Program-made: the position numbers and the translations under genes
The notes under the pieces: model-generated
Told to the model about the DNA's origin: nothing
Seen by the model: the letters and a program-made list of their open reading frames with translations, nothing else
Databases searched by the model: none
NCBI GenBank assembly: GCA_016213825.1
Contig: JACQZP010000027.1
Location: 124,001 to 188,000, forward strand
From: Acetobacterium woodii
Lineage (GTDB): Bacteria > Bacillota > Clostridia > Eubacteriales > Eubacteriaceae
Reading direction: 5' to 3'
DNA length: 64,000 nucleotides
Shown: piece after piece, positions 1 through 64,000 of the stretch
Layout: every line of letters begins with the position of its first letter
How positions within the stretch are numbered: position 1 is the first letter of the stretch

Positions 1-31
1 CAATGAAATATCCCCAATAACTTCTGGCGGC

Positions 32-1363
32 TTAGCCAAACGTGATTGTAACCACACCACCAGAATCGCCGTTGCGTAGTTCGAGTTGTCCGGCGTGTAT
101 TTTTGCGACGCGTGCGGCAAACCAAAGGCCAAGGCCATTGTGTCCATCGGCACCGCGGGCTGCGTCACCACGCCATAGGCGATCGGTTGCATGGTGTAAC
201 GCCACCTTGCTAAAGCCGGAGCCTTCATCACACACCGTGACTTGCCAGCCACCATCGACCATGCTGCCTTCTAAATACACGTTTTTACCCGCTGGTGTAT
301 GCTCGATGGCATTTTGCACCACATTACCGAGGGCCCGAAGCAAATGATCTTTCTGAATCCGCGCTGCACCCTCCAGACCGTTTTGGGTGTGCAGGCAAAT
401 TCGCTTGGCTTCGGCAATGGCGATTGTGCGCTGACAAAGCTCGTCAAACATGGCGGGCAGGCTGGTGTTTTCAAAGGCCTCATCCGCACCGGCGGCGGTT
501 TCTAACAGACTAGCCAGATACTGCTTGGCGCGGTCGTTGCTGGCCACAATTGTCTCCACCATTTTGCGGCTGCTCTCAGACAGTTCTTCATCCAGAAGAA
601 GTTCGCCGTTGCCGCCCACTAAGGTGAGCGGGGTTTTTAAATCATGGGTGAGGGCAGCTATTTCCGCCTCACGTTCTTGCTGTGCCGCCCATTGGGCGGA
701 CAGGGAACTGTACAAGGCCTCTTTCATATGCGCCATCGCACCGAGTGCCTGGTCGTATTCCCGGATGCCTGCGTGGGGAATTGTGAAATCGAGCTCTTGG
801 GCGCCGACTTTCGCGCTCACCTCGCCAAACAGCTTCAGCTTAGCGGCGAGACGCCGCCGGAGCCCCAGGGTGTTAAACAGCAGACAAAGCACCCAGGCCC
901 CACCAAGGGTGGCTAGCCACAGGTATTCAAAAGGGGGCAATATGTCACGCAGCATCGGGTTGGCAAACTCGGCCCGGTAATACCAGTGAAAGATTGCGGT
1001 GCTGCCATCGGCGTAGGTGTGCCGCGAAACATGGATGCTGTCGGTATCGTGCTGTAAAAACCCGGCCAGGACTTCCAGCTTCTTACCCTCTACGTTGCTT
1101 GCTAACACGTCGCCGTTTTGGCCAAACAAAGCGTACTCGGCCAGAAAATTGTCACCCGGAGAGACAAACGTTTTTGGCTCGCCGGCCAGCAGTTGCTCGA
1201 CCTGTTGGTTGGAGACGTAGCCCTGGTAAATAACATCGGTGTTTTGAAGCCACCCAAAGCCGCAATACCATACCAGACAGCATAATAGCATACTGCCAAG
1301 CATCACGATGGCAAAACGCATAAGCACAAAGGAAAGGCTTACAGAACGCTGTTTTTTCGCCAT
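32..1363 (-). CDS. Sensor histidine kinase of a lantibiotic/peptide-responsive two-component system
   Basis: Membrane histidine kinase of about 443 residues. Seen: a first hydrophobic segment near residues 14-38, an extracellular stretch of about 105 residues, a second hydrophobic segment near 147-167, a DHp helix with the phospho-accepting His in ALTHDLKTPLT (about residue 240), an N box (NVVQNAIEHTP) and G boxes (DEGSGF, GLGLWFA). I start it at the ATG at 1363, which follows a G-rich ribosome site; a TTG at 1381 is in frame but less convincing. It overlaps the end of the response-regulator gene by about 25 bases, so the two are translationally coupled. It is the last gene of a five-gene operon with an ABC exporter, which suggests that it senses the exported or toxic peptide. 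It is clearly richer in G+C than the ABC genes upstream. Confidence 0.9.
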   Translation of the reverse strand: MAKKQRSVSLSFVLMRFAIVMLGSMLLCCLVWYCGFGWLQNTDVIYQGYVSNQQVEQLLAGEPKTFVSPGDNFLAEYALFGQNGDVLASNVEGKKLEVLAGFLQHDTDSIHVSRHTYADGSTAIFHWYYRAEFANPMLRDILPPFEYLWLATLGGAWVLCLLFNTLGLRRRLAAKLKLFGEVSAKVGAQELDFTIPHAGIREYDQALGAMAHMKEALYSSLSAQWAAQQEREAEIAALTHDLKTPLTLVGGNGELLLDEELSESSRKMVETIVASNDRAKQYLASLLETAAGADEAFENTSLPAMFDELCQRTIAIAEAKRICLHTQNGLEGAARIQKDHLLRALGNVVQNAIEHTPAGKNVYLEGSMVDGGWQVTVCDEGSGFSKVALHHATDRLWRGDAARGADGHNGLGLWFAARVAKIHAGQLELRNGDSGGVVTITFG

Positions 1364-2016
1364 TTGTAGCCCACCCCCCAAACGGTTTCGATGGGGCTGA
1401 TGGCGTCGACTTTCAGCTTGGCACGGATATTTTTGATGTGCTCTGCAACGGCCGACGAATCGCCCTCAGCGTCAAAGCCGAAAACCGCTTCATATAATTG
1501 TTCTTTGGTAAACACCTGTCCAGCATGCAGGGCCAGATGCTCACAGATCGAGTATTCGCCCTTGGTAAAGGGCAGGGTGTGTTCGCCTGCGCTGGCCACC
1601 TTGGCCTGCATATCAAAGCGCACCCCGCCTCGGTTCAGGGTGTGGGTCGGCTGACGCACCTCCCGCCGCAGATGGGCGTTTACCCGTGCACGCAGCTCCG
1701 CAAGACTGAAAGGCTTTTTAATGTAATCATCGGCGCCCAGGCCAAAGCCTTGGACAAGAGCCGCGTCTTCCGCCTTGGCGGTTAGAAACAGGATCGGGCA
1801 ATCCACCTCGGCACGGATCCGGCGGCACAGGGAAAAGCCATCCTCGCCGGGCATCATCACATCGAGCAGCAGCAGATCGTACAGCTGGCACCGGGCGGGC
1901 TGCACGGTCGCGGCATCCGCTTCGGTATCGATCTGGTGGCCGTCCTTTTCCAGAGCTGCGCGCACCAGGGATAGCATATCAAGGTCATCATCGACCACTA
2001 ACAGTTTCGGCATCAT
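1339..2016 (-). CDS. OmpR-family response regulator
   Basis: 225 residues: receiver domain (acidic pocket VVDDD, phospho-acceptor Asp in LLLLDVMMPG, conserved Lys in YIKKPFS) followed by a winged-helix DNA-binding domain ending GVGYKW. A strong AAGGAGGTGAG site lies just before the ATG pair at 2016/2013; the second ATG has the better spacing. It begins 14 bases after the permease stop, so it is in the same transcript as the ABC genes. By family knowledge it is phosphorylated by the adjacent kinase and activates the ABC genes. It shares the high G+C of its kinase. Confidence 0.92.
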   Translation of the reverse strand: MMPKLLVVDDDLDMLSLVRAALEKDGHQIDTEADAATVQPARCQLYDLLLLDVMMPGEDGFSLCRRIRAEVDCPILFLTAKAEDAALVQGFGLGADDYIKKPFSLAELRARVNAHLRREVRQPTHTLNRGGVRFDMQAKVASAGEHTLPFTKGEYSICEHLALHAGQVFTKEQLYEAVFGFDAEGDSSAVAEHIKNIRAKLKVDAISPIETVWGVGYKWRKNSVL

Positions 2017-2030
2017 CTCACCTCCTTGTT

Positions 2031-2753
2031 TTACTCTTGTATAACATTACCTTCCCAGCGACTAAACCATCGCAGGGACAAAACCAGAACCATTGAAGTC
2101 ATCATAATCAGCGAAATAATTCCCGGAAAAATAGATGTCCTGGAAACGTCGAAATAAGTTTCTAAAAACCGAACACCCCATTCCCAGGGAATGATCGGCC
2201 AAATTTTATCACCAATCGCATTTTCAAAGTAACCGGCTAAAATTGTGCCCGATATCCCGAACAAAACAGAAATACTTGAACCAAACCGAAAAGCAATCGG
2301 GATGTGTAATAAATATAAAAATAAGTTGCTAAATAAAAACAGATAAAATAGAACAAAATATGATCCAACGGGTGCGGTGCTGATGTCCAGAAAAAAATTG
2401 ACGCCAATAGAGAAACACAGTTCATATAGTATCATATTTATGGCGGAAAAAAATAGTAGAAAGAACAATTTCCCCAGGTATACGCTGCTTCGCGACGCCA
2501 CTAAACCCAGCGCATTGTCGTTATTCCGATCTAAATTAATAAAAACGGGTACAACAATACTAACAAAAATTGGGTAACATATTTGCAAGATAATGAAAAA
2601 CGACCGTACATCAGAAATAAGATGGTATCCGCCAGAAGCGTAATAAACGAAGAATAATATTGTAACCACAATCGGCGGAAACAAATGCAATAAAAAAATC
2701 GGTGTTCGTTTGATCTTGGTAAAGTTGGAAAAAAACTCCCTGATAATCGTCAT
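2031..2753 (-). CDS. ABC-2 permease subunit, lantibiotic-immunity type (LanG/MutG-like)
   Basis: About 240 residues with six predicted hydrophobic segments and almost no soluble domain, as in the LanG/MutG permeases that form the immunity exporter LanFEG. The start at 2753 is set by an ATGA overlap with the stop codon of the preceding permease gene. With the ATPase and the second permease it should expel membrane-active peptides; the closest well-studied logic is the CprABC/CprK system of Clostridioides difficile. No lantibiotic precursor or modification enzyme is nearby, so a resistance role is more likely than self-immunity. A+T-rich compared with the downstream regulator genes. Confidence 0.85.
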   Translation of the reverse strand: MTIIREFFSNFTKIKRTPIFLLHLFPPIVVTILFFVYYASGGYHLISDVRSFFIILQICYPIFVSIVVPVFINLDRNNDNALGLVASRSSVYLGKLFFLLFFSAINMILYELCFSIGVNFFLDISTAPVGSYFVLFYLFLFSNLFLYLLHIPIAFRFGSSISVLFGISGTILAGYFENAIGDKIWPIIPWEWGVRFLETYFDVSRTSIFPGIISLIMMTSMVLVLSLRWFSRWEGNVIQE

Positions 2754-3511
2754 TGGCGATCCACCTGCTTGCAGTACCAGCGTGAAAATAAAACGGTAAG
2801 AACAAACGTAGTAAGCAAGCTTAGCAATGCCAGCAACACACTTTGTCCTAAATTCAAAATCCATCTTGAATCGGTTTCGACCAATAATCCGTTTGGCATA
2901 ACGCCAAATAAGGTCACCATAAATCGTGCCGGCCAGCTGTATGGGAAGAACCAGAACAACGGTGTCAAGGAAAAAAACAAACCGCCGAACGCACTGGCGA
3001 ATAAATTTATGATCACCGAACTAACAAAGCCGACTTTTTGATCCAAAAACAAACAGAACGGGATCTGCCATAATAACGAGAGCCACAACAAGCCGTATCC
3101 TAAAAGATAATACCCGCTATGACCAATTGCAGCCGAAACACCTGACACGATCCATTCAGAGATAACCGTGATAAGGGATAGCAATAATGAGATGATCAGA
3201 AGATTAAGTGCGATCAAAATTGTTTTAGCAATAAAGGTCTTCTTCAAGTCGATGGGCAAACTATAAAACGTTCGGTATTTGTGCTTTTGATCCTTATTAT
3301 TTACTAAATGACATAAAAACACAATGGATAAAGACGCAATCGGCATACACCAATTGCACACGATGGCGCTTGAAAAACCACCCAATCCAATACCAACAAA
3401 GATAAATACCATCGATATTAAAACTAAAGCGGCCGGAATAAATATCATCAGTTTTCTAAATAGAGAGCGTTTGAATTTCAAGTTTTCGGCTGTTAAATAG
3501 GCTTGTAACAT
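2750..3511 (-). CDS. ABC-2 permease subunit, lantibiotic-immunity type (LanE/MutE-like)
   Basis: 253 residues with about six membrane helices; the N-terminus (LTAENLKFKRSLFRKL) is the cytoplasmic helix usual in this family. The ATG at 3511 overlaps the end of the ATPase gene, and its own stop overlaps the next permease as ATGA. The tight coupling suggests that the two permeases are made in equal amounts as a heterodimeric channel for the ATPase encoded upstream. Assignment to the LanE/EpiE/MutE branch rests on size, topology and gene order. Confidence 0.85.
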   Translation of the reverse strand: MLQAYLTAENLKFKRSLFRKLMIFIPAALVLISMVFIFVGIGLGGFSSAIVCNWCMPIASLSIVFLCHLVNNKDQKHKYRTFYSLPIDLKKTFIAKTILIALNLLIISLLLSLITVISEWIVSGVSAAIGHSGYYLLGYGLLWLSLLWQIPFCLFLDQKVGFVSSVIINLFASAFGGLFFSLTPLFWFFPYSWPARFMVTLFGVMPNGLLVETDSRWILNLGQSVLLALLSLLTTFVLTVLFSRWYCKQVDRQ

Positions 3512-4260
3512 CAGGATGCACGCTCATTTCTGATGATGTCCATAAATAATTGTTCCAGGTTCTCAGTTGCATCAATTTTATCTTGATACAAGAGCGAACC
3601 ATTGGATAGGATCCCGATGTCATCGGCAACTTGTTGTACTTCGCTTAAAATATGACTTGATATGATGACAGAAATCCCTGACGCCGCAAGTGTTTTAATC
3701 ATTTTCCTTAATTCTTCAATACCAAAAGGGTCTAACCCGTTTGTCGGTTCATCCAGGACTAATAATTGGGGATTATTCAGCAGCGCTAATGCGATACCTA
3801 AGCGCTGCTTCATTCCCAATGAAAAATCGGCGGTCTTTTTATTTTTAGTATCCATTAAATCCATCTGTCGTATGACTTCATGACATCTTTTGGTTGAAAT
3901 CCCCATCAGCGTCGCACGCACGTTTAAATTTTCAAATGCCGTTAAATTTTCATACAGTGGCGGTGATTCGATCAATGAACCAATAGACAATAAATCTTTT
4001 CGAGTCCAAGGGTGATTGTTAAATACTATTTCGCCTGAAGTCGGTCGGATAATGCCGGTAATCATCTTTAATAAGGTTGATTTACCAGCACCATTAGGCC
4101 CTAATAAACCATAGACAGAATTTTTTCTGACCGACATTGATAAATCTTTTATCACATCGGTCTTTTTGAATTTCTTAGAAACATGATTAGTTTTTATGAT
4201 GTACTCATACATCTCAACATCCGCCATTTTACATTCCGGTTTGGACAGGGTTCGTTCCAT
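3511..4260 (-). CDS. ABC transporter ATP-binding protein, lantibiotic-immunity type (LanF/BcrA-like)
   Basis: 249 residues. Seen: Walker A GPNGAGKST, signature FSLGMKQRLGIA, Walker B LLVLDEPTNGLDP and the switch His in ISSHILSEV. The ATG at 4260 sits behind an AAGGAGG site with good spacing; in-frame Met codons at residues 12 and 17 are alternatives closer to the usual family start. It is first in the operon ATPase-permease-permease-regulator-kinase. It powers export or displacement of antimicrobial peptides from the membrane. Confidence 0.92.
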   Translation of the reverse strand: MERTLSKPECKMADVEMYEYIIKTNHVSKKFKKTDVIKDLSMSVRKNSVYGLLGPNGAGKSTLLKMITGIIRPTSGEIVFNNHPWTRKDLLSIGSLIESPPLYENLTAFENLNVRATLMGISTKRCHEVIRQMDLMDTKNKKTADFSLGMKQRLGIALALLNNPQLLVLDEPTNGLDPFGIEELRKMIKTLAASGISVIISSHILSEVQQVADDIGILSNGSLLYQDKIDATENLEQLFMDIIRNERAS

Positions 4261-4288
4261 TGGATTGTTTCCTCCTTGTAGTTGTTAC

Positions 4289-4298
4289 TACCATGGTA
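4289..4298. promoter_or_regulatory. Palindrome in the leader of the LanFEG-like operon
   Basis: TACCATGGTA is a perfect 10-base palindrome set in GTTAC..GTAAC context, about 28 bases upstream of the ATPase start and just before its ribosome site. It could be an operator for a dimeric regulator. I could not identify -35/-10 boxes with confidence here. Confidence 0.4.
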
Positions 4299-4336
4299 AC
4301 AGCCATTTTTAAGGATTTTATAAGGAAACGAGAAAA

Positions 4337-4362
4337 GCGGCGGGCAAAAAAATGCCCGCCGC
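4337..4362 (-). terminator. Rho-independent terminator after the isochorismatase-like gene
   Basis: Perfect 10-base stem (GCGGCGGGCA / TGCCCGCCGC) with a six-A loop. Read on the minus strand it is followed by TTTTCTCGTTT and lies about 25 bases after the stop of the gene at 4388-4879. Confidence 0.85.
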
Positions 4363-4387
4363 GTTATGCGGTTAATATGGAAAGCGC

Positions 4388-4879
4388 TTAAATTAAGAGG
4401 TCATTCAAACAAATAATTTTACTACCTTTACGTTCATAATAACGGAGCATCTCGTCAATTTTCCTTTTATCATAACTGGTAACGCAATCGGACAGGACAT
4501 TAACGTTATAATTTGCTTTGCGCAAGTTGTAACAGGTTGATTTAACACAGGCAACCGCATCTGCTCCGGCTATGTAGAAATCACATAGTTCATTTTTTCG
4601 AATAAAGTCTGTAAATTCTTCACAGCTTAATGCATTACCTTTGTATTTTGTAAAAACATTTTTTGATACTATTTTCAAGTCTGAAGCTAATTCAGCCCCA
4701 TGTGTATTGGGTTTAAAAGTCCTTGTACCGGCGGATAAATTTTCATGCCTGATATAAATAACATGAATATTATGATTGACTGCCCAATCAATCGCCTTAT
4801 TGATTGGGTCAATAACACCCTTGTAATTCTTTGTGATGTCATTTTGAATATCGATGATGACTAAGGCTTTTTTCTGCAT
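4388..4879 (-). CDS. Isochorismatase-family cysteine hydrolase
   Basis: 163 residues of the alpha/beta isochorismatase-like fold. Seen: N-terminal strand ALVIIDIQND with the catalytic Asp, a mid-protein Lys (FTKYKGNAL), and the nucleophile Cys in GADAVACVKSTCYNL, followed by the conserved loop VLSDCVTSYD. Members hydrolyse amides or isochorismate; the substrate cannot be read from sequence. It is divergent from the WYL-type regulator at 4998, with a shared promoter region that contains an inverted repeat, so that regulator probably controls it. Confidence 0.88.
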   Translation of the reverse strand: MQKKALVIIDIQNDITKNYKGVIDPINKAIDWAVNHNIHVIYIRHENLSAGTRTFKPNTHGAELASDLKIVSKNVFTKYKGNALSCEEFTDFIRKNELCDFYIAGADAVACVKSTCYNLRKANYNVNVLSDCVTSYDKRKIDEMLRYYERKGSKIICLNDLLI

Positions 4880-4932
4880 TGTGTTTCCTCCTGATCGGTA
4901 GATTGATTTGGTTACTTTTTATTATACTTGCA

Positions 4933-4965
4933 ATTGTTGACAACGGTATGGCAACAATCTATACT
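4933..4965 (+). promoter_or_regulatory. Promoter of the WYL regulator with embedded inverted repeat
   Basis: TTGACA (4937-4942), 17-base spacer, TATACT (4960-4965). The arms ATTGTTG (4933-4939) and CAACAAT (4952-4958) form a 7-12-7 inverted repeat spanning the -35 and spacer, a natural place for autorepression. A minus-strand TATAAT at 4926-4921 could serve the divergent gene. Confidence 0.65.
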
Positions 4966-4997
4966 GATAATAAGAAATTTGGGAAGGCGGTGATCCG

Positions 4998-5930
4998 ATG
5001 AAAGTTGACAGGCTGGTTAGTATTATTATGATCCTCCTTGATAAAAAGCGTATCGGCGCACAGGAGTTAGCAGATATGTTTGAAGTTTCACCCCGCACAA
5101 TCTACCGCGACATCGATACGATCAACATGGCAGGGATTCCTGTTCGATCAACATCGGGAGTGGGCGGCGGCTTTGAAATCATGCAGAACTACAAGATTGA
5201 TAAAAAGGTTTTTTCAACGGCCGACCTTTCTGCGATCTTGATGGGTCTTTCCAGTCTTTCCAACATGATCCGCGGGGATGAACTGGTAAACGCCCTTGCG
5301 AAAGTCAAGAGTTTTATCCCCGCCGACAAAGCGAAAGACATTGAACTAAAAGCAAATCAAATCGTTATCGATTTAAGTCCGTGGATGGGTAACCGGAACG
5401 TACAACCTTATTTAGAAATGATCAAGACAGCTTTACAGGAAAGCAAGCTACTTTCGTTTGAATATGCCGACCGCTACGGAAATAAAACCGCCCGAACAGC
5501 CGAGCCGTATCAGCTTGTCTTGAAAAGCAGTCATTGGTATTGGCAAGGGTATTGCCATAAAAGAAATGATTTTCGCTTATTTAAACTATCCCGCATATCA
5601 AACCTACAGATACAAGTGGAATTTTTTACGCCACGGGATTACCAAAAACCGCAGTTGGATTTTACTGATGTTTTGGCAACGATGCAAACAAAAATAAAAA
5701 TTCGGATTCATAAATCGGTCATGGACAGGGTCCTTGATTATTGTACTTATGAACACTTTTCGCCAGACGGTGATGAGCATTTCATTGTTCGTTTTCCGTT
5801 CATCGAGAACGAATACCATTACAATATTCTTTTTAGTTTTGGGGATAAATGCGAGTGTTTAGAGCCGTTACATATCCGTACCGAAATGAAGCGAAGAATA
5901 CATGATATCGCGACCATATACGAACGTTAA
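4998..5930 (+). CDS. YafY-type HTH/WYL-domain transcriptional regulator
   Basis: 310 residues. The N-terminal winged helix (residues 1-60) contains KKRIGAQELADMFEVSPRTIYRDIDTI; a WYL-like domain follows from about residue 135 with HWYWQGYCHKRNDFRLFKLSRI. WYL domains sense small ligands or nucleotides. The ribosome site GGGAAGGCGGTG precedes the ATG. It is divergent from the isochorismatase-like gene and probably regulates both. No sign of damage. Confidence 0.9.
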   Translation: MKVDRLVSIIMILLDKKRIGAQELADMFEVSPRTIYRDIDTINMAGIPVRSTSGVGGGFEIMQNYKIDKKVFSTADLSAILMGLSSLSNMIRGDELVNALAKVKSFIPADKAKDIELKANQIVIDLSPWMGNRNVQPYLEMIKTALQESKLLSFEYADRYGNKTARTAEPYQLVLKSSHWYWQGYCHKRNDFRLFKLSRISNLQIQVEFFTPRDYQKPQLDFTDVLATMQTKIKIRIHKSVMDRVLDYCTYEHFSPDGDEHFIVRFPFIENEYHYNILFSFGDKCECLEPLHIRTEMKRRIHDIATIYER

Positions 5931-6106
5931 TACACGGTAGTAAGACAAAAAAGACGAAAAAGATAAACGGGTTGTCTTGCCCTTTTGATTCCGTTCCAAT
6001 GATCAAGCTTATCAATGGACGGGCAGGATTTTGTCTGCTTTGGCAATTAAGGCGAAAAAACAAGAATAAATAATAATACAAATTTAGATCTAAAGCGAGG
6101 GTACAC

Positions 6107-6859
6107 ATGAATACAGATTTTATAAACTTAACAACAGAAAATCTTGTCAATGAGCATTTATGCTGCATTATCCGCAGTAAAAAGCCCCATCAAGGTATTG
6201 ACGCAAAGCGACAATGGCTTTCAGAGCGGCTCAATGAAGGTCATGTCTTTAGAAAGTTAAATGAAAAGGCGACGGTTTTTATTGAATATGCGCCGCTTGA
6301 AACCGCGTGGGTTCCGATAACGGGTGACAACTATTATTATCTGTATTGCTTATGGGTCTCTGGCAGTTATAAAGGAAAAGGATATGGGAAATCGTTGATT
6401 TCGTATTGTTTAGCTGATGCCAAAGAAAAGGGTAAATCCGGCCTTTGTATGCTCGGAGCAAAAAAACAAAAAGCCTGGCTTTCTGACCAATCATTTGTGA
6501 AGCGGTTTGGCTTTGAGGTTGTTGATACCACCGATAATGGATATGAATTGCTGGCACTTTCTTTTGACGGAACAACCCCAAAGTTCGCCCAAAATGTTAA
6601 AAACCAGGAAATTGAAAGCAAAGTGCTCACAATTTACTACGATATGCAATGCCCCTATGTCTATCAAAACATTGAGAAGATTAAACAGTATTGTGAAACA
6701 AATGACGTTCCGGTATCTTTAATGCAAGTGGATACGCTCCAAAAAGCAAAGCAATTGCCTTGCGTTTTTAATAACTGGGGGGTGTTTTATAAAGGGAAAT
6801 TTGAGACCGTGAATTTGTTAGACGTCGCCTACTTAAAGAGAATACTCAAATCAGGATGA
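6107..6859 (+). CDS. GNAT N-acetyltransferase with C-terminal YoaP domain
   Basis: 250 residues. An N-terminal GNAT fold with the acetyl-CoA loop GSYKGKGYGKSLI (about residues 85-97) is followed by a YoaP-like C-terminal domain (from about residue 175) carrying DMQCPYVYQNIEKI and the WGVFYKGKFETVNLL end. Length matches the YoaP family. Its acceptor is unknown. Its last codons and stop lie exactly where similarity to the selO tail begins (CAGGATGATT, also found near 16003), so the stop codon may have been contributed by that duplicated DNA. The 176 bases upstream hold no gene I can recognise. Confidence 0.85.
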   Translation: MNTDFINLTTENLVNEHLCCIIRSKKPHQGIDAKRQWLSERLNEGHVFRKLNEKATVFIEYAPLETAWVPITGDNYYYLYCLWVSGSYKGKGYGKSLISYCLADAKEKGKSGLCMLGAKKQKAWLSDQSFVKRFGFEVVDTTDNGYELLALSFDGTTPKFAQNVKNQEIESKVLTIYYDMQCPYVYQNIEKIKQYCETNDVPVSLMQVDTLQKAKQLPCVFNNWGVFYKGKFETVNLLDVAYLKRILKSG

Positions 6860-7085
6860 TTATTAAGCCCTTGCAGCGATTATAAGAAGTCCTTCTAATA
6901 ACCATATGATTACAATTCGCTTAACCTAGGACAATGACACCACCGGAATCGTTGAGTAGTCCTTATAAGACGTATTGTGGGACGTGATTTTCAAATAAAG
7001 CGCTATTTAAAACAAACATGACGTGTGGATCATGAAATTTCCCCATGGCATAGCCACGCTATGTAGTTGAACGGGCTCTGCAGCA
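6852..7085 (+). pseudogene. Decayed duplicate of the selO 3' end and its downstream flank
   Basis: From CCCTTGCAG at 6868 to the TGA near 6986 this matches the last 40 or so codons of the intact selO gene at 14657-16132, including shared runs ATTACAATTCGCTTAA, GACACCACCGGAATCGT and TATTGTGGGACGTGA. The reading frame is broken by substitutions and indels. Similarity goes on past the stop (AAAACAAACAT; ATGTAGTT block near 7060), so non-coding flank was copied too. It is a relic, not a gene. Confidence 0.85.
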
Positions 7086-7154
7086 TGAACATAGGAACAA
7101 GTTACCCACATCAGAAAAACATAGGCAAAAAAGCGAAATAATTACCCGCGTTTA

Positions 7155-7183
7155 TTGCGATGGGGAAGAACTACGCTTATAAT
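7155..7183 (+). promoter_or_regulatory. Promoter of the Fic gene
   Basis: TTGCGA (7155-7160), 17-base spacer, perfect TATAAT (7178-7183), about 32 bases before the start codon. Confidence 0.6.
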
Positions 7184-7214
7184 AGGAATAACTAAAGGTT
7201 TAGGAGTTGAAGAA

Positions 7215-8300
7215 ATGAGTGCTTCGCTAAAAAAACTACCGCCTGCTATTGAACTTGAGACTAAAATAGTATTAAAGCAATTAACCCGTGCCCATCGAGC
7301 CCTGGCGGAACTCAAAGGCTTTGCTGAGATGATACCGAATAAGAATATTTTGATCAATGCAGTGACAATCATTGAAGCAAAAAACAGCTCGGAAATAGAA
7401 AATATCATCACCACCCATGATGAATTATTTAGAGCAATGAGTGGAGAAAACGATCAGAATCCTGATGCAAAAGAAGTTGTGAATTATCGGTCGGCACTTT
7501 GGCATGGGTACAAATTGGTTAAAGACAACGGTTTTTTGTCAACGAATATGATCATTGAAGTGCAAGGGCTGATTGAACTGAATCGTGCCGGCATTCGGAA
7601 ATTGCCAGGTACTGTGCTAAAAAATGAAGCAACTGGTGAAATCGTTTATACGCCGCCGATGGGCGAACAGGAAATTGTAGGTCTTTTATCTAATTTAGAA
7701 CAATACATTAATATGGTAGCGGCTGATGATCCCATTGATCCCCTTGTCAAGCTGGCAGTCATTCATTATCAATTTGAGTCGATTCATCCTTTTTATGATG
7801 GCAATGGAAGGACTGGCCGAATCATTAATGTTTTGTATTTAGTGTTGCAGAAACTTTTAGATAGCCCGATTCTATATTTGAGTAAATATATTATCCGAAA
7901 TAAAGCAACTTACTATCGGTTACTCCAGGAAGTACGAGTTAAAGAAAACTGGGAAGAATGGATTTTATTTATCCTCAAAGGAATCGAAGAAACAGCGATT
8001 GAAACGCTGATATTAGTGAAAGAAATCAATAAACTGATGGAAAATACAGCAGAAGCGTTAAAGGAAAGACTGCCAAAAGTATATTCTAAAGAGCTGGTAA
8101 ATTTGATCTTTTATGAATTTTACACCAAAATTACATACATTGAAGAAGGACTAAAGATCTCAAGAAAGACGGCCGCAAAGTACTTATCAGATTTGGAAAC
8201 AGAGGGATTTTTAGCATCGGAAAAAATAGGACGTGAACGTATTTATCTGAATAAAAGCTTGTTTGAGATTGTCAAAAATTCCGAAAAAATATTCAAGTGA
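7215..8300 (+). CDS. Fic-domain AMP-transferase with self-inhibitory helix
   Basis: 361 residues. The Fic core motif HPFYDGNGRTGR (about residues 191-202) is complete, with catalytic His and the Asp/Asn/Arg nucleotide-binding residues. An N-terminal helix carries SSEIEN (about 58-63), which fits the (S/T)xxxE(G/N) inhibitory motif of class II Fic proteins, so activity is probably autoinhibited. The C-terminus holds a winged-helix-like segment (LKISRKTAAKYLSDLETEGFL). The start at 7215 is chosen for the AGGAGTTGAAG site; the frame is open 60 bases further up. Family role: transfer of AMP to a hydroxyl side chain of a protein. No antitoxin gene is adjacent, in line with the built-in inhibitor. 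Confidence 0.92.
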   Translation: MSASLKKLPPAIELETKIVLKQLTRAHRALAELKGFAEMIPNKNILINAVTIIEAKNSSEIENIITTHDELFRAMSGENDQNPDAKEVVNYRSALWHGYKLVKDNGFLSTNMIIEVQGLIELNRAGIRKLPGTVLKNEATGEIVYTPPMGEQEIVGLLSNLEQYINMVAADDPIDPLVKLAVIHYQFESIHPFYDGNGRTGRIINVLYLVLQKLLDSPILYLSKYIIRNKATYYRLLQEVRVKENWEEWILFILKGIEETAIETLILVKEINKLMENTAEALKERLPKVYSKELVNLIFYEFYTKITYIEEGLKISRKTAAKYLSDLETEGFLASEKIGRERIYLNKSLFEIVKNSEKIFK

Positions 8301-8542
8301 AGCGGATAAAAAGATAAAGTGAAAAAATAAATGTGCATAAAAAATATTAGTATTTACGGCACTAAGAGGTTATCGGTATTTCCCGATGAATATTAGAGTT
8401 AGTGGGGATTCGTACCGATTTATAACAAAATCATTGAGGAGCGCATCATTTTTTATAAAAAATCAGACAAAACAAAGCAGGTATTGTCGGGAAAGGGTAG
8501 TTGCCACAGGATATACTGTCATTACAGCAGGAGGTGATAAGC

Positions 8543-9400
8543 ATGGAATGGATGAAAGCCATTGGTGAAGCGGTCGATTATATAGAAAGTCACATGACCG
8601 AAGATATTACGGCAGATGATGTTGCAAATTATGTCTGTATCTCGAGCTTCTATTTCCAAAAAGGATTTAGTATGTTATGTGGTTACTCGATTATGGAATA
8701 TATCCGCAATCGGAGGCTGGCTTTGGCCGGAGTCGCATTAACGAATAGCGATGCTAAAATCATTGATATTGCAATGATGTATGGATATGATTCACCGGAT
8801 AGTTTTACCAAAGCTTTTACTCGTTTTCATGGCAGCACACCTTCTCAGGTGCGAAAGGACAGTAATATGATTAAGTCCTTTGCACCGCTGAAATTAACAA
8901 TATCTTTGAAAGGTGGTTATCTTATGGATTACAAGATTACAAAAAAAGACAGTTTTACTATTCTTGCTTCAGCAAAAGAATTTTCTTACGAGAATGCCAA
9001 ACAGGAAATTCCCGCTTTCTGGCAGGAGCATTATGCATCGGGGAAAGGTCAGACTGTTTGTGGAATGTTTGGAATTAACATCGATGAGGAAATGGGAAAT
9101 GAAAAATTTGAGTATTTGATCGCCGATGTTTATAATCCGGCAATGGATATTCCTGAAGGTTTTATTACCAAAACAATTCCGGCGTTCACCTGGGCAGTTT
9201 TTCCCTGTAAAGGAGCGATGCCGATTTCGATTCAAAATGTGAATGCAAAAATATTCTCTGAATGGCTGCCCACATTAAAGGAGTATGAATTTGCTGCGGG
9301 TTACTGCGTGGAAATGTATGATGCCCCCGATAAATATCCCAAGGGAACACAGGATGAGAATTATTATGCGGAGATATGGATTCCAATAAAAAGAAAATAG
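8543..9400 (+). CDS. AraC-family regulator with GyrI-like effector domain
   Basis: 285 residues. Two helix-turn-helix motifs fill residues 1-110 (ITADDVANYVCISSFYFQ; IIDIAMMYGYDSPDSFTKAF). An effector-binding domain starts near residue 128 (MDYKITKKDSFTILA) and ends with YAEIWIPIKRK, the usual end of the AraC_E_bind/GyrI fold. The start at 8543 follows AGGAGGTGATAAGC. It probably binds a small hydrophobic or cationic ligand. The 240 bases upstream contain no gene I can support. Confidence 0.9.
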   Translation: MEWMKAIGEAVDYIESHMTEDITADDVANYVCISSFYFQKGFSMLCGYSIMEYIRNRRLALAGVALTNSDAKIIDIAMMYGYDSPDSFTKAFTRFHGSTPSQVRKDSNMIKSFAPLKLTISLKGGYLMDYKITKKDSFTILASAKEFSYENAKQEIPAFWQEHYASGKGQTVCGMFGINIDEEMGNEKFEYLIADVYNPAMDIPEGFITKTIPAFTWAVFPCKGAMPISIQNVNAKIFSEWLPTLKEYEFAAGYCVEMYDAPDKYPKGTQDENYYAEIWIPIKRK

Positions 9401-9403
9401 CAA

Positions 9404-9440
9404 ATAAGACCCTGCAACCATGATGGGAGCAGGGTCTTAT
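9404..9440. terminator. Hairpin between convergent genes
   Basis: ATAAGACCCTGC (9404-9415) and GCAGGGTCTTAT (9429-9440) form a perfect 12-base stem with a 13-base loop. It lies four bases after the AraC gene and before the end of the minus-strand gene at 9480, so it can serve both. Confidence 0.75.
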
Positions 9441-9479
9441 GGCTTTATGTAGGGAAAACGAAATGTCTTCTCATCACAG

Positions 9480-9761
9480 TTACGCTTTCTTTTTACCATC
9501 ATCAATAATTTCGATTTCTAAACAATCAAACCAAATCGATTCAATAAACTGATCTTCTCCAAAAGATGTTTTGGAAATCTGATTAAGCTCTTTGGTGTTT
9601 TTGTCAAACCACATTGGTTTTTCCAAATCAAAGTCATGGCAGAAGGTCTCTAAAGCAGCTTGGATGTTATCATTCATATTCAGGGATTGGTTATCAAATT
9701 CGATAACTTTTTCTTCCAGAAATTTATTGCGTTTTATTAGTTTTCCCCAAATTCGAACCAT
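9480..9761 (-). CDS. Small conserved-looking hypothetical protein
   Basis: 93 residues, acidic with a lysine-rich C-terminus (DDGKKKA). No signal peptide or membrane segment. A GAGGT ribosome site precedes the ATG. It looks like a compact globular cytosolic protein (patterns such as VRIWGKLIKRNKFLEEKVIEF). I do not recognise a function. It is convergent with the AraC gene and shares its terminator hairpin. Confidence 0.6.
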   Translation of the reverse strand: MVRIWGKLIKRNKFLEEKVIEFDNQSLNMNDNIQAALETFCHDFDLEKPMWFDKNTKELNQISKTSFGEDQFIESIWFDCLEIEIIDDGKKKA

Positions 9762-9966
9762 GTTTTTTACCTCGCGATCATCAATTTACTATTACATCCA
9801 GATAAGATTTTTAACTATCTGTAAAATGGACATATGTTGAGTATAAGGGGTGGCGAGGGAAATGTAAAGAAAATTGGATTTTCCGTTCTGGCAATGAGAC
9901 ATATTGTTTTTCGGGAAACCGGAATTAGCATGCAAAATACTGGTGCCATCAGGTATGACTGATGAT

Positions 9967-11964
9967 TTATTTCCCGCTTTCCGACCGGATTGTTTCAATG
10001 ATATTCTGCTTTTGCAGGCGATGGGCGGCATAGCGGGTAGTGCTCCAGGTGATCAGAAATACGGCCAGTACGCACAGCACGATGGCAAGCCACGGCGATG
10101 CATACGGAATGGGAAACATCGATCGAATCGGTAAATTTATAAAAATGCTCACGATAATTCCAACGGGCAGGCCGTACATGAGCGCTTTCATCGAACATAA
10201 AACGCTCTCGAGGTTCAGCATCTGCTTCAATCCTGCCGCTGTCATGCCCACACTCTGTAAAACGGCAAATTCACGGGAGCGCATCCGTACATTGGTGGAC
10301 ATTGTACTGATCACATTGGTAACCCCGATTAGCATGAGAAGCACGACAAAGCTGTACATAAAAATCGAGGCCAGAACAATGGCGATGTTCATGACTTTCA
10401 TGTAGTCGTCTATTTTATAGACTCGCGTATTAAACCCGGACTCCATATAAGAGGCATCCGTATTTTCGGGGAAGGTCTGTGCCATCACGTCGCTTGCGTA
10501 CGTGATAAAACCTGGCACATCAGAGGGGGCGGAATACCAGGAGTAGCCACGAACCTCGGCCTGCGGCACAATCAAACGAACCGGATTCGTATTAGGGTAA
10601 AAAAGCTCCTTTGGCATGTCGGCCTGCGTCAAGATGCCCTGTATCGACGTTTCATAGCTACTTCCGTCCGCTTTCACAAGCGTAATGGCTTTTATTTGGG
10701 GCGAAAACGGCACCAGGTCAACCTTTGTTCCGTTGTCGTTATAGCTGTAGTGGTTGAGCAAAATGGTGGAGCCGAAAGAGACACCGGCCTTTTCGCAAAG
10801 CGCGGCATAATGGGTATCATCCAAAACAATCATCTCCACAGGAAGTTCCGGTTTGTTCAGCTGGTCAGCAGCCGCTAATACGCTCTGCATTGGTGTAGAA
10901 ATAAGTTCTCCAGGCAAAATGGTTTCATAGGTGTCAAGATCGTTACCCATGCCGAAGATCTCTGTGTTGTCGAATTCTTCCAGCTTTTGGGTAATGATGT
11001 TTCCCTGTTCACTACTGATGGGATGGTTATAAACGGTTTCCTTCTTACCGGTCGCTTCGTTCATACGCCTGTCGTAAGCAGAGGTGTACTCTGTCAAAAC
11101 GGTTTGATCAATATCGAGCCGGATATAGGCTTGGATGGCGTTTGCCTGACCGCTCAGTTCCCCGAGGCTGATAAACAATATGACACCGGCGGCCAGCGCA
11201 ATCACGGTCGAACGAAAATTTCGGCGGTTACGCTTGATGTTTTTGGCGGCCAGCGTTCCCTCAATGCCAAAAATCCGCTCTACCAAAGGATTGGTACGCA
11301 CCTGTTTGCGGTCAATTCTTATTTCTCCGGTGCCGCGGATACAATCAATGGCGGCAGCCTTCGCCGCCTTATGCGCCGGAAGCCATGCGGAAAGCAGCAC
11401 TGTCAAAAAGCAAACTGCCGCCGCCAGCAGCAGGGCTTTCCAGGATACAACAAACGAAAGCGACAGCGTAATCTCGTTCATCATGATGTGAACCAAACTG
11501 TTCAGATCATCCAGGAAATGATTTGCGACACCAATTCCAACAAAGGTCAAGAGCAACCCCGCAAGGATGCCCAGCGGAATGCCGATTGCCGAAAGCAGCA
11601 TACTTTCGTACATAACGGTGTCAGTAATTTGTTTTTTGGTGGCACCGACGCATTTCAAAACGCCAAACTGCGTCACGCGCTCACCGGCGCTGACACGAAA
11701 AACATTGGAGATCACGATGATCGCCATGGAAAGGATGATGACACCGAAAAGAATTGCCGGAACAAGCAGCAGAGCCACATAGCTGTTGCCGTATTCGCCA
11801 TAATTCTCGCCTAAAAAGCTGACCAGCATGGCATTGCCACTGGCGAAAAAACTGCATACAGCGGTAATCAGTGCCGTGGCAAGGGTGATGGCGATCAAGG
11901 CACCGATGGTGCGGGAACGATTGATTTTCAGCTGGCTGTATGCCAGCTTTGCCGTGATTCTCAT
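9967..11964 (-). CDS. FtsX-type ABC permease of module A (peptide-resistance type)
   Basis: 665 residues. Membrane helices are seen near residues 20-42, 84-108, 120-148, 170-195 and 253-272, then a long soluble stretch (about 275-535), then three C-terminal helices. The FtsX/MacB-core sequences GERVTQFGVLKCVGATKKQI and REFAVLQSVGMTAAGLKQM are clear. Compared with the paralogous permease at 25954-28542 it lacks the roughly 190-residue extracellular domain after the first helix, keeping only about 20 residues there. Its ATG overlaps the ATPase stop as ATGA. It should handle cell-envelope peptides such as bacitracin-like or cationic peptides. Confidence 0.87.
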   Translation of the reverse strand: MRITAKLAYSQLKINRSRTIGALIAITLATALITAVCSFFASGNAMLVSFLGENYGEYGNSYVALLLVPAILFGVIILSMAIIVISNVFRVSAGERVTQFGVLKCVGATKKQITDTVMYESMLLSAIGIPLGILAGLLLTFVGIGVANHFLDDLNSLVHIMMNEITLSLSFVVSWKALLLAAAVCFLTVLLSAWLPAHKAAKAAAIDCIRGTGEIRIDRKQVRTNPLVERIFGIEGTLAAKNIKRNRRNFRSTVIALAAGVILFISLGELSGQANAIQAYIRLDIDQTVLTEYTSAYDRRMNEATGKKETVYNHPISSEQGNIITQKLEEFDNTEIFGMGNDLDTYETILPGELISTPMQSVLAAADQLNKPELPVEMIVLDDTHYAALCEKAGVSFGSTILLNHYSYNDNGTKVDLVPFSPQIKAITLVKADGSSYETSIQGILTQADMPKELFYPNTNPVRLIVPQAEVRGYSWYSAPSDVPGFITYASDVMAQTFPENTDASYMESGFNTRVYKIDDYMKVMNIAIVLASIFMYSFVVLLMLIGVTNVISTMSTNVRMRSREFAVLQSVGMTAAGLKQMLNLESVLCSMKALMYGLPVGIIVSIFINLPIRSMFPIPYASPWLAIVLCVLAVFLITWSTTRYAAHRLQKQNIIETIRSESGK

Positions 11965-12644
11965 GCCTTCATCACCTCGTCTGAAAGAATTTGACCGTCA
12001 CCGAGGGTGATGATTCGGTCTGCCTGCAAGGCTATTCTTTCATCATGGGTAATGATCAGCAGCGTCTGATTGCTGCGTTTGTTCGCAAGCTTTAAAAGGT
12101 CGATAATCTCGCGGCTTGCTTTGCTGTCCAGATTGCCCGTAGGTTCATCGGCAAGAATAAAAGCCGGGTCGTTAATCAGGGCTCTGCCCACTGACACCCG
12201 CTGTTGCTGGCCGCCGGACAATTCGCTGGGCAGATGCGTTGCGCGCTCCGAAAGGCCAATCGTTTCGAGAATCGAAGAAAGCTTATCCGGATCCGGCTTG
12301 CGGTGATCCAGCAGGCGCGGTAGCATAATGTTTTCCGCTGTCGTTAGGGTGGGGATCAGGTTATAGAACTGATAGATCATCCCAATGTTTCGGCGGCGGA
12401 AGATCGCAAGTTCGCTCTCATTCAGGTTGTAGATTTCGTTGCCGTCGATTTTCACACTTCCGGAGGTGGGATGGTCAATTCCACCGATCAAATTCATGAG
12501 CGTAGATTTACCCGAACCGGATGCCCCTATGATTGCAACAAATTCCCCCTTGTTCATGCTGAAGCTTACATGATCCAAGGCGGTCACGCTGGTGTCGCCC
12601 TTGCCGTATGTTTTTGTAAGGCTGTTGATCTCTAATATTGCCAT
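11961..12644 (-). CDS. ABC transporter ATP-binding protein of module A (MacB/LolD-like)
   Basis: 227 residues. Walker [11 protein letters not shown] loop, signature [15 protein letters not shown], Walker [13 protein letters not shown] and switch His ITHDERIA are all present. This is the subfamily that pairs with FtsX-like permeases. It has its own promoter region separate from the kinase/regulator genes, with phased GTGAC half-sites upstream (12692-12707). About 71% of the visible motifs match the paralogue at 28539-29222 closely by eye, though no alignment was computed. Confidence 0.92.
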
Positions 12645-12675
12645 TTTTCTGTCCTCCTGTAATTTTCATACCCAC

Positions 12676-12707
12676 ATTGTAGCAGACAAAAGTGACTGCA
12701 GCGTGAC
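12676..12707 (-). promoter_or_regulatory. Promoter of the module A ABC genes with phased regulator half-sites
   Basis: Minus-strand -10 TACAAT (12681-12676), preceded by 10 bases and then two GTCAC half-sites (plus-strand GTGAC at 12692-12696 and 12703-12707) spaced by 6 bases, that is 11 bases start to start. The half-sites sit where a -35 box would be, the usual layout for activation by OmpR-type regulators. The same spacing is found at 29255-29286. Confidence 0.65.
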
Positions 12708-12735
12708 TACGGGACATTTTAAAATGACAATCTAT

Positions 12736-13560
12736 TCACTTGAAAAACTTTATGGTGAAGGTGGCGCCGGTTTCCTTGCCGCCGCCGTCAATTTCAATAT
12801 CTCCGTTTTGGCCGCGCACAATGGAAAGCGCAAGCGGCAGCCCGATGCCATACCCGTTCTCGTTTTGGGAATATTCAAACCGCTTAAAAAGGGCGGGATA
12901 CTTTTGTTTCGAAATTCCTTTGCCACAGTCGGTCACGGAAATCCAGCGGTAAATGGGATTGATACCGCTGTTTACGATGATCTTACTGTTCGCCGACGAA
13001 TATTCCGAGGCGTTTTTCAGCAGGTTTGTCAGGGCTTCGGCGGTCCAGCGGTGATCGCAAAACAGAGTGGTATCGTTGGCCAGTTCGACTGTTTGATTTT
13101 TCACATCGAGCAAGACTTCCAATGGCTGCTGGGCTTTCTTTAACAGGTCGCCCGCTGAAATTTCTGCCATCGAAAATTCGACTGCGCCGGAATCCAGCCG
13201 TGCCATTTTCAGTAGTGTTGCAACAAGCCATTCCATGCGGGTGAGGCTAATTTTGATGTTGGCGACAAATTCTTCCTGCTTATCGGCAGGTGCATTTTCC
13301 AGTAAATCTGCCATAATCAGCATGGAGGTAAGGGGTGTTTTCAGCTGGTGCGAAATATCGGCAAGATAGTCCGCCAGTAAATCCCGATCACGCTGTGCCG
13401 TGTTCCGCTGTTCGTTGTTGATGCGCACAAGGGTGTTGATGTCATTTTTCAAGATGCTCCATAGGCCCTCGCGGTTGTCTCGAAAATCGACTTCTTTGCC
13501 ATCAATGGCTTTGCGAATATCATCCGATAATGCTGTGATCTCCTGTTTTTTAATCAGCAC
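12736..13560 (-). CDS. Histidine kinase of module A, lacking membrane helices
   Basis: About 274 residues. DHp helix with phospho-accepting His in LADISHQLKTPLTS, N box (LTNLLKNASEYS), G boxes (DCGKGIS, GYGIGLPLALSIV). There is no hydrophobic segment at the N-terminus: the protein begins with LIKKQEITALSDDIRKAI, which aligns with the region after the second helix of the full-length paralogue at 29305-30303. Start is a GTG at 13560 behind AGGGGGG (a TTG at 13569 is also possible); both lie inside the end of the response-regulator gene. It is either a soluble kinase or one that lost its sensor half. Confidence 0.85.
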   Translation of the reverse strand: MLIKKQEITALSDDIRKAIDGKEVDFRDNREGLWSILKNDINTLVRINNEQRNTAQRDRDLLADYLADISHQLKTPLTSMLIMADLLENAPADKQEEFVANIKISLTRMEWLVATLLKMARLDSGAVEFSMAEISAGDLLKKAQQPLEVLLDVKNQTVELANDTTLFCDHRWTAEALTNLLKNASEYSSANSKIIVNSGINPIYRWISVTDCGKGISKQKYPALFKRFEYSQNENGYGIGLPLALSIVRGQNGDIEIDGGGKETGATFTIKFFK

Positions 13561-14248
13561 GATACCCAACCCCCCTGACTGTTTCGATGGAAACAGCGTC
13601 TCCCAGCTTTTGGCGCAGCCGCTTAATATAGACAGTTAGCGTGTTGTCCTCCACGAAATTACCACCGTTGTCCCAGATGCTTTCCAAAATTTGCGTCCGG
13701 GTAAGAAGCTGCGACTTATTTGCCGCAAAGGTCAAAAGCAAGCGATATTCCAGCGCAGTCAACTCGACCGGCGTCGTTCCGATAAACACTTTTCCAGCCG
13801 CGGTATCAATGTTTGCTTTTCCAAGGGTCACCAACTGTGATTGATTTGCCCCGGAGCCACTATTGAGGGTTCGTTTCACCCGGGCCAGCAGTTCACGTAG
13901 CCGGAACGGTTTTGTGATATAATCCGCAGCGCCGCTTTCAAAGGCCTGCACAATTTTGTTTTCGTCGTCCACAATGGTCAGAAAAATAATTGCCGTATTG
14001 GTGTTCTTTAGTTTTTGACTAATCTCGAAGCCTGTCCCGTCCGGCAATTGCAGATCCAGTATCGCTAAATCAAATCGCTCTGTTTCAATCGCGTGGCAGG
14101 CGGCATTAACATCCTTGCAGTGGAATGGCGCATACTGCTCCTGTTCCAAAGCATAAACCAGCCCCGATGCAATCATCAGATCGTCTTCCACTAATAAAAT
14201 TCGTTGTATCGGAATCACCTTCGTCCTGCCTTTCTGCTTGTTACTCAT
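13550..14248 (-). CDS. OmpR-family response regulator of module A
   Basis: About 232 residues. Receiver: acidic pair in LLVEDD, phospho-acceptor Asp in LAILDLQLPDG, Lys in YITKPFR. C-terminal winged helix with TLTVYIKRLRQKLG and GVGYRAD. The start is uncertain: the ATG at 14248 has no strong ribosome site, while a GTG at 14218 follows a purine-rich stretch. Its stop is inside the kinase gene. By its position and the GTGAC sites upstream of the ABC genes it should activate them. Confidence 0.9.
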   Translation of the reverse strand: MSNKQKGRTKVIPIQRILLVEDDLMIASGLVYALEQEQYAPFHCKDVNAACHAIETERFDLAILDLQLPDGTGFEISQKLKNTNTAIIFLTIVDDENKIVQAFESGAADYITKPFRLRELLARVKRTLNSGSGANQSQLVTLGKANIDTAAGKVFIGTTPVELTALEYRLLLTFAANKSQLLTRTQILESIWDNGGNFVEDNTLTVYIKRLRQKLGDAVSIETVRGVGYRAD

Positions 14249-14298
14249 ACCGCCAGGAGATGAGGACTCGCTGAAAAATTATATTGTAGTAATGAAAG

Positions 14299-14325
14299 TA
14301 TATCATACCCGAGAATGATGATATA
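14299..14325. repeat. Inverted repeat in the 400-base gap before selO
   Basis: TATATCAT (14299-14306) and ATGATATA (14318-14325) form an 8-11-8 inverted repeat about 50 bases upstream of the regulator gene, a possible operator. The rest of 14249-14656 holds no gene I can support apart from a REP-like stretch at 14511-14545. Confidence 0.4.
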
Positions 14326-14510
14326 GCACAATGTTTAAGCGGATTTTCTCTTTTCGTTTATGCAAATACACTGCCAAAATTTCAAATAGAACCGTTGTTA
14401 TGGGTATAACAGGCTCATTTCTTGGCGGTGTTTAGGTCTGTAATTGGTTGTTTAATGCGCTTATGCCGGTGCTTCAAATTGCCGGGGCATTTCCTGTCAG
14501 CTGTTGCTAT

Positions 14511-14545
14511 GTCATGGGTACGACAGGAGATGTTTCGTTTGTCAT
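14511..14545. repeat. REP-like sequence, copy 1
   Basis: GTCATGGGTACGACAGG followed by GTTTCGTTTGTCATG resembles the intergenic stretch at 23347-23386 and, in reverse, the one at 22316-22347. Degenerate. Confidence 0.35.
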
Positions 14546-14656
14546 GCCGTCACAAATGTGGTAGACTGAAAAAAACAACACGAGGCGAAATCAGAATTAG
14601 CATGACGTTTCAGGTCGCTTGTGACCTTGAGTGAAACGAAAGAAGTGGTGATAACA

Positions 14657-16132
14657 ATGGAAAAAAATGACATTGGTTGGAATTTGGAAAATAGTTATGC
14701 AGAATTGCCGGGATTATTCTACACCCCGATTGAATTGGGGACTGTCAGCGCACCGAAACTTGTTATTTTGAATCGGCTTTTAGCAAAAGATCTTGGTTTG
14801 GATGCTGAAGCGCTGAGGGGTCCGGCCGGGATCAATATCTTAGCCGGTCAGGCCCTACCAGCCAATGCTAAACCGATCGCTCAAGCTTATGCCGGTCATC
14901 AATTCGGCTATTTCACCATGCTCGGTGATGGCCGGGCAATGCTGATTGGCGAACAGATCACACCAGCCGGCGAACGCTTTGATATCCAACTGAAAGGTTC
15001 TGGCAGAACACCGTATTCGCGCAGCGGTGATGGTAAAGCGGCGTTGGGACCGATGCTGCGAGAATACATAATCAGTGAAGCGATGCATTATCTGGGGATT
15101 CCGACATCCCGCAGCTTGGCGGTCGTGATGACTGGCGATCCGGTGTACCGCGAAAAAACTCTCAAAGGGGCGATTTTAACCCGGGTGGCGGCCAGTCATA
15201 TTCGGGTCGGGACCTTTGAATATGCAGCTCAGTGGGGAACCACCGCTGATGTCAAAACCCTGGCCGATTATACCATTAATCGTCATTTCCCTTGGCTTCA
15301 GTCGGAGCAAAATATCTATCTTGGATTACTAGACGAAGTCATCAAAGCCCAGGCGGCACTGATTGCCAAATGGCAGCTGGTCGGCTTTATTCATGGGGTC
15401 ATGAATACCGATAATGTGAGCATCAGTGGCGAAACCATCGATTATGGTCCCTGTGCCTTTATGAATCACTATGATCCGGAAACGGTATTTAGTTCCATTG
15501 ATCTGCAGGGACGGTACGCCTATCGGAATCAACCCAATATTGGCTTATGGAATTTGGCCCGCTTGGCCGAAACCCTGATTCCGTTAGTCGATGAAAATCA
15601 GCAACAGGCGCTTAAATTAGTCGAAGACTCACTGCGAAAATTTCCTTCTTTATATCAGGCGGATTGGCTCCAGGGAATGCGCTTAAAACTGGGCATTGCC
15701 AATGAAGGAACAGAAGACGAGAAGCTGATCGCCGAGTTATTGGGATTAATGAAGCAGTATCAAGCCGATTATACCAATACCTTTGTTGATTTAACGCTTG
15801 AACGGACACGTGATAAAACCCAGTCGTCTGAATTATATGAAAGTGATGCCTTTAAAGATTGGCATGATCGATGGAAAGCCCGTTTGGAAAGAGCGGGGCA
15901 GACCGATCAAGACATCAGGAAGTTAATGAAACAGTCGAATCCGGTGGTCATCCCCAGAAATCATCAGGTTGAAAAAGCCTTGCTGGCGGCTAACGAACAG
16001 GATGATTTCAAACCCTTGCAGCAATTATTAGCAGTCCTGCAATCACCATACAATTACAATTCGCTTAATCAGGAATATATGACACCACCGGAATCGTCCA
16101 ATAGTCCTTATAAGACCTATTGTGGGACGTGA
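14657..16132 (+). CDS. selO: SelO/YdiU-family protein adenylyltransferase
   Basis: 491 residues, normal length for bacterial SelO. Seen: [35 protein letters not shown], the kinase-like catalytic region [14 protein letters not shown], and the metal-binding IDYGPCAF. The C-terminus ends KTYCGT, with Cys where some relatives have selenocysteine. SelO is an atypical kinase fold that transfers AMP rather than phosphate to Ser/Thr/Tyr of proteins and is tied to redox stress. The start at 14657 gives the usual N-terminus ([14 protein letters not shown]). A broken copy of its 3' end lies at 6852-7085. Confidence 0.94.
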
Positions 16133-16267
16133 GTTTTTAATGTCGTTTTATTTAATAAAGTGCGATTTAAGACAAACATTAGGTAGGCCTGATTTTATAA
16201 CTGGCATTCACCGATGTAGTTCTGCGTGAGCGAATCAGATTGTGAGAAATTTCGCTGTTACTTTCTG

Positions 16268-17146
16268 TTAAATAAATTCTTTAACAAGATCAATAAAGTC
16301 GGCTAAATTAGGGGATATCCACTTTGAATCATGGCAGAAGAGTTGCGTGTAGATGTTATAATCATTTTTATACGGAAGCGCGCTTAATAAATTAGCGCTT
16401 AGTTCGTTCTGAACTGCCAGATTGGGAAGCACGCACAGGCCCAAACCGCTTGCGGCCATTTCTTTTATTGCTTGAACGCTTCCGGATTCCAGCGCAATTT
16501 GATAAGGAATCCCGTGAGACTTTAAATCATATTCAAACGCCGCACGATAATTGCAGCTGGAGCTAGTCAGGACCAACGACTGATTGGCAAAATCCGTTAT
16601 TGCCAACACATTTTTTGAGGCTAACGGATGTGTTGGCGCAGAGAGAACCAGTATTTCCTCGTGCTTTTTTAATAAGGAAGTGATCGAGGGATGTTCAATG
16701 GGATTTCCGATCGTTAAAGCGATATCGATTGTGTTATCGGTCAACTGTTGCACAACCTGATCATTTTCAATGAGTTTTAAGTGAAGCTCAATGTTTGGAT
16801 GGGCTTTTTTAAATGATTTTACGATTGCCGGAAGCTTAAAAATGCAAAGTGATTCGGAGGCACCAATAATGATTTGTCCAGGAGCCAAAAGGCTGTTGTC
16901 AATTCTATCTTTGATCGTTGAAGCAAGTGCCAGCATTTCAACGGCATATGGCAAAAACATTTCCCCTGACTCAGTAAGAAAAACCTTTTTTCCAATCCGA
17001 TCAAGGAGTTTTGTATTCAGTTCCTGCTCCAATTGCTGAATTTGAGCGGAAATACTGGATTGGGCGTAGCCGAGCGCATCAGCTGTTCGAGTATAGTTTT
17101 TGTTTTTTGATAAAACCACAAAAGTCTTCAATTGCTTCAAATCCAC
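16268..17146 (-). CDS. LysR-family transcriptional regulator
   Basis: About 292 residues from a GTG at 17146, chosen because AAGGAAGGAG precedes it by nine bases. N-terminal winged helix (LKQLKTFVVLSKNKNYTRTADALGYAQSSISAQIQQLE), then the periplasmic-binding-protein-like effector domain (GQIIIGASESLCIFKLPAIV; GLGLCVLPNLAV). It is divergent from the QueG-like gene, with overlapping -10 boxes, so that gene is its likely target. Confidence 0.92.
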   Translation of the reverse strand: MDLKQLKTFVVLSKNKNYTRTADALGYAQSSISAQIQQLEQELNTKLLDRIGKKVFLTESGEMFLPYAVEMLALASTIKDRIDNSLLAPGQIIIGASESLCIFKLPAIVKSFKKAHPNIELHLKLIENDQVVQQLTDNTIDIALTIGNPIEHPSITSLLKKHEEILVLSAPTHPLASKNVLAITDFANQSLVLTSSSCNYRAAFEYDLKSHGIPYQIALESGSVQAIKEMAASGLGLCVLPNLAVQNELSANLLSALPYKNDYNIYTQLFCHDSKWISPNLADFIDLVKEFI

Positions 17147-17163
17147 GAGCGTCAACTCCTTCC

Positions 17164-17194
17164 TTGTACGATCGAAATAATCGATGATTATAAT
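17164..17194. promoter_or_regulatory. Overlapping divergent promoters of the LysR and QueG-like genes
   Basis: TATAAT is present on the plus strand (17189-17194) and on the minus strand (17192-17187), overlapping in ATTATAAT. An inverted repeat ATCGA-N5-TCGAT (17171-17185) lies beside them. Plus-strand -35 may be TTGTAC (17164-17169) with a long 19-base spacer. Confidence 0.5.
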
Positions 17195-17302
17195 AGAAAT
17201 ACATCGTTTCACAGATTAATGGATTTATAGTAACATATAGATACCACAGGCACAATAAAAATCTCCGTGTCTGACGGTAAACCAGGTGGAGGTGTAACAA
17301 CG

Positions 17303-17377
17303 ATGAATACAACTATTTTTCCAGAATCTACTTTGATCAAAAAGACCGATATGGATGTAAAGCGTTGTAGGGGATGA
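17303..17377 (+). CDS. Possible 24-codon leader ORF
   Basis: ATG behind AGGTGGAGGTG encodes MNTTIFPESTLIKKTDMDVK followed by RCRG and a TGA, one base before the ATG of the next gene. The good ribosome site and tight spacing suggest translational coupling. It may instead be a chance ORF. No homology recognised. Confidence 0.3.
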   Translation: MNTTIFPESTLIKKTDMDVKRCRG

Positions 17378-17378
17378 G

Positions 17379-18053
17379 ATGAAAACGGAATTACGTCAAA
17401 AAATTCTCGGTTTGGGTGCAGACGTTTGTGGATTTGCAAGTATCGAACGATTTGCGGAAGCGCCTAAAGGCTTTCATCCGCGTGATCTATTGCCTAATTG
17501 CAGAAGTGTCATTGCTTTCGGGATCGCACTGCCTAAAGGCCTCTTAATGGCTGATTCCCAACTGATTTATGCTTATTTTAATAATTTTACCAGTCCTCAG
17601 GTTGATTGGATTGCATTTCAGACCGCCGCTTTTTTAGAAAAGACCTATCACGGGACAGGGGTGCCATTACCCAGTGACGGGCCTTATGACGATTGGGATG
17701 AAGAAAAAATGAAAGGGCGTGGTTTGCTGTCAATGAAGCATGCAGCATATCTTTGCGGAATCGGCACGTTTGGCAAAAGCACGCTGCTGCTTAACAGTGA
17801 ATACGGAAACCGCCTGGTAATCGGATCTGTTCTGACCGATTTGCAAATAGAATCCGATGAACTGGCTGCCGGAATATGCCTTGAGCATTGTGACTTGTGT
17901 ATCCGAAGCTGCCCGGTCGGGGCAATCAGCGAAAGTGGCGTCAGACAAAAACCATGTCGAATGAACAGTTATGGCAAGAACAAGCGGGGCTTCGATACCG
18001 TAGCGTGCAATCACTGCAGAACCATTTGTCCGATGCGATTTGGCTTGGTATGA
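17379..18053 (+). CDS. QueG-like Fe-S protein (epoxyqueuosine reductase-related)
   Basis: 224 residues. N-terminal part shows the cobalamin-binding QueG-like pattern (LGADVCGFASIERF, SVIAFGIALPKG, KHAAYLCGIGTFGKSTLLLN). The C-terminal half carries Cys clusters for two [4Fe-4S] centres (CLEHCDLCIRSCPVGAI and CNHCRTICP). It is shorter than true QueG (usually over 300 residues, with C-terminal repeats), so it is a stand-alone relative of unknown substrate, as is common in anaerobes. Control by the divergent LysR protein is likely. Confidence 0.85.
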   Translation: MKTELRQKILGLGADVCGFASIERFAEAPKGFHPRDLLPNCRSVIAFGIALPKGLLMADSQLIYAYFNNFTSPQVDWIAFQTAAFLEKTYHGTGVPLPSDGPYDDWDEEKMKGRGLLSMKHAAYLCGIGTFGKSTLLLNSEYGNRLVIGSVLTDLQIESDELAAGICLEHCDLCIRSCPVGAISESGVRQKPCRMNSYGKNKRGFDTVACNHCRTICPMRFGLV

Positions 18054-18176
18054 GTACTCAAGCCAAATCTCGCTTAATAATGATGAAACTGGAAGATTGT
18101 AGCCGATCAATGCAGTTTTTAGGATAAATAAAATGTTGTTGTCAGGGCCGCATCATGAGATAGTGCCTGGTTTACG

Positions 18177-18211
18177 AAAAAATCACCTGTATTTGACAAA
18201 AAAATCACCTG
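18177..18211. promoter_or_regulatory. Direct repeat upstream of the surface-protein gene
   Basis: AAAAAATCACCTG occurs at 18177-18189 and 18199-18211, 22 bases apart start to start, about two helical turns. Possible regulator binding site upstream of the gene at 18274. Confidence 0.4.
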
Positions 18212-18273
18212 GTCATCACGTTGCCAAATTACAATAAACGTAAAAATACAATTCATTTATAAAGGAGATAAAA

Positions 18274-20378
18274 ATGAAAAAGTCAAAGCGTTTATTAGCC
18301 AGTTTGATCGTGACGGCCAGTCTGGTATTGACGGCTTTTCCGGTCAGTGCTGCTTCAGAAGATGTTGTTTACGGCAAGGTAACGAAGGTAGATGGAAAAG
18401 AAGTCACCATCGCCATCGGGACACTGAATCAGAATTCGGGAACACCGGGAGAAACGTCGGGCACAATGCCGGAAATGCTGACCCTGACCGGTGAAAGCTC
18501 AACCTTCACCCTGACGGATGACATCGCAATTACGAAGACGTCACCGGGACAGCCCCCGGAAACAGGCACCAGCAGCGGGGCGGTTGTATCAGCCGATGGC
18601 TCTGCGACAAGCTCAGAAGCCACGGCGACCGATATTGTTGTAGGAGCGGTGCTTAAAATCACTTATACTGCGGGCACCGATACCATCGCAGCCATTGAAA
18701 TTCTGTCAGACACTGGGGCTCCTGGCGCAGCTCCTGGAGGCGGCGGTTCCACGGCTTCAACCGGAGCTGGAGCATACCTGCTCACCGATGGTGAAACCTT
18801 AACCGGTGGTACCTACAGTTCAACCAACGACGATGAAAATGCCCTGCGAGCCGAAGGAGCTATCACCGCCAATCTGAATGGGGTGACAGTTGAAAAAACT
18901 GCCGGAACCGCGTAAAGCAGTGATGCCAGCAGTTTCTATGGCCTCAATGCAGCGGTTCTGGCCCTCAATAATGCGATCCTGAATATTAGATGAGGTAGTG
19001 TGACCGCAACGGCAGAAGGCGCAAACGGTGTTTTTGCCTATAACGGGGCTACCATTAACATCAAAGATACCACGATCAATGTTACCGGTGGAAATGCCGG
19101 CGGCATCGAAGTGGCCGGCGGTGGAAATCTTTACGCCAGCAACCTGATCGTTAATTCAACAGTTAAGGCCGCTATTCGAAGCGACCGGGGGGGCGGCCAT
19201 GGTTGTTGATGGAGGCACCTACACCACCAGTGGCAGCACCGGAGCCCCGGCCTATTTACAGTACGGCGGATATCACCGTCAACGATGCCACCCTGAACGC
19301 TGAAACATCCGAAGCCATCGTGGTGGAAGGGTTAAACTCGGTTACGTTGAACAACTGCACCGTCAGCGGAAATATGACTGGATCCACCGGGGGCTCCGAT
19401 GCAGATAACATCCATAATGTGATGCTGTATCAGAGTATGTCTGGGGATGCCGAAGTCGGAAACAGCAGTTTTGACATGACCGATGGCTCACTGACATCCA
19501 ATAGCGGAGACATGTTCTATATCACAAATACCGAGTCTAAAATCGCATTAAGCAATGTTGATCTGACTCTGGCGGCTGACAGTAATCTCTTAACCATTGC
19601 TGGAAATGATGGCAGCCGGGGCTGGGGAACTGCCGGTTCAAACGGTGGGAAATGTACCTTTACGGCATCAAAGCAGACATTGACGGGGGACATCACTGTG
19701 GATGCCATCTCAACCCTGGATCTGACCCTTCAGGACAACTCCAGCTTTACTGGTTCAATTAACAGTGACAAGACCACCGCTGCCGCTCTGAAGGTGACCC
19801 TGGAAAAAGGCAGCACCTGGAAGCTCACCGGGGATTCATACATCACCGAATTTGACGGCGATGCTAGCGGACTGGACACAAATGGCTATACCCTGTATGT
19901 TAATGGAGTGGCCTATGATGGGGATTTGGCGACGACTGGGAATGTTAATTATACCACCCATGTCCAGAACCTTGGCTGGCAGGAAGCAGTATCTGACGGT
20001 GCTCTGGCAGGGACAGTCGGCCAGAGTTTGAGACTGGAAGGCATCACCATTGAAAGTGGGATTGACGGTCTGGGGATTGAATATGCCACCCATGTCCAGA
20101 ATATTGGCTGGCAGGATTATGTCGCGGATGGAGCAGTGTCCGGTACAGAAGGCCAGAGTTTAAGACTGGAAGCCATTAAAATCCAGCTAACCGGTGAACA
20201 AGCCGAAAAATATGATGTCTATTACCGGGTTCAGGTTCAGAATCTTGGCTGGCTGGGATGGGCTTCAAACGGTGCTGAGTCCGGTACGGCCGGATACGGA
20301 TATCGACTGGAAGGGATTGAAATTGTGCTCGTGGAAAAAGGCACCGCCTTTGACACCGGTAGTGCTGCTTTTTATTAA
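18274..20378 (+). pseudogene. Broken secreted beta-helix protein with ChW repeats
   Basis: One gene in pieces. It begins with a clear signal peptide (MKKSKRLLASLIVTASLVLT, ending FPVSA-AS) and a strong AAAGGAG site. A repeat-rich region follows (DGETLTGGTYSSTNDDENAL, GGIEVAGGGNLY), of the kind that folds as a right-handed beta-helix, and the C-terminus has three ChW repeats (HVQNLGW, HVQNIGW, QVQNLGW), which occur in clostridial surface proteins. The frame is interrupted by TAA at 18913, TGA near 18991, and apparent single-base insertions near 19196 and 19256, after which the ORF from about 19203 continues to the end. Intact it would have been about 700 residues. Confidence 0.85.
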
Positions 20379-20424
20379 GCAGCAGTATGATCGACGCAAA
20401 AAATGAAGAGCAATAAATAAAAAG

Positions 20425-20472
20425 CGGGACATGGATTACAAGGTTACTTGAAAAACCATGTCCTGTTTTTTT
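20425..20472 (+). terminator. Terminator after the ChW surface-protein gene
   Basis: CGGGACATGG pairs with CCATGTCCTG (one G-T pair) around a 21-base loop, followed by seven T. Confidence 0.8.
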
Positions 20473-20525
20473 ACAAAATAACTAAAAAAGAGCGGAGGAA
20501 GATCGCTAACCGTGATGACCTTTAA

Positions 20526-20930
20526 CAGAAGGATTGCTTTAACTGTGAAATGTACGCAGAGAATATTACCTCTGAATTTCAGGAAAGACTGTCAGGGACA
20601 ACGAAGATACCGGCTGAAAAAATAACCTATGCAGGCTGTACCGGCGGAAATATCTGTCTGCTCCTGAAAATGCAGGGGAAAAGCTTCAAAATCCTGGATT
20701 GTGTTCAGGAAAAAGGGGGTGACTATTGCTTCAATTGTACCGATTTTCCGTGTCAGTATTTGATGCCGCTGGCCGATGGGGCGGGGAAATTTCCCCAGAA
20801 TATAAAACTATATAACCTCTGTCAGATGAAAAAAATTGGTCTGGACAATTGGATTGAGCAGGCTGCCGATATCAGACATACTTATTTTAACAAAAAAATT
20901 GCCATCGGAGAGGGCGACAGCACGGACTGA
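20526..20930 (+). pseudogene. N-terminally truncated DUF3795 paralogue
   Basis: From DCFNCEMY onwards this matches the complete gene at 32064-32495 almost residue for residue (shared: NIKLYNLC, KYLMPLADGAGKFPQN with one change). The first eleven residues of the intact copy (MKEKIVAPCGI) are missing and an in-frame TAA stands at 20523, so the only start is an internal ATG at 20550 giving 126 residues, with no ribosome site. One Cys of the metal-type CGIDC pattern is lost. It may be a dead copy or a short product. DUF3795 proteins are Cys-rich and of unknown function. Confidence 0.7.
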
Positions 20931-20974
20931 TTAATCTGAGCTGAGGCGGTTCGTTGATCGTTGTCGAGTACTTA

Positions 20975-21014
20975 ACCAGAAAGGCCGGATCAGTAAAGAT
21001 CCGGCCTTTCTGGT
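20975..21014. terminator. Perfect 17-base inverted repeat between convergent genes
   Basis: ACCAGAAAGGCCGGATC (20975-20991) pairs perfectly with 20998-21014 around AGTAAA. It lies between the DUF3795 copy and the end of the minus-strand lipoprotein gene and can stop transcription from both sides, though neither side has a long T run. Confidence 0.8.
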
Positions 21015-21021
21015 AATTTCT

Positions 21022-22071
21022 TTAGTACGCAGTGGCACCTTCAAAGTCTTGGATCAGTGTGGCGGTCAGACCATCGACGATGTCCTTCTTTTGGGTGATA
21101 ATGCCCACATTCCGATCCGCATTGGTGCTGGTTGTGGTAAAATTAGTGCTGCCAATATAGACCGTGTCATTATTCACTGAAATGGCCTTGGATTGAATGT
21201 AGATGGGCGCATTTGGCGGATAAAGATGGACATTGACGCCACCAGTCTTCAGGGTATTGAACCCATCGGTAAACTCGCCGGTATTGGTCATGGTGAAATT
21301 GACGGTTACACCCCGCTTGACTGCATCGATGAGGGCGTTCTCCAGAACCGTGCTGTCAAGCTGCTCGGTTTCAACATAGAGGGTGGTGCCAGTCCGGGCT
21401 GAGGCAATCAGCTCAGTAAATTGTTTCTCGGCACCGGGAGACCAGACCAGTTCAGAGCCTTCCGGGACATCGCCGATCACAGGAGCGACGGCGGTATTGG
21501 TATAATCGGCTTCAAAGGTTGTTGCAACCCCTGTTACGGTGGCCGGATTGTCAGTAATCACCACGTAGTCCCTCAGAATCGGATAATATTGGGCGACCAG
21601 ATTGCAGTTCATGATGGCCACTTTCTGATTGTCCACCACAATGCTTTTCTGATGCCACAAAACACCGTCCCAGGAATAGACAACGTGAACCCCGTTAGCC
21701 GTTAAATTGTCATAAGCCGGCTGATTCATTCCCACCGTGCCGCCATCCGATGCATTGGAATTCAGCAGTACCCGGACATTAACTCCCCGTTGCGCTGCTG
21801 CAATCAGAGCCGCTTCAGCATTGGAATCGATCAATGCATACATGGTCATATCAATGCTCTTATTGGCGGAACCAATAAAATCATAAATTTTCTGATAGCC
21901 ATCATCCGGTAGGGTAATGAGGGTGTAAGTTGGAGTGGCAGGGGATTCGGTCTTGCTCTCAGTTTTTTTAGCGCTGCATCCCATCAGCAGCCCTCCCATT
22001 AGAATCCCAGTCACTAACAATGTTGATATTTTCAGAAAAAACGTTTTTTTGGAATACATTTTATTAGCCAT
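21022..22071 (-). CDS. Phospholipase-D-like lipoprotein with degenerate second HKD motif
   Basis: About 349 residues. N-terminal hydrophobic segment ends in a lipobox (GGLLMGC), so it is probably a membrane-anchored, surface-exposed lipoprotein. Two PLD-like halves: the first motif HQKSIVVD with NCN is canonical (HxKx4D), the second reads QSKAISVNN followed by GSTNFTTTS, with Gln for the catalytic His and Asn for Asp. PLD enzymes normally need both His residues, so catalysis is doubtful. The start at 22071 has better ribosome-site spacing than the ATG at 22080. Substrate unknown. Confidence 0.85.
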   Translation of the reverse strand: MANKMYSKKTFFLKISTLLVTGILMGGLLMGCSAKKTESKTESPATPTYTLITLPDDGYQKIYDFIGSANKSIDMTMYALIDSNAEAALIAAAQRGVNVRVLLNSNASDGGTVGMNQPAYDNLTANGVHVVYSWDGVLWHQKSIVVDNQKVAIMNCNLVAQYYPILRDYVVITDNPATVTGVATTFEADYTNTAVAPVIGDVPEGSELVWSPGAEKQFTELIASARTGTTLYVETEQLDSTVLENALIDAVKRGVTVNFTMTNTGEFTDGFNTLKTGGVNVHLYPPNAPIYIQSKAISVNNDTVYIGSTNFTTTSTNADRNVGIITQKKDIVDGLTATLIQDFEGATAY

Positions 22072-22266
22072 TGCAATCATATCTCCTTATCATGATGAAT
22101 TGTTTTCATTATATAACGAATCTGCGCTTAAACTCAAGATTAATCATAAAATCACAAGGAAACAATATAGGATCAGTGAGAAAGGCGAAAAGATCCTATG
22201 GTACGAATGAAAGTTGATAAAATAGATCTGCAGAATTGCAGAAGGCGGACGACAATCGAAAATGAA

Positions 22267-22347
22267 ACCGGCGTTTTGTGAGTTTCACAGGCGCCGTTTT
22301 TTTCTGCCAGAAAACATGACACAGGTCCCAAAACGTCCCCGTGTCAT
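22267..22347. repeat. Hairpin and REP-like element in a 400-base gap
   Basis: CGGCG..CGCCG near 22269-22296 followed by TTTTTTT looks like a terminator without an obvious gene in front of it. Next to it ATGACAC (22316-22322) and GTGTCAT (22341-22347) bracket a REP-like stretch containing ACGTCCCC. The remainder of 22081-22478 shows no gene I can support. Confidence 0.4.
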
Positions 22348-22478
22348 AGTGATATGGGTATTATAAAGGAATTTGATCATTTATTAGTATTTCCCTCTAT
22401 TTCGGGTATAAAAATGGTGCACCCAATCAAATCCGAAGGAAGGTATTACGATACGCGCAACAATATCAGGTGGTTAAT

Positions 22479-23339
22479 GTGAATGATAAAAACGAACTCT
22501 GCAATCAGCGTTCCAAAAGTCTGGTTGTCATCACCGGATGTGATACCGGTATTGGCAGAAGCCTCGTGCCGCTCCTCATTGATAAAGGCTACTTAGTTTT
22601 CCTGTCCTATCTGGAGCAGAATCCCTTTGCAGAACAGCCCAATATTTTTGCCCGGAAGATGGATATCCGCAAGCCTGCCGAACTTGAAGCTTTCTGCGGG
22701 GATATCAGGGCATTATGTCATAACGGTCACAAACTGAAAGCAGTAATCTCAAATGCCGGGGTCGCTCTAGGCGGACCGGTCGAGAACATTCCGCTGGCGA
22801 TATACCGGGACTGTTTTGAGATCAATTATTTCGGAACCGTCCAACTAGTCCAGGCACTGATTCCAGAACTCATTGACAGTCAGGGGAAAATCATTTTAAA
22901 CGGCTCAATGGCTGGCAGAATTGCGCCCCCTTTTATGTCCCCCTACGCTTCAAGCAAATTCGCCCTTGAAGGGTTTTCCGATTCACTCAGACGAGAGCTG
23001 TACCCGTTTGGTGTCAGAACGATTCTGCTGGAACCGGCTGCCGTCGCCACACCGATCTGGAACAAGGCCAAAAAACAGGACATTTCGTTCGTGGATGAAA
23101 AATACCTCGAAAGTCTGTACTGTTTCCGGGATAAATTCATCGAGGGCGGTAATCAGGGACTGACTGTGGAGCTAGCCGCGCTGAAAATTGCGAAAATAGT
23201 TGAAAAAAACAAGCCCAAAGCCCGTTATATCATCGCGAAGAACAACTTGGGTTCCAGGCTACTGTTGCTTATACCGAACAAAATTCTCGATATGATTTTT
23301 ATTAAAATGTATCGGATGTTTTACGGTAAACCGGATTGA
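22479..23339 (+). CDS. Short-chain dehydrogenase/reductase
   Basis: About 286 residues from a GTG at 22479 behind CAGGTGG (a GTG at 22470 is also in frame). Seen: nucleotide-binding TGCDTGIGRSL, NAGVALGG, catalytic Ser in ILNGSMAGR, and YASSK with catalytic Tyr and Lys. The C-terminal tail is basic and hydrophobic (SRLLLLIPNKILDMIFIKMY), as in SDRs that act at membranes on lipids or retinol-like substrates. Substrate unknown; no partner genes adjoin. Confidence 0.88.
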   Translation: MNDKNELCNQRSKSLVVITGCDTGIGRSLVPLLIDKGYLVFLSYLEQNPFAEQPNIFARKMDIRKPAELEAFCGDIRALCHNGHKLKAVISNAGVALGGPVENIPLAIYRDCFEINYFGTVQLVQALIPELIDSQGKIILNGSMAGRIAPPFMSPYASSKFALEGFSDSLRRELYPFGVRTILLEPAAVATPIWNKAKKQDISFVDEKYLESLYCFRDKFIEGGNQGLTVELAALKIAKIVEKNKPKARYIIAKNNLGSRLLLLIPNKILDMIFIKMYRMFYGKPD

Positions 23340-23346
23340 TTTCATC

Positions 23347-23386
23347 GCATGGGTTCGCATGACGCAGGGATGCTTTGTTTGTCATG
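23347..23386. repeat. REP-like sequence, copy 3
   Basis: GCATGGGTTCGCATGACGC followed by TTTGTTTGTCATG, resembling 14511-14545. It lies between two convergent genes. Confidence 0.35.
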
Positions 23387-23393
23387 TCCATTG

Positions 23394-23987
23394 TTATTTT
23401 ATGATGCGAGCCATTGTGGCAATATCCTCAGAGGCCATTGCAAACTTTGACTTCTCAATAAGAATATTTTTGCCTGTCATAATATAAGACGGCATCACCC
23501 GAATATTCCCATAATAGATTTCGCTATTTCGCAGCTTGTAGGTTGCAACCGCCGGAATGACATTTTTCTTGGTTGTCTTCTTGGCCAACATGTTAAACGC
23601 TTTTTTGGCAACGTCGCCCATGAGCATAATTACTTTGACATTTGGGAATAAGGCAAGCTCTTTTTCCAAGTAGGGTAAGCTATTTTCGATACTGTTTTTT
23701 TCAATTGTGTATTCTGACTTAGGTGTTTTGATTGCGTTTGTAATATAGACACCCATGTGCAAGATATCTTGGATATCCTTGACTGGCAATCCAGACTTTT
23801 GAAAAAGCGGTATCGTTGTTGTCAAGTAATCGGCATCAAGCTGTCCGTAAAAATCTTGAGTGGGGTCGGCAGGAACGACCTCGTTTATCATGATTGTTTT
23901 GATTTCCAGGGGATCAAGCTCTAAATCATTTAACTGGATATTTTCTGCAACGCCAACTGCTTTTTCTAATTCTGCTCTCACATTCAT
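23394..23987 (-). CDS. Uracil-DNA-glycosylase-superfamily protein, divergent motifs
   Basis: 197 residues. The overall pattern is that of the uracil-DNA glycosylase fold: IMINEVVPADPTQDFYG in place of motif A (GEAPG), VYITNAIKTPK, VKVIMLMGDVAKKAFNM, and RVMPSYIMTG in place of the HPSP loop. The usual catalytic-loop His is absent. Such proteins are common in clostridia and their activity is not established. AGGAG precedes the ATG. Single gene, convergent with the SDR gene. Confidence 0.75.
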   Translation of the reverse strand: MNVRAELEKAVGVAENIQLNDLELDPLEIKTIMINEVVPADPTQDFYGQLDADYLTTTIPLFQKSGLPVKDIQDILHMGVYITNAIKTPKSEYTIEKNSIENSLPYLEKELALFPNVKVIMLMGDVAKKAFNMLAKKTTKKNVIPAVATYKLRNSEIYYGNIRVMPSYIMTGKNILIEKSKFAMASEDIATMARIIK

Positions 23988-24078
23988 TTTTTATACTCCT
24001 CTATAGCCATCTAATGGCGGTTTTGTGTTTTTCTGTTTGAACAGATGCACTTTTTTGAATAACAACATGGAGGTCTGT

Positions 24079-25014
24079 TTATTGGTGCGTCTTATCGAGA
24101 AACGCTTTTACCGCCGCATTGGCCTGTTCAGGGCGTTCAAGCGGTAGGATATGCCCAGCGTTCTGAATGACTTCCAATTCGGCGTTTGTGCCACTGTCGG
24201 TAACCAATTTTACCGCTTTGTCAATCTCAAACTGCTTCACCAGAACACTGTCCGCTCCTCTTAGCCATAGTGTCGGACATTTAATCAACGGAAGCCTGTC
24301 AAGAAGGGTCCACTTTAATCGGAATGGTCCGATGCAGCTCAACTGCCAGTCGTCCATGTCATTTTCGCCATAGTTATATTTACCCTTTATCTCATCCTCG
24401 AGAATGGAAGTCAACCGGTCCGGATCCGTTGGTTTTGAACCGCCCACATAAATAGACTCCAGCAATTTTCTCATCGCCGCATGGTCTTTCTTAATATACT
24501 TTCGGTTAAGCATCCTAAGCATACCGGGTATCTTTATGTAAAGCCATACGATAAATTGCGAATCGACCTTTTCGCTCAAGCCGCCTGGCTCGAACAGAAC
24601 CATTGATTTGACCTTATCCGGATATAGCGATGCGTATTCGATGCTGAGGCTGCCACCCATGGAAAGACCGACAAGACTGAAGTTTTCAAGTCCCAACTGA
24701 TTAAATGTATGGTGAAGAATGTCCATCAGCCTGGCGCGATCCAGATAACCTTCCCACGGCCTTGATTTTCCGTGTCGCGGCGAATCCAGTGCGAATACGT
24801 GATAATCTCTGCTTAAAAATGGAAACAGCTGATCCCAGATAAATCGTGATTCATCGTACATTGCACCATGCAACAGCACCACGATAGGTTTGCTCGTTTC
24901 GCCTGCTTCATAGACCGACATGGGCCCGCCACACACAGTTAGATCATGGTGCTTCATCCCAGGCACATTCACAACACCATTCGATTTTTTTTTCGTTTCA
25001 ATCGTATCATTCAT
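24079..25014 (-). CDS. Alpha/beta hydrolase
   Basis: About 311 residues. Oxyanion region LLHGAMYDESRF, nucleophile elbow GLSMGGS, acid in WLRGADSVLV and catalytic His in NAGHILPLERPEQ. I prefer the ATG at 25014; a TTG at 25044 is in frame but has no ribosome site. It lies 38 bases after a TetR gene in the same direction, so the two form an operon under the palindrome at 25732-25748. Substrate unknown. Confidence 0.88.
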   Translation of the reverse strand: MNDTIETKKKSNGVVNVPGMKHHDLTVCGGPMSVYEAGETSKPIVVLLHGAMYDESRFIWDQLFPFLSRDYHVFALDSPRHGKSRPWEGYLDRARLMDILHHTFNQLGLENFSLVGLSMGGSLSIEYASLYPDKVKSMVLFEPGGLSEKVDSQFIVWLYIKIPGMLRMLNRKYIKKDHAAMRKLLESIYVGGSKPTDPDRLTSILEDEIKGKYNYGENDMDDWQLSCIGPFRLKWTLLDRLPLIKCPTLWLRGADSVLVKQFEIDKAVKLVTDSGTNAELEVIQNAGHILPLERPEQANAAVKAFLDKTHQ

Positions 25015-25052
25015 TCGGTTTACCGGCCTTTCTGTTTTTTTCAATCACAGTT

Positions 25053-25694
25053 TCAGTTACTTTCTTTAAGTAGTATCTCCAGAATGTCAATCCATGACTC
25101 AAAGCCTTTTTCAAGCGCGTCTGGATCAATCTCATCTTTGAATAGTTTTTCTTCCAGATATCCCTGCGAAACCCAGAGGATCAGTTGCTTGGCGATTGTC
25201 GGGGAAATATCCGCTCTTAGTCCCTGATAAACATCCATACCGTTTGTTGTGGGATTATGTCCTGATTGTATTGCACCCATATTAAAGCGTGGCTTTCGAT
25301 AATTTTCAAGCTCCATTCGGACGTGTTCCTGGACAAAGCAATCGTTATCGAAGGCGGCTGAATAAGCAAACTTGTAAATCCACGGATATTCTTTGAATAG
25401 AGAAAGTCGGGTCTTCGCGTTTCGTCGCATCAACGAAAACAGATCAGCGTCGTTTCCTTCCTCGGCGTAGGAAATTTCGTCCGCTTCGATAATGCTGTCT
25501 GATGCCAGTCTAAAGATTTTCAGATAGAGATTTTCTTTATTAGAGACATACTTGAACAGTACGCTTTTTGATATTCCGGCCGCCTCAGCGATATCCTTCA
25601 TGGATGCTTTTTTATAACCGTGTTTGGCGAATATCTCGCAGGCAGCGTTGATGATTTTATTCTGTTTTTCTTTTTCAAGTTTTTCAAATGTCAT
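25053..25694 (-). CDS. TetR-family regulator
   Basis: 213 residues. N-terminal helix-turn-helix (IINAACEIFAKHGYKKASMKDIAEAAGISKSVLFKYVSNKENLY) and a helical ligand domain with a Trp-rich dimer end. The start at 25694 gives the usual family N-terminus. Its promoter and a perfect palindromic operator are visible upstream, so it is autoregulated together with the hydrolase. Confidence 0.92.
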   Translation of the reverse strand: MTFEKLEKEKQNKIINAACEIFAKHGYKKASMKDIAEAAGISKSVLFKYVSNKENLYLKIFRLASDSIIEADEISYAEEGNDADLFSLMRRNAKTRLSLFKEYPWIYKFAYSAAFDNDCFVQEHVRMELENYRKPRFNMGAIQSGHNPTTNGMDVYQGLRADISPTIAKQLILWVSQGYLEEKLFKDEIDPDALEKGFESWIDILEILLKESN

Positions 25695-25731
25695 ATTAAG
25701 CCTAATTCCTTTAAATAGAATATCATCCAGT

Positions 25732-25781
25732 GTGACCGAATCGGTCACGATTATTATAGCATTGCTTAGTCTAATTGTAAA
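25732..25781 (-). promoter_or_regulatory. Promoter and palindromic operator of the TetR/hydrolase operon
   Basis: Minus strand: -35 TTTACA (25781-25776), 17-base spacer, -10 TATAAT (25758-25753). Directly after the -10 is the perfect palindrome GTGACCGAATCGGTCAC (25732-25748), placed over the transcription start, as expected for TetR-type repression. Confidence 0.8.
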
Positions 25782-25827
25782 TATTTATGGTATAGCGTTT
25801 TCCGAATTTCCAATTTGAAAAAGAAAA

Positions 25828-25861
25828 ACGGCAGTTTTGATTGTTATTTCAAAACCGCCGT
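25828..25861 (-). terminator. Terminator after the module B ABC genes
   Basis: ACGGCAGTTTTGA and TCAAAACCGCCGT pair with one mismatch around an 8-base loop. On the minus strand it is followed by TTTTTCTTTTTC. It lies about 90 bases after the permease stop. Confidence 0.7.
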
Positions 25862-25953
25862 ATGGCCACATTTTGGTCACCAAACAGCCGTTGCCGAGAT
25901 GTTTGTGACTTTTGATCAAGTTAATTAGCAATGAAATTAATAACGGTTTTGAA

Positions 25954-28542
25954 TCACGTCATATCATCCCGCAGCGCGTCAATGATATTTTCTTTTTTGA
26001 TCTTGCTAATGGCATACAGCATTGTAATAAACACGACAAAGAGCACGGCAAACACGCTAATGGCCATACTGCCCCAGGGAAACACAAAATCGATAGTGTC
26101 GGTCCCGCCGAGAACCATCCCTTTGTAGATCAGCCAGGAAGCGATGGCCGCAATGGGAAGCCCGAAGAGCAAAGCCCTCAGGCCATAAAAGGCACACTCG
26201 AAATTCATCATCTTTTGGAAATCGCGGTCGGACATCCCCACCGAGCGGAGCATTGCAAGCTCCCGCCGACGCAGCTTGATATTAGTGGAAATCGTATTAA
26301 ATACGTTGGCAACCGCAATCAGCGAAATCATCATGATAAACGTATATGCGAACACGTTAGTAATGAAGATGTAATTGCGGGTCTCATCAAGCATTTTATA
26401 GGTATTGTAGAGGTTGTAATCGGCGTTAATTCCGACACCCTGAATCATCGTTTCCATTTCAGCCGTCGACTGGGTAGGATTCGTTGAGCGAAAGGTCAAA
26501 CCCTTAACTGCCACATCATTATTAGAATCAGAAGTTTCAAACTGTGCTTTGAGCGAATAGGGGGCCAGCACCCTAAAAAAGAATGGATTCTCCGATCCGG
26601 AGTTTCCCGGGATCGGCAGGGTATCTGGCGGTACGGTCTCGACAAAGGTTATGCTGACGTTTTGCCCCGGTTCCGTCGTTGGCTCGCCATTTGTTGTGGG
26701 AGCAATGGTAAGATTCAGAGCAGAACGCGCAAACAGCTCACTAAGCTGATTAACTTCCGCCATCTGATTGTCCTGGCTTGGCATTTTGGCAACGGCAATC
26801 AGTTTCGCATTTGCCCCGGTATAGTCAGCGACCGGTAAGCCTAAGTTGCTTAGTATATTCAGATAGGTGTTGTCATCAAGAAACTGGAGTTCCATCGGCA
26901 GATTAACCGTTTCGTTCGGCGAATGTGAACCCGCGGTTACCCAGTAATCGTCGGAAAGATCGCTGGCTTTGGCAGCACATGAATACTTCAACAGCGCCTG
27001 ATACGAGCTTTCATAAACACCGTCAGCGGTTTTTAGTTTGTCATAAAGCGTCAACATTTCGCGATCGTCCATGTCCTGGGTGGCAAAGCCGATGTCATAG
27101 GTCGTAAAGGCTACTGAACGCTCTGCCGCTTGTTTCATATCTGTTACAAAAGCACTGGCCGAGACGAATAGCACGACGCTTAAAACAAGTGACAGCACAA
27201 TGCTGCGATAGCCTTTCTTGTTGCGCTTAAAATTCTTGAGCGCCAGGGTTCCCTCCAAACCGTAAAGTTGCTGCGCCAGTTTTGAGGTTTTCACGGCTTG
27301 GGATTCAATTTTAACCGCGTTGGTCTGGCGAATACTCTCCATTACCGGCGTATTGGCAGCCTTCCGGGCTGGGATATAGGCCGAAATCAGAATCGTAATC
27401 ATGCTAATCGCCGCCGCAATGACAATGACGGGCATCGACACGGTCAAGGTCAATGGGACGTTACTGTACATGACGTTGCCAAAATTCCCGGCGACAACGG
27501 AAATCACCAGGCTGATACTGCCGAGGCCGACCGAAACGCCAATCGGGATGCCGATCGCCCCGATGCAAAGCCCCTCAAACATCACCGAATTTCGCAGTTG
27601 CTTGGCAGTCGCGCCCACCGATGAAAGAATTCCGAACTGTCGGGTACGTTCGTTCAGCGAGATGTTGAAGGCGTTATAAATCAGAAAAATCGAACCGATT
27701 ATGATGATGGCGACCAAAATGCCGCCAACCGTGTACAAAAATAGGTTGAAGACGTTATCGTCGGAAAGACCCATGAAGCGCAGCACATTATCGTTTAAAA
27801 CATAAGCCCCTACTCCGGCGGTGCTGCTGGCATAAGCCTGGACACTGCGGGGGTTTGTCAGTGTGACAAAGAGGCTGAAACTGTCTGCTTGATCTTGGGC
27901 ATCAGCTTTCGTTATCAAGGTATATCCCGGTGCAGTCGCTTCCTCAAAGCCGGGCCGTTGGTAGATGCCGACAACTGTGTAAGTTCGCTGGTATTGGGGC
28001 ACCAGCGTTTCGCCCCCGGCAGTGTAAGGGTCGTGTTGCCCGAGGTTTTGGTTGCCACTGATGCGGTTGCCGACATCAAGCGAAACCGTGTCACCCACGG
28101 CAAATTTAACGCCGCCGTTAGCGGCGACACTCCCTGACACCAGAATCTCCCCGCTGTTTTCAGGCAACCGGCCGGAAATCAGGTCGATGGACAAGGTATC
28201 AAAGGCATCCTCGTTGAATCCGGCGATAAAAAGATAGGGTTTGTCCGGATTTTTACTGCCGTCAAGGGTCGCGTAGCCGATATTTTCAAATGCCGCGGTG
28301 TTCGCGACACCCTGGTCGTGGCTTCGTTCCTGGACAAAAGAAGCCGGGACATCAAAAAACTCGACATGCCAATCGCCGTATTTCTGGGCGGCGCCGTTGG
28401 TCAGATAGGTCAGCAGCGAAACCCCAAAGGTAGCGACGGAGGTGATCATGGCGGCCGACAGAATAACGCCGATAATTGTGACAAGCGTTCGGGTCCGGCT
28501 TTTTTTCATGCTTTGCAGGGTAATTTTGTTAAAAATATTCAT
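25954..28542 (-). CDS. FtsX-type ABC permease of module B (peptide-resistance type)
   Basis: 862 residues. First helix near residues 18-40, a MacB-type extracellular domain of roughly 190 residues, helices near 270-295, 320-350 and 365-392, a helix near 442-462, a second large extracellular region, then three C-terminal helices. Core sequences NERTRQFGILSSVGATAKQLRNS and RRELAMLRSVGMSDRDFQKM. The ATG overlaps the ATPase stop as ATGA. Same gene order as module A, but with the full ectodomain. Likely exports or displaces envelope-active peptides. Confidence 0.9.
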   Translation of the reverse strand: MNIFNKITLQSMKKSRTRTLVTIIGVILSAAMITSVATFGVSLLTYLTNGAAQKYGDWHVEFFDVPASFVQERSHDQGVANTAAFENIGYATLDGSKNPDKPYLFIAGFNEDAFDTLSIDLISGRLPENSGEILVSGSVAANGGVKFAVGDTVSLDVGNRISGNQNLGQHDPYTAGGETLVPQYQRTYTVVGIYQRPGFEEATAPGYTLITKADAQDQADSFSLFVTLTNPRSVQAYASSTAGVGAYVLNDNVLRFMGLSDDNVFNLFLYTVGGILVAIIIIGSIFLIYNAFNISLNERTRQFGILSSVGATAKQLRNSVMFEGLCIGAIGIPIGVSVGLGSISLVISVVAGNFGNVMYSNVPLTLTVSMPVIVIAAAISMITILISAYIPARKAANTPVMESIRQTNAVKIESQAVKTSKLAQQLYGLEGTLALKNFKRNKKGYRSIVLSLVLSVVLFVSASAFVTDMKQAAERSVAFTTYDIGFATQDMDDREMLTLYDKLKTADGVYESSYQALLKYSCAAKASDLSDDYWVTAGSHSPNETVNLPMELQFLDDNTYLNILSNLGLPVADYTGANAKLIAVAKMPSQDNQMAEVNQLSELFARSALNLTIAPTTNGEPTTEPGQNVSITFVETVPPDTLPIPGNSGSENPFFFRVLAPYSLKAQFETSDSNNDVAVKGLTFRSTNPTQSTAEMETMIQGVGINADYNLYNTYKMLDETRNYIFITNVFAYTFIMMISLIAVANVFNTISTNIKLRRRELAMLRSVGMSDRDFQKMMNFECAFYGLRALLFGLPIAAIASWLIYKGMVLGGTDTIDFVFPWGSMAISVFAVLFVVFITMLYAISKIKKENIIDALRDDMT

Positions 28543-29222
28543 GACCGTACCCGTTCGTCGCGGACGACTTGGCCGTCTGAGATGCCGATAATGCGGTCGG
28601 CTTGCAGAGCGATATTTTCGTCGTGGGTAACGAGAAGCAGGGTCTGCCGATATTTTTGATTGCTGGCTTTCAACAGCTTAATAATTTCATGTCCATTCCG
28701 GCTGTCCAAACTGCCCGTGGGTTCGTCGGCCAGCATCAGCGCCGGGGCGTTCATCAAAGCCCGCCCGATCGAAACCCGCTGTTGCTGACCGCCCGAAAGC
28801 TGATTGGGCAAATGGGTTTGGCGGTCTTGAAGCCCCAGCATGTCGAGCAGGTCATTCAGCCGTTCCGCGTTGACCTTGCGCTTATCCATCAGGATCGGCA
28901 AGGTGATGTTTTCCACTACATTCAGCGTCGGAATGAGGTTGTGAAACTGGTAAATCAGCCCAACCTGCCGCCGCCGGAAAATGGCCAGTCTTTCATTGTT
29001 TTGGGCATAGACATCCTGGCCATCTAAAAACACCTTTCCGCTGGTCGGCACGTCCACACCGCCGATGATGTGCAGCAATGTAGATTTACCTGATCCGGAG
29101 GAGCCGATGATTGCGGTAAACTCTCCCTTTTCGATTGTTAGCGAAACATGGTCTAGGGCAGTAACCTGGTTTTCACCCTTGCCGTAGATCTTGGATAAAT
29201 TTTCGATTTTTAAAAACTCCAT
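28539..29222 (-). CDS. ABC transporter ATP-binding protein of module B (MacB/LolD-like)
   Basis: About 227 residues from the ATG at 29222, which follows AAGGAGA. Walker A GSSGSGKST, signature [15 protein letters not shown], Walker B MLADEPTGSLD, switch His VTHDENIA. Paralogue of 11961-12644. Its promoter region has the same half-site layout as that gene. Confidence 0.93.
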   Translation of the reverse strand: MEFLKIENLSKIYGKGENQVTALDHVSLTIEKGEFTAIIGSSGSGKSTLLHIIGGVDVPTSGKVFLDGQDVYAQNNERLAIFRRRQVGLIYQFHNLIPTLNVVENITLPILMDKRKVNAERLNDLLDMLGLQDRQTHLPNQLSGGQQQRVSIGRALMNAPALMLADEPTGSLDSRNGHEIIKLLKASNQKYRQTLLLVTHDENIALQADRIIGISDGQVVRDERVRS

Positions 29223-29254
29223 TATGTGAGTCTCCTTTCGCATGGTTTACCCAT

Positions 29255-29286
29255 ATAATAACAGCTTCAACTTACAGTGTTGTGAC
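29255..29286 (-). promoter_or_regulatory. Promoter of the module B ABC genes with phased half-sites
   Basis: Minus-strand -10 TATTAT (29260-29255), then 10 bases, then half-sites read on the plus strand as CTTAC (29271-29275) and GTGAC (29282-29286), 6 bases apart. The spacing equals that at 12676-12707. Confidence 0.6.
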
Positions 29287-29304
29287 TTTCCGGTGAGAGA
29301 TCCG

Positions 29305-30303
29305 TCACTTTGGGAAACGAAGCGCAAAGATTGCACCGCCCTGGGGATGATTTTTGGCGGTAATCGTTCCGCCCTGCCGGGTGATAATCATTTTGCTAAG
29401 CGCCAAGCCAATCCCGTATCCGGTGGCATTGGGGCTTTTGCCACGATAAAACCGGTCAAACAGACGGGGTAAATCTTCTTCTTTAAAGCCGACACCGCTG
29501 TCGCGGATGGTCATCTCGGTAAATAGGGGGTTCTCACTACAAACAATCTCAATCTTGCCGTTCTCACCGGTGCTCTGGATGCTATCAATGCAATTTTTGA
29601 GAATATTTTGAAGTGCTTCTGAAAGCCAACCGGAATCACCCTGGATCATCAGCCCATTCGGGGCATCTATCTGCATATCAATATTGTGTAGTTCTATGGG
29701 GATCAGGAACGGGCGCATTGCGGAACCGATCAAGTTGCTAACATCGATTGGTTCATTTTGGAAAACCACAATACCCGCATCCAGGCGGGATAATTTTAGC
29801 AGCGAAGTCAGCAGCCAATCCATCTGCACCAGCAATTCCTCGGTTTCCCGCACAAGGGCTTTCCGCTGCCTTTTATCAGGATTGTTGGCTAACAATGACA
29901 AAATGAGGTTCACCGATGTCAGTGGGGTGCGAAGTTGGTGGGCGATGTCGGCCAGCGAATCGGCAAGATGTGTTTTTTCTTTTTTCAGGGCGTCGTTTTG
30001 TTCCCGAATGCGCAGCGTCATTTTGGTGATCTCGCTGTGCAAAATGGAGAGTTCACCCTCATTCGCTTCACCAATATACAGGTTGTCAGCATTATGAAGG
30101 ACCTGATCGATTTGATTGGAAATCCGCGCTATGCTGTTGTAGCGGGCTTTGGTAAACGCGAAAAACGCCGTGCCAAAGGCGGCGGCAGAAACAAGAGCCA
30201 GGATGCCCGCCAACCGATTGATGGCAAATCCCAGTATCACAACGACGGCGGCGATTAAGGCGAATACAATGGCAAACTGCCGAAATTCTTTATTCCGCAG
30301 CAT
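29305..30303 (-). CDS. Intramembrane-sensing histidine kinase of module B
   Basis: 332 residues. Two N-terminal helices (about 10-27 and 32-49) with almost no loop between them, the design of BceS-like kinases that sense through their transporter. HAMP-like linker, DHp with phospho-accepting His in LADIAHQLRTPLTS, N box (LQNILKNCIDSI), G boxes (DSGVGF, GYGIGLALSKMII). Start overlaps the regulator gene by 14 bases. It is the complete counterpart of the module A kinase. Confidence 0.93.
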   Translation of the reverse strand: MLRNKEFRQFAIVFALIAAVVVILGFAINRLAGILALVSAAAFGTAFFAFTKARYNSIARISNQIDQVLHNADNLYIGEANEGELSILHSEITKMTLRIREQNDALKKEKTHLADSLADIAHQLRTPLTSVNLILSLLANNPDKRQRKALVRETEELLVQMDWLLTSLLKLSRLDAGIVVFQNEPIDVSNLIGSAMRPFLIPIELHNIDMQIDAPNGLMIQGDSGWLSEALQNILKNCIDSIQSTGENGKIEIVCSENPLFTEMTIRDSGVGFKEEDLPRLFDRFYRGKSPNATGYGIGLALSKMIITRQGGTITAKNHPQGGAIFALRFPK

Positions 30304-30976
30304 CTTCGCCTCCCAATCGATAGCCCGTCCCGCGGACGGTCAGAATGATTTGCGGGTTGGTGGGATCAGTCTCGATCTTTTCCCGCAAGCGTTTGATGTA
30401 TACGGTCAAGGTGTTGTCATTGACGAACTCGCCTGCTGCATCCCACAATTCATCAAGCAGTCGACTCCTCGTGATAATATTTTTAGGGTTGTTGATAAAT
30501 ACTAAAAGCAAGCGGTATTCAAGTGCTGACAGAAAAACCTCGTGGCCGTTTTTTTTCACTAGGCCGCTGGCCGTATCAACATGAAGTCCGCGAATTTCAA
30601 AAGCCACTGGCGAACGCCCGCTTTTTCGCAGGGCAGTGCCAATACGCGCAATCAATTCCCGGGGCCGAAAGGGCTTGGTGATGTAGTCGTCGGCGCCCAT
30701 GTTCAGTCCGGTAACAACACTGGCCTCATCACCGGAAGCGGTCAGAAAAATAACCGGAACATCCCGGGTTGCTTTGATTTCCGTGCAAACCGTAAAGCCA
30801 TTTCCGTCAGGTAAAGAAATATCAACCAGTGCCAAGTCAAATTTATTCCCGGCCAGCGCAGCAAAGGCGTCAACCTGGGATGGGGCGTGGGTGACGGTAA
30901 AGCCCTCTGCGCGGAGCAACAGGATCAGGTTTTTAGCAATGGCCTGATCGTCCTCAACTAAAAATATATGTTTCAT
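30290..30976 (-). CDS. OmpR-family response regulator of module B
   Basis: 228 residues. Receiver with LVEDDQ, phospho-acceptor Asp in LALVDISLPDG, Lys in YITKPFR; C-terminal winged helix with TLTVYIKRLREKIE and GTGYRLG. It starts the four-gene module regulator-kinase-ATPase-permease on the minus strand. It is a close relative of the module A regulator, including the DNA-recognition region. Confidence 0.93.
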   Translation of the reverse strand: MKHIFLVEDDQAIAKNLILLLRAEGFTVTHAPSQVDAFAALAGNKFDLALVDISLPDGNGFTVCTEIKATRDVPVIFLTASGDEASVVTGLNMGADDYITKPFRPRELIARIGTALRKSGRSPVAFEIRGLHVDTASGLVKKNGHEVFLSALEYRLLLVFINNPKNIITRSRLLDELWDAAGEFVNDNTLTVYIKRLREKIETDPTNPQIILTVRGTGYRLGGEDAAE

Positions 30977-31175
30977 TTATTTTCACCATCCTTTACTTTA
31001 CTGCGCTTATATTGTATTTCTTTTGACGGAAATATTCAAGTTGAGGTATAATACAAAAAATACGAGAAGCGTGCCAGAGTCATAAAAGAAAGAGCATAAT
31101 GAAACGTCTCCGAGTCATATGTTTGTGGCGTATCGCAAATGCTGGCCATTCAAAAGAAAAGGAGGTTTGTTTACT

Positions 31176-31199
31176 GTGGGAAGCATGGTGATAATATGA
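31176..31199 (+). CDS. Possible 7-codon leader peptide of the sigma-factor gene
   Basis: GTG at 31176, ten bases after AAGGAGG, encodes MGSMVII; its TGA overlaps the ATG of the sigma-factor gene as ATGA. The only strong ribosome site here is at this leader, not at the sigma gene, which suggests coupled translation. It could be coincidence. Confidence 0.35.
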   Translation: MGSMVII

Positions 31200-31981
31200 G
31201 TAACAATTCTGACTACGTCAATTTACAGATGGAACTAGAGAACCTGATCATCCAGGATTATGATAAATTGTATGCTTGCGCATTCAGAATGGTTGAGAAT
31301 CATCAGGATACTGAGGATGTTCTTCAGAATGCGTTTCTAAATGCCTATAAAAATTTAAGTAAATTTAGAAGTGAAGCAAAACTATCCACCTGGCTATACC
31401 GGATTGTCATAAACGAGTGCTACAAGTATTTCAAATATATAAACAAGCTGCCACTGGTCAGAATAACCGAAAATTTAGGCGTTACTGAAAAAGAATTCTT
31501 TGACAGCATTGAATACAATTGTGATTTTGACGATGATTTGGTTATGGATGAACTGCGCGAAAAATGTCTGCAAGCTTTTTTAAAATGCCTGCCCAAAAAC
31601 CAACGGGTATGTTTTTTACTAAAAACCTGTACCGATCTTAAAAACAAAGAAATCGCAGAGATCCTCGATATGTCAGTTGAAAATGTTAAGGTTACGCTAT
31701 TCAGAGGAAGAAAGCATCTCCAGGAGTTATTTGAAATGCGATGCAGTTTGATTGATCCCCAGAAGCCATGTAAATGCCAGCTATGGGTAAAATATATGGA
31801 TGATCATCGTCTCCCGCTTCCGACTGGCTATAATCAGCCGAAAACCGATGAATTACGGAAGGCGCATTTTAAAAATCTGACTTTACTTAAAAAAATCGAC
31901 TATCTATATACCGTTGAACAAAAATATGACAAAAAAGAAATATCAGATAAAATAAAAAAAATTACCGCTAATATTGTGTAA
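31196..31981 (+). CDS. ECF-type RNA polymerase sigma factor
   Basis: 261 residues. Region 2 (DYDKLYACAFRMVENHQDTEDVLQNAFLNAYKNL, STWLYRIVINECYKY) and region 4 (LPKNQRVCFLLKTCTDLKNKEIAEILDMSVENVKVTLFRGRKHL). A C-terminal extension carries CSLIDPQKPCKC, a Cys pattern found in some ECF factors of Firmicutes that may bind metal, plus about 60 charged residues. No anti-sigma gene follows; the next gene is DUF3795. Target promoters unknown. Confidence 0.9.
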   Translation: MSNNSDYVNLQMELENLIIQDYDKLYACAFRMVENHQDTEDVLQNAFLNAYKNLSKFRSEAKLSTWLYRIVINECYKYFKYINKLPLVRITENLGVTEKEFFDSIEYNCDFDDDLVMDELREKCLQAFLKCLPKNQRVCFLLKTCTDLKNKEIAEILDMSVENVKVTLFRGRKHLQELFEMRCSLIDPQKPCKCQLWVKYMDDHRLPLPTGYNQPKTDELRKAHFKNLTLLKKIDYLYTVEQKYDKKEISDKIKKITANIV

Positions 31982-32063
31982 CCTTTTTTATAAACAAGTA
32001 TCTAAGATAATATAGAGCAATTTTAACAGAATTGCTGAAATAATTATTTGGAGGATACCGATT

Positions 32064-32495
32064 ATGAAAGAAAAAATTGTTGCACCATGTGGGATTGATT
32101 GTTTTAACTGTGAAATGTACGAGGATAATGTTACCGATGAATTTCAAAAAAGACTGTCAGAGTCAACGAAGATTCCTAAAGAAAAAATAACCTGTAAAGG
32201 CTGTACGGAAGGGAATATATGTCTTCTTTTGAAAATCCAGGGGAAAAGCTGCAAAACACTTGATTGTGTTAAGCAAAAGGGCGTTGATTATTGTTTTAAT
32301 TGCGCTGATTTTCCGTGTAAATATCTGATGCCTCTGGCAGACGGAGCCGGAAAATTTCCGCAGAATATAAAATTGTATAACCTTTGCCTGATGAAAAAAA
32401 TTGGCGTCGACAATTGGGTTGAACAGGCGTCAGATATCAGGCATACATATTTTACTAAAAAAATCGTAATTGGTGAAGGTGGAAGCGAGGCGTGA
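32064..32495 (+). CDS. DUF3795 Cys-rich protein
   Basis: 143 residues, complete. Cys clusters CGIDCFNC, CKGC, CLLLKIQGKSCKTLDC and CFNCADFPC suggest metal or Fe-S binding; the end motif RHTYFTKKIVIGEG is conserved with the broken copy at 20526-20930. Function unknown in the family. It follows the sigma-factor gene by about 80 bases with its own GGAGG site. Confidence 0.85.
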   Translation: MKEKIVAPCGIDCFNCEMYEDNVTDEFQKRLSESTKIPKEKITCKGCTEGNICLLLKIQGKSCKTLDCVKQKGVDYCFNCADFPCKYLMPLADGAGKFPQNIKLYNLCLMKKIGVDNWVEQASDIRHTYFTKKIVIGEGGSEA

Positions 32496-32549
32496 TTAAG
32501 ATAAAGTCAGTCGGGCAGATCCGAACCCCCAACCATTGTTGATATCAGG

Positions 32550-32747
32550 ATGGCTCAAGACGATTTGCTGACAGTTTCAGAGTTCATCCTGGTTTTTTTT
32601 GAGAAAAAAGACCAGGATGAATGTCCGGAAATTAACGTGAACAAGAGCTGGTGTGAAGATAACAAAGGGAAATCCCGCTATCATACCTTTGTCATCGAGT
32701 GGCAGCGAAAATTTTCTAGTTACCTTGCTAAAAATAAAGACTTCTGA
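32550..32747 (+). CDS. Short hypothetical ORF, doubtful
   Basis: 65 residues, acidic middle and basic end, no recognised family. The upstream AGG is weak. It may be a gene fragment between the DUF3795 gene and the convergent TetR gene. Confidence 0.3.
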   Translation: MAQDDLLTVSEFILVFFEKKDQDECPEINVNKSWCEDNKGKSRYHTFVIEWQRKFSSYLAKNKDF

Positions 32748-32751
32748 ACGG

Positions 32752-33330
32752 TTATTTCAAAAGTCCATGTAAAAATATTTGATGGAGGGCATTAATTTCT
32801 TCATGATAGCTTTCCAGAGAAAGATCGATGGTGTTAATCGCAGCAATGTATTTAAGGATTAGCGGCGTCGGAAGCGCAGGGTCAATATAGCCTTCGATTT
32901 TTCCAGCTTCGATAAAGTGCAGATAGAGATCGTTTAGTAATTCACAAACGCCATCGGATATAAGTTTCATAAAGTTTTTATCGGCCAGGGCAGACGTCGT
33001 GAGGTAGGTAGTGAGCGAAGCATTGATATCTGATGCACATAGTGAGAGGGCGGTATTTAGCTTGTCTAGATAAGGCATATCGGTAGCAAGGAGGGCGTCG
33101 GCTCTGTCGATGCTATCTTGGATAATAGACTTTGCGCATTCAATGACAAGTGCATCCTTGCTGCCAAAGTAATTGTAAATCGACACCTGGGACACCTGAG
33201 CAATAGCAGCAATTTCTTTAATACTTGAATTAGCAAATCCTTTTTCCTGAAAGAGTTCCTTGGCAGCTGAAATAATCGCTGTCTTTTTTTGGTTTGTTCG
33301 GGTTTCGTATTTATTTGAAGAGGGTTCCAT
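32752..33330 (-). CDS. TetR-family regulator, divergent from EFR1
   Basis: 192 residues. Helix-turn-helix IISAAKELFQEKGFANSSIKEIAAIAQVSQVSIYNYFGSKDALV, then an all-helical ligand domain. AAAAGGAG precedes the ATG. Two identical-architecture inverted repeats lie in the 155-base region shared with the divergent ferredoxin gene, so it should repress both. Confidence 0.92.
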   Translation of the reverse strand: MEPSSNKYETRTNQKKTAIISAAKELFQEKGFANSSIKEIAAIAQVSQVSIYNYFGSKDALVIECAKSIIQDSIDRADALLATDMPYLDKLNTALSLCASDINASLTTYLTTSALADKNFMKLISDGVCELLNDLYLHFIEAGKIEGYIDPALPTPLILKYIAAINTIDLSLESYHEEINALHQIFLHGLLK

Positions 33331-33376
33331 CGTGAAAACTCCTTTTTGTTATTTTTAATATTATTATAGAACATGT

Positions 33377-33469
33377 TTTGAAATATGAATAGATTTATTT
33401 CAAATAATATTGACAACATAAGTCCGATGATATATCATTGCTTTGAAATAATCGTTAAAATATTTCAAA
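33377..33469. promoter_or_regulatory. Twin TetR operators and the EFR1 promoter
   Basis: TTTGAAATA-N10-TATTTCAAA occurs twice, at 33377-33404 and 33442-33469, each a perfect 9-10-9 inverted repeat, 65 bases apart. The plus-strand promoter TTGACA (33410-33415), 17 bases, TATCAT (33433-33438) lies between them, so the second operator covers the start of transcription toward 33486. Confidence 0.85.
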
Positions 33470-33485
33470 ACATAGGAGCGGACAT

Positions 33486-34268
33486 ATGAAAAATGTAATT
33501 TATTATTTTAGTGGAACCGGAAATAATTTGTCAATTGCCAAACAGCTTGCCAAAGAATTAGGAGAAACCACGGTATTGCCGATGAGCGAATTGGTGCAGA
33601 ACAAGAAGATTCCGGAAGAGTATGAGTGGGTAGGATTTACTGCACCAAGTTATTTTTCACATGTACCACCTTATGTCGAAGAATGTATGAAGGATGTTAG
33701 CTACAACGAAAAACAAAAAGTCTTTTTAATTGTCGGATGTGGCGGCAACCGAGGACTTGCCATCCAAGACATGCGAAAGCACGTCCATAACAGTAAAAAA
33801 GAAGTACATCTGGAATACATGGTGATGCTTTCGGGGAGCTATATTCTTTCTTATGGTTCATTTCCAATGTGGTATCAGAAATTTTTCATAAAGCAATCAC
33901 ATCAAAAAATTCATAAAATGGCGCTGGATATTAAAAATGGCCGCAAAAGAAAACCGCTCGGAAAGGGGATTTTCTACAAACCAAAATACGAAGCGGCAGT
34001 GCAGCAATCAATCGCTAATTATGCAATGATCGGAAAACAGTTTAAGGTAAATGATAAATGCAGTGATTGTGGAGCTTGCATAAAGCTTTGCCCGGTAGGG
34101 AACATTTCGATGACGGAGGGGAGAATAACCTTTGGGGATAATTGTAATCAATGTATGGGATGTATTCAGTGGTGTCAGAATCATGCTATTGATTATCAAG
34201 GGAAAGCAGCGAAGCGAAAAAGGTATCATCATTTAGATATTAAGAGACAGGAACTCTTTCAAAGATAA
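33486..34268 (+). CDS. EFR1-type flavodoxin/ferredoxin fusion protein
   Basis: 260 residues. N-terminal flavodoxin-like domain with the FMN phosphate loop YYFSGTGNNLSIA and YFSHVPPYVEE; C-terminal two-[4Fe-4S] ferredoxin with CSDCGACIKLCPVGNI (about 197-212) and CNQCMGCIQWCQNHAI. EFR1 proteins are electron carriers found mainly in clostridia; partners are not known. Strong promoter and TetR control suggest induction by a specific compound. Confidence 0.92.
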   Translation: MKNVIYYFSGTGNNLSIAKQLAKELGETTVLPMSELVQNKKIPEEYEWVGFTAPSYFSHVPPYVEECMKDVSYNEKQKVFLIVGCGGNRGLAIQDMRKHVHNSKKEVHLEYMVMLSGSYILSYGSFPMWYQKFFIKQSHQKIHKMALDIKNGRKRKPLGKGIFYKPKYEAAVQQSIANYAMIGKQFKVNDKCSDCGACIKLCPVGNISMTEGRITFGDNCNQCMGCIQWCQNHAIDYQGKAAKRKRYHHLDIKRQELFQR

Positions 34269-34307
34269 CCATACAAGACAAACATTCCTTCGCCATTCCG
34301 CGGGATT

Positions 34308-34330
34308 AACCGGCATCGTTTTTGCCGGTT
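34308..34330 (+). terminator. Terminator after EFR1
   Basis: AACCGGCA and TGCCGGTT form a perfect 8-base stem with loop TCGTTTT, 40 bases after the stop codon. Confidence 0.65.
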
Positions 34331-34578
34331 TCCCAGGTCATGGTTTAGCTACACATGACGCCTAAAAATTAATTGCGTTTGAATTATTTTGTTATTAATA
34401 TTTAATGTTTATTTTAACAGCCGCAATTTATTGAATTTGTAAACAGATAATATTCTTGTGAATAACAAAGGGTATATCCCGGTATTATCAGCTTTGAATT
34501 TCTGTGATAGTTGCAATCTTTAGTAAAATTTTAGAAAATACTAGATTTTACATAAAATTCATGATATATTTTAATCAA

Positions 34579-34610
34579 AGATAGTATCAAATTTTAGTTG
34601 CAGATAGTAT
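34579..34610. repeat. Direct repeat upstream of the URO-D gene
   Basis: AGATAGTAT at 34579-34587 and 34602-34610, each followed by a CAA(A/T)TT-type run, in an A+T-rich 360-base intergenic region without other genes. Possible activator sites about 80-110 bases before the start codon. Confidence 0.35.
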
Positions 34611-34690
34611 TTCAATTTAAAAATGAATTGTGATCTGATGCTATTTTTGGAATCGTTTACCAAACGTTAATGATGAAGAGGAGAATTTCA

Positions 34691-35680
34691 ATGAATTTGA
34701 GAGAAAACGTTATGGCAGTGTATCGTGGTGAGCAGCCGGATTATTATGGAGATTTGATGGCCGCGGTAGAATTTATTCCCGATCCTTTATTTATTCAGGA
34801 TGCATTGCTTCCTCAGGATGGCAAAGAATATAGGGATTCCTGGGGAACGGTACGGGTTTTCCTACCGGGTGCACCTGGTCCCCATCCGCATATCACCCGG
34901 GACAACGTGGTTATCACGGATATTGAAAAATGGGAGGAACAACTGGTCGTTCCGGATATTGATAATCTGGACTGGACACCGGCCCGGGAAGTGGCGTCCC
35001 AAATTGATCGAAATGAAAAACTAGCCTGTTTCTTTTATCCCGGCGGTCTCTTTGAACGCAGTCATTTTCTGCTGGGCATGGAAGATGCCTTGATGCATTA
35101 TTTGGAATATCCTGACGAAATGAAAGCGTTGCTCCGGGTGATTGCCGATCATAAGATGGCTTACATCCGCAAAGTAGCGGCAGAAACCCAGCCGGATATC
35201 ATCTTTTATCATGACGACTGGGGTACCAAACAAAATTTGTTTTTACCCCCTGGGGTATGGCGGGAGATCATTAAACCGTTGCAGAAAGAAATCGCCGATA
35301 CTATCCATGAATGCGGCATGATCTACATGCATCACGCCGACTGTATTCTCGAACCGATCGTCACCGATCTCGTTGAGATCGGCGTCGACATCTGGCAGGG
35401 GGTCATTGCTCAGAACGATATCGTAAAAATTCAAGCGATCACCGAAGGAAAACTGGCGATGATCGGCGGCATTGACGGCCCAAAAATCGATGTGGAAAAC
35501 ATTACCGAAGAGCAAATTCGGGAAGAAGTACGCCGCGCTGTTGACACCTACTGCCCTGGCGGACGTTTCTATCCGTCGATCCCTAACGGCATCTGCTTCC
35601 GTGAATGGAACAATAACATTTTCATGGATGAGCTGTCAAAATACGGCCGGGAATATGCACAAAAGAACCCAATCGCTTAG
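34691..35680 (+). CDS. Uroporphyrinogen-decarboxylase-family methyltransferase-like protein
   Basis: 329 residues from the ATG at 34691 behind AGAGGAG. The fold is URO-D type, with GGLFERSHFLLGMEDAL, IIFYHDDWGTKQNLFLPP and MYMHHADCILEPIV-like metal-site region ending GGIDGPKID. In acetogens such proteins move methyl groups between corrinoid proteins, O-methyl aromatics and tetrahydrofolate; the Asp/His/Cys cluster fits a Zn-type site. It is alone: no corrinoid protein or activator gene lies beside it. A long A+T-rich leader suggests regulated expression. Confidence 0.82.
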   Translation: MNLRENVMAVYRGEQPDYYGDLMAAVEFIPDPLFIQDALLPQDGKEYRDSWGTVRVFLPGAPGPHPHITRDNVVITDIEKWEEQLVVPDIDNLDWTPAREVASQIDRNEKLACFFYPGGLFERSHFLLGMEDALMHYLEYPDEMKALLRVIADHKMAYIRKVAAETQPDIIFYHDDWGTKQNLFLPPGVWREIIKPLQKEIADTIHECGMIYMHHADCILEPIVTDLVEIGVDIWQGVIAQNDIVKIQAITEGKLAMIGGIDGPKIDVENITEEQIREEVRRAVDTYCPGGRFYPSIPNGICFREWNNNIFMDELSKYGREYAQKNPIA

Positions 35681-35741
35681 TATTAACAGGTGGGGCAGAC
35701 TAAACTAATTAGACCTGGACAATAAAAACCCAGTAAACCGT

Positions 35742-35781
35742 AAAAAAGTTCGGACCGTTAGCTCCCGGTTCGAACTTTTTT
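35742..35781 (+). terminator. Terminator after the URO-D gene
   Basis: AAAAAAGTTCGGACC pairs with GGTTCGAACTTTTTT (one G-T pair) and a 10-base loop, ending in six T. Confidence 0.85.
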
Positions 35782-35843
35782 AGGTATGACATCGAGCTGT
35801 AGATATGCTTTTATGGCACCAATATCCCCAAATTATGCAGAAT

Positions 35844-36041
35844 TTACTGATCTTTTTTAACGGCTAAAACAGCATAAATCGCATCATTAATTTTAGTCTT
35901 CTTTATAGTTCAAAGCCAACTAACGACTAGGTCTTTTTGAGAGCCTCTGAGCCAATCCAAATGGACATTGGCGGTCTTTCGATGATCATAGTCGTCCTGT
36001 TCATATTCCAGACATAATAAGTGATCGTCGGTTTTTAGCAC
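35844..36041 (-). pseudogene. Possible remnant of a small minus-strand gene
   Basis: Read on the minus strand from a GTG at 36041, 43 codons (LKTDDHLLCLEYEQDDYDH, then TANVHLDWL) run to a TGA at 35910; a second piece in a shifted frame (KKTKINDAIYAVLAVKKDQ) ends with TAA at 35844. The amino-acid use looks like coding sequence broken by a frameshift, but I do not recognise the family. It fills most of the gap between the URO-D and MarR genes. Confidence 0.35.
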
Positions 36042-36128
36042 CCCAAATATAGTTGTGAGTGCTGGGGAGGAGTGATCATATAATTCTCCAGGCCGATTAG
36101 GAAAATATGTCCATACTTAATTATTGTA

Positions 36129-36196
36129 AGGTACCTGCAAAATAAGTGTTGACAAAATGATAAGGTACCTGTAAAATAAAAACATAAGGTACCTTA
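36129..36196 (+). promoter_or_regulatory. MarR-operon promoter with three GGTACC operators
   Basis: Promoter TTGACA (36150-36155), 17 bases, TAAAAT (36173-36178). AAGGTACCT palindromic sites occur at 36129-36137, 36163-36171 and 36187-36196 (the last a perfect AAGGTACCTT), that is upstream of the -35, in the spacer, and after the -10. This is a strong autorepression layout. Confidence 0.85.
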
Positions 36197-36231
36197 CTAG
36201 AAACTTGCATAACTGAAAGGAGAAAATTTAT

Positions 36232-36870
36232 ATGGACGAAAATAATGGAGAGAATTACGACTTGACGGAACAATTCACCCGTATTGAATGGTTACTCCAT
36301 CGATACCATCAGCGAAATCATACGCATCATGGACCGATGGGAGATCCTCGGAAAGGGCAAGGCAGAGTGCTGGCTGTTCTTAAGATGAAGCCGGAAATTA
36401 GCCAAAAAGATTTATTGTACCTGCTGGATATGCGACCGCAATCATTGGGTGAGCTTCTTTCCAAGTTGGAAAAGAGCGGTTATATTACCCGTACTCAATC
36501 AGAAACTGATCGCCGAGTTATGAATATTAAGCTCACTAAAGAGGGAACCGAGGCAACTGAGCAGGAGTTCAGCTTTGACAAGCTCTTCGAATGTCTGAAT
36601 GAAGAGGAACAAATAAATTTGAGTGGCTATCTAAATCGGATCATCGAAACGATAGAAGCTCAGCTTGGTGACGAACAAACAGAATTCGATCCGCGGGAAC
36701 ATGGAAGCCATTCGTTTGAAGAGGGCTTTGGTGGATTTCCAGGCGGCGGAGGATTCCCGGGTAGAGGTTTCCCCGGTAGAGATTTCGATCCTCGTTCCAA
36801 AATGGGGCATCGACCCGAAATGAACGGAAGATGGCCGGCTCCACCACCAAACAAATCTGATGAAGATTAA
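36232..36870 (+). CDS. MarR-family regulator with Gly/Phe/Pro-rich tail
   Basis: 212 residues. Residues 1-150 are a MarR winged helix (ISQKDLLYLLDMRPQSLGELLSKLEKSGYITRTQSETDRRVMNIKLT). The last 55 residues are low-complexity and flexible (GGFPGGGGFPGRGFPGRDF, then Pro-rich PAPPPN), unusual for MarR proteins. An early His-rich patch (YHQRNHTHHG) might bind metal. AAAGGAG precedes the ATG. It is in an operon with the MATE pump and should repress it through the GGTACC sites. Confidence 0.9.
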   Translation: MDENNGENYDLTEQFTRIEWLLHRYHQRNHTHHGPMGDPRKGQGRVLAVLKMKPEISQKDLLYLLDMRPQSLGELLSKLEKSGYITRTQSETDRRVMNIKLTKEGTEATEQEFSFDKLFECLNEEEQINLSGYLNRIIETIEAQLGDEQTEFDPREHGSHSFEEGFGGFPGGGGFPGRGFPGRDFDPRSKMGHRPEMNGRWPAPPPNKSDED

Positions 36871-36892
36871 GTAGCATTACCCATTTAACATG

Positions 36893-36937
36893 AAGGCATT
36901 GCCAGGAAACAATGGCATTAAGGCATTGCCTTTATTT
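36893..36937 (+). terminator. Possible attenuator between MarR and MATE genes
   Basis: AAGGCATTGCC occurs at 36893-36903 and 36920-36930, so AAGGCA at the left can pair with TGCCTT at the right; TTATTTTTTAT follows. It may limit read-through into the pump gene. Confidence 0.5.
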
Positions 36938-36983
36938 TTTATGCCAATTTTTAGGACGCGAACTGCGTGAAAGGAGTTTTAAT

Positions 36984-38363
36984 ATGGAACATACAGATCA
37001 GAAATCGCTTTATTACCTGGAGAAAGCACCGGTTTCTAAAGCAATTATGCACATGGTCATTCCCATGATGCTGAGCTTTATTGCAGCAAGTATTTATAAT
37101 ATCACCGATGCCTTTTTTATTGGTAAACTTGATAATACGGCGATGATGGCAGCGGTCACACTGGTATTGCCATTTTCAGTGTTTCTGATGGCACTTGGCA
37201 GTCTATTCGGAGTAGGAGCGGGAACTTATATATCGAGACTTTTGGGTGAGGGGAATGCCGAAGGTGTGAAAAAAGTTTCGGCCGTGAATTTCTGGTCATC
37301 AATGCTCACTGGGGTTATTTTTATGGCAATATGTCTACCATTGCTAGGTCCCCTTTTGCAGATTTTGGGAGCAAGAGGTGACACATTGTTGTATACCAGA
37401 GACTATATCATGATGTTTATCATCGGCGCTCCGGTGGTTATTGCCAATTTTTCACTGGGGGAAAGTGTTCGTGCTGAGGGTGCATCCACTGCCGCCATGA
37501 CTGGAATGTTAGTTGGTATCTTAATCAATATCATTCTCAACCCAATTTTCATTTTTTCTCTGAATATGGGCATTCGGGGATCGGCACTGGCTTCAGTCAT
37601 TGGCAATGTTATTTCGGTTGGATGGTTCATTTATTACCTGCAGCAGAAAAGCACCGTTCAGAGTGTGTCAATTAAGGATTTTAAACCAAGTAAAGAGATC
37701 TATACTAATATTTTTAAAATTGGAATTTCGGCGTTTATGCTTGATGGTTTTATGGTAATTACCTGCTTGCTTTTCAATAATTTTGCCGCTTTTTATGGTG
37801 ATAATGTGATTGCTGGACTTGGTATCTCCCAAAGAATTGTTCAAATTGCAGACTTTATTAGTATGAGCTTTTCAATGGGGGCTGTACCGCTAATTGCCTT
37901 TGCCTATTCGGCAAGGAATTATGAGCGACTTATGGAAATTATCAAAACAACTACACGCTATATGGTAGGGATAACAATGGGGTTGACGGTGATTCTTTTT
38001 GTTCTTAAAGCGCAAGTCATTGGGGTCTTTAGTATTGATACTGAAGTCATTGTAATCGGGCAAATCATTCTTGTAGCACAGCTTTGCTCCACCATTTTTG
38101 CTGGTTTATCGGCACTTTTTACAAGCATCTTTCAAGCGTTTGGAAAAGGTGTGCAGTCGACAGTTATGTCTGTTTTTAGAGGCATTATCTTTATCCCTGT
38201 TTTGATTTTGGGAAATATGTTCTTTGCCGTTAATGGTGTTATTTGGGCTAATACAATTTCTGAGGCATTCACCTGTATCGTAGGGCTGATCCTATTTCTA
38301 AATATCTGGAAAAACTGCTTACGGAAAACGCAATGGGTAACAATAAGCGAAACAACCTTTTAA
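36984..38363 (+). CDS. MATE-family multidrug efflux transporter
   Basis: 459 residues with about twelve hydrophobic segments in two related halves (NITDAFFIGKLDNTAMMAAVTLVLPF; GIGISQRIVQ-like second half). The early YNITDAFFIG motif is typical of DinF/NorM-like MATE pumps driven by Na+ or H+. Start at 36984 after GAAAGGAG. It should export cationic or aromatic compounds under control of the upstream MarR. Confidence 0.92.
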   Translation: MEHTDQKSLYYLEKAPVSKAIMHMVIPMMLSFIAASIYNITDAFFIGKLDNTAMMAAVTLVLPFSVFLMALGSLFGVGAGTYISRLLGEGNAEGVKKVSAVNFWSSMLTGVIFMAICLPLLGPLLQILGARGDTLLYTRDYIMMFIIGAPVVIANFSLGESVRAEGASTAAMTGMLVGILINIILNPIFIFSLNMGIRGSALASVIGNVISVGWFIYYLQQKSTVQSVSIKDFKPSKEIYTNIFKIGISAFMLDGFMVITCLLFNNFAAFYGDNVIAGLGISQRIVQIADFISMSFSMGAVPLIAFAYSARNYERLMEIIKTTTRYMVGITMGLTVILFVLKAQVIGVFSIDTEVIVIGQIILVAQLCSTIFAGLSALFTSIFQAFGKGVQSTVMSVFRGIIFIPVLILGNMFFAVNGVIWANTISEAFTCIVGLILFLNIWKNCLRKTQWVTISETTF

Positions 38364-38448
38364 ACCGAAATCAATCATAATCAGGGACATCGAGCTGAAG
38401 CTGCTGCTATTAAAAAAACGGCCGAACGAGCCATGTCCCAAGTCAAGT

Positions 38449-38487
38449 AAAAAAGGCCGTATTCGCTAGAAAAGCACGGCCTTTTTT
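38449..38487. terminator. Bidirectional terminator between MATE and cupin genes
   Basis: AAAAAAGGCCGT and ACGGCCTTTTTT form a perfect 12-base stem around a 15-base loop; runs of A and T on the two sides serve both strands. Confidence 0.88.
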
Positions 38488-38522
38488 ACTAATTTTGAAA
38501 CATTCACACATTAGCTAGAAAC

Positions 38523-39005
38523 TTATTCCCCTTTATAATAATCCACATTTTCTGATGTTTCAAAAAATGTGTTTGGCTGGCCATTGATGATAAATCCGAC
38601 CTTGCCGGAATGGGGATAAAAAGCAACGTCGGCGGCAGAAGTGGTATCGCAGTCCAGATATACCAGCAGCTCGGATGCGGAAGTGTTGGTAATGCGATGG
38701 GCACCATCTTCCCCGGGCGGAAGTACGATGACATCCCCCTTTTTAACCGCTTTGTCGCCATCAGGCGTTTCTAAATTGCCGTTGCCACTGATGATATAAA
38801 AAACTTCTGTGATTCCGGCATGAAAATGATATGGAAATGCTGATTTTTGGGGCGGGATTTCCATAATCGCCACCGTGCATTGGTTTTCTGATTTTTTAGA
38901 AACGATTAAATGTTTAAAATACTCATAGTTTTGATAGCTTTCGTGTTTTGATGGGGTATCTTCAATATTGGCGATGGTAATTTTTGACTTGCTCAAACAA
39001 CTCAC
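38523..39005 (-). CDS. Cupin-domain protein
   Basis: 160 residues. A single cupin barrel at about residues 50-130 with FPYHFHAGITEVFYIISGNG (metal-binding His/His/Glu set) and PPGEDGAHRITNTS. No signal peptide. May bind a small molecule or act as an isomerase or dioxygenase-like enzyme; nothing nearby narrows this. Confidence 0.85.
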   Translation of the reverse strand: MSCLSKSKITIANIEDTPSKHESYQNYEYFKHLIVSKKSENQCTVAIMEIPPQKSAFPYHFHAGITEVFYIISGNGNLETPDGDKAVKKGDVIVLPPGEDGAHRITNTSASELLVYLDCDTTSAADVAFYPHSGKVGFIINGQPNTFFETSENVDYYKGE

Positions 39006-39120
39006 GCTCCTTTCTTATAAACAATTTAAAATTCAACTTTTGGGAGGTCGGCTGATCAACTAATGATCAGTCTCTTACCCGATTACCGATCATTTTAAAC
39101 TAGCGGTAAATTAGCGTCGG

Positions 39121-39468
39121 TTAACAGGTGCTCTTATTCATACCCGTAAGCAGTTGATTAAAACAAACAATGATGAAAGCGGCAATTAATGAATTGAGAA
39201 AACCGCCCATACTGATATTGGTCACAAAGTGATCGGCAATCATGATCATCCAGGCGTTAACAATAAAACTGAATAGACCCAGGGTGATCAGGTTAAACGG
39301 CAAGGTAATCAACAGCAGAATCGGTTTTAATAATAAATTGACGACCAATAAAACCAACCCCATAATTAGTAGAGCCGGGATGCTGCCGATCTGAATGGTA
39401 TAAAAAACCAGGGACAGCAGATAGATGGTTAAGATGATCGATAAATATTTCATGAATAGTTTTGTCAT
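39121..39468 (-). CDS. YvlD-like small membrane protein (phage-holin-4 superfamily)
   Basis: About 115 residues with four hydrophobic segments (SIILTIYLLSLVFYTI, ALLIMGLVLLVVNLLLKPIL, LITLGLFSFIVNAWMIMIAD, SLIAAFIIVCFNQLL). This family (PF04020-like, YvlD in Bacillus) is not a true phage holin. It is last in the operon with the SHOCT-like and DUF2089 genes, recalling the Bacillus yvlABCD envelope-stress operon. Confidence 0.8.
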   Translation of the reverse strand: MTKLFMKYLSIILTIYLLSLVFYTIQIGSIPALLIMGLVLLVVNLLLKPILLLITLPFNLITLGLFSFIVNAWMIMIADHFVTNISMGGFLNSLIAAFIIVCFNQLLTGMNKSTC

Positions 39469-39489
39469 TTTTACCTCCCAAAACAAAAT

Positions 39490-39804
39490 TTATCTGATCT
39501 TAATTGAAACCTTGACTTTGTCAGTGGTTACATCGATCAGATCGTAGGGCTCATCGTCGTTTAGAGACCGCAGCAGTGTGATGACATCGATAACCAGTGC
39601 TTTCATAGCATGGATGGAAATATGGGAGGATGTATTCGGCGCCGCTGTTTTGGGTACGAAAAAACATCCAATGATCAGAAGGTCCAAAAAACAGTCCAGT
39701 AATTCTTCAAAGATATACAATTGGATGGGAAAGGGAATCTTTATGAACCGTCTGTCCTTAATCTGAAGTCGGATCCATAAGGCGCGAAACCCTTTAATCG
39801 ACAT
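39490..39804 (-). CDS. Hypothetical protein of the YvlB/SHOCT operon
   Basis: 104 residues with a hydrophobic middle (LLDCFLDLLIIGCFF) and charged ends. Overlaps the preceding SHOCT-like gene by 11 bases, so it is translationally coupled. Not recognised on its own; it may be a small membrane partner of the operon. Confidence 0.65.
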   Translation of the reverse strand: MSIKGFRALWIRLQIKDRRFIKIPFPIQLYIFEELLDCFLDLLIIGCFFVPKTAAPNTSSHISIHAMKALVIDVITLLRSLNDDEPYDLIDVTTDKVKVSIKIR

Positions 39805-40231
39805 AGACCCGCACCTTGATCATCGACTGACTGCTTTCATCCCAGGCCTCTACATCAATGATATTCGGGTCGTCGAGAGTACCGCTGATCACTTCTTCGA
39901 TTATTTTGGCAAAATCGATATCGGAAAGATCAATCCCTTTGGACGCCATCTCTCTTCGGGCATCTGGCGGGACCACCGCAGTCATTCGGTCGGCAATTTC
40001 ACCGATGGTCGTTAGTAACCGGATCGGGATATTGACATTAACATTGACAGTATTGTTATCGGAGGTGACTTTTATTTTGAAAAATTTGTAGCTTCGTGCT
40101 GTGGTTGTTTCCACTACCTGAATGGTGGTTGCTTCTTTTGTCATATTCAGCGCATCCAGCAGTTCCATCCCTTCGGCAGCAGTAATCTGACCTTTTTCGA
40201 TCATTTCCAATATCTTTTGTTGCTCATTCAT
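39794..40231 (-). CDS. SHOCT-like/YvlB-N-terminal domain protein
   Basis: 145 residues. The start (QKILEMIEKGQITAAEGMELLDAL) is the short helical SHOCT-like motif found at the N-terminus of YvlB/LiaX proteins; the rest is beta-rich (FKIKVTSDNNTVNVNVNIPI). The long DUF4097 beta-domain of full YvlB is absent. Second gene in the operon after DUF2089. Confidence 0.75.
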   Translation of the reverse strand: MNEQQKILEMIEKGQITAAEGMELLDALNMTKEATTIQVVETTTARSYKFFKIKVTSDNNTVNVNVNIPIRLLTTIGEIADRMTAVVPPDARREMASKGIDLSDIDFAKIIEEVISGTLDDPNIIDVEAWDESSQSMIKVRVYVD

Positions 40232-40250
40232 TGATTAATCTCCCTACTCT

Positions 40251-40640
40251 TTATAAATTTTTAATTAATTCCGTTGCTTCCTTTGAGGTGATTTCGCCGT
40301 TTGATAACTGATCCAGGATTTCATTACGGGCAGCGGTTTTATTTTCATTTTCCTTAATCAGTTCTTTTGATGGCACTTCATAGCCAAGACCTCTGATAAC
40401 AGTATCCAGTTTGCCGCGAACAGTGGGATAAGAGATGCCCAGTTCTTTTTCAACATCCTTGATATTCCCCCGACATTTGATGAATATTTTGACGAATTCG
40501 AGATCTTCATTCGGCAGACGGCAGAATTCACAAGGCTGGAAATTACCTTCAATGGTGGTGCTGCACTTGGGACAGCTGAGTTTAGTTATGGAAAGTTTTT
40601 CATCACATACGGGACATCGGCCCGGCGCTTTGTACTTCAT
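40251..40640 (-). CDS. DUF2089-type zinc-ribbon/HTH regulator
   Basis: About 129 residues. N-terminal zinc-ribbon Cys pairs (CPVCDEKL, CPKC, CEFC), then an HTH-like segment (KDVEKELGISYPTVRGKLDTVI), then a short SHOCT-like tail (LSNGEITSKEATELIKNL) similar to the start of the next protein. First gene of the operon and probably its regulator. Start could also be the ATG at 40652. Confidence 0.85.
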   Translation of the reverse strand: MKYKAPGRCPVCDEKLSITKLSCPKCSTTIEGNFQPCEFCRLPNEDLEFVKIFIKCRGNIKDVEKELGISYPTVRGKLDTVIRGLGYEVPSKELIKENENKTAARNEILDQLSNGEITSKEATELIKNL

Positions 40641-40673
40641 TCGGTTCACCATTTCCTATGCTTATTTGATTAT

Positions 40674-40749
40674 AATATACAATTATTTATTAAATATGTC
40701 AATATAAATATTAATATAATTAATATTTTAATTTAATATATTAATTAAT
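40674..40749 (-). promoter_or_regulatory. Promoter of the DUF2089 operon with an A/T-only upstream block
   Basis: Minus strand: TTGACA (40702-40697), 17 bases, TATATT (40679-40674). From 40701 to 40749 the sequence contains no G or C at all, 49 bases directly upstream of the -35, as expected of a strong UP element or a curved-DNA binding site. Confidence 0.7.
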
Positions 40750-40820
40750 GATAACGATAAAACCTGTGAATTAGATAAATGACTTATTTGATGTTGGTGT
40801 TGCCTAAAAATACCGCCTTG

Positions 40821-40842
40821 TACCACATCGGTTGATGTGGTA
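40821..40842. repeat. Hairpin upstream of the GNAT gene
   Basis: TACCACATC and GATGTGGTA form a perfect 9-base stem with loop GGTT, about 85 bases before the start codon at 40927. Could be an operator or RNA hairpin. Confidence 0.4.
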
Positions 40843-40926
40843 ATCTGGGAATTAAGAAGTGGTTTATTGCGGAATCTACCAGGCGAGTGATCAGCAAACT
40901 CAATAAGGCGAAACTGGAGGGATATT

Positions 40927-41406
40927 ATGGCGTACTTAATACGAGAAATAAAAGAATCTGAAATTCCATTATTGAATGAATTTTTATATGAAGCGATTTT
41001 TATTCCTGAAGGAATCGAAGCACCACCGAAATCAATAATCAATTCACCAGATTTACAGGTCTATGTTTCTGATTTTGGAAAACGGAAAGATGACCGCTGT
41101 TTAGTTGCAGAAATAAATCAACAGATAGTAGGTGCAGTTTGGACGAGAATGATGAATGACTATGGACATATCAATGATAAAACACCGTCATTAGCTATCT
41201 CGCTTTACAAAGCGTATCGGGGATTGGGAATCGGTACCGAGATGATGCGGAAAATGATTTCGACGTTGAAAACCAGCGGATACAAACAGGCATCTCTTGC
41301 AGTTCAAAAAGCGAACTATGCCGCCAAACTGTATCAAAGCGTTGGTTTTGAAATAATTGATGAAAATGAAGTGGAGTACATTATGGTAATTTATTTGCAG
41401 TGTTAA
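40927..41406 (+). CDS. GNAT-family N-acetyltransferase
   Basis: 159 residues. Acetyl-CoA-binding motif KAYRGLGIGTEMMRKM (about residues 96-111) and the later AVQKANYAAKLYQSVGFEII typical of RimI-like enzymes. GGAGGGATATT precedes the ATG. Acceptor unknown. Confidence 0.9.
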   Translation: MAYLIREIKESEIPLLNEFLYEAIFIPEGIEAPPKSIINSPDLQVYVSDFGKRKDDRCLVAEINQQIVGAVWTRMMNDYGHINDKTPSLAISLYKAYRGLGIGTEMMRKMISTLKTSGYKQASLAVQKANYAAKLYQSVGFEIIDENEVEYIMVIYLQC

Positions 41407-41465
41407 AAATCAATTTGTAGAAGAAACGAAAGAAGCAAGCAGTAAAATGTCAAGGAGGAAAAACG

Positions 41466-43118
41466 ATGGCACTAATGACTAAATTGGTTTCGAAAATATT
41501 GGATCTTCCCCCGGCAGAAACGACTAAACTAGAATACCAAATTGATCTGAAGATTCCGATGCCAGATGGGGTAGTATTATTTGCGAATCGAGTTGCTCCG
41601 ATTGGGGGCGAATCGCTTCCGATTATTCTGATCCGAGATCCCTATACGTTCCGCGGCAAGAAGCCTGACATCATCTCAAGATTGATTGCGGAACGCGGTT
41701 ATCAGGTTATTGTCCAGAATTGCCGGGGGCGATGGGGCTCAGAAGGCGAATTTCAGCCTTTCCAGAACGAACGTGAGGATGGTCTGGCTACCCTTGATTG
41801 GATCGCTGACCAGCCATGGTTCAGCGGCTCAGTGGGGATGTTTGGTTTGAGTTATTGGGGCTATGCACAATTGGCGCTAGGATCTGGTGCGCCTGCCTTT
41901 TTAAAGGCGCTGGCCCCGCAAATGTCGGCTTCACGGGTGTATGGGGTGTTTCGGGCACAAGGGTCCATAAGTTTTTTTTGCCTGCTTACCTGGCTTTACC
42001 AGACCTATGTGATAAACGCACTTAACTCTCCGAAGGCCGTGAAGCAGGCAAGGAAACAGCAAAAAAGCGCGTTGCAAAGGGGCTTCTCACACCTGCCAAT
42101 CGGAGAGGCAGACAAAGCGGCACTTAACTTAACAATCCCTTTCTATCAGGAGGCCATTTGTAATGATCAACCAACAGATGCATTCTGGGCGGGGATGGAC
42201 CACAGCAAACAGGTGAAAGACATCGTTGCGCCAGTTCATTTTATTGAGGGTTGGTATGACTTCTTCCTGGCAGACCAACTGGCTGACTATGAATCGCTGC
42301 GAAATGCCGGGAAGGAGCCTTACATGACCATCGGCCCCTGGACACATGCGGCGGCACCCGGATTTAAAGCTGGTCTGAAAGAAAGTCTTCGGTGGTACGA
42401 TGTTCATCTGCGAGGTAACCGAACGGCGCTCAGATCCTTGCCCATTCGTATCTATGTCATGGGCATTAACAAGTGGGCGGACTTCCCATTCTGGCCGCCT
42501 CCATCCACAGAAACGCCATGGTATCTTGAAGCCAGCGGTGAATTGACACAGGAGCCCCCCGAAATTGAGACCGCAGCATCCCAGTATCGGTATGACCCTG
42601 CCGATCCGACGCCAAGCGTTGGTGGCGCAATGATATTTGGCGGTGGACCCAAGAACAACCGGAAGCTCGAGCAACGAAACGATGTTCGCACCTTTACAAG
42701 TCAGCCGATGCAGGAGCCTTTGACCATTATTGGTACGGTTTCTGTGACGCTATATGTCCGATCAACTAACCAATACACAGACTTCTTTGCCCGGCTTTGT
42801 GATGTATCCTCAAACGGCAGGAAATCAACCAACATCTGCGATGGCATTGTCCGGCTTACCCCTGATACAAAGCAGGCAGATAATGACGGTATTCAACAGG
42901 TTACAATTAACCTTCTTGCCACTGCCCACTGTTTCAAGAACGGCCATCGCATCCGTCTTCAGGTATCAAGTGGGGCTCATCCAATGTTCATGCGCAATCT
43001 AGGAACAGAAGAGCCAATTACGACGGGTACGAGGATCCAGTCTGCCGATCAAGAGGTTTTTCATGATCAGATGCATTGCTCAATGATAATGCTTCCTGTT
43101 GCCCCAACACCAAAATAA
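41466..43118 (+). CDS. CocE/NonD-family hydrolase (X-Pro dipeptidyl-peptidase S15 fold)
   Basis: 550 residues. N-terminal alpha/beta hydrolase with nucleophile Ser in MFGLSYWGYAQLAL (about residue 125) and catalytic-His region GPWTHAAAPGF; C-terminal jelly-roll domain (PLTIIGTVSVTLYVRSTNQYTDFFARL). Members cleave esters, amides or X-Pro peptides. AAGGAGG precedes the ATG. It follows the GNAT gene by about 60 bases. Confidence 0.9.
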   Translation: MALMTKLVSKILDLPPAETTKLEYQIDLKIPMPDGVVLFANRVAPIGGESLPIILIRDPYTFRGKKPDIISRLIAERGYQVIVQNCRGRWGSEGEFQPFQNEREDGLATLDWIADQPWFSGSVGMFGLSYWGYAQLALGSGAPAFLKALAPQMSASRVYGVFRAQGSISFFCLLTWLYQTYVINALNSPKAVKQARKQQKSALQRGFSHLPIGEADKAALNLTIPFYQEAICNDQPTDAFWAGMDHSKQVKDIVAPVHFIEGWYDFFLADQLADYESLRNAGKEPYMTIGPWTHAAAPGFKAGLKESLRWYDVHLRGNRTALRSLPIRIYVMGINKWADFPFWPPPSTETPWYLEASGELTQEPPEIETAASQYRYDPADPTPSVGGAMIFGGGPKNNRKLEQRNDVRTFTSQPMQEPLTIIGTVSVTLYVRSTNQYTDFFARLCDVSSNGRKSTNICDGIVRLTPDTKQADNDGIQQVTINLLATAHCFKNGHRIRLQVSSGAHPMFMRNLGTEEPITTGTRIQSADQEVFHDQMHCSMIMLPVAPTPK

Positions 43119-43265
43119 CCGTTTGCCGATGGTATTGCGGAGATAGAGGGCTGTTTCGTTTGTAATTGAGCTGTCAGCGAAGGTAAGCAGCGGACATTTG
43201 AAAGTATCTCATGGCATTGATAATACCCGGGAACCATTAGCCTACTAATGAAATAGCGGATCTGG

Positions 43266-44108
43266 CTAGTCCCGAATCCACGAAAAGACATATTCCATGT
43301 GTTTAGGCAAGTCAATTTCCGGCTGGGCAGAGGTTACAAAATGGCCGTCGATTTTGCGTTCTTTCATGGCAAAATCAAAGTGGGCAGCAGCAATGCCCAG
43401 ATCGATCCGCTGGATATCATAGGAAAAGGCTTTACTGTAGCCTGGTTCTTTAGCTTCGTAAAAATGACAGTTGCCATCTTTCAATAAAATCCGCCAGGGT
43501 TGCTTATTGGATGCCGATGGTCCCAATCGCACCATCGCTAAGGCAAAGGCCAGATCACCGGCAGCAGCTTCCGTTAGTGGAGACTGAAAGTCGTTGATGA
43601 AAAACAATTCACTCCATTCTTTGCGTTGATCGGCTTTGATCAGTCTACGCATGGCTTTTTCTTTGAAATGCTTATGGTCGGCCGCATAGCCAAAGGGGGT
43701 GATGATCGGGAAAATTTCACCCTCTTCTATTTTCATGGCGTTCGAAAAGCTTTGACGGTCAAACGTGCCGCCCAGCCAGCAAGTGCCGAGATCAAGATCG
43801 GCCAAATAAAGGACTAATGCTTCAAATTCATATCCCAAAGCTTCCAAGGCCATCGGTTCCGGGGTGATGGTGGTGCCGATATAGTGTCTGGCGCCTTTGA
43901 TGACCCCGTAAGTACCAAGCTTTTGCATGGTTTGGCCAGTTTGGATATCAAGCATGTGAAACTGGACGTTTGGACTAAAGGGGTTTTCCAAGGAAACGAT
44001 AAATGTTTCAATGGCCTTCCGTTTATCGGATTCAATAGCCTGCTCTTTATAATTTCTGACGCTATAGCGCTTCTTAACGGTTGCTTCGATGGGAAAATTA
44101 ATCTTCAT
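43266..44108 (-). CDS. Nitroreductase-like protein, long form
   Basis: 280 residues. FMN-binding start KKRYSVRNYKEQAIESDK, middle LADLDLGTCWLGGTFDRQSF, later GPSASNKQPWRILLKDG. Length and the middle loop match the putative TM nitroreductase family rather than short nitroreductases. Probably flavin-dependent; substrate unknown. A direct repeat AATGATT-N3-AATGATT (44174-44190) lies about 65 bases upstream. Confidence 0.85.
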   Translation of the reverse strand: MKINFPIEATVKKRYSVRNYKEQAIESDKRKAIETFIVSLENPFSPNVQFHMLDIQTGQTMQKLGTYGVIKGARHYIGTTITPEPMALEALGYEFEALVLYLADLDLGTCWLGGTFDRQSFSNAMKIEEGEIFPIITPFGYAADHKHFKEKAMRRLIKADQRKEWSELFFINDFQSPLTEAAAGDLAFALAMVRLGPSASNKQPWRILLKDGNCHFYEAKEPGYSKAFSYDIQRIDLGIAAAHFDFAMKERKIDGHFVTSAQPEIDLPKHMEYVFSWIRD

Positions 44109-44308
44109 GATGAGTCTCCTTTAAATAATAATCCATGTAAGTTTTAGACAATTATATTTTACACAATACGAATAATGATTGTCAATGATTATATCTAATT
44201 GTTGAATACCAACCAGTAGTTTGGTGGTTACGGAAATGAAAGCATTCAGCGGGAAGAATCTGAAAAAAATTCTGATTAATTCGGTTTACTGGTCAGATGA
44301 TCAAGCGG

Positions 44309-44375
44309 TTGACATTTGTTTATGATGAGAGTATACTGTGAATGAATAAAATAATATTCATTCACAGTATACTCT
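44309..44375 (+). promoter_or_regulatory. Promoter and long palindromic operator of the TetR gene
   Basis: TTGACA (44309-44314), 17 bases, TATACT (44332-44337). A perfect 21-base inverted repeat (44328-44348 and 44355-44375, loop AAATAA) begins in the -10. Its core GTGAATGAATA-N6-TATTCATTCAC (44338-44365) recurs almost unchanged at 45064-45091. Confidence 0.88.
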
Positions 44376-44454
44376 TTATTATTTCCGCTGGACGGTTTGA
44401 TTTGTCTGGAAATATAAGATTAGTTACAAGGACAGAAATATGGAGGAATTTGAA

Positions 44455-45036
44455 TTGACTGAAAAGAAAGACGATATATTAAGACACGGAAGAGAATTAT
44501 TTAAGACTAAGGGATTTAAAGATACCAATATTTCTGAAATAACAAAGATGGCAGGGATCGCCACCGGTACATTTTATAAATACTATCCATCAAAAGAGAA
44601 ACTCTTCATGGATATTTTTCTGGAAGAGAACGCCAAATTAAAAAACCAGTGTTTGCAGTCGCTTGATTTAACCAAGAGTCCACTGGAAATTGTGGGGCAA
44701 ATGCTGTCGCAAAATGCGGCGGGAATGAATGCCAACCCTATTTTGAAGGAATGGTATAACAAAAGTGTCTTTGATAAAATCGAAAAGCTCTATCTGGAGG
44801 AAAATGGACTTCAAGCGGTTGATTTTTTATATGACAGCTTTCTTGAACTTGTGGAGAAATGGCAAGCGGAGGGAAAAATGCGAAAAGATATCGACAGCAA
44901 AATGATTATGATGATTTTTGCTGCGGTAATCAATGTTGATACACACAAAGAAGAAATTGGACTAGAATACTTTCCACAGCTATTAGAGCTGATGACAAAA
45001 CTTATTATGAAAGGCCTTGAAGACTGCTCTGATTAA
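44455..45036 (+). CDS. TetR-family regulator of the ApbE/FMN-binding cluster
   Basis: About 193 residues. Helix-turn-helix ILRHGRELFKTKGFKDTNISEITKMAGIATGTFYKYYPSKEKLF, then a helical ligand domain. I choose the TTG at 44455 because GGAGGA lies eight bases before it; an ATG at 44440 is in frame with a weaker site. It lies between two copies of one operator, so it should control itself and the apbE gene. Confidence 0.9.
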   Translation: MTEKKDDILRHGRELFKTKGFKDTNISEITKMAGIATGTFYKYYPSKEKLFMDIFLEENAKLKNQCLQSLDLTKSPLEIVGQMLSQNAAGMNANPILKEWYNKSVFDKIEKLYLEENGLQAVDFLYDSFLELVEKWQAEGKMRKDIDSKMIMMIFAAVINVDTHKEEIGLEYFPQLLELMTKLIMKGLEDCSD

Positions 45037-45063
45037 TGTGAGCAGTTTTATTTGGAGCTACAA

Positions 45064-45091
45064 GTGAATGAATATATTTTTATTCACTCAC
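45064..45091. promoter_or_regulatory. Second TetR operator, in front of apbE
   Basis: GTGAATGAATA (45064-45074), 6 bases, TATTCACTCAC (45081-45091): same 11-6-11 layout as at 44338-44365 with one arm mismatch. About 30 bases upstream of the apbE start. Confidence 0.8.
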
Positions 45092-45122
45092 ATAAATGCG
45101 CTTAACGAAGAGGAGGCAAAAT

Positions 45123-46082
45123 ATGCGGCAATCAGCAGTCAACGAGGGCAACAGTTTTGGCATGAATACTGAAATTGCCTACAGCGTTTTTGGTGAAAAG
45201 GCAGAGTCGGCCATTGCGGCTATGACAGCTGAACTCTTACGGCTGGAAAATAAATTAAGTCGCTTCATGCCGGATAGCGAGGTTAGTAAAATTAATCAGT
45301 TGGCCGGATTAGATTGTATCAAAATCAGCTGCGAATTGGTCGAGATCCTGTCCTTTGCACATTTGGTTTCTGAAATATCACAAGGAATGTTTGATATTAC
45401 GGTCGCTCCTTTGGTGGATTTATGGGATTATAGAAAGGCAAAAGATATTCCACCTAAATCGAAAATGCGCAAGATCCTGTCGAAAGTCGGTTATCGCGAA
45501 TTAGTCCTGAATCCGAAAGATCATATCGCTAGCCTTAGTAAACTGGGACAAGCCATTGATCTGGGTGGCATTGGAAAGGGGTACGCCAGTGATCGGTGCA
45601 TGCAGCTTTTTCAGCAATATGGTGTAAACTCAGCCTATATCAATATTGGCGGAAATGTAGCCACGCTGGGAAATAAACCGGATGGTTCCATGTGGCGGGT
45701 TGGGATTCGCCATCCCAGGGATAATGAGCGGTTGATTGGAGCGGTCAGGGTAGCGGGGAAAGCGGTTGTAACATCGGGTGATTATGAGCGTTGTTTTTTT
45801 GATCGCCAGGGTAAAAGATGGCATCATATCCTAGACCCAACCACTGGCTATCCGGCAGAATCGGGATTAATCAGCGTTTCTGTGATCGCCGATAGCGCGA
45901 TGAATGCCGATGCACTGTCAACGGCAATATTTGTGGCCGGCATTGACAAAGGGCTTGGATATCTGGCTCAGTTTCCAGGGACTGAAGTTGTAGTTGTGGA
46001 TAAAAACCTGGAGGTGTTTATCACCCAAGGCTTAAAGGCGTATTTTCAAGTGGCTGACGGAATAACGGCAAATATTATCTAA
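45123..46082 (+). CDS. apbE: FAD:protein FMN transferase
   Basis: 319 residues. NSFGMNTEIAY, LSRFMPDSEVSKINQLAG, IDLGGIGKGYASDRCMQL, YINIGGNVATLGNKPDG and HHILDPTTGYPAESGLISVSVIADSAMNADALSTA are the standard ApbE motifs, including the Mg-binding Asp and the flavin-binding loops. It has no signal peptide or lipobox, so it acts in the cytoplasm or is exported otherwise. AGGAGG precedes the ATG. It attaches FMN covalently to a Ser/Thr of a target, very likely the product of the next gene. Confidence 0.94.
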   Translation: MRQSAVNEGNSFGMNTEIAYSVFGEKAESAIAAMTAELLRLENKLSRFMPDSEVSKINQLAGLDCIKISCELVEILSFAHLVSEISQGMFDITVAPLVDLWDYRKAKDIPPKSKMRKILSKVGYRELVLNPKDHIASLSKLGQAIDLGGIGKGYASDRCMQLFQQYGVNSAYINIGGNVATLGNKPDGSMWRVGIRHPRDNERLIGAVRVAGKAVVTSGDYERCFFDRQGKRWHHILDPTTGYPAESGLISVSVIADSAMNADALSTAIFVAGIDKGLGYLAQFPGTEVVVVDKNLEVFITQGLKAYFQVADGITANII

Positions 46083-46126
46083 AGACCAAAAATGCGTGCA
46101 AAGCAGTTAAAAAAGGAGAAGGTCAA

Positions 46127-46582
46127 TTGAGTAAACCAGAAAAAAGGAAGGTGAAAAAAATGTGGATTGTATTATTAATTATAATCGCGGTTATCGGTGT
46201 TGGCTTAATGGGAGCATTATTGGCTGACGCACCGGGTCGACGAGAAGCAGGAGAACTTGTTTTTTCGGATGTTAGATTTAAAAACCTTGTAGATGGGACA
46301 TATGTTGGTGAATTTAAGGGGGAAAAGTCGCACCTAAGAGATGCCAAGGTTGAAGTGACAATATCAGGCGGTGAGATCGCTAATGTTACAATTCTAAAAG
46401 GTGCTGTGGACAAAGAGGGGAAACCGGCAAAGTTGACCGGCGGACAAGATATTGACGATTTATTTAATGCTGCGATTCAGACCCAGACCCTTCAAGTGGA
46501 TGTTATCAGTGGCGCGACATTGACCTCCAAAGCACATTTGAAAGCGCTTGAAAATGCGCTTAAACAGGCACAAGAAAAATAG
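46127..46582 (+). CDS. Membrane-anchored FMN-binding-domain protein
   Basis: 151 residues from a TTG behind AAAGGAGAAGG (an ATG at 46160 is also possible). One N-terminal helix (WIVLLIIIAVIGVGLMGALLA), then an extracellular FMN-binding domain with DVISGATLTSKAHLKALENAL; SGAT is the flavinylation motif recognised by ApbE. It sits 45 bases after apbE. The pair looks like a minimal extracytoplasmic flavin electron carrier, without Rnf or Nqr subunits nearby. Confidence 0.9.
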   Translation: MSKPEKRKVKKMWIVLLIIIAVIGVGLMGALLADAPGRREAGELVFSDVRFKNLVDGTYVGEFKGEKSHLRDAKVEVTISGGEIANVTILKGAVDKEGKPAKLTGGQDIDDLFNAAIQTQTLQVDVISGATLTSKAHLKALENALKQAQEK

Positions 46583-46617
46583 ACAGTGGTGTTGTCAGGC
46601 TGGTTTGCGTGATCACG

Positions 46618-46653
46618 AAGAAGTTTAAGAATGGATACATTCTTAAACTTCTT
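46618..46653. terminator. Terminator shared by the FMN-binding and MFS genes
   Basis: AAGAAGTTTAAGAATG pairs perfectly (16 bases) with 46638-46653 around GATA. The stop codon of the minus-strand MFS gene lies inside the right arm. Confidence 0.85.
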
Positions 46654-47839
46654 TTAAAATATAGTGCGATTGTAATTTCGAGAATAGCAGGAGTGAGACA
46701 ACAATCACACAAGCGGCTACACCATAGAGAAGGCCCGGGCTGAATGAATAGATAGCCGCAGCAGCCAGCGGAACAAGAACTCGGTAAACTGATTGCAAGC
46801 TTTGACTGACACCCTGTAATTTTCCTTGATTGCTTTCGTCAACAGCCTGTGAAAGCCGTCCATTGTAGGATGGATCAAACAAACCTTCGCCCAAGGTAAT
46901 ACTCATAACTCCCGCTATAATAAGTACTGGCGACGCGATCTGTGCGCTTAGCGTGATCAGCGCCAAGCCCAGCGCCAGTCCCAAAAGACCAGCAATGCCA
47001 ATAGCTCGATCACTGAACTTTTTAAGAAGGAGCGGTAATAACACCGCCCGGGAAAGAATATCACAGGCGCCAATAAGCGTAAACAAACCACCGATCAGTG
47101 CCGGACCCCAGGCGAAAATATCTTTTAAAAAGATGCTGAAATTAAATTGATAGATTTCTAATCCCACATAGAAGAATCCGCCGACGATGATAAGCGCTTT
47201 GGCCGCTTTTAGGGTGAAAATATCTTTGATCTGACCGAAAATATTAAAACTTTTTATGGAAAAATGGGTTGATCGTTTTTCCGGTGACAATGATTCCGGC
47301 AGAAAAAAATAGGTGCAAATAACCGAGAGAAACATAATGCCGGCAGTAACGAAAAACGGCAGCGTAATTGAAATGGCGCCAAGCGGACCGCCCAGCGCAG
47401 GCCCAATCATGCATCCGATGCCCATGGTAGCACCGATATAGCCAAACCATTTGGTGCGCTCATGGGGCGCGGTGCTATCAGCAATGTAAGCAAACAAGGT
47501 GCTGATATTGCCCGCAGTCAATCCATCAATGATCCGACCCAGAAACAGCACCCACAGCGCCCCACCGATCCCAAACAGAATATATCCGATCACCGATCCC
47601 AATAAACTGATGATTAAAATCTTTTTTCTGCCGTAGCGATCGCTTAAGGCCCCAAGTATCGGTGCCGCCAAAAAAGTGCAGGCGGCAAAAACCGATGCCA
47701 GGGCGCTCATTCCGATAACAATTTGCGAAGCGGGCAAGTAGCTGCCAAGTAAAAACGGCAATAGCGGGATCACCACCGTCATTCCGACACCATTCATCAA
47801 CACAATTCCCACTGTGATCCACAAAAAATTTTTACGCAT
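46643..47839 (-). CDS. MFS transporter, TetA-like drug efflux pump
   Basis: 398 residues, twelve hydrophobic segments. The loop 2-3 signature GALSDRYGRKKILI and the TetA-like GRIIDGLTAGNISTLFAYIAD and GPALGGPLG are clear. Expected to export drugs by proton antiport. The promoter carries GGAAAC-type inverted repeats that suit the MarR protein encoded just upstream. Confidence 0.9.
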   Translation of the reverse strand: MRKNFLWITVGIVLMNGVGMTVVIPLLPFLLGSYLPASQIVIGMSALASVFAACTFLAAPILGALSDRYGRKKILIISLLGSVIGYILFGIGGALWVLFLGRIIDGLTAGNISTLFAYIADSTAPHERTKWFGYIGATMGIGCMIGPALGGPLGAISITLPFFVTAGIMFLSVICTYFFLPESLSPEKRSTHFSIKSFNIFGQIKDIFTLKAAKALIIVGGFFYVGLEIYQFNFSIFLKDIFAWGPALIGGLFTLIGACDILSRAVLLPLLLKKFSDRAIGIAGLLGLALGLALITLSAQIASPVLIIAGVMSITLGEGLFDPSYNGRLSQAVDESNQGKLQGVSQSLQSVYRVLVPLAAAAIYSFSPGLLYGVAACVIVVSLLLFSKLQSHYILKEV

Positions 47840-47872
47840 ATAAAAGCTTACCTCACTAACAAGAGTATTTAT

Positions 47873-47921
47873 GTTTCCTCGGAAACATTGTTATACTATC
47901 ATGATATTGTTTCCTTGTCAA
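47873..47921 (-). promoter_or_regulatory. MFS promoter with MarR-type operators
   Basis: Minus strand: TTGACA (47921-47916), 17 bases, TAGTAT (47898-47893). GTTTCC-N2-GGAAAC (47873-47886) lies over the transcription start and a further GGAAACAAT half lies in the spacer. Confidence 0.7.
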
Positions 47922-47933
47922 CAATAAAAAGAA

Positions 47934-47975
47934 GGCGGTATTAAAACACTGATTTGTCAGTGTTTTAATACCGCC
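47934..47975 (-). terminator. Terminator after the MarR gene
   Basis: A perfect 19-base stem (47934-47952 with 47957-47975, loop of four) followed on the minus strand by TTCTTTTTATT. It is 27 bases after the MarR stop. Confidence 0.92.
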
Positions 47976-48001
47976 CTCTTTAGGCTTTTTGATATAAATC
48001 A

Positions 48002-48487
48002 TTATTCAAGATCATTTCGATTGGTTATATTGACACCTTGCTTCTTTATTTCGGTATCCAAATGCCGACGATACTTTTCCATGAAGCTAAGCATACTGTC
48101 AAATTGTGCCTCGGTTATGTCCTCAAAGACGGCTTTATCCCGCGCCTGAAACTCATCGTGTAAATCCTCATGGATTTTGTTAATTGCGTTCCCTTGCTCC
48201 GTCAGCCTAAAATAGATTTCTTTCTTATTATCCGGTTTCTGGTAGCTTTCGATAATGCCCTTTTCGACCATCTTCTTGGTTAGCTTACTGATGGCGCCCC
48301 TGGTCATATAAAAAGACTCGGCCAGTTTGGTCACGTTGGAATCGACATTGCTGCTAATGTATTCGATGCAATGTACTTCAGAAGACGTATAACCCTTAAG
48401 ACTATCTTCCATCTTAAACTTATTAAGCCAAACCAATTTGTTGTATATATCCCTGAAACCGATAATGATCTGTTCTTCTTTGTTCAT
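48002..48487 (-). CDS. MarR-family regulator
   Basis: 161 residues from the ATG at 48487, which follows GGGAGGA. Winged helix with VTKLAESFYMTRGAISKLTKKMVEKGIIESYQKPDNKKEIYFRLT. It should regulate the adjacent MFS pump. A terminator separates the two, so the pump has its own promoter. Confidence 0.9.
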   Translation of the reverse strand: MNKEEQIIIGFRDIYNKLVWLNKFKMEDSLKGYTSSEVHCIEYISSNVDSNVTKLAESFYMTRGAISKLTKKMVEKGIIESYQKPDNKKEIYFRLTEQGNAINKIHEDLHDEFQARDKAVFEDITEAQFDSMLSFMEKYRRHLDTEIKKQGVNITNRNDLE

Positions 48488-48583
48488 GGCCTGTCCTCCC
48501 ACCCGCTGGTGCATTAACATTATTATAGTAAACTTTTGTTTCGATTGCAACAAGGTTAGCTTTTTTAATCCCGGGATACCGCC

Positions 48584-48928
48584 TTATTTATCAGTTGCCT
48601 TTTTCATGGCTTGGTTAACTTTTTGGTCAACTGATTCTTGATAGATGTCAGCATATGTTTTTGAATCTTTGATGAGCTCGTCGCAGAAAGCGGCTACGTC
48701 ACTGCCGGTCACTTCAAGCACGCCTTTCCCCAGGGCTGCGCTTTCCTCAAAAAGGTCAACAATTCCTGATAGCAATTCCGTCCCTTCGGTTAGCTCAACC
48801 GGACCGACCTTAAAGAGATATTTTTGAATTTCTTCATAAACTATCTGATAATCCTGGGGGAGCGCTTTGACACGAGCCATATGTGCTCGCCACTCTTTTT
48901 TTCCTTCGATGATATCTTGTATTTTCAT
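48584..48928 (-). CDS. DUF1048 protein, copy 1
   Basis: 114 residues, all-helical by composition, with ALPQDYQIVYEEIQKYL and VTGSDVAAFCDELIKD. Related to the next gene upstream. AGGAGGC precedes the ATG. DUF1048 genes normally follow a PadR regulator, as here; function unknown. Confidence 0.85.
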   Translation of the reverse strand: MKIQDIIEGKKEWRAHMARVKALPQDYQIVYEEIQKYLFKVGPVELTEGTELLSGIVDLFEESAALGKGVLEVTGSDVAAFCDELIKDSKTYADIYQESVDQKVNQAMKKATDK

Positions 48929-48937
48929 TTTAGCCTC

Positions 48938-49285
48938 CTATTTAGCTAATTTTTTAGCGACATTATGGTTGAGTTGCTCGCGCCACTTGTCACGATAAGA
49001 TGTGGCCCCTTCGTCGCCGATCAGGGCTGAACAGAAGCCTTTGATATCGTCGCCCAAAACCTCCTGGACACTCTGACCGTCCGCCGCCGTTTCTTCGAGC
49101 AGGCCCAGCACACCGTCAAGAATTGGCATCAGGTTGCGACCAGTTAAATCGGAGTGGGGCCAGAGATTGGCTTTAATTTTTTCCCATGCCGCCTGATAAT
49201 CAGTCGGCAGCTTTTTGGCCCGCGATTCGAAAGATTTAAATTCTTTAGTCATGTCGCTGCCGGTAATTTGTTCCCAAAAGTTCAT
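48938..49285 (-). CDS. DUF1048 protein, copy 2
   Basis: 115 residues. KLPTDYQAAWEKIKANLW and VLGDDIKGFCSALIGDEG align with the neighbour copy, so this is a tandem duplication. Its ATG touches the PadR stop at 49285, indicating coupled translation. Confidence 0.87.
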   Translation of the reverse strand: MNFWEQITGSDMTKEFKSFESRAKKLPTDYQAAWEKIKANLWPHSDLTGRNLMPILDGVLGLLEETAADGQSVQEVLGDDIKGFCSALIGDEGATSYRDKWREQLNHNVAKKLAK

Positions 49286-49611
49286 TATTTATTCTCCTTT
49301 AACTCATTAATTTTTGCCGACACGAACGCCCATTTGTCCCAGAACTTCTGCAATTCTTGGCGCCCGGCGTCGTTGAGCACATAAAACTTGCGTGGCGGCC
49401 CAATATCAGACGGTTTTTTTTCGATATCGACAAGGTTTTTCTTCTCAAGCCGCACTAAAATGGTATAGACCGTTCCATCTACAACATCCGCGAAGCCGAG
49501 TGCATTTAATCGCCGCGTGATTTGATAGCCATAGGTTTCGCCGCCGCTAATAATTTCAAGGACGCAGCCCTCAAGCAGGCCTTTAAACATTTCTGTTAGA
49601 TTTTCCAGCAC
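49285..49611 (-). CDS. PadR-family regulator
   Basis: 108 residues from a GTG at 49611 behind GGAGGTG. ENLTEMFKGLLEGCVLEIIS, GETYGYQITRRLNALGF and VDGTVYTILVRLEKKNLVD are the PadR winged-helix signatures. It heads the PadR-DUF1048-DUF1048 operon. An imperfect inverted repeat (TGTGTTACT / AGTAATACACA) upstream at about 49633-49665 is a candidate operator. Confidence 0.92.
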   Translation of the reverse strand: MLENLTEMFKGLLEGCVLEIISGGETYGYQITRRLNALGFADVVDGTVYTILVRLEKKNLVDIEKKPSDIGPPRKFYVLNDAGRQELQKFWDKWAFVSAKINELKENK

Positions 49612-49665
49612 AATCACCTCCATGCTACTCTGTGTTACTTACTAAATCTATATAGTAATACACAA

Positions 49666-50025
49666 TAGCTGATTTGTCAATAGCGGTTTTCTGATATTGG
49701 ATAAAATACCGATGGTTAGCTTATCTAAATGAATTGGGAGCTTTTATGATTTAAAAATAAAACTTTGATAAAATTTGTTAATATATCATTTTTCTATTGT
49801 TCATAAAATGGGTAAAATTAATAATCTTTAATTCATGAATTTGCTAATTACTGGTGAAATCTCTTTTTGATATAGTTAAGCCAAGCAAAACATGAAAAGG
49901 ATTACACGAACGCAAGCGAAATTGTATTTGTGTTAAAAATGAACACGAGCAATCAGAAATCGCTGTGGGGTTCGGACATGTTTAGAAATGATGGGCAATG
50001 ACCCAAATTAAAAGGAGAAATTGAT
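49666..50025. other. Long intergenic region upstream of the PanB-like gene
   Basis: About 360 bases with no gene I can support. A+T-rich in the first half. AAAAGGAG lies just before 50026. No clear operator or riboswitch seen. Confidence 0.4.
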
Positions 50026-50931
50026 ATGTCAACTGAAAAAAGTAACGAAGTCGAAATCAGTAAAGAAGAAAAATCAGGTGTTAAAGCGTCCAAGATGAAA
50101 AAGGGACGGAAATCAATCGCATTTCTTCAAGAAAAGAAAGATAATGGCGAGAAGATTGTACAGATGTGTCCGGTCGACCGGGATAAGTATTTTGTCATGG
50201 CCGCAGAAATGGCCGACTGCGACATCTGTCGTTTGACAACACCCGGTGAGAACACTGAGATGCAGATGGCCAACGCAACCTGGAGAATCCGCGAAATCCG
50301 CGCGGCTGCTCAGATTATCCATATCAACTTTTATATGATGACTCCGACTTTTTGCTCCAAGGAAAAAGCACTGGAGTATGGTTCTATGTACATGGCCGAA
50401 GGGGCCGACTCGCTGCTGCCTATGGGCGTTAACAACGAAACCCTGAAATACATGGCGGATAACCATCTGGTCGTGTTTGGTCATGTCGGTGCGCTGTCCG
50501 GCTGGCAGACCAGCAAACATGGCGGCTACAAGCGCCTGGGCAAAACTGCGGAAGACGCTATGGAGGTCTTCCGGATGGCTTATGAGTATCAGGAAAACGG
50601 CATGATGGGCATGACCATCGAGCTGACACCCATCGAAGTCACCAATGCCATCGCCAAGAAGCTGAGCGTACCGGTCGTCTCCATCTGCGCTGGTGGTGCG
50701 GCTGACGGTTCAGAAATGGTCGACTTTGATACCTTCAACATGATGCCGACCCTGGCTGCTCATGCCAAGGTCTATGCTGACTTCTTTAAGTGGTCTGCGA
50801 CCGCATACGGCGGATGGGCCAATGATGTCCGGACGGGTGTATATCCGGAGGATAAGCACGGCTTCCACATGGATGAAAAGGAACTCGACATATTCTTGAA
50901 CCAGTTGGAACAAAAATACACCATCAGATAG
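50026..50931 (+). CDS. PanB-like (ketopantoate hydroxymethyltransferase fold) protein lacking the metal ligands
   Basis: 301 residues. After a charged 35-residue head it aligns by eye with PanB along its length: AFLQEKKDNGEKIV, GHVGALSGWQTSKHGGYKRLG, IELTPIEVTNAIAKKLSVPVVSICAGG, and the end GVYPEDKHGFHM. The residues that bind Mg2+ in PanB are changed: VGDS reads LTTPG, ADLPF reads NFYMM, and KIEGG reads LLPMG. The Glu near the second half (TPIEV) is kept. It is therefore a TIM-barrel relative with a different reaction, not pantothenate synthesis. It is followed by an SDR gene in the same direction. Confidence 0.75.
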   Translation: MSTEKSNEVEISKEEKSGVKASKMKKGRKSIAFLQEKKDNGEKIVQMCPVDRDKYFVMAAEMADCDICRLTTPGENTEMQMANATWRIREIRAAAQIIHINFYMMTPTFCSKEKALEYGSMYMAEGADSLLPMGVNNETLKYMADNHLVVFGHVGALSGWQTSKHGGYKRLGKTAEDAMEVFRMAYEYQENGMMGMTIELTPIEVTNAIAKKLSVPVVSICAGGAADGSEMVDFDTFNMMPTLAAHAKVYADFFKWSATAYGGWANDVRTGVYPEDKHGFHMDEKELDIFLNQLEQKYTIR

Positions 50932-51056
50932 TCTGACCGAGGATGTCTAGTAAGAATCTGGTTGGCGGATGGACAGCGCTGAATAAGGACCGTTCATCGG
51001 CTAATTAAAATAACGGTGTAAATAATCTAATGTGATAAGTTAAGGGAGACGATTTT

Positions 51057-51983
51057 ATGAAAATGGATGCCAACACAATATTAGCGATGGCGGAGAACAG
51101 CACAAAGCAAATTCGTAGTTTAACCGAGGTATTCGGCAAGGATCTTGCGGGCAAGGTAGCCATCGTAACTGGTGGTGCCACCGGGCTGGGCTATAGCGTC
51201 GTAAACCGGTTAGCCGAGGCTGGGGTGCGGGTGGTCATAGCATCGCGAAAAGAAATGACTGGACAGAAGGCCGAAGCTGAGTTTCGGGCCAGAGATTTTG
51301 AGGTAAAATGGTTCCAGACTGATGTCAGCAAGGTGTCTGACTGTTATGCTGCAGTTGATTTTGCGGTAGAGCAGTACGGCGGCGTTGATATTGTCGTTGC
51401 CAATGCGGCCGTATGGTCGATGTATTCATTTCTGGATATGCCGGAAGAGGCCTTTGATAATGTTCTCAACACCGATTTAAAAGGCGAATATTTCATTGCT
51501 CAGGCGGCTGCCCGGGTGATGGTTGAGCAGCAGACCAAGGGAAAAATTGTGTTTATTTCCTCGGTTGCTCATAAGGGATCTGACGCCGCTAAATTGGGCA
51601 CGATGACGCATTACAATGCGGCCAAGGGGGCAATTGTCAGTATGACGAAAGGAATTGCCAAGGAACTGCGACAATACGGCATCAGTGTCAACTGTGTCGC
51701 TCCCGGGGGAATGCTGACCGCCGGAGCCCTGACGAATGCTGCGGAAGCGGTTGGTCTTTATGGCCCGGAGTTTGCTGAGGAACGGGGTAAATATGGCCGG
51801 GAGACACCGATGGCGATGAATCCGGACGAGGTGGCCCTGGTGGTATTGGCAATGTGTACCGCCATGTCGGACTTTATTGTTGGCGAGACGATTGATGTGG
51901 ATGGTGGTTCCCTGCTCAGTTATCAGGCGAAGCCCTGGAGCTACACCGTAGCAGGCTGTATCCCTGGTCCGAAAGCGGAATGA
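51057..51983 (+). CDS. Short-chain dehydrogenase/reductase beside the PanB-like gene
   Basis: 308 residues. NAD(P)-binding TGGATGLGYSV, ANAAVWS in place of NNAG, catalytic Ser in FISSVAHKG, YNAAK with Tyr/Lys, and VDGGSLLS. A 25-residue N-terminal extension and a C-terminal tail (PWSYTVAGCIPGPKAE) are not usual for the family. GGGAGACG precedes the ATG. It lies 125 bases after the PanB-like gene, probably co-functional; substrate unknown. Confidence 0.88.
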   Translation: MKMDANTILAMAENSTKQIRSLTEVFGKDLAGKVAIVTGGATGLGYSVVNRLAEAGVRVVIASRKEMTGQKAEAEFRARDFEVKWFQTDVSKVSDCYAAVDFAVEQYGGVDIVVANAAVWSMYSFLDMPEEAFDNVLNTDLKGEYFIAQAAARVMVEQQTKGKIVFISSVAHKGSDAAKLGTMTHYNAAKGAIVSMTKGIAKELRQYGISVNCVAPGGMLTAGALTNAAEAVGLYGPEFAEERGKYGRETPMAMNPDEVALVVLAMCTAMSDFIVGETIDVDGGSLLSYQAKPWSYTVAGCIPGPKAE

Positions 51984-52033
51984 CCAGGCAGCCTGAACCC
52001 GGATTGATTCAATAATTGCGTTTATTTTAAAAT

Positions 52034-52084
52034 AATCCCCCCAGTGTAGCGATTCCTCTAAAGGGAGCTGACACTGGGGGGATT
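52034..52084. terminator. Terminator between SDR and LuxR-type genes
   Basis: AATCCCCCCAGTGT and ACACTGGGGGGATT form a 14-base perfect stem around a 23-base loop, followed by TTAT; serves the convergent genes. Confidence 0.82.
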
Positions 52085-52109
52085 TTATGAGTCGAAAATT
52101 TGATCTGCT

Positions 52110-52865
52110 TCAGCTCAGCAAGCGCACGAGCAGTTCCTGGAGGTTGGAAACATGCATTTTTTCATAAATGTGAGCGATGTGTTTATTGGTGGTGGACTGG
52201 GAGATATAAAGCGATTGACTGATGATCGCCGGGGAAATACCCTGGCATAGCAGATTGGCAATTTCGATCTCTCGGGCCGTCAGGTTGGTGGTTTCCCAGG
52301 AAATTTGATCCATCGCTTGTCGGCTTGTCTGCTGGCAGAAAAAATTCTTATGCAGGTTGTTTAACTGCGGAACCGCCAGAGACAGCGTCATAAACTCAGT
52401 ATCGGTGAAGTTTTCGTCTTTGGTTTTGTCCAGGGCAAATAAGGTTCGCGGTTTGCCGTTGATATCAAACAGTGCAAAACCAAGGGAGTATTTAACACCC
52501 CGGGGATGAATATAATTAGAAACAAACTCTGTAGTTGGCTCTTTTTTCCAGGCTCTGATATTGATGGTCGGTTTAGCTGGATTTTCCCGCAAGTTTTTGA
52601 CGAGACTATAATACCCATTTTTACTCTTGGAGTAGTATTCAAGGTACATGGTACTCCATTGTTTGTCAATATTATGCAAATACTGATTGCAGACCTTGCC
52701 ATTGCCATCCAGAAAATAGACAAGTGACTGGTCGAAGTCGCACAGTCCCCCAAGGCCAGACAGAATTTCAACGGAAAAAGCTTTCAATTCATGCACATTT
52801 CCACAGGAAATAGTAAAGTCATAAATTTTTTGCCAGGGCATATTCAATTTAGTATTCATTTTCAT
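52110..52865 (-). CDS. LuxR-type HTH regulator with GAF-like sensor domain
   Basis: 251 residues. C-terminal HTH NLTAREIEIANLLCQGISPAIISQSLYISQSTTNKHIAHIYEKMHV. The N-terminal 170 residues look like a GAF/PAS-type sensor (FDINGKPRTLFALDKTKDENFTDTEFMTLSLAVPQL). Convergent with the PanB-like/SDR genes and a candidate regulator of them. No dedicated promoter motif seen. Confidence 0.87.
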   Translation of the reverse strand: MKMNTKLNMPWQKIYDFTISCGNVHELKAFSVEILSGLGGLCDFDQSLVYFLDGNGKVCNQYLHNIDKQWSTMYLEYYSKSKNGYYSLVKNLRENPAKPTINIRAWKKEPTTEFVSNYIHPRGVKYSLGFALFDINGKPRTLFALDKTKDENFTDTEFMTLSLAVPQLNNLHKNFFCQQTSRQAMDQISWETTNLTAREIEIANLLCQGISPAIISQSLYISQSTTNKHIAHIYEKMHVSNLQELLVRLLS

Positions 52866-53145
52866 TCCCTCCGTGCTTGTGTCAGGAATCTCCCTTTCCT
52901 ATGGTCATTTCTTTATCACTATCGGTTTATAGTTGAATTTTAATGATAAAACACCATAAAGTCAAGGTATGTTGAGCGCAAAGATGGTATTTACGAAAAA
53001 CGTTTTCAGTAATAACGCTACAAATATTCAGTAAAAATGAATGTTATAGTCAATAGCGGGTATAATAAAAAAAACTTTACAAAAACAGAATGAGATATTT
53101 CTTGCAAATTAAGAAATCAAAAACAAGATTAGAAGGGAGAAAAGA

Positions 53146-53550
53146 ATGTCTAAACTTAGTTTAATTGAAGGTATTGGCGAAGCTTATGAGTTGAAATTGG
53201 AAGCCGCGGGCGTTAACTCGATCGAAGCACTGCTGGAGGCTTGCACCACCAAAAAAGGCCGGTCTCAACTGGCAGAAAAAACAGGGATTTCTGAAAAACT
53301 GATTTTAAAATGGGCAAATCATGCGGATTTAATCAGAATCAAAGGGATTGGCGGAGAGTATGCGGAATTGCTTGAAGCAGCAGGCGTTGATACGGTACCG
53401 GAATTGGCCACACGCAAAGCAGAAAATCTCTTCAAAAAATTGCAAGAAATCAATGATGCAAAAGAGCTTGTCAGAAAACTGCCGACTCAAGCGCAGGTGG
53501 AAGACTGGATAACCCAAGCGGCAGCGCTGCCACGGGTCTTGACGTATTAG
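53146..53550 (+). CDS. DUF4332 (helix-hairpin-helix) protein
   Basis: 134 residues. Two repeated helix-hairpin-helix-like units: LIEGIGEAYELKLEAAGVNSIEALL and RIKGIGGEYAELLEAAGVDTVPEL, then a helical tail. The family may bind DNA or act as an adaptor; function unknown. A TATAAT at 53061-53066 is a likely -10. GAAGGGAG precedes the ATG. Confidence 0.88.
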   Translation: MSKLSLIEGIGEAYELKLEAAGVNSIEALLEACTTKKGRSQLAEKTGISEKLILKWANHADLIRIKGIGGEYAELLEAAGVDTVPELATRKAENLFKKLQEINDAKELVRKLPTQAQVEDWITQAAALPRVLTY

Positions 53551-53627
53551 TGTAATCGGTGAATGGTTAACAATGTCTTGGGGATGGAACTGACATCGCC
53601 ACGTAAAATTGAATAAAACAGAACCGT

Positions 53628-53662
53628 CAGTTGAGGAGAACGCTCTCCTTGATTGGCGTTTT
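53628..53662 (+). terminator. Terminator after DUF4332
   Basis: CAGTTGAGGAGA pairs with TCTCCTTGATTG using G-T pairs, loop ACGC, followed by GCGTTTTTT. Confidence 0.65.
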
Positions 53663-53747
53663 TTCGATTTGCTGACAATCAATAGCAGGAGCAATACAAT
53701 TTGTTAATAACATTGGATAAATGCAAACTAAATCAGGAGGTTTTGTG

Positions 53748-54314
53748 ATGAAAAACGAAGAAAGAGAATTATCATCAGCACAACGGGAAGAACTACTTAG
53801 TGTACTGAAAGTCCGTTTCGAGAAAAATATAAACCGCCATCAAGGTATTAAATGGACTGAGGTACAAGCAAAGCTGGCAGATAATATAAAAAAATTATGG
53901 ACACTCAATGAAATGGAAAGAACCGGTGGTGAACCGGATGTTGCTGGCTACGATCAAGCTACGAGTGAGTATATTTTTTATGACTGTTCATCAGAAAGTC
54001 CTAAAGGCCGCAGAAACGTTTGTTATGACCGCGAGGCGCTGGATTCCCGGAAAGAAAATAAACCGGAAAATAGCGCGGTTGAGATGGCGGCAGCTATGGG
54101 CATTGAACTTTTGACGGAAGAACAATATCGGGAGTTGCAGAAGCTGGGGAATTTTGATACCAAAACATCGAGCTGGCTGAAAACACCGGCTGAGGTCAGA
54201 AAACTGGGTGGTGCTTTCTTTGCTGATCGGCGTTACGACCATGTCTTCGTATATCATAACAGTGCGCCCTCTTACTATGCGGTCAGAGGATTCCGAGGCC
54301 TGCTCAGAGTCTGA
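53748..54314 (+). CDS. DUF4256 protein
   Basis: 188 residues from the ATG at 53748 behind AGGAGG. GIKWTEVQAKL, GGEPDVAGYDQATSEYIFYDCSSESPKGRRNVCYDREAL, and KTSSWLKTPAEVRKLGGAFFADRRYDHVFVYHNSAPSYYAVRGFRG are the family pattern. Cytosolic, function unknown. Confidence 0.88.
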   Translation: MKNEERELSSAQREELLSVLKVRFEKNINRHQGIKWTEVQAKLADNIKKLWTLNEMERTGGEPDVAGYDQATSEYIFYDCSSESPKGRRNVCYDREALDSRKENKPENSAVEMAAAMGIELLTEEQYRELQKLGNFDTKTSSWLKTPAEVRKLGGAFFADRRYDHVFVYHNSAPSYYAVRGFRGLLRV

Positions 54315-54420
54315 ATTTTGCACAGCAGAAATGGGTATGACAGCACAATAAACAAAACGACGCGGTGTCACACCGTCAGGATTTCTTTAATCCGAAAATT
54401 GTTGAAAAGGTGGTGAAAAA

Positions 54421-57400
54421 ATGGCTTTTGAAAGCTTCTTCAATCGATTAAAAATCAAAGAATTATCAGTGTTGCCAGAAAAGGACGGATGGTATCTGGA
54501 AAACCGTCGACATGCCCAGGAAATGATGAAAACCGGAAGCTGGACTTATGAAATTGGAAATGATACTGTTTATTTTACCGATGAATATTTTAATATTTTT
54601 GAAACAGTTACGGAAAAGCTCGCGGAAGATGCGGAGTCCTATTTTCAATTTGTTTGCAAAGATGATGTTAGCAAGGTGAAAAATTCAAGAGAACAGGCTT
54701 TTCTGGGACACAACCAAGAACTGGAATATCAGATTGTCACGGGTTTGGGCAATCATAAATTCGTTAAAGAGAAAACGCGCACCCTATTGGATGAAGTGGG
54801 CAACCCGACAAAAATTATCGGCGCTCTGCAGGATATTACCTGTGAAAAAATCTTGGAAAACAGTTTGAAAGAGTTGGGGGAAAACCTGAATCTGGGACAA
54901 AAGGTTGCTGGTCTGGGCAGCTGGAAATATAATGCGGTAAAAAATGAAATCTTCTGGTCTGATGAAATTTACCGGATTTATGATCTTAAACCCGGAGAAT
55001 TTGGGGGCACTGTCGTCGAATTAATGGATTTTACCCATCCGGCGGATCGGTATGTTTTAAAAGAACTAACCGAAAAAAGGTTAGCCCATGAAAAATTTGA
55101 TCTGCAATACCGTATTCAATTGAGAAACGGAACCATCAAACACGTGCGCCTGGTGGGCGCACCGATTAAAAACAAAGACGGCTTGAATATTGATCTGGTC
55201 GGAACGATTCAGGATATGACCGAAATTAAAAAGCTGGAAAACGAAATTATTTTTATCAAAAAAAATCTTGAACAGGCCCAACGGCTGGCTAAAATTGGCA
55301 GCTGGGAGATGAATATCGAAAAAAGTGAGAACTTCATGTCTGATGAAGCCCTCCGGATTTTTGGCATCACAGCTGATGAATTCAAAGGAACCTTTGAAGA
55401 TTTTATGAGTCGGGTGCACCCGGAGGATCGTAATATCATTATCGATTCCATGAATGGTGAGTTGACCGAAGACCCCTTTGAGCTGGAATTTCGGGTGATC
55501 CGAAAAGACGGAACAATTCACGAGGTTTTTCAGATTGCGGAGTTTAATCTCGATAAAAACGGACAAGTCTTACGCGCCTATGGAACGATTCAAGATATTA
55601 CCGAAAAAAAAGAGTATGAGCGAGCCATTGAAATCAAGCAGAAAGAGATCGAAAAAATTCAGCAGCGAACAAAAATGTTGATTCAGGAATCCGGGGTTGT
55701 TTTTGAGATTATCACTGCCGATGGTATCATCCGCTATATCAGTGACACTTCTCAAAAGGTAATCAATTATGATCCCGAGAGTATGATCGGTAAAAGTATC
55801 TATGATTACTATGACCACGATGAAGCCGCTTATTTAAAGGGCTTGATTCATAGTTCCATGGAAAATAAAGCGATCACCGAAACGGGGATCATCACTTTTG
55901 ACAGAAAAGGAGGTAAGCCCATTTATCTGGAAGTGCACATCCAGAATTTCCTGGATCATCCGATTATTCAGGGGTTGGTTCTGGATTTTCGGGATGTGAC
56001 AAACCGCATCATCATGCAGCGAAAAATAGAAAAGCTGGCCTCTTATGATGAAACGACATCCCTGCCCAAGCAGAATCAGTTTAAAAAAGAGCTTGCCGAA
56101 AAATGTCTAAAAGCATCTTTGGATCAGCATAGTCTGGTCGTGATCATGCTGGACTTTGAAGGGTTTAAGGAAATCAATGACTCCCTGGGATTTAAGGTGG
56201 GGCAGCAGCTGATTGTCCAGGTGGTGATGCGCTTAAGGGGGTTGTTAGGAAAAGACACCCTGATTTCCCGGTATTCCGAAGATCAGTTTGCCATTGTCAT
56301 TGAAGGGTTAATCAATCTGGAATCATACGAAGCCAGAGTAGTAGATATTATCGACTTCTTTCATCGATCTTTTAAAATTGACATCTATGAGTTTGATATC
56401 AATGTGAACGTCGGGGTTAGTGTTTATCCTTTGGAAACAGAAGAAAAAGATGCCGATGCCGAGGATACAATGGCTGAAGATGATCAAGCTACGGATGAAA
56501 TTGAACAGCTGATTAAGTATGCCAGTATTGCTCTGGTCTGGTCTAAAAAAGAAGGGAAAAACCGCTATCGGTTCTATTCTTCTGAGTTGAACATTCAAAA
56601 CTATAAACAGCTACAACTGCGCCACGATTTGAGAATGGCTGTTAAAAGGGATCAATTCAGGGTTTACTATCAACCAATGGTGCGGATAAAAAACCATCAG
56701 ATTTTAGCCGTTGAAGCGCTGATCCGATGGAACCACCCGGATTGGGGAATTGTCTCACCGGATGAATTCATTTTTCTGGCCGAAGAAACCGGCGCTATTG
56801 TGGAAATGGGGAAATGGATGCTGCGGAAAATCTGCGAAGATCATCGGTATTGGATGTTGAAGGGATATAAACCCGTCTACATCTCAGTGAATTTTTCCAG
56901 TGTCCAGTTTTATGAACGGGATTTTGTTAAAAACATCACCGATATTCTGGCAGAATATGAGATCGATCCCACATACCTGATTGTCGAACTAACTGAAAGT
57001 CTGATCATTGAAAATTCTCACAAAGCCATAGCTGATATTGAAAACCTACAGCGAGCTGGGATTAAAGTGGCCCTAGATGATTTCGGAACTGGTTATTCCT
57101 CACTGAGTTACTTGAAGAATTTTAACATCGATATTATTAAAATGGATGCCTCCTTTCTAAAGAATATCATGGCAGATAAGACCACCGCCATTATCGCCCA
57201 GGCGATCATTAATCTGACCAAAGAGCTACATATTAAACTGGTCTGCGAAGGCATTGAGAACTGGGAGCAACTGTCGTTTCTAAGGGAAAATAATTGCTTT
57301 GCAGGACAAGGCTACCTCTACTCGCGACCGGTTCCGTTTTTAAAAATTGATGAAATACTTGAAAAAGAGAAATGCCGACCAATGCTCAGCAATACGACCT

Positions 57401-57891
57401 TCAAACCCCGCATCGAACGGCGAAGTTCATTCAGACAGTCATTTCATGACTTGTTAAAAACGGATCTGACAATTTTAAAAATTAATGATAAAAAGATGAA
57501 CGTTGGGAACTCTAAAGTTTTGGTAAAGAACATTGGCTCTGGCGGACTCTGTTTTATATCCAATATTCAATTCCCACTTGAACGGGATTTTACGCTGCAA
57601 TTTGTCACCACGCTTCTTGGAAAAGAAATCAGTACCTATGGGACACCGGTTTGGTGCGAAGAAGTGGAGGACAACCTCTTTGAATATGGAGTGAAATTTT
57701 TAATGGGTGAAAGTGCAGTTGAGGAACTGATGCGAATTATTTATGAGGTGCAGGTCAAAATGAAGAAGAATATACTGTTTTCTGATGGCAGCTTTACTGA
57801 TGAAACAGCCTATAATTATTTTAACAATCTTATCGGACAACAGAGTCCTGAAAAAGTGGATTTTAGTCAATACAAGAGAAATAAGTTTTAA
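54421..57891 (+). CDS. Cyclic-di-GMP signalling protein: PAS4-GGDEF(degenerate)-EAL-PilZ
   Basis: 1156 residues, no membrane segments. Four PAS domains occupy about residues 30-535 (repeated pattern GSWxxN..., DITEKKEYE). The GGDEF domain (about 540-730) has SEDQF in place of GGDEF (near residue 619), so cyclase activity is unlikely. The EAL domain (about 745-985) is intact: VEALIRW, VNFSSVQF, VELTES, DDFGTGYSSL, GQGYLYSRPVP, so it should hydrolyse c-di-GMP. A PilZ domain (about 998-1135) with RIERRSSFRQ and NIGSGGL should bind c-di-GMP and may feed back on the phosphodiesterase. GTGGTGAAAAA precedes the ATG. Confidence 0.92.
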   Translation: MAFESFFNRLKIKELSVLPEKDGWYLENRRHAQEMMKTGSWTYEIGNDTVYFTDEYFNIFETVTEKLAEDAESYFQFVCKDDVSKVKNSREQAFLGHNQELEYQIVTGLGNHKFVKEKTRTLLDEVGNPTKIIGALQDITCEKILENSLKELGENLNLGQKVAGLGSWKYNAVKNEIFWSDEIYRIYDLKPGEFGGTVVELMDFTHPADRYVLKELTEKRLAHEKFDLQYRIQLRNGTIKHVRLVGAPIKNKDGLNIDLVGTIQDMTEIKKLENEIIFIKKNLEQAQRLAKIGSWEMNIEKSENFMSDEALRIFGITADEFKGTFEDFMSRVHPEDRNIIIDSMNGELTEDPFELEFRVIRKDGTIHEVFQIAEFNLDKNGQVLRAYGTIQDITEKKEYERAIEIKQKEIEKIQQRTKMLIQESGVVFEIITADGIIRYISDTSQKVINYDPESMIGKSIYDYYDHDEAAYLKGLIHSSMENKAITETGIITFDRKGGKPIYLEVHIQNFLDHPIIQGLVLDFRDVTNRIIMQRKIEKLASYDETTSLPKQNQFKKELAEKCLKASLDQHSLVVIMLDFEGFKEINDSLGFKVGQQLIVQVVMRLRGLLGKDTLISRYSEDQFAIVIEGLINLESYEARVVDIIDFFHRSFKIDIYEFDINVNVGVSVYPLETEEKDADAEDTMAEDDQATDEIEQLIKYASIALVWSKKEGKNRYRFYSSELNIQNYKQLQLRHDLRMAVKRDQFRVYYQPMVRIKNHQILAVEALIRWNHPDWGIVSPDEFIFLAEETGAIVEMGKWMLRKICEDHRYWMLKGYKPVYISVNFSSVQFYERDFVKNITDILAEYEIDPTYLIVELTESLIIENSHKAIADIENLQRAGIKVALDDFGTGYSSLSYLKNFNIDIIKMDASFLKNIMADKTTAIIAQAIINLTKELHIKLVCEGIENWEQLSFLRENNCFAGQGYLYSRPVPFLKIDEILEKEKCRPMLSNTTFKPRIERRSSFRQSFHDLLKTDLTILKINDKKMNVGNSKVLVKNIGSGGLCFISNIQFPLERDFTLQFVTTLLGKEISTYGTPVWCEEVEDNLFEYGVKFLMGESAVEELMRIIYEVQVKMKKNILFSDGSFTDETAYNYFNNLIGQQSPEKVDFSQYKRNKF

Positions 57892-58017
57892 TCCGTCTAA
57901 GCTTATAGCGGTAAAAGCAAAAAAATTCAGTTTTCGTAATTTGCTGGTACGAGATAGTTTTATCTAAGAATGTGAAGCAATGAGATTAGCTGATGTGGAA
58001 GGAGTGTGTCTATCGGT

Positions 58018-58599
58018 ATGACTGCAAAAAATACACCTGAAAGCTGGCTGATTTGCCATAATCTAAAAGAATGGCATGACTGGTTAGCCGCGCATTATGA
58101 TATTGAAACGGGGGTCTGGCTGCAGATCAAAAAAGCCAGATCAAATGAGCTGGGAGTTGGTATGGAAGAAGCGGTGACAGAGGCTCTATGTTTCGGTTGG
58201 ATCGATAGCAAGATACATAGTCTGGATGCTGAAAAATATATTCTTCATATGACTCATCGTAAGCCCGGGAGCATGTGGTCAATGATAAACCGTAAACGTG
58301 CTGAAGCACTAATTGTTGAAGGCAGAATGACCGAAGCCGGGATGGTAACAATTCGCGAAGCTCAGGCAAATGGCCGGTGGGAAGCTGCTTACACATCAAA
58401 AGAAAAACCGGTTGTCCCAAACGATCTGGCAACAGCATTAGTTGCCGATCAAGTGGCTAATAATAATTTCGAGAACTGGTCAAATAGTCAAAAACGGCAG
58501 TCTGTTGCGTGGGTAGAGCAAAGCAAACAACCGAAAACCAGAGCAAATCGCATCGATAAAGTTGTTAGTTATGCACATGAAAATCAGAAATTGTTTTAG
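58018..58599 (+). CDS. YdeI/OmdA-like protein
   Basis: 193 residues. LKEWHDWLAAHYDIETGVWLQIKKA, EEAVTEALCFGWIDSKI and HRKPGSMWSMINRKRAEALI are typical of the YdeI family, linked in some bacteria to tolerance of peptides. Start at 58018 (an in-frame GTG at 58006 sits too close to GGAAGGAG). Confidence 0.85.
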   Translation: MTAKNTPESWLICHNLKEWHDWLAAHYDIETGVWLQIKKARSNELGVGMEEAVTEALCFGWIDSKIHSLDAEKYILHMTHRKPGSMWSMINRKRAEALIVEGRMTEAGMVTIREAQANGRWEAAYTSKEKPVVPNDLATALVADQVANNNFENWSNSQKRQSVAWVEQSKQPKTRANRIDKVVSYAHENQKLF

Positions 58600-58833
58600 G
58601 GCGTGTTATATTAATGATAAATCAATGTAACCTGGGTTTAGAAAGATACTGATATCGAAAAGTTCCGATTGTCTATCACTAAAATGAATGTGAAGATCTT
58701 GATTGGGTGTAAATGCCAAAAAGGTGCTTTGATTATCATGCCAGTAATTGCTATAATAGGAACAAGTAATTGTGAAAGTGCAGCACGCTTTGCAATGATC
58801 AGGTATTTTTTGAACTCAAAGGAGAAATTTACA

Positions 58834-59460
58834 ATGAACAGAACGATATATCTTTATGTCTGTGATACCATGGCCGATTGGGAAATCGGATATTTGACAG
58901 CCGAACTTAATACCGGCAGATATTTTAAGAAGGGGATAACGCCCTGTAAAGTAGTAACCGTCGGTGTAGACACGACACCAGTTACGACGATGGGCGGTTT
59001 AAAAATACTGCCGAATATCAGCGTGGCGGAGTGCGACATCAAAAGTACCGATGCCTTAATTTTGCCGGGAGGTGACACCTGGCTAGATTCAATCCACGAT
59101 CCGATCATCAAGAAAGCCGAGCAGTGTATTAAAGAAAACGTTATTGTGGCCGCAATCTGTGGTGCGACAATGGGGCTTGCTAAGCTTGGTCTGCTGGATT
59201 CCCGATACCATACAAGCAATGATCTGGGTTATCTCAAAATGGTCTGTCCGGATTATCAAGGCGAAGCATATTACAAAAATGACCCTGCCGTTACGGACGG
59301 GAACTTAATCACGGCTATGGGAGTTGCACCATTGGAATTTACCGCAGCAGTCCTGAAAGCTTTGGCGGTCTTTTCGCCAGAAACATTAGATGCATGGTAT
59401 CAGCTTTATCAAACCCATGAATCGGAGTATTTTTATGCATTAATGAACTCAATACAGTAG
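58834..59460 (+). CDS. DJ-1/PfpI-family protein
   Basis: 208 residues from the ATG at 58834 after AAAGGAG. Nucleophile-elbow Cys in VAAICGATMGLAKLGLLD and glutamate region DALILPGGDTWLD. Family members act as glyoxalases, deglycases, chaperones or amidases. No neighbour points to one of these. Confidence 0.88.
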   Translation: MNRTIYLYVCDTMADWEIGYLTAELNTGRYFKKGITPCKVVTVGVDTTPVTTMGGLKILPNISVAECDIKSTDALILPGGDTWLDSIHDPIIKKAEQCIKENVIVAAICGATMGLAKLGLLDSRYHTSNDLGYLKMVCPDYQGEAYYKNDPAVTDGNLITAMGVAPLEFTAAVLKALAVFSPETLDAWYQLYQTHESEYFYALMNSIQ

Positions 59461-59556
59461 TCCAAAGTACTTTAGAAAAGGTGGTGAAACAATGAAATGT
59501 TGCATTGGAATGGCCGGAATAGATCTGAAATATTAAACTATTTAGGAGGATTCGAA

Positions 59557-60180
59557 GTGTCTATTCCGGAAAAAAACTATCCGCGGACTGGTGATACACA
59601 GACCATTTATCTGAATACGGTTATTACCAATCCCAATATTAAAGTTGGTGATTATACAATTTATAATGACTTTGTAAATAGTCCCATTGATTTTGAAAAA
59701 AACAATGTGTTATATCATTATTCTATCAATCAGGACCAATTAATTATTGGTAAGTTTTGTTCCATTGCCTGCGGCGCAAAGTTCATTTTTACCAGTGCCA
59801 ATCATGCGTTGAAATCGCTGTCGACTTATCCATTTCCTTTGTTCTGGGAAGAATATGATCTGGAACAGAAAGCGGTTACCCAGGCCTGGGATAAAAAAGG
59901 CGACATTGTGATTGGAAATGATGTCTGGATTGGCTATGAAGCCGTTATTATGTCGGGTGTCCAGATTGGTAATGGCGCAATCATTGGAACCAGAGCCGTT
60001 GTCACAAAGGATGTTGAGCCCTACACAATCGTCGGCGGAGTACCCGCAAAGCCGATTAAACGGCGATTTGACGATGAAATAATTAATAAACTGCAGTCGC
60101 TTTGTTGGTGGGATTGGGATAAGAAACAACTGCGTGAAAAATTAAATGACATTATGTGTGGGAATATCGATCAATTATAA
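59557..60180 (+). CDS. Vat-like hexapeptide O-acetyltransferase (CatB family)
   Basis: 207 residues from a GTG at 59557 behind AGGAGG. Left-handed beta-helix with hexapeptide turns (IGNDVWIGYEAVIMSGVQIGNGAIIGTRAVVTKDV) and active-site His in SANHALKSLSTYPF. It resembles virginiamycin/streptogramin A acetyltransferases (YTIVGGVPAKPIKRRFDDE, WWDWDKKQLREKL). It could inactivate streptogramin A or another alcohol; a resistance role is inference. Confidence 0.88.
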   Translation: MSIPEKNYPRTGDTQTIYLNTVITNPNIKVGDYTIYNDFVNSPIDFEKNNVLYHYSINQDQLIIGKFCSIACGAKFIFTSANHALKSLSTYPFPLFWEEYDLEQKAVTQAWDKKGDIVIGNDVWIGYEAVIMSGVQIGNGAIIGTRAVVTKDVEPYTIVGGVPAKPIKRRFDDEIINKLQSLCWWDWDKKQLREKLNDIMCGNIDQL

Positions 60181-60208
60181 AAATGTGTTGTTGGTAAAAA
60201 AAGAATGG

Positions 60209-60247
60209 CGATGCGTTGAGATAAAAAATCTTGACGCCTCGTTTTTT
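60209..60247 (+). terminator. Terminator after the Vat-like gene
   Basis: CGATGCGTTGAGAT pairs imperfectly with ATCTTGACGCCTCG (internal mismatches) and is followed by six T. Confidence 0.6.
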
Positions 60248-60397
60248 ATTGTTTGATGGAGGGTTTTGTAGAAATGAGCGAAACAAAGATGTATAATGGA
60301 ATAAATTTAACTGAGGCAAGGTCTGCAGTTTTTGTGTATGGACAGAACTCAGTTATTGGTTAATTTAAGAATATATAAGAAGATGAGGTCTAGTTAA

Positions 60398-60781
60398 ATG
60401 GAAAATATTGATGAAATTGAATATCAGATAGAAACATTAAATAACAACGGTAAAAATATTGCCTATGTCCACACAACCACACCGGTCCTGACCGATGTCC
60501 AGTCCGCACTGGATTTAATGGCGACAGTTCGCTATGAAACTGAATGTGATGCGATTATTTTAGATAAGGAAGCATTAACAGATGAATTTTTTGATTTAAA
60601 AACACGGCTTGCCGGTGAAATCATCCAGAAATATGTGAATTACGGCATCCGACTGGCAATCATCGGTGATTTTTCGGGGTATACCAGTAAGCCACTACAT
60701 GATTTTATATATGAATCCAATCAGGGGAAACACTTGTATTTTGTAGCAAATGTGGAAGCAGCACTGAAGAAACTCGGATAA
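60398..60781 (+). CDS. DUF4180 protein
   Basis: 127 residues. YVHTTTPVLTDVQSALDLMATVRYE, DAIILDKEAL and RLAIIGDFSGYTSKPLHDFIYESN are the family pattern. Small cytosolic protein of unknown function. The 200 bases before it hold the terminator of the previous gene and little else. Confidence 0.87.
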   Translation: MENIDEIEYQIETLNNNGKNIAYVHTTTPVLTDVQSALDLMATVRYETECDAIILDKEALTDEFFDLKTRLAGEIIQKYVNYGIRLAIIGDFSGYTSKPLHDFIYESNQGKHLYFVANVEAALKKLG

Positions 60782-60891
60782 GATCAAATTCGCCGTAAAA
60801 ACGATCAGGCATAGTTAATATGCTATGTGATAATGCGGCAGGATGAAGCTATTTTGAAAATAACAAAAAATGAATTCAGGAGGAAAAACTA

Positions 60892-61425
60892 ATGCTTTAT
60901 GACCAGTTAAAAACCAGAAGAAGTATTCGTAAATTTAAAGATCAGGCAGTCGAACAAGAAAAAATCGAAGCCATTTTAAAAAGTGCGCTAATGGCACCAT
61001 CATCCCGGGGCAGACGGCCATGGGAGTTTATCGTCGTCACCGATAACGATCTGCTTTCGCAGCTTTCCCTTTGTCGAGATCACGGATCAGCTTTCTTAAG
61101 AGGAGCGCCATTGGCAATTGTGGTAACGGCTGACAAAGAAGCATGTGATGTTTGGATCGAAGAGGCATCCATTGTCGCCATTCTGATTCAATTGGTCGCT
61201 CAGGATTTGGGTTTAGGTTCATGCTGGGTTCAGGTACGCGAGCGATTCCAGACAGAACAAAAGAAAACGGAAGATTATATTAAAGATGCCCTTTCAATCC
61301 CCAATCAATATGCAGTTGAATGCATCATTGCCATTGGCTATCCAGATGAATTAAAGAAACCTCATGATGAAGATACACTACTTTATGAAAAAATCCATTT
61401 CAATCAGTTTAGTGATCAAAGGTAA
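60892..61425 (+). CDS. Nitroreductase-family protein
   Basis: 177 residues. FMN-binding TRRSIRKFKDQAVEQEKIE, MAPSSRGRRPWEFIVV, and GLGSCWVQVRERF. Flavin-dependent oxidoreductase; substrate unknown. GGAGG precedes the ATG. It is five bases from the hydrolase gene, so they are an operon. Confidence 0.92.
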   Translation: MLYDQLKTRRSIRKFKDQAVEQEKIEAILKSALMAPSSRGRRPWEFIVVTDNDLLSQLSLCRDHGSAFLRGAPLAIVVTADKEACDVWIEEASIVAILIQLVAQDLGLGSCWVQVRERFQTEQKKTEDYIKDALSIPNQYAVECIIAIGYPDELKKPHDEDTLLYEKIHFNQFSDQR

Positions 61426-61430
61426 CTAAA

Positions 61431-62138
61431 ATGATCAAACAAGACTTGAAAATTAACGGGATACCAGCAATTTTATGGGGCGCAAAGGCCCGGAAATTAT
61501 TTATTGCGGTACATGGAAATATGTCAAGCAAGGCCGATGATGTCATTGTGATCCTTGCTGAAAAAACAATTCAATCAAGCTATCAGGTACTTAGTTTTGA
61601 TCTGCCTGAGCATGGCGAACGTCGCAATGATCCGACCTCATGCAAGGTTCAACATTGTGTAGAGGATCTTTCTGCGATCATCGAATATGCAAAAACAAAA
61701 TGGGATGAGATCAGTTTGTTTGCATGCAGCATGGGCGCATATTTTAGCTTGTTGACCTACAAAGATGAAGATTTAAAGCAGTGCCTATTCCTTTCACCGG
61801 TCGTTGATATGGAAAAAATTATCAACAATATGATGACCTGGTTTAGCGTAAGTGAAGAGCAGCTACAAACTGAAAAAGAAGTTACCACACCGATTGGGCA
61901 GATTCTATATTGGGATTATTATTGCTATGTTAAGGAACATCCGATAAATTCCTGGAATAAACCAACGGCAATGCTTTACGGTTCAAATGATGATTTGTGT
62001 GAATTTGATACGGTTTCTAACTTTGCGCAGCAATTTAATTGCGATTTGACGGTACTGGAGCATGGTGAACATTATTTTCATACTGAAGAGCAATTGAATT
62101 TCTTCAGGCAATGGTTAGATAAGCGGATAAACGTTTGA
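61431..62138 (+). CDS. Alpha/beta hydrolase (serine aminopeptidase-like)
   Basis: 235 residues. LFIAVHGNMSSKADD (oxyanion), SFDLPEHGERR, nucleophile FACSMGAYFSLL, acid YGSNDDLCEFD, catalytic His HGEHYFHTEEQ. Probably an esterase or lipase-like enzyme. Coupled to the nitroreductase upstream. Confidence 0.88.
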   Translation: MIKQDLKINGIPAILWGAKARKLFIAVHGNMSSKADDVIVILAEKTIQSSYQVLSFDLPEHGERRNDPTSCKVQHCVEDLSAIIEYAKTKWDEISLFACSMGAYFSLLTYKDEDLKQCLFLSPVVDMEKIINNMMTWFSVSEEQLQTEKEVTTPIGQILYWDYYCYVKEHPINSWNKPTAMLYGSNDDLCEFDTVSNFAQQFNCDLTVLEHGEHYFHTEEQLNFFRQWLDKRINV

Positions 62139-62242
62139 AGCTAGCATCGCATGTCGGTTTGGCTGAAGGGTTATGAGCGTATGAATTTATAAATATGAAC
62201 AGCAGATAAATTAACGAAAAAGGTAATTGGAAGGAGCCTCAG

Positions 62243-62989
62243 TTGGAACAAAATTATATCAGTAGTGTGCGACTAAATTCGCCAGTGGACGAAGACTCTT
62301 ATCTTCACAATCTTATGGTGGTGCGCCATCTGACACAGATGAAAACGCTGTATTTTCCCAAAGCAGTGACTTTTTTTGTCGGCGAAAATGGCACGGGAAA
62401 ATCAACTTTATTGGAAGCGATTGCGGTGGCCTTTGGTTTTAATGCTGAGGGTGGAACGCGCAATTTTAGTTTTTCTACCAGCGCAACCCACTCCGATTTA
62501 CATCGTCACCTGACTCTTTCGCGAAGAACCTATCCCAAGGATGGTTTCTTTCTTAGAGCTGAAAGCTTTTACAATGCGGCCAGTTATCTGGATGAAGTTT
62601 ATGAAGCGGAATTCCAAAACCAGCTGCCAACCGCCTATGGCGATCGGTCACTGCATAACCAGTCCCATGGCGAGAGCTTCTTGTCATTGGTGGAAAACCG
62701 CTTCAACGGAAATGGTATTTATTTGCTGGACGAGCCTGAAGCCGCACTTTCACCCAGTCGGCTGATGACTTTGCTGGTACATATCAACGAACTGGTACGG
62801 CAAAATTCGCAGTTTATTATCGCCACACATTCTCCCATTTTGATGGCCTATCCGGAAGCAGAAATATATCAGTTGTCCGAAGAGGGCATCCATTCGGTGG
62901 ATTATCGGGAGACGGAACACTATCAGTTGACGCGGCGATTTCTAGAAAATCCTGAAAAGATGCTGCATTATTTACTTGCAGAGGATTGA
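62243..62989 (+). CDS. AAA-family ATPase (ABC-ATPase fold)
   Basis: 248 residues from a TTG behind AAGGAG. Walker A FFVGENGTGKSTLLEAI, ABC-like signature SHGESFLSLV, Walker B YLLDEPEAALSPSRL, and ATHSPILMAYP. Single domain without membrane helices; such proteins are RecF/SMC-like ATPases of unknown role, not transporters by themselves. Confidence 0.88.
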   Translation: MEQNYISSVRLNSPVDEDSYLHNLMVVRHLTQMKTLYFPKAVTFFVGENGTGKSTLLEAIAVAFGFNAEGGTRNFSFSTSATHSDLHRHLTLSRRTYPKDGFFLRAESFYNAASYLDEVYEAEFQNQLPTAYGDRSLHNQSHGESFLSLVENRFNGNGIYLLDEPEAALSPSRLMTLLVHINELVRQNSQFIIATHSPILMAYPEAEIYQLSEEGIHSVDYRETEHYQLTRRFLENPEKMLHYLLAED

Positions 62990-63051
62990 CAAAACCATGG
63001 TAAAGGGATATTCTTGTGATAAGTAGTACAAATCATACTTATCATACTTAT
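62986..63051 (+). promoter_or_regulatory. Promoter and repeated sites of the AbrB/ABC operon
   Basis: TTGACA (62986-62991), 17 bases, TATTCT (63009-63014). ATAAGTA (63019-63025) is followed by two tandem CATACTTAT copies (63034-63042, 63043-63051), giving inverted and direct repeats over the transcription start. A likely binding site for the AbrB-type protein encoded next. Confidence 0.65.
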
Positions 63052-63072
63052 TGCATTGAATGGAGGAAAATA

Positions 63073-63306
63073 ATGACTCAGCCAAAAGGAAAATATGCCT
63101 GGACTGTCAAGGTTGGTGAAAAAGGACAGATTGTCATTCCCAAGGAAGCACGGGACGTATTTAATATTAAACCGGGTGACACACTAATCTTGCTGGGTGA
63201 TGAAGAGCAGGGGATTGCGATTCCACCTAAAAATATGTTTGATAAAATTTCGCAAATGGTTTTTGGCGAGATTGGTGCTGATTCAGACAAGGACGTTGAA
63301 AAATGA
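63073..63306 (+). CDS. AbrB/SpoVT-type DNA-binding protein
   Basis: 77 residues from the ATG at 63073 after GGAGG. Swapped-hairpin domain WTVKVGEKGQIVIPKEARDVFNIKPGDTLILLGDEEQGIAI, then a short tail. Its stop overlaps the ATG of the ABC gene (ATGA). Likely represses the operon it starts. Confidence 0.92.
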   Translation: MTQPKGKYAWTVKVGEKGQIVIPKEARDVFNIKPGDTLILLGDEEQGIAIPPKNMFDKISQMVFGEIGADSDKDVEK

Positions 63307-64000
63307 GCGTTTTAGCAGTTAACAATCTGTACAAAAGATATGAAAAATTTGAACTGGATAATGTTTCCTTTTCCTTGGAACAGGGCACCATCACTGGTTT
63401 TATCGGTCGTAATGGAGCCGGCAAAACCACAACGCTCAAGTCATTGCTGAACTTTGTTCACCCGGATAGCGGTGAGATTTTGTTTTTTGGAAAGGGCTTT
63501 AATGAAAATGAATTCGAAATCAAGTCCAAAATCGGTTTTGTTGCCGGCGGGATTAATTATTATTCCAAAAAGAAGATCAAAACAATTACCGCAACCACCC
63601 GGCGTTTCTACGCGAATTGGGACGAACAAGCCAATCAACATTATATGGAACGATTTGCACTGGACGAAAACAAAACGCCTGATCAATTATCCGAGGGAAT
63701 GAAGGTGAAATATGCCCTTGTCCTGGCACTTTCACATCATGCTGAACTGTTAATCATGGATGAACCCACCAGCGGTCTTGATCCGATTTCAAGGGATGAT
63801 TTACTTGATGTCTTTTTGGGACTAACAAAAGAGGGGATCACCATTTTGTTTTCAACCCACATTACCTCAGATCTGGATAAATGTGCGGATAATATCATCT
63901 ATATCCAGCATGGTAAAGTGCGGGCAGACAGCGATATTGAATCATTTTTGGCGCAGTATAAAGTGCTGGAATTTTCAGATGAACAAGTAAACGATGATTT
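63303..64000 (+). CDS. ABC transporter ATP-binding protein (partial, runs off the window)
   Basis: First 232 residues. Walker A GFIGRNGAGKTTTLK, signature LSEGMKVKYALVLAL (Glu for the usual Gly), Walker B LLIMDEPTSGLDP, switch His FSTHITSD. It resembles ATPases of the YtrB/BcrA group that pair with ABC-2 permeases; the permease would lie beyond position 64000. Confidence 0.9.
   Translation, partial: MSVLAVNNLYKRYEKFELDNVSFSLEQGTITGFIGRNGAGKTTTLKSLLNFVHPDSGEILFFGKGFNENEFEIKSKIGFVAGGINYYSKKKIKTITATTRRFYANWDEQANQHYMERFALDENKTPDQLSEGMKVKYALVLALSHHAELLIMDEPTSGLDPISRDDLLDVFLGLTKEGITILFSTHITSDLDKCADNIIYIQHGKVRADSDIESFLAQYKVLEFSDEQVNDD

Follow-up and report, generated by a model that had tools for sequence, protein, structure and literature searches.

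A PanB-fold protein without the PanB metal ligands and its SDR partner: a possible one-carbon module in Acetobacterium and other anaerobes

The window analysed here is a stretch of 64,000 nucleotides from Acetobacterium woodii, in which a gene pair faces a regulatory gene. The first gene (50026..50931, + strand) encodes a 301-residue protein matched by the Pfam family PF02548 (Pantoate_transf; 123.8 bits, cut-off 28.7), and its AlphaFold2 model likewise shows the PanB fold. The second gene starts 125 bp 3' of the first on the same strand (51057..51983) and encodes an SDR of 308 residues with N- and C-terminal extensions, identified by Pfam (adh_short; 154.9 bits, cut-off 26.6), family alignment and gene order. 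Convergent with the SDR gene lies that of a LuxR-type regulator of 251 residues (52110..52865, - strand); its C-terminal helix-turn-helix matches GerE (44.6 bits, cut-off 23.5), and its N-terminal part, for which Pfam gave no match at E 0.1, may act as the sensor.

A strong hairpin (52034..52084; -34.1 kcal/mol, z -6.5 versus shuffles) separates the convergent SDR and LuxR genes and is probably their shared terminator; it is absent from the output of a simple terminator scan. Over positions 49500-53200, the scans returned 9 promoter-like sites versus 7.3 in shuffled sequence, and 3 terminator-like sites versus 3.4, neither count being informative. Upstream of the PanB-like gene, an alignment of five Acetobacterium loci revealed a block on the + strand (49843..49905) in which the short stretches GCTAATTAC, TCTTTTTGATATA and TGAAAAGG-TTACA are identical in all five, making it a candidate promoter or regulator site.

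The PanB-like protein remained below the cut-offs of both curated PanB models (TIGR00222, 73.6 bits against 207.55; NF001452, 74.7 bits against 272), which a canonical PanB from locus L090 passed with 293.8 and 325.4 bits, respectively. Its predicted structure (pLDDT 83) was nevertheless closest to PanB: the best PDB match was 3vav_B (VIA Z 29.0 over 239 residues, rmsd 2.4), followed by the PanB structures 1o68_B (28.5) and 1m3u_A (27.8), while the best non-PanB structure reached a VIA Z of only 16.3. We aligned 46 PanB-like with 14 canonical PanB sequences, numbered by the canonical PanB of the window's own genome; sequences shorter than 256 or longer than 419 residues and those of loci L005, L017, L041, L044, L045, L046, L050 and L051 were left out. 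The roles of the columns as metal ligand, oxo-acid contact or base are ones that we assume by motif transfer from D45, S46, D84, K112, E114 and E181 of E. coli PanB. None of the 46 PanB-like sequences has Asp at D46, Ser at S47 (gap in 43, another residue in 3), Asp at D85 (Tyr in 31, Val in 12, Phe in 3) or Lys at K115, and at E117 Met stands in 45, the single Glu, equivalent to E114, being that of L042. The window protein lacks every metal ligand of PanB as well as the Lys and Ser that contact the oxo acid. The base Glu (E199) and the active-site His (H153) are present in 46/46, R69, N101 and Q161 are likewise invariant among the aligned PanB-like proteins, and the GHVG and C-terminal YP..H motifs are retained. 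The first-pass annotation had described a PanB pattern with these two motifs kept and the metal motifs replaced, and had proposed an overlay on PanB; alignment and model bear this description out. Compared with PanB/KPHMT (PF02548; 1m3u, 3vav, 1o68), the TIM-barrel, base Glu, active-site His, GG[YF]K and C-terminal [FY]P..H are shared, and the differences lie in the lost ligands, the scores below the curated cut-offs and a separate clade.

In the tree, the 46 PanB-like sequences form this clade apart from the 14 canonical PanB sequences with a support of 100/100 (midpoint root, for drawing only). Mean identity within the family is 62%, and identity to canonical PanB is 17-31%, mildly higher in the half with strands 5-8 (30% versus 20%). 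As the loss pattern is fixed across the whole clade, it is not due to chance, and the product of 50026..50931 is a branch of the PanB fold in its own right, not a decayed PanB. The genome carries canonical panBC at another site; panC was not found in 17 of the 35 carrier genomes, some of which are drafts, and neither panC nor panD was recognised in the mapped PanB-like loci. Counting the genome studied here, the PanB-like gene occurs in 7 of 40 family genomes, all of one genus, in 6 of 391 genomes of the class sample and in 3 of 398 of the phylum sample, and the cluster is conserved over a range of anaerobes. A tblastn search for plasmid relatives gave 152 records, all of which fell below 60% identity and short of 80% query coverage; among the 20 matches listed, which are rhizobial, 18 carry a panB annotation.

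The SDR displays the classical TGxxxGxG and YxxxK motifs as TGGATGLG (nucleotide binding) and YNAAK (active site). Its terminal extensions, remarked on as unusual in the first-pass annotation, amount to approximately 28 residues at the N-terminus and 22 at the C-terminus, the latter being present in 9 of 16 other aligned rows and missing from 7. The suggested pairing with the PanB-like gene also proved to be conserved: the gene order recurs in relatives, and 42 of 48 PanB-like entries have an SDR no further than 6 kb away, where about 3% would be expected (9 SDRs in the window's genome). One gene is counted twice among these entries (L032:3669 = L081:154), so that the pairing without the duplicate is 41/47; L081:18597 is scored as SDR-less as its stretch ends, while the overlapping L090 has an SDR 3.1 kb downstream. 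A LuxR homologue is found within 6 kb of 32 of the 48 entries, extending the partnership with the convergent regulator beyond the window. The neighbour count excluded L005, L010, L017, L034, L041, L044, L045, L046, L050, L051 and L090 (duplicate, very short, broken or degenerate), among which an SDR is missing from L010 (a 3.7-kb contig), L046 and L050 and present in the rest; it also excluded those left out of the locus maps. For the first map these were L001-L004, L006, L007, L009 and L047-L049 (own locus, canonical panB, short duplicates), and for the later one L052-L078 (mostly repeats of other loci), L089 and L093-L109. Genes were called by a codon-scored caller, and some likely antisense ORFs remain in L034 and L082.

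A linkage newly found here, seen in a minority of genomes (7/35), connects the PanB-like gene to one-carbon (C1) genes. fchA lies within 10 kb in 6/35 genomes (0.45 expected; P ~3e-6, kinship ignored) and within 15 kb in 7/35 (0.67 expected; P 4e-6, kinship ignored), all seven within 12.4 kb; for canonical panB the corresponding control values are 0/13 and 1/13. These statistics assume uniform placement, rely on manually transcribed positions, include the close relatives G434 and G435, and leave aside partial FchA matches (G447, G436) as well as two duplicate genomes (G003, G262). FolD adjoins in the linked genomes, mostly together with Fhs, and five of the seven have a second FchA elsewhere. 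The window's own genome does not show this linkage, its FchA genes lying on other contigs. In L079 (Fusibacter) and L080, SDR, MFS, ADH, Fhs, FchA, FolD and FNT genes follow each other on one strand with gaps of at most 101 bases. The PanB-like gene lies outside this run: approximately 3.5 kb, which contain LuxR, ADH and VOC genes, separate it from the SDR end of the run, and it is encoded on the other strand, where a 5-formyl-THF cyclo-ligase gene follows it; for L079, Pfam identified every gene of the run and the cyclo-ligase. The PanB-like and SDR genes of L014 are convergent with FNT, FchA and FolD, and both in L014 and in L025 the strand opposite the PanB-like gene carries the C1 genes. 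Taken together, L104 and L028 give the order SHMT-Fhs-FchA-FolD-MFS-URO-D-activator-GroEL-LuxR-SDR-SDR-TF-PanB-like.

Besides the LuxR regulator, genes recurring near PanB-like genes encode MFS transporters, a divergent GroEL and a trigger-factor C-domain that stands alone, with ADH and a VOC protein at some loci. In the three members tested, Trigger_C was the sole trigger-factor domain above its Pfam cut-off; this domain and a GroEL-like gene are near 13 of the 48 entries. A URO-D gene accompanies a corrinoid-activator-like gene in L028 and L104, L105 has two Pfam-confirmed URO-D genes, and a GcvT-type protein adjoins the PanB-like gene in L032 and L092. The same two loci encode a neighbouring protein of 425 residues, the predicted fold of which has a pLDDT of 34.

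We consider it quite possible, if short of probable, that these genes form a catabolic module in which the SDR makes a ketone and the PanB-like enzyme, acting metal-free, moves a hydroxymethyl carbon to THF, feeding formate and ATP formation or the Wood-Ljungdahl pathway. An alcohol would be taken up by the MFS transporter, and the SDR (or ADH) would oxidise its secondary alcohol to a beta-hydroxymethyl ketone, in which the carbonyl is next to a CH-CH2OH group. The PanB-like enzyme would then run the PanB reaction in reverse, breaking the C-CH2OH bond with E199 as general base and with R69, N101, H153 and Q161 as fixed polar stand-ins for the metal. The freed carbon would pass to THF as methylene-THF or be released as formaldehyde; that PanB can show aldolase activity with formaldehyde is stated in an excerpt of PMC7610986. 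FolD, FchA and Fhs would convert methylene-THF to formate and ATP, the formate leaving through a formate channel, while in Acetobacterium the carbon would enter the Wood-Ljungdahl pathway instead. For the LuxR protein, a role as sensor of the substrate is probable, and for the trigger-factor domain and the GroEL-like protein, one in helping the PanB-like oligomer to fold. Against a metal-free reaction counts that enolisation by PanB requires the metal, as stated in an excerpt of PMC7770189. The 2-oxo acid substrate suggested in the first-pass annotation found no support, the residues holding oxo acid and metal being those missing, so that a ketone without adjacent carboxylate would be more likely. 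Pantoate and pantothenate were considered and appear unlikely, as the oxo-acid/metal pocket is gone at the level of sequence. Aryl-propanediol side chains (of lignin or lignans) and polyol-type compounds are weak leads. The more specific proposal of a metal-independent PanB branch that reverses the reaction on carboxylate-free ketones, takes a hydroxymethyl carbon from a plant-derived or polyol-type compound straight to THF and comes with a regulator, a trigger-factor domain and a chaperonin of its own is possible, if less likely than not.

Somewhat unlikely is an enzyme acting on C-C or C-X bonds outside C1 transfer, such as a metal-free aldolase, a retro-Claisen hydrolase or an isomerase, which would use the SDR-made ketone; the C1 genes would then be nearby because the substrate also bears methyl groups that URO-D-family or GcvT-like enzymes take off. 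The URO-D, corrinoid-activator-like and GcvT-like genes of L028, L104, L105, L032 and L092 speak for it, as does the lack of C1 genes within the covered stretch of most loci, and loss of the metal could mean a new reaction. However, the 17 genes listed for L079 (ten identified by Pfam) include all those needed to take C1 units to formate, and none of methyltransferase type was recognised among them, and the base and His of hydroxymethyl chemistry are invariant. That the pathway runs in the opposite direction, the hydroxymethyl group of methylene-THF being added to a ketone and the SDR reducing the product for biosynthesis or as an electron sink, is improbable. PanB itself is described as running this way in an excerpt of PMC7770189, the C1 steps can run both ways, and formate could come in through a formate channel; since the C1 neighbourhood carries no direction, methylene-THF for hydroxymethylation could just as well be provided by its genes. 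The sporadic distribution, the several SDR types, the transporters and the local regulator nevertheless look catabolic. We give little credence to a non-catalytic protein, e.g. a ligand-binding partner of LuxR or an SDR scaffold: it would explain the loss of the catalytic metal site in the compared members, while the five invariant residues and the high family identity point to an active site. An ordinary or decaying PanB making ketopantoate has, despite the PF02548 match and PanB fold, next to no chance given the clade-wide ligand losses, the fully supported separate clade the canonical panBC elsewhere in the window's genome and the panC not found in 17 of 35 carriers, some of them drafts; decay was rejected on these grounds.

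The gene system probably represents an undescribed pathway; a search of open-licence PMC papers found no PanB-like catabolic cluster described, which is weak evidence of absence. Since the PanB model of Pfam also matches the PanB-like genes, they can be taken for genes of pantothenate biosynthesis and lead to wrong calls of vitamin prototrophy; in 17 of the 35 carrier genomes panC was not found. Should the C1 reading be true, some acetogens and gut anaerobes would harvest hydroxymethyl carbon by this route, using a metal-free PanB-type catalyst of biocatalytic interest, and the reversed PanB reaction would be an undescribed C1 entry into the Wood-Ljungdahl and formate pathways. This reading predicts that SDR, PanB-like protein and THF together yield methylene-THF from a definable alcohol.

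SHMT and the glycine cleavage T-protein also load THF with a one-carbon unit taken from an organic substrate, but differ from the PanB-like protein in folds, cofactors and their use of amino acid substrates. A trigger-factor-type chaperone dedicated to one enzyme of a catabolic cluster is also described for reductive dehalogenase operons (PceT/RdhT; excerpt of PMC8905343), whereas the PanB-like clusters show only the Trigger_C domain (three members) and no dehalogenase recognised in their gene lists. A parallel in the way of working is offered by the C-gamma formaldehyde lyases LdpA/PcfL, which remove the hydroxymethyl carbon, and the stereoselective SDRs LigD/LigL, which act on the C-alpha alcohol/ketone; aerobic lignin-dimer catabolism also employs a THF-dependent demethylase and a formate-THF ligase (LigM/LigH) (excerpt of PMC12997858). 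In contrast to the PanB-like protein, LdpA belongs to the NTF2 superfamily; its proposed route passes through a quinone methide, without a retro-aldol step on a ketone, and the carbon is lost as formaldehyde; the same excerpt names no PanB-fold member. By analogy, a lignin-type substrate may be envisaged for the PanB-like system. The partner SDR of another locus, one that the window locus does not have, scored 172 bits with a coniferyl-alcohol dehydrogenase model whose cut-off is 242.

The module in the window is a minimal form of PanB-like, SDR and LuxR genes. It comprises a gene for a 301-aa PanB-fold protein (PF02548; 50026-50931, plus strand), a gene for a 308-aa short-chain dehydrogenase/reductase (SDR; 51057-51983) on the same strand 125 bp 3' of it, and, convergent to the SDR gene, a gene for a 251-aa LuxR-type regulator (52110-52865, minus strand). 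A hairpin (52034-52084; -34.1 kcal/mol, z -6.5) lies between the convergent SDR and LuxR genes, and short identical stretches in five Acetobacterium loci are found upstream of the PanB-like gene, near 49843-49905. The host genome measures 3.94 Mb, with the window on contig C16; in the PanB-like tree, the named rows closest to the window protein belong to Acetobacterium. Directly upstream of the PanB-like gene lie a tandem pair of DUF1048 genes and a PadR regulator gene (48584-49623), with homologues in the same position in the A. dehalogenans locus. An MFS transporter gene (46643-47839; best model Tet(42) efflux, 267.7 bits, far below the cut-off of 850) adjoins a MarR-family regulator gene (48002-48553); this pair (46643-48553) appears efflux-like, with no confirmed resistance gene.

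The window PanB-like protein exceeded the Pfam PF02548 cut-off (123.8 vs 28.7 bits) and fell short of both curated PanB models, with 73.6 bits against 207.55 and 74.7 against 272. An AlphaFold2 model of it, built from 22 sequences (mean pLDDT 83), had solved PanB structures as its best structural matches (3vav_B, Z 29.0; 1o68_B, 28.5; 1m3u_A, 27.8), the top non-PanB match being tryptophan synthase alpha (Z 16.3). The alignment comprised 46 PanB-like and 14 canonical PanB sequences, the latter being that of the window's own genome, by which columns are numbered, 12 from further carriers and one from within the Mogibacterium cluster L090. The roles of E. coli PanB residues were assumed to carry over to the aligned columns, i.e. 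D45, D84 and E114 for metal, S46 and K112 for substrate, and E181 as base. The first-pass annotation had described a PanB pattern without metal ligands, and this was borne out: D is absent from all 46 sequences at columns D46 (V23 P8 T6 S4 A4 H1) and D85 (Y31 V12 F3), and E117 is replaced by M in 45/46, with E kept in L042. Column S47 holds a gap (43/46) or a non-Ser residue (3/46), and K115 is never K (L41 M4 N1). Retained in 46/46 are E184 and H139 (E199 and H153 in the window protein), while R69, N101, N146, W160, Q161, T162, YEYQE186-190, E204, E230 and H246 are invariant in the PanB-like family and not in PanB. PanB requires a divalent metal for enolisation (PMC7770189), and class II aldolase activity with formaldehyde is possible for PanB (PMC7610986).

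A decayed PanB is rejected: in a maximum-likelihood tree of 60 rows, midpoint-rooted for display only, the 46 PanB-like sequences separated from the 14 canonical ones at 100/100, canonical panBC is present elsewhere in the own genome, and pantoate ligase (panC; PF02569) was not found in 17/35 carrier genomes, a set that includes draft bins. Identity to canonical PanB is 17-31%, and averages 62% within the family. The distribution is rare and patchy. With the own genome counted, PanB-like genes occurred in 7/40 genomes of the same family, all of one genus, and in 6/391 of a class sample (both E <= 1e-40), as well as in 3/398 of a phylum sample (E <= 1e-60). Scanning GTDB species genomes with a pattern yielded 34 loci, including ones from Acetobacterium, Alkalibaculum, Alkalibacter, Sporosalibacterium, Acidaminobacter, Fusibacter, Paradesulfitobacterium, Moorella, Thermacetogenium, Lachnospiraceae, Oscillospiraceae, Mogibacterium and a Coriobacteriales bin. 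The Clostridium ultunense locus (L017, 5430-10903) looks degenerate: it contains several copies that are partial or in tandem, among them a 591-aa ORF with two copies, and duplicated 125-aa pieces. In Acetobacterium sp. bin S2.10, the PanB-like ORF of L041, adjoined by SDR and LuxR genes, matches the family over ~158 residues only; a full-length copy lies on another contig of that assembly (L010). The canonical-type PanB of L090 (6840-7814) scores 325.4 bits, over the curated cut-off of 272, and adjoins a Cyclase-family gene, an SDR gene, an ADH-like gene and a PanB-like gene; panC was not found in this genome.

Genes were called in the loci, clustered and labelled by BLAST to seeds, and neighbours up to 6 kb from the PanB-like gene were counted for 48 entries, in which one gene appears twice. 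An SDR was present in 42/48 entries. Given nine SDRs over the Pfam cut-off in the own genome, ~3% of such neighbourhoods would be expected to contain one by chance; the PanB-like/SDR pairing proposed by the first-pass annotation is thus conserved. Among the six entries without SDR (L020, L035, L040, L081:18597, L085, L088), contig ends truncate L020, L035 and L088, and for L081:18597 the overlapping stretch L090 reveals an SDR 3.1 kb downstream. Where at least half of the flank was available (43/48), 38/43 had an SDR. Further neighbours were LuxR (32/48), a trigger-factor C-domain protein (22/48), GroEL-like and MFS proteins (13/48 each), an unnamed 72-aa family (7), ADH (5) and VOC (4). Three members of the trigger-factor group matched Trigger_C in Pfam (80.5, 45.3 and 37.2 bits), and one of the GroEL-like proteins matched Cpn60 (190.5 bits). 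PceT is an earlier example of a catabolic cluster that carries its own trigger-factor-type chaperone (PMC8905343). The earlier observation as a whole stands and concerns more than a single odd gene, namely a conserved PanB-like family and its gene module. Family and module are apparently undescribed; no description of the PanB-like/SDR cluster was found in the openly licensed PMC literature searched. Members of the ~72-aa family adjoin SDR and PanB-like genes at L036:7114-7329, L084:8083-8301 and L092:6877-7101; at the limits used, the L036 member matched neither Pfam nor NCBIfam, and the L092 member had no Pfam match. Near the PanB-like locus of L092 lies a gene for an Old-yellow-enzyme/BaiCD-type flavoenzyme (10952-12907; BaiCD 508 bits vs cut-off 825).

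FchA (PF04961) was present in 36/37 carrier genomes searched, so that bare presence says little and position tells more. It lay within 10 kb of the PanB-like gene in 6/35 genomes (uniform placement predicts 0.45; simulated P 3e-6) and within 15 kb in 7/35 (0.67 expected; P 4e-6), relatedness being uncorrected apart from counting the related pair G434/G435 once, which gave P = 7.8e-5 for at least 5 at 10 kb in the same simulation. The distances were 3.3 kb (G426), 6.3 (G444), 6.9 (G446), 8.9 (G437), 9.1 (G435), 9.2 (G434) and 12.4 (G440). For canonical panB as control, FchA was within 10 kb in 0/13 genomes and within 15 kb in 1/13 (G449). One-carbon genes within 6 kb were few (n = 48 entries: FchA 2, FolD 2, Fhs 1, formate channel FNT 3), and the window's own genome has its FchA genes on other contigs, without a link to the PanB-like gene.

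Fusibacter paucivorans (L079; gene names backed by Pfam) and a related bin (L080) carry SDR-MFS-ADH-Fhs-FchA-FolD-FNT on one strand with gaps <=101 bases; an ECF-transporter S component and a FolC-like Mur ligase come next, after another 158-222 bases. Their PanB-like gene is on the opposite strand, ~3.5 kb past the SDR end of this run, and genes for LuxR, another ADH and a VOC protein lie between. On its own strand, the PanB-like gene is followed by 5-formyl-THF cyclo-ligase. In Mogibacterium L081, Fhs, FchA, FolD and FNT sit between two PanB-like loci. In L014, FNT, FchA and FolD are convergent with PanB-like and SDR genes (NCBIfam: FchA 192 bits, cut-off 275; fnt 258.7, cut-off 232.3). In L025, FolD, FchA, FolC-like and Fhs are divergent from LuxR-SDR-MFS-PanB-like; its formate-THF ligase was called as two ORFs (4614-6326; 112 and 435 aa), the gene being split in the draft contig or in the genome. 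L104 and L028 together give the order SHMT-Fhs-FchA-FolD-MFS-URO-D-corrinoid-activator-like-GroEL-LuxR-SDR-SDR-TF-PanB-like (TF, trigger-factor C-domain protein), the corrinoid-activator-like gene scoring 332 bits vs a cut-off of 800. Two URO-D genes occur in L105, and a GcvT-type protein in L032 and L092 (GCV_T 131 and 145 bits). Adjoining the GcvT-like gene is a 412-425 aa protein (L032:11926-13203; L092:3675-4913); its L032 member matched nothing in Pfam or NCBIfam, and structure prediction gave an unusable model (pLDDT 34).

PanB transfers a hydroxymethyl group between methylene-THF and the alpha carbon of a 2-oxo acid. The PanB-like enzyme is best read as a putative retro-hydroxymethyltransferase on a ketone without carboxylate, because the base is kept, metal and carboxylate pocket are lost, and the gene is accompanied by an SDR that would form the ketone, by transporters and by a local regulator; also because genes that would convert methylene-THF to formate and ATP lie nearby in some genomes. 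In Acetobacterium, the freed carbon would enter the Wood-Ljungdahl pathway. With metal and carboxylate pocket gone, the 2-oxo acid suggested earlier as possible substrate was dropped. As to substrate, phenylpropanoid or lignin-type side chains are putative candidates on two grounds. A second SDR type, found in some relatives and not in the window, scores best against the coniferyl-alcohol dehydrogenase model, with 172 bits (cut-off 242) versus 82 for the runner-up. Aerobic lignin-dimer pathways employ SDRs together with THF enzymes and C-gamma formaldehyde lyases, although LdpA is proposed to act via a quinone methide (PMC12997858). The ADH partners are similar to threonine and inosose/polyol dehydrogenases at scores under the cut-off, which counts against the lignin-type lead and makes polyol-type substrates candidates as well.
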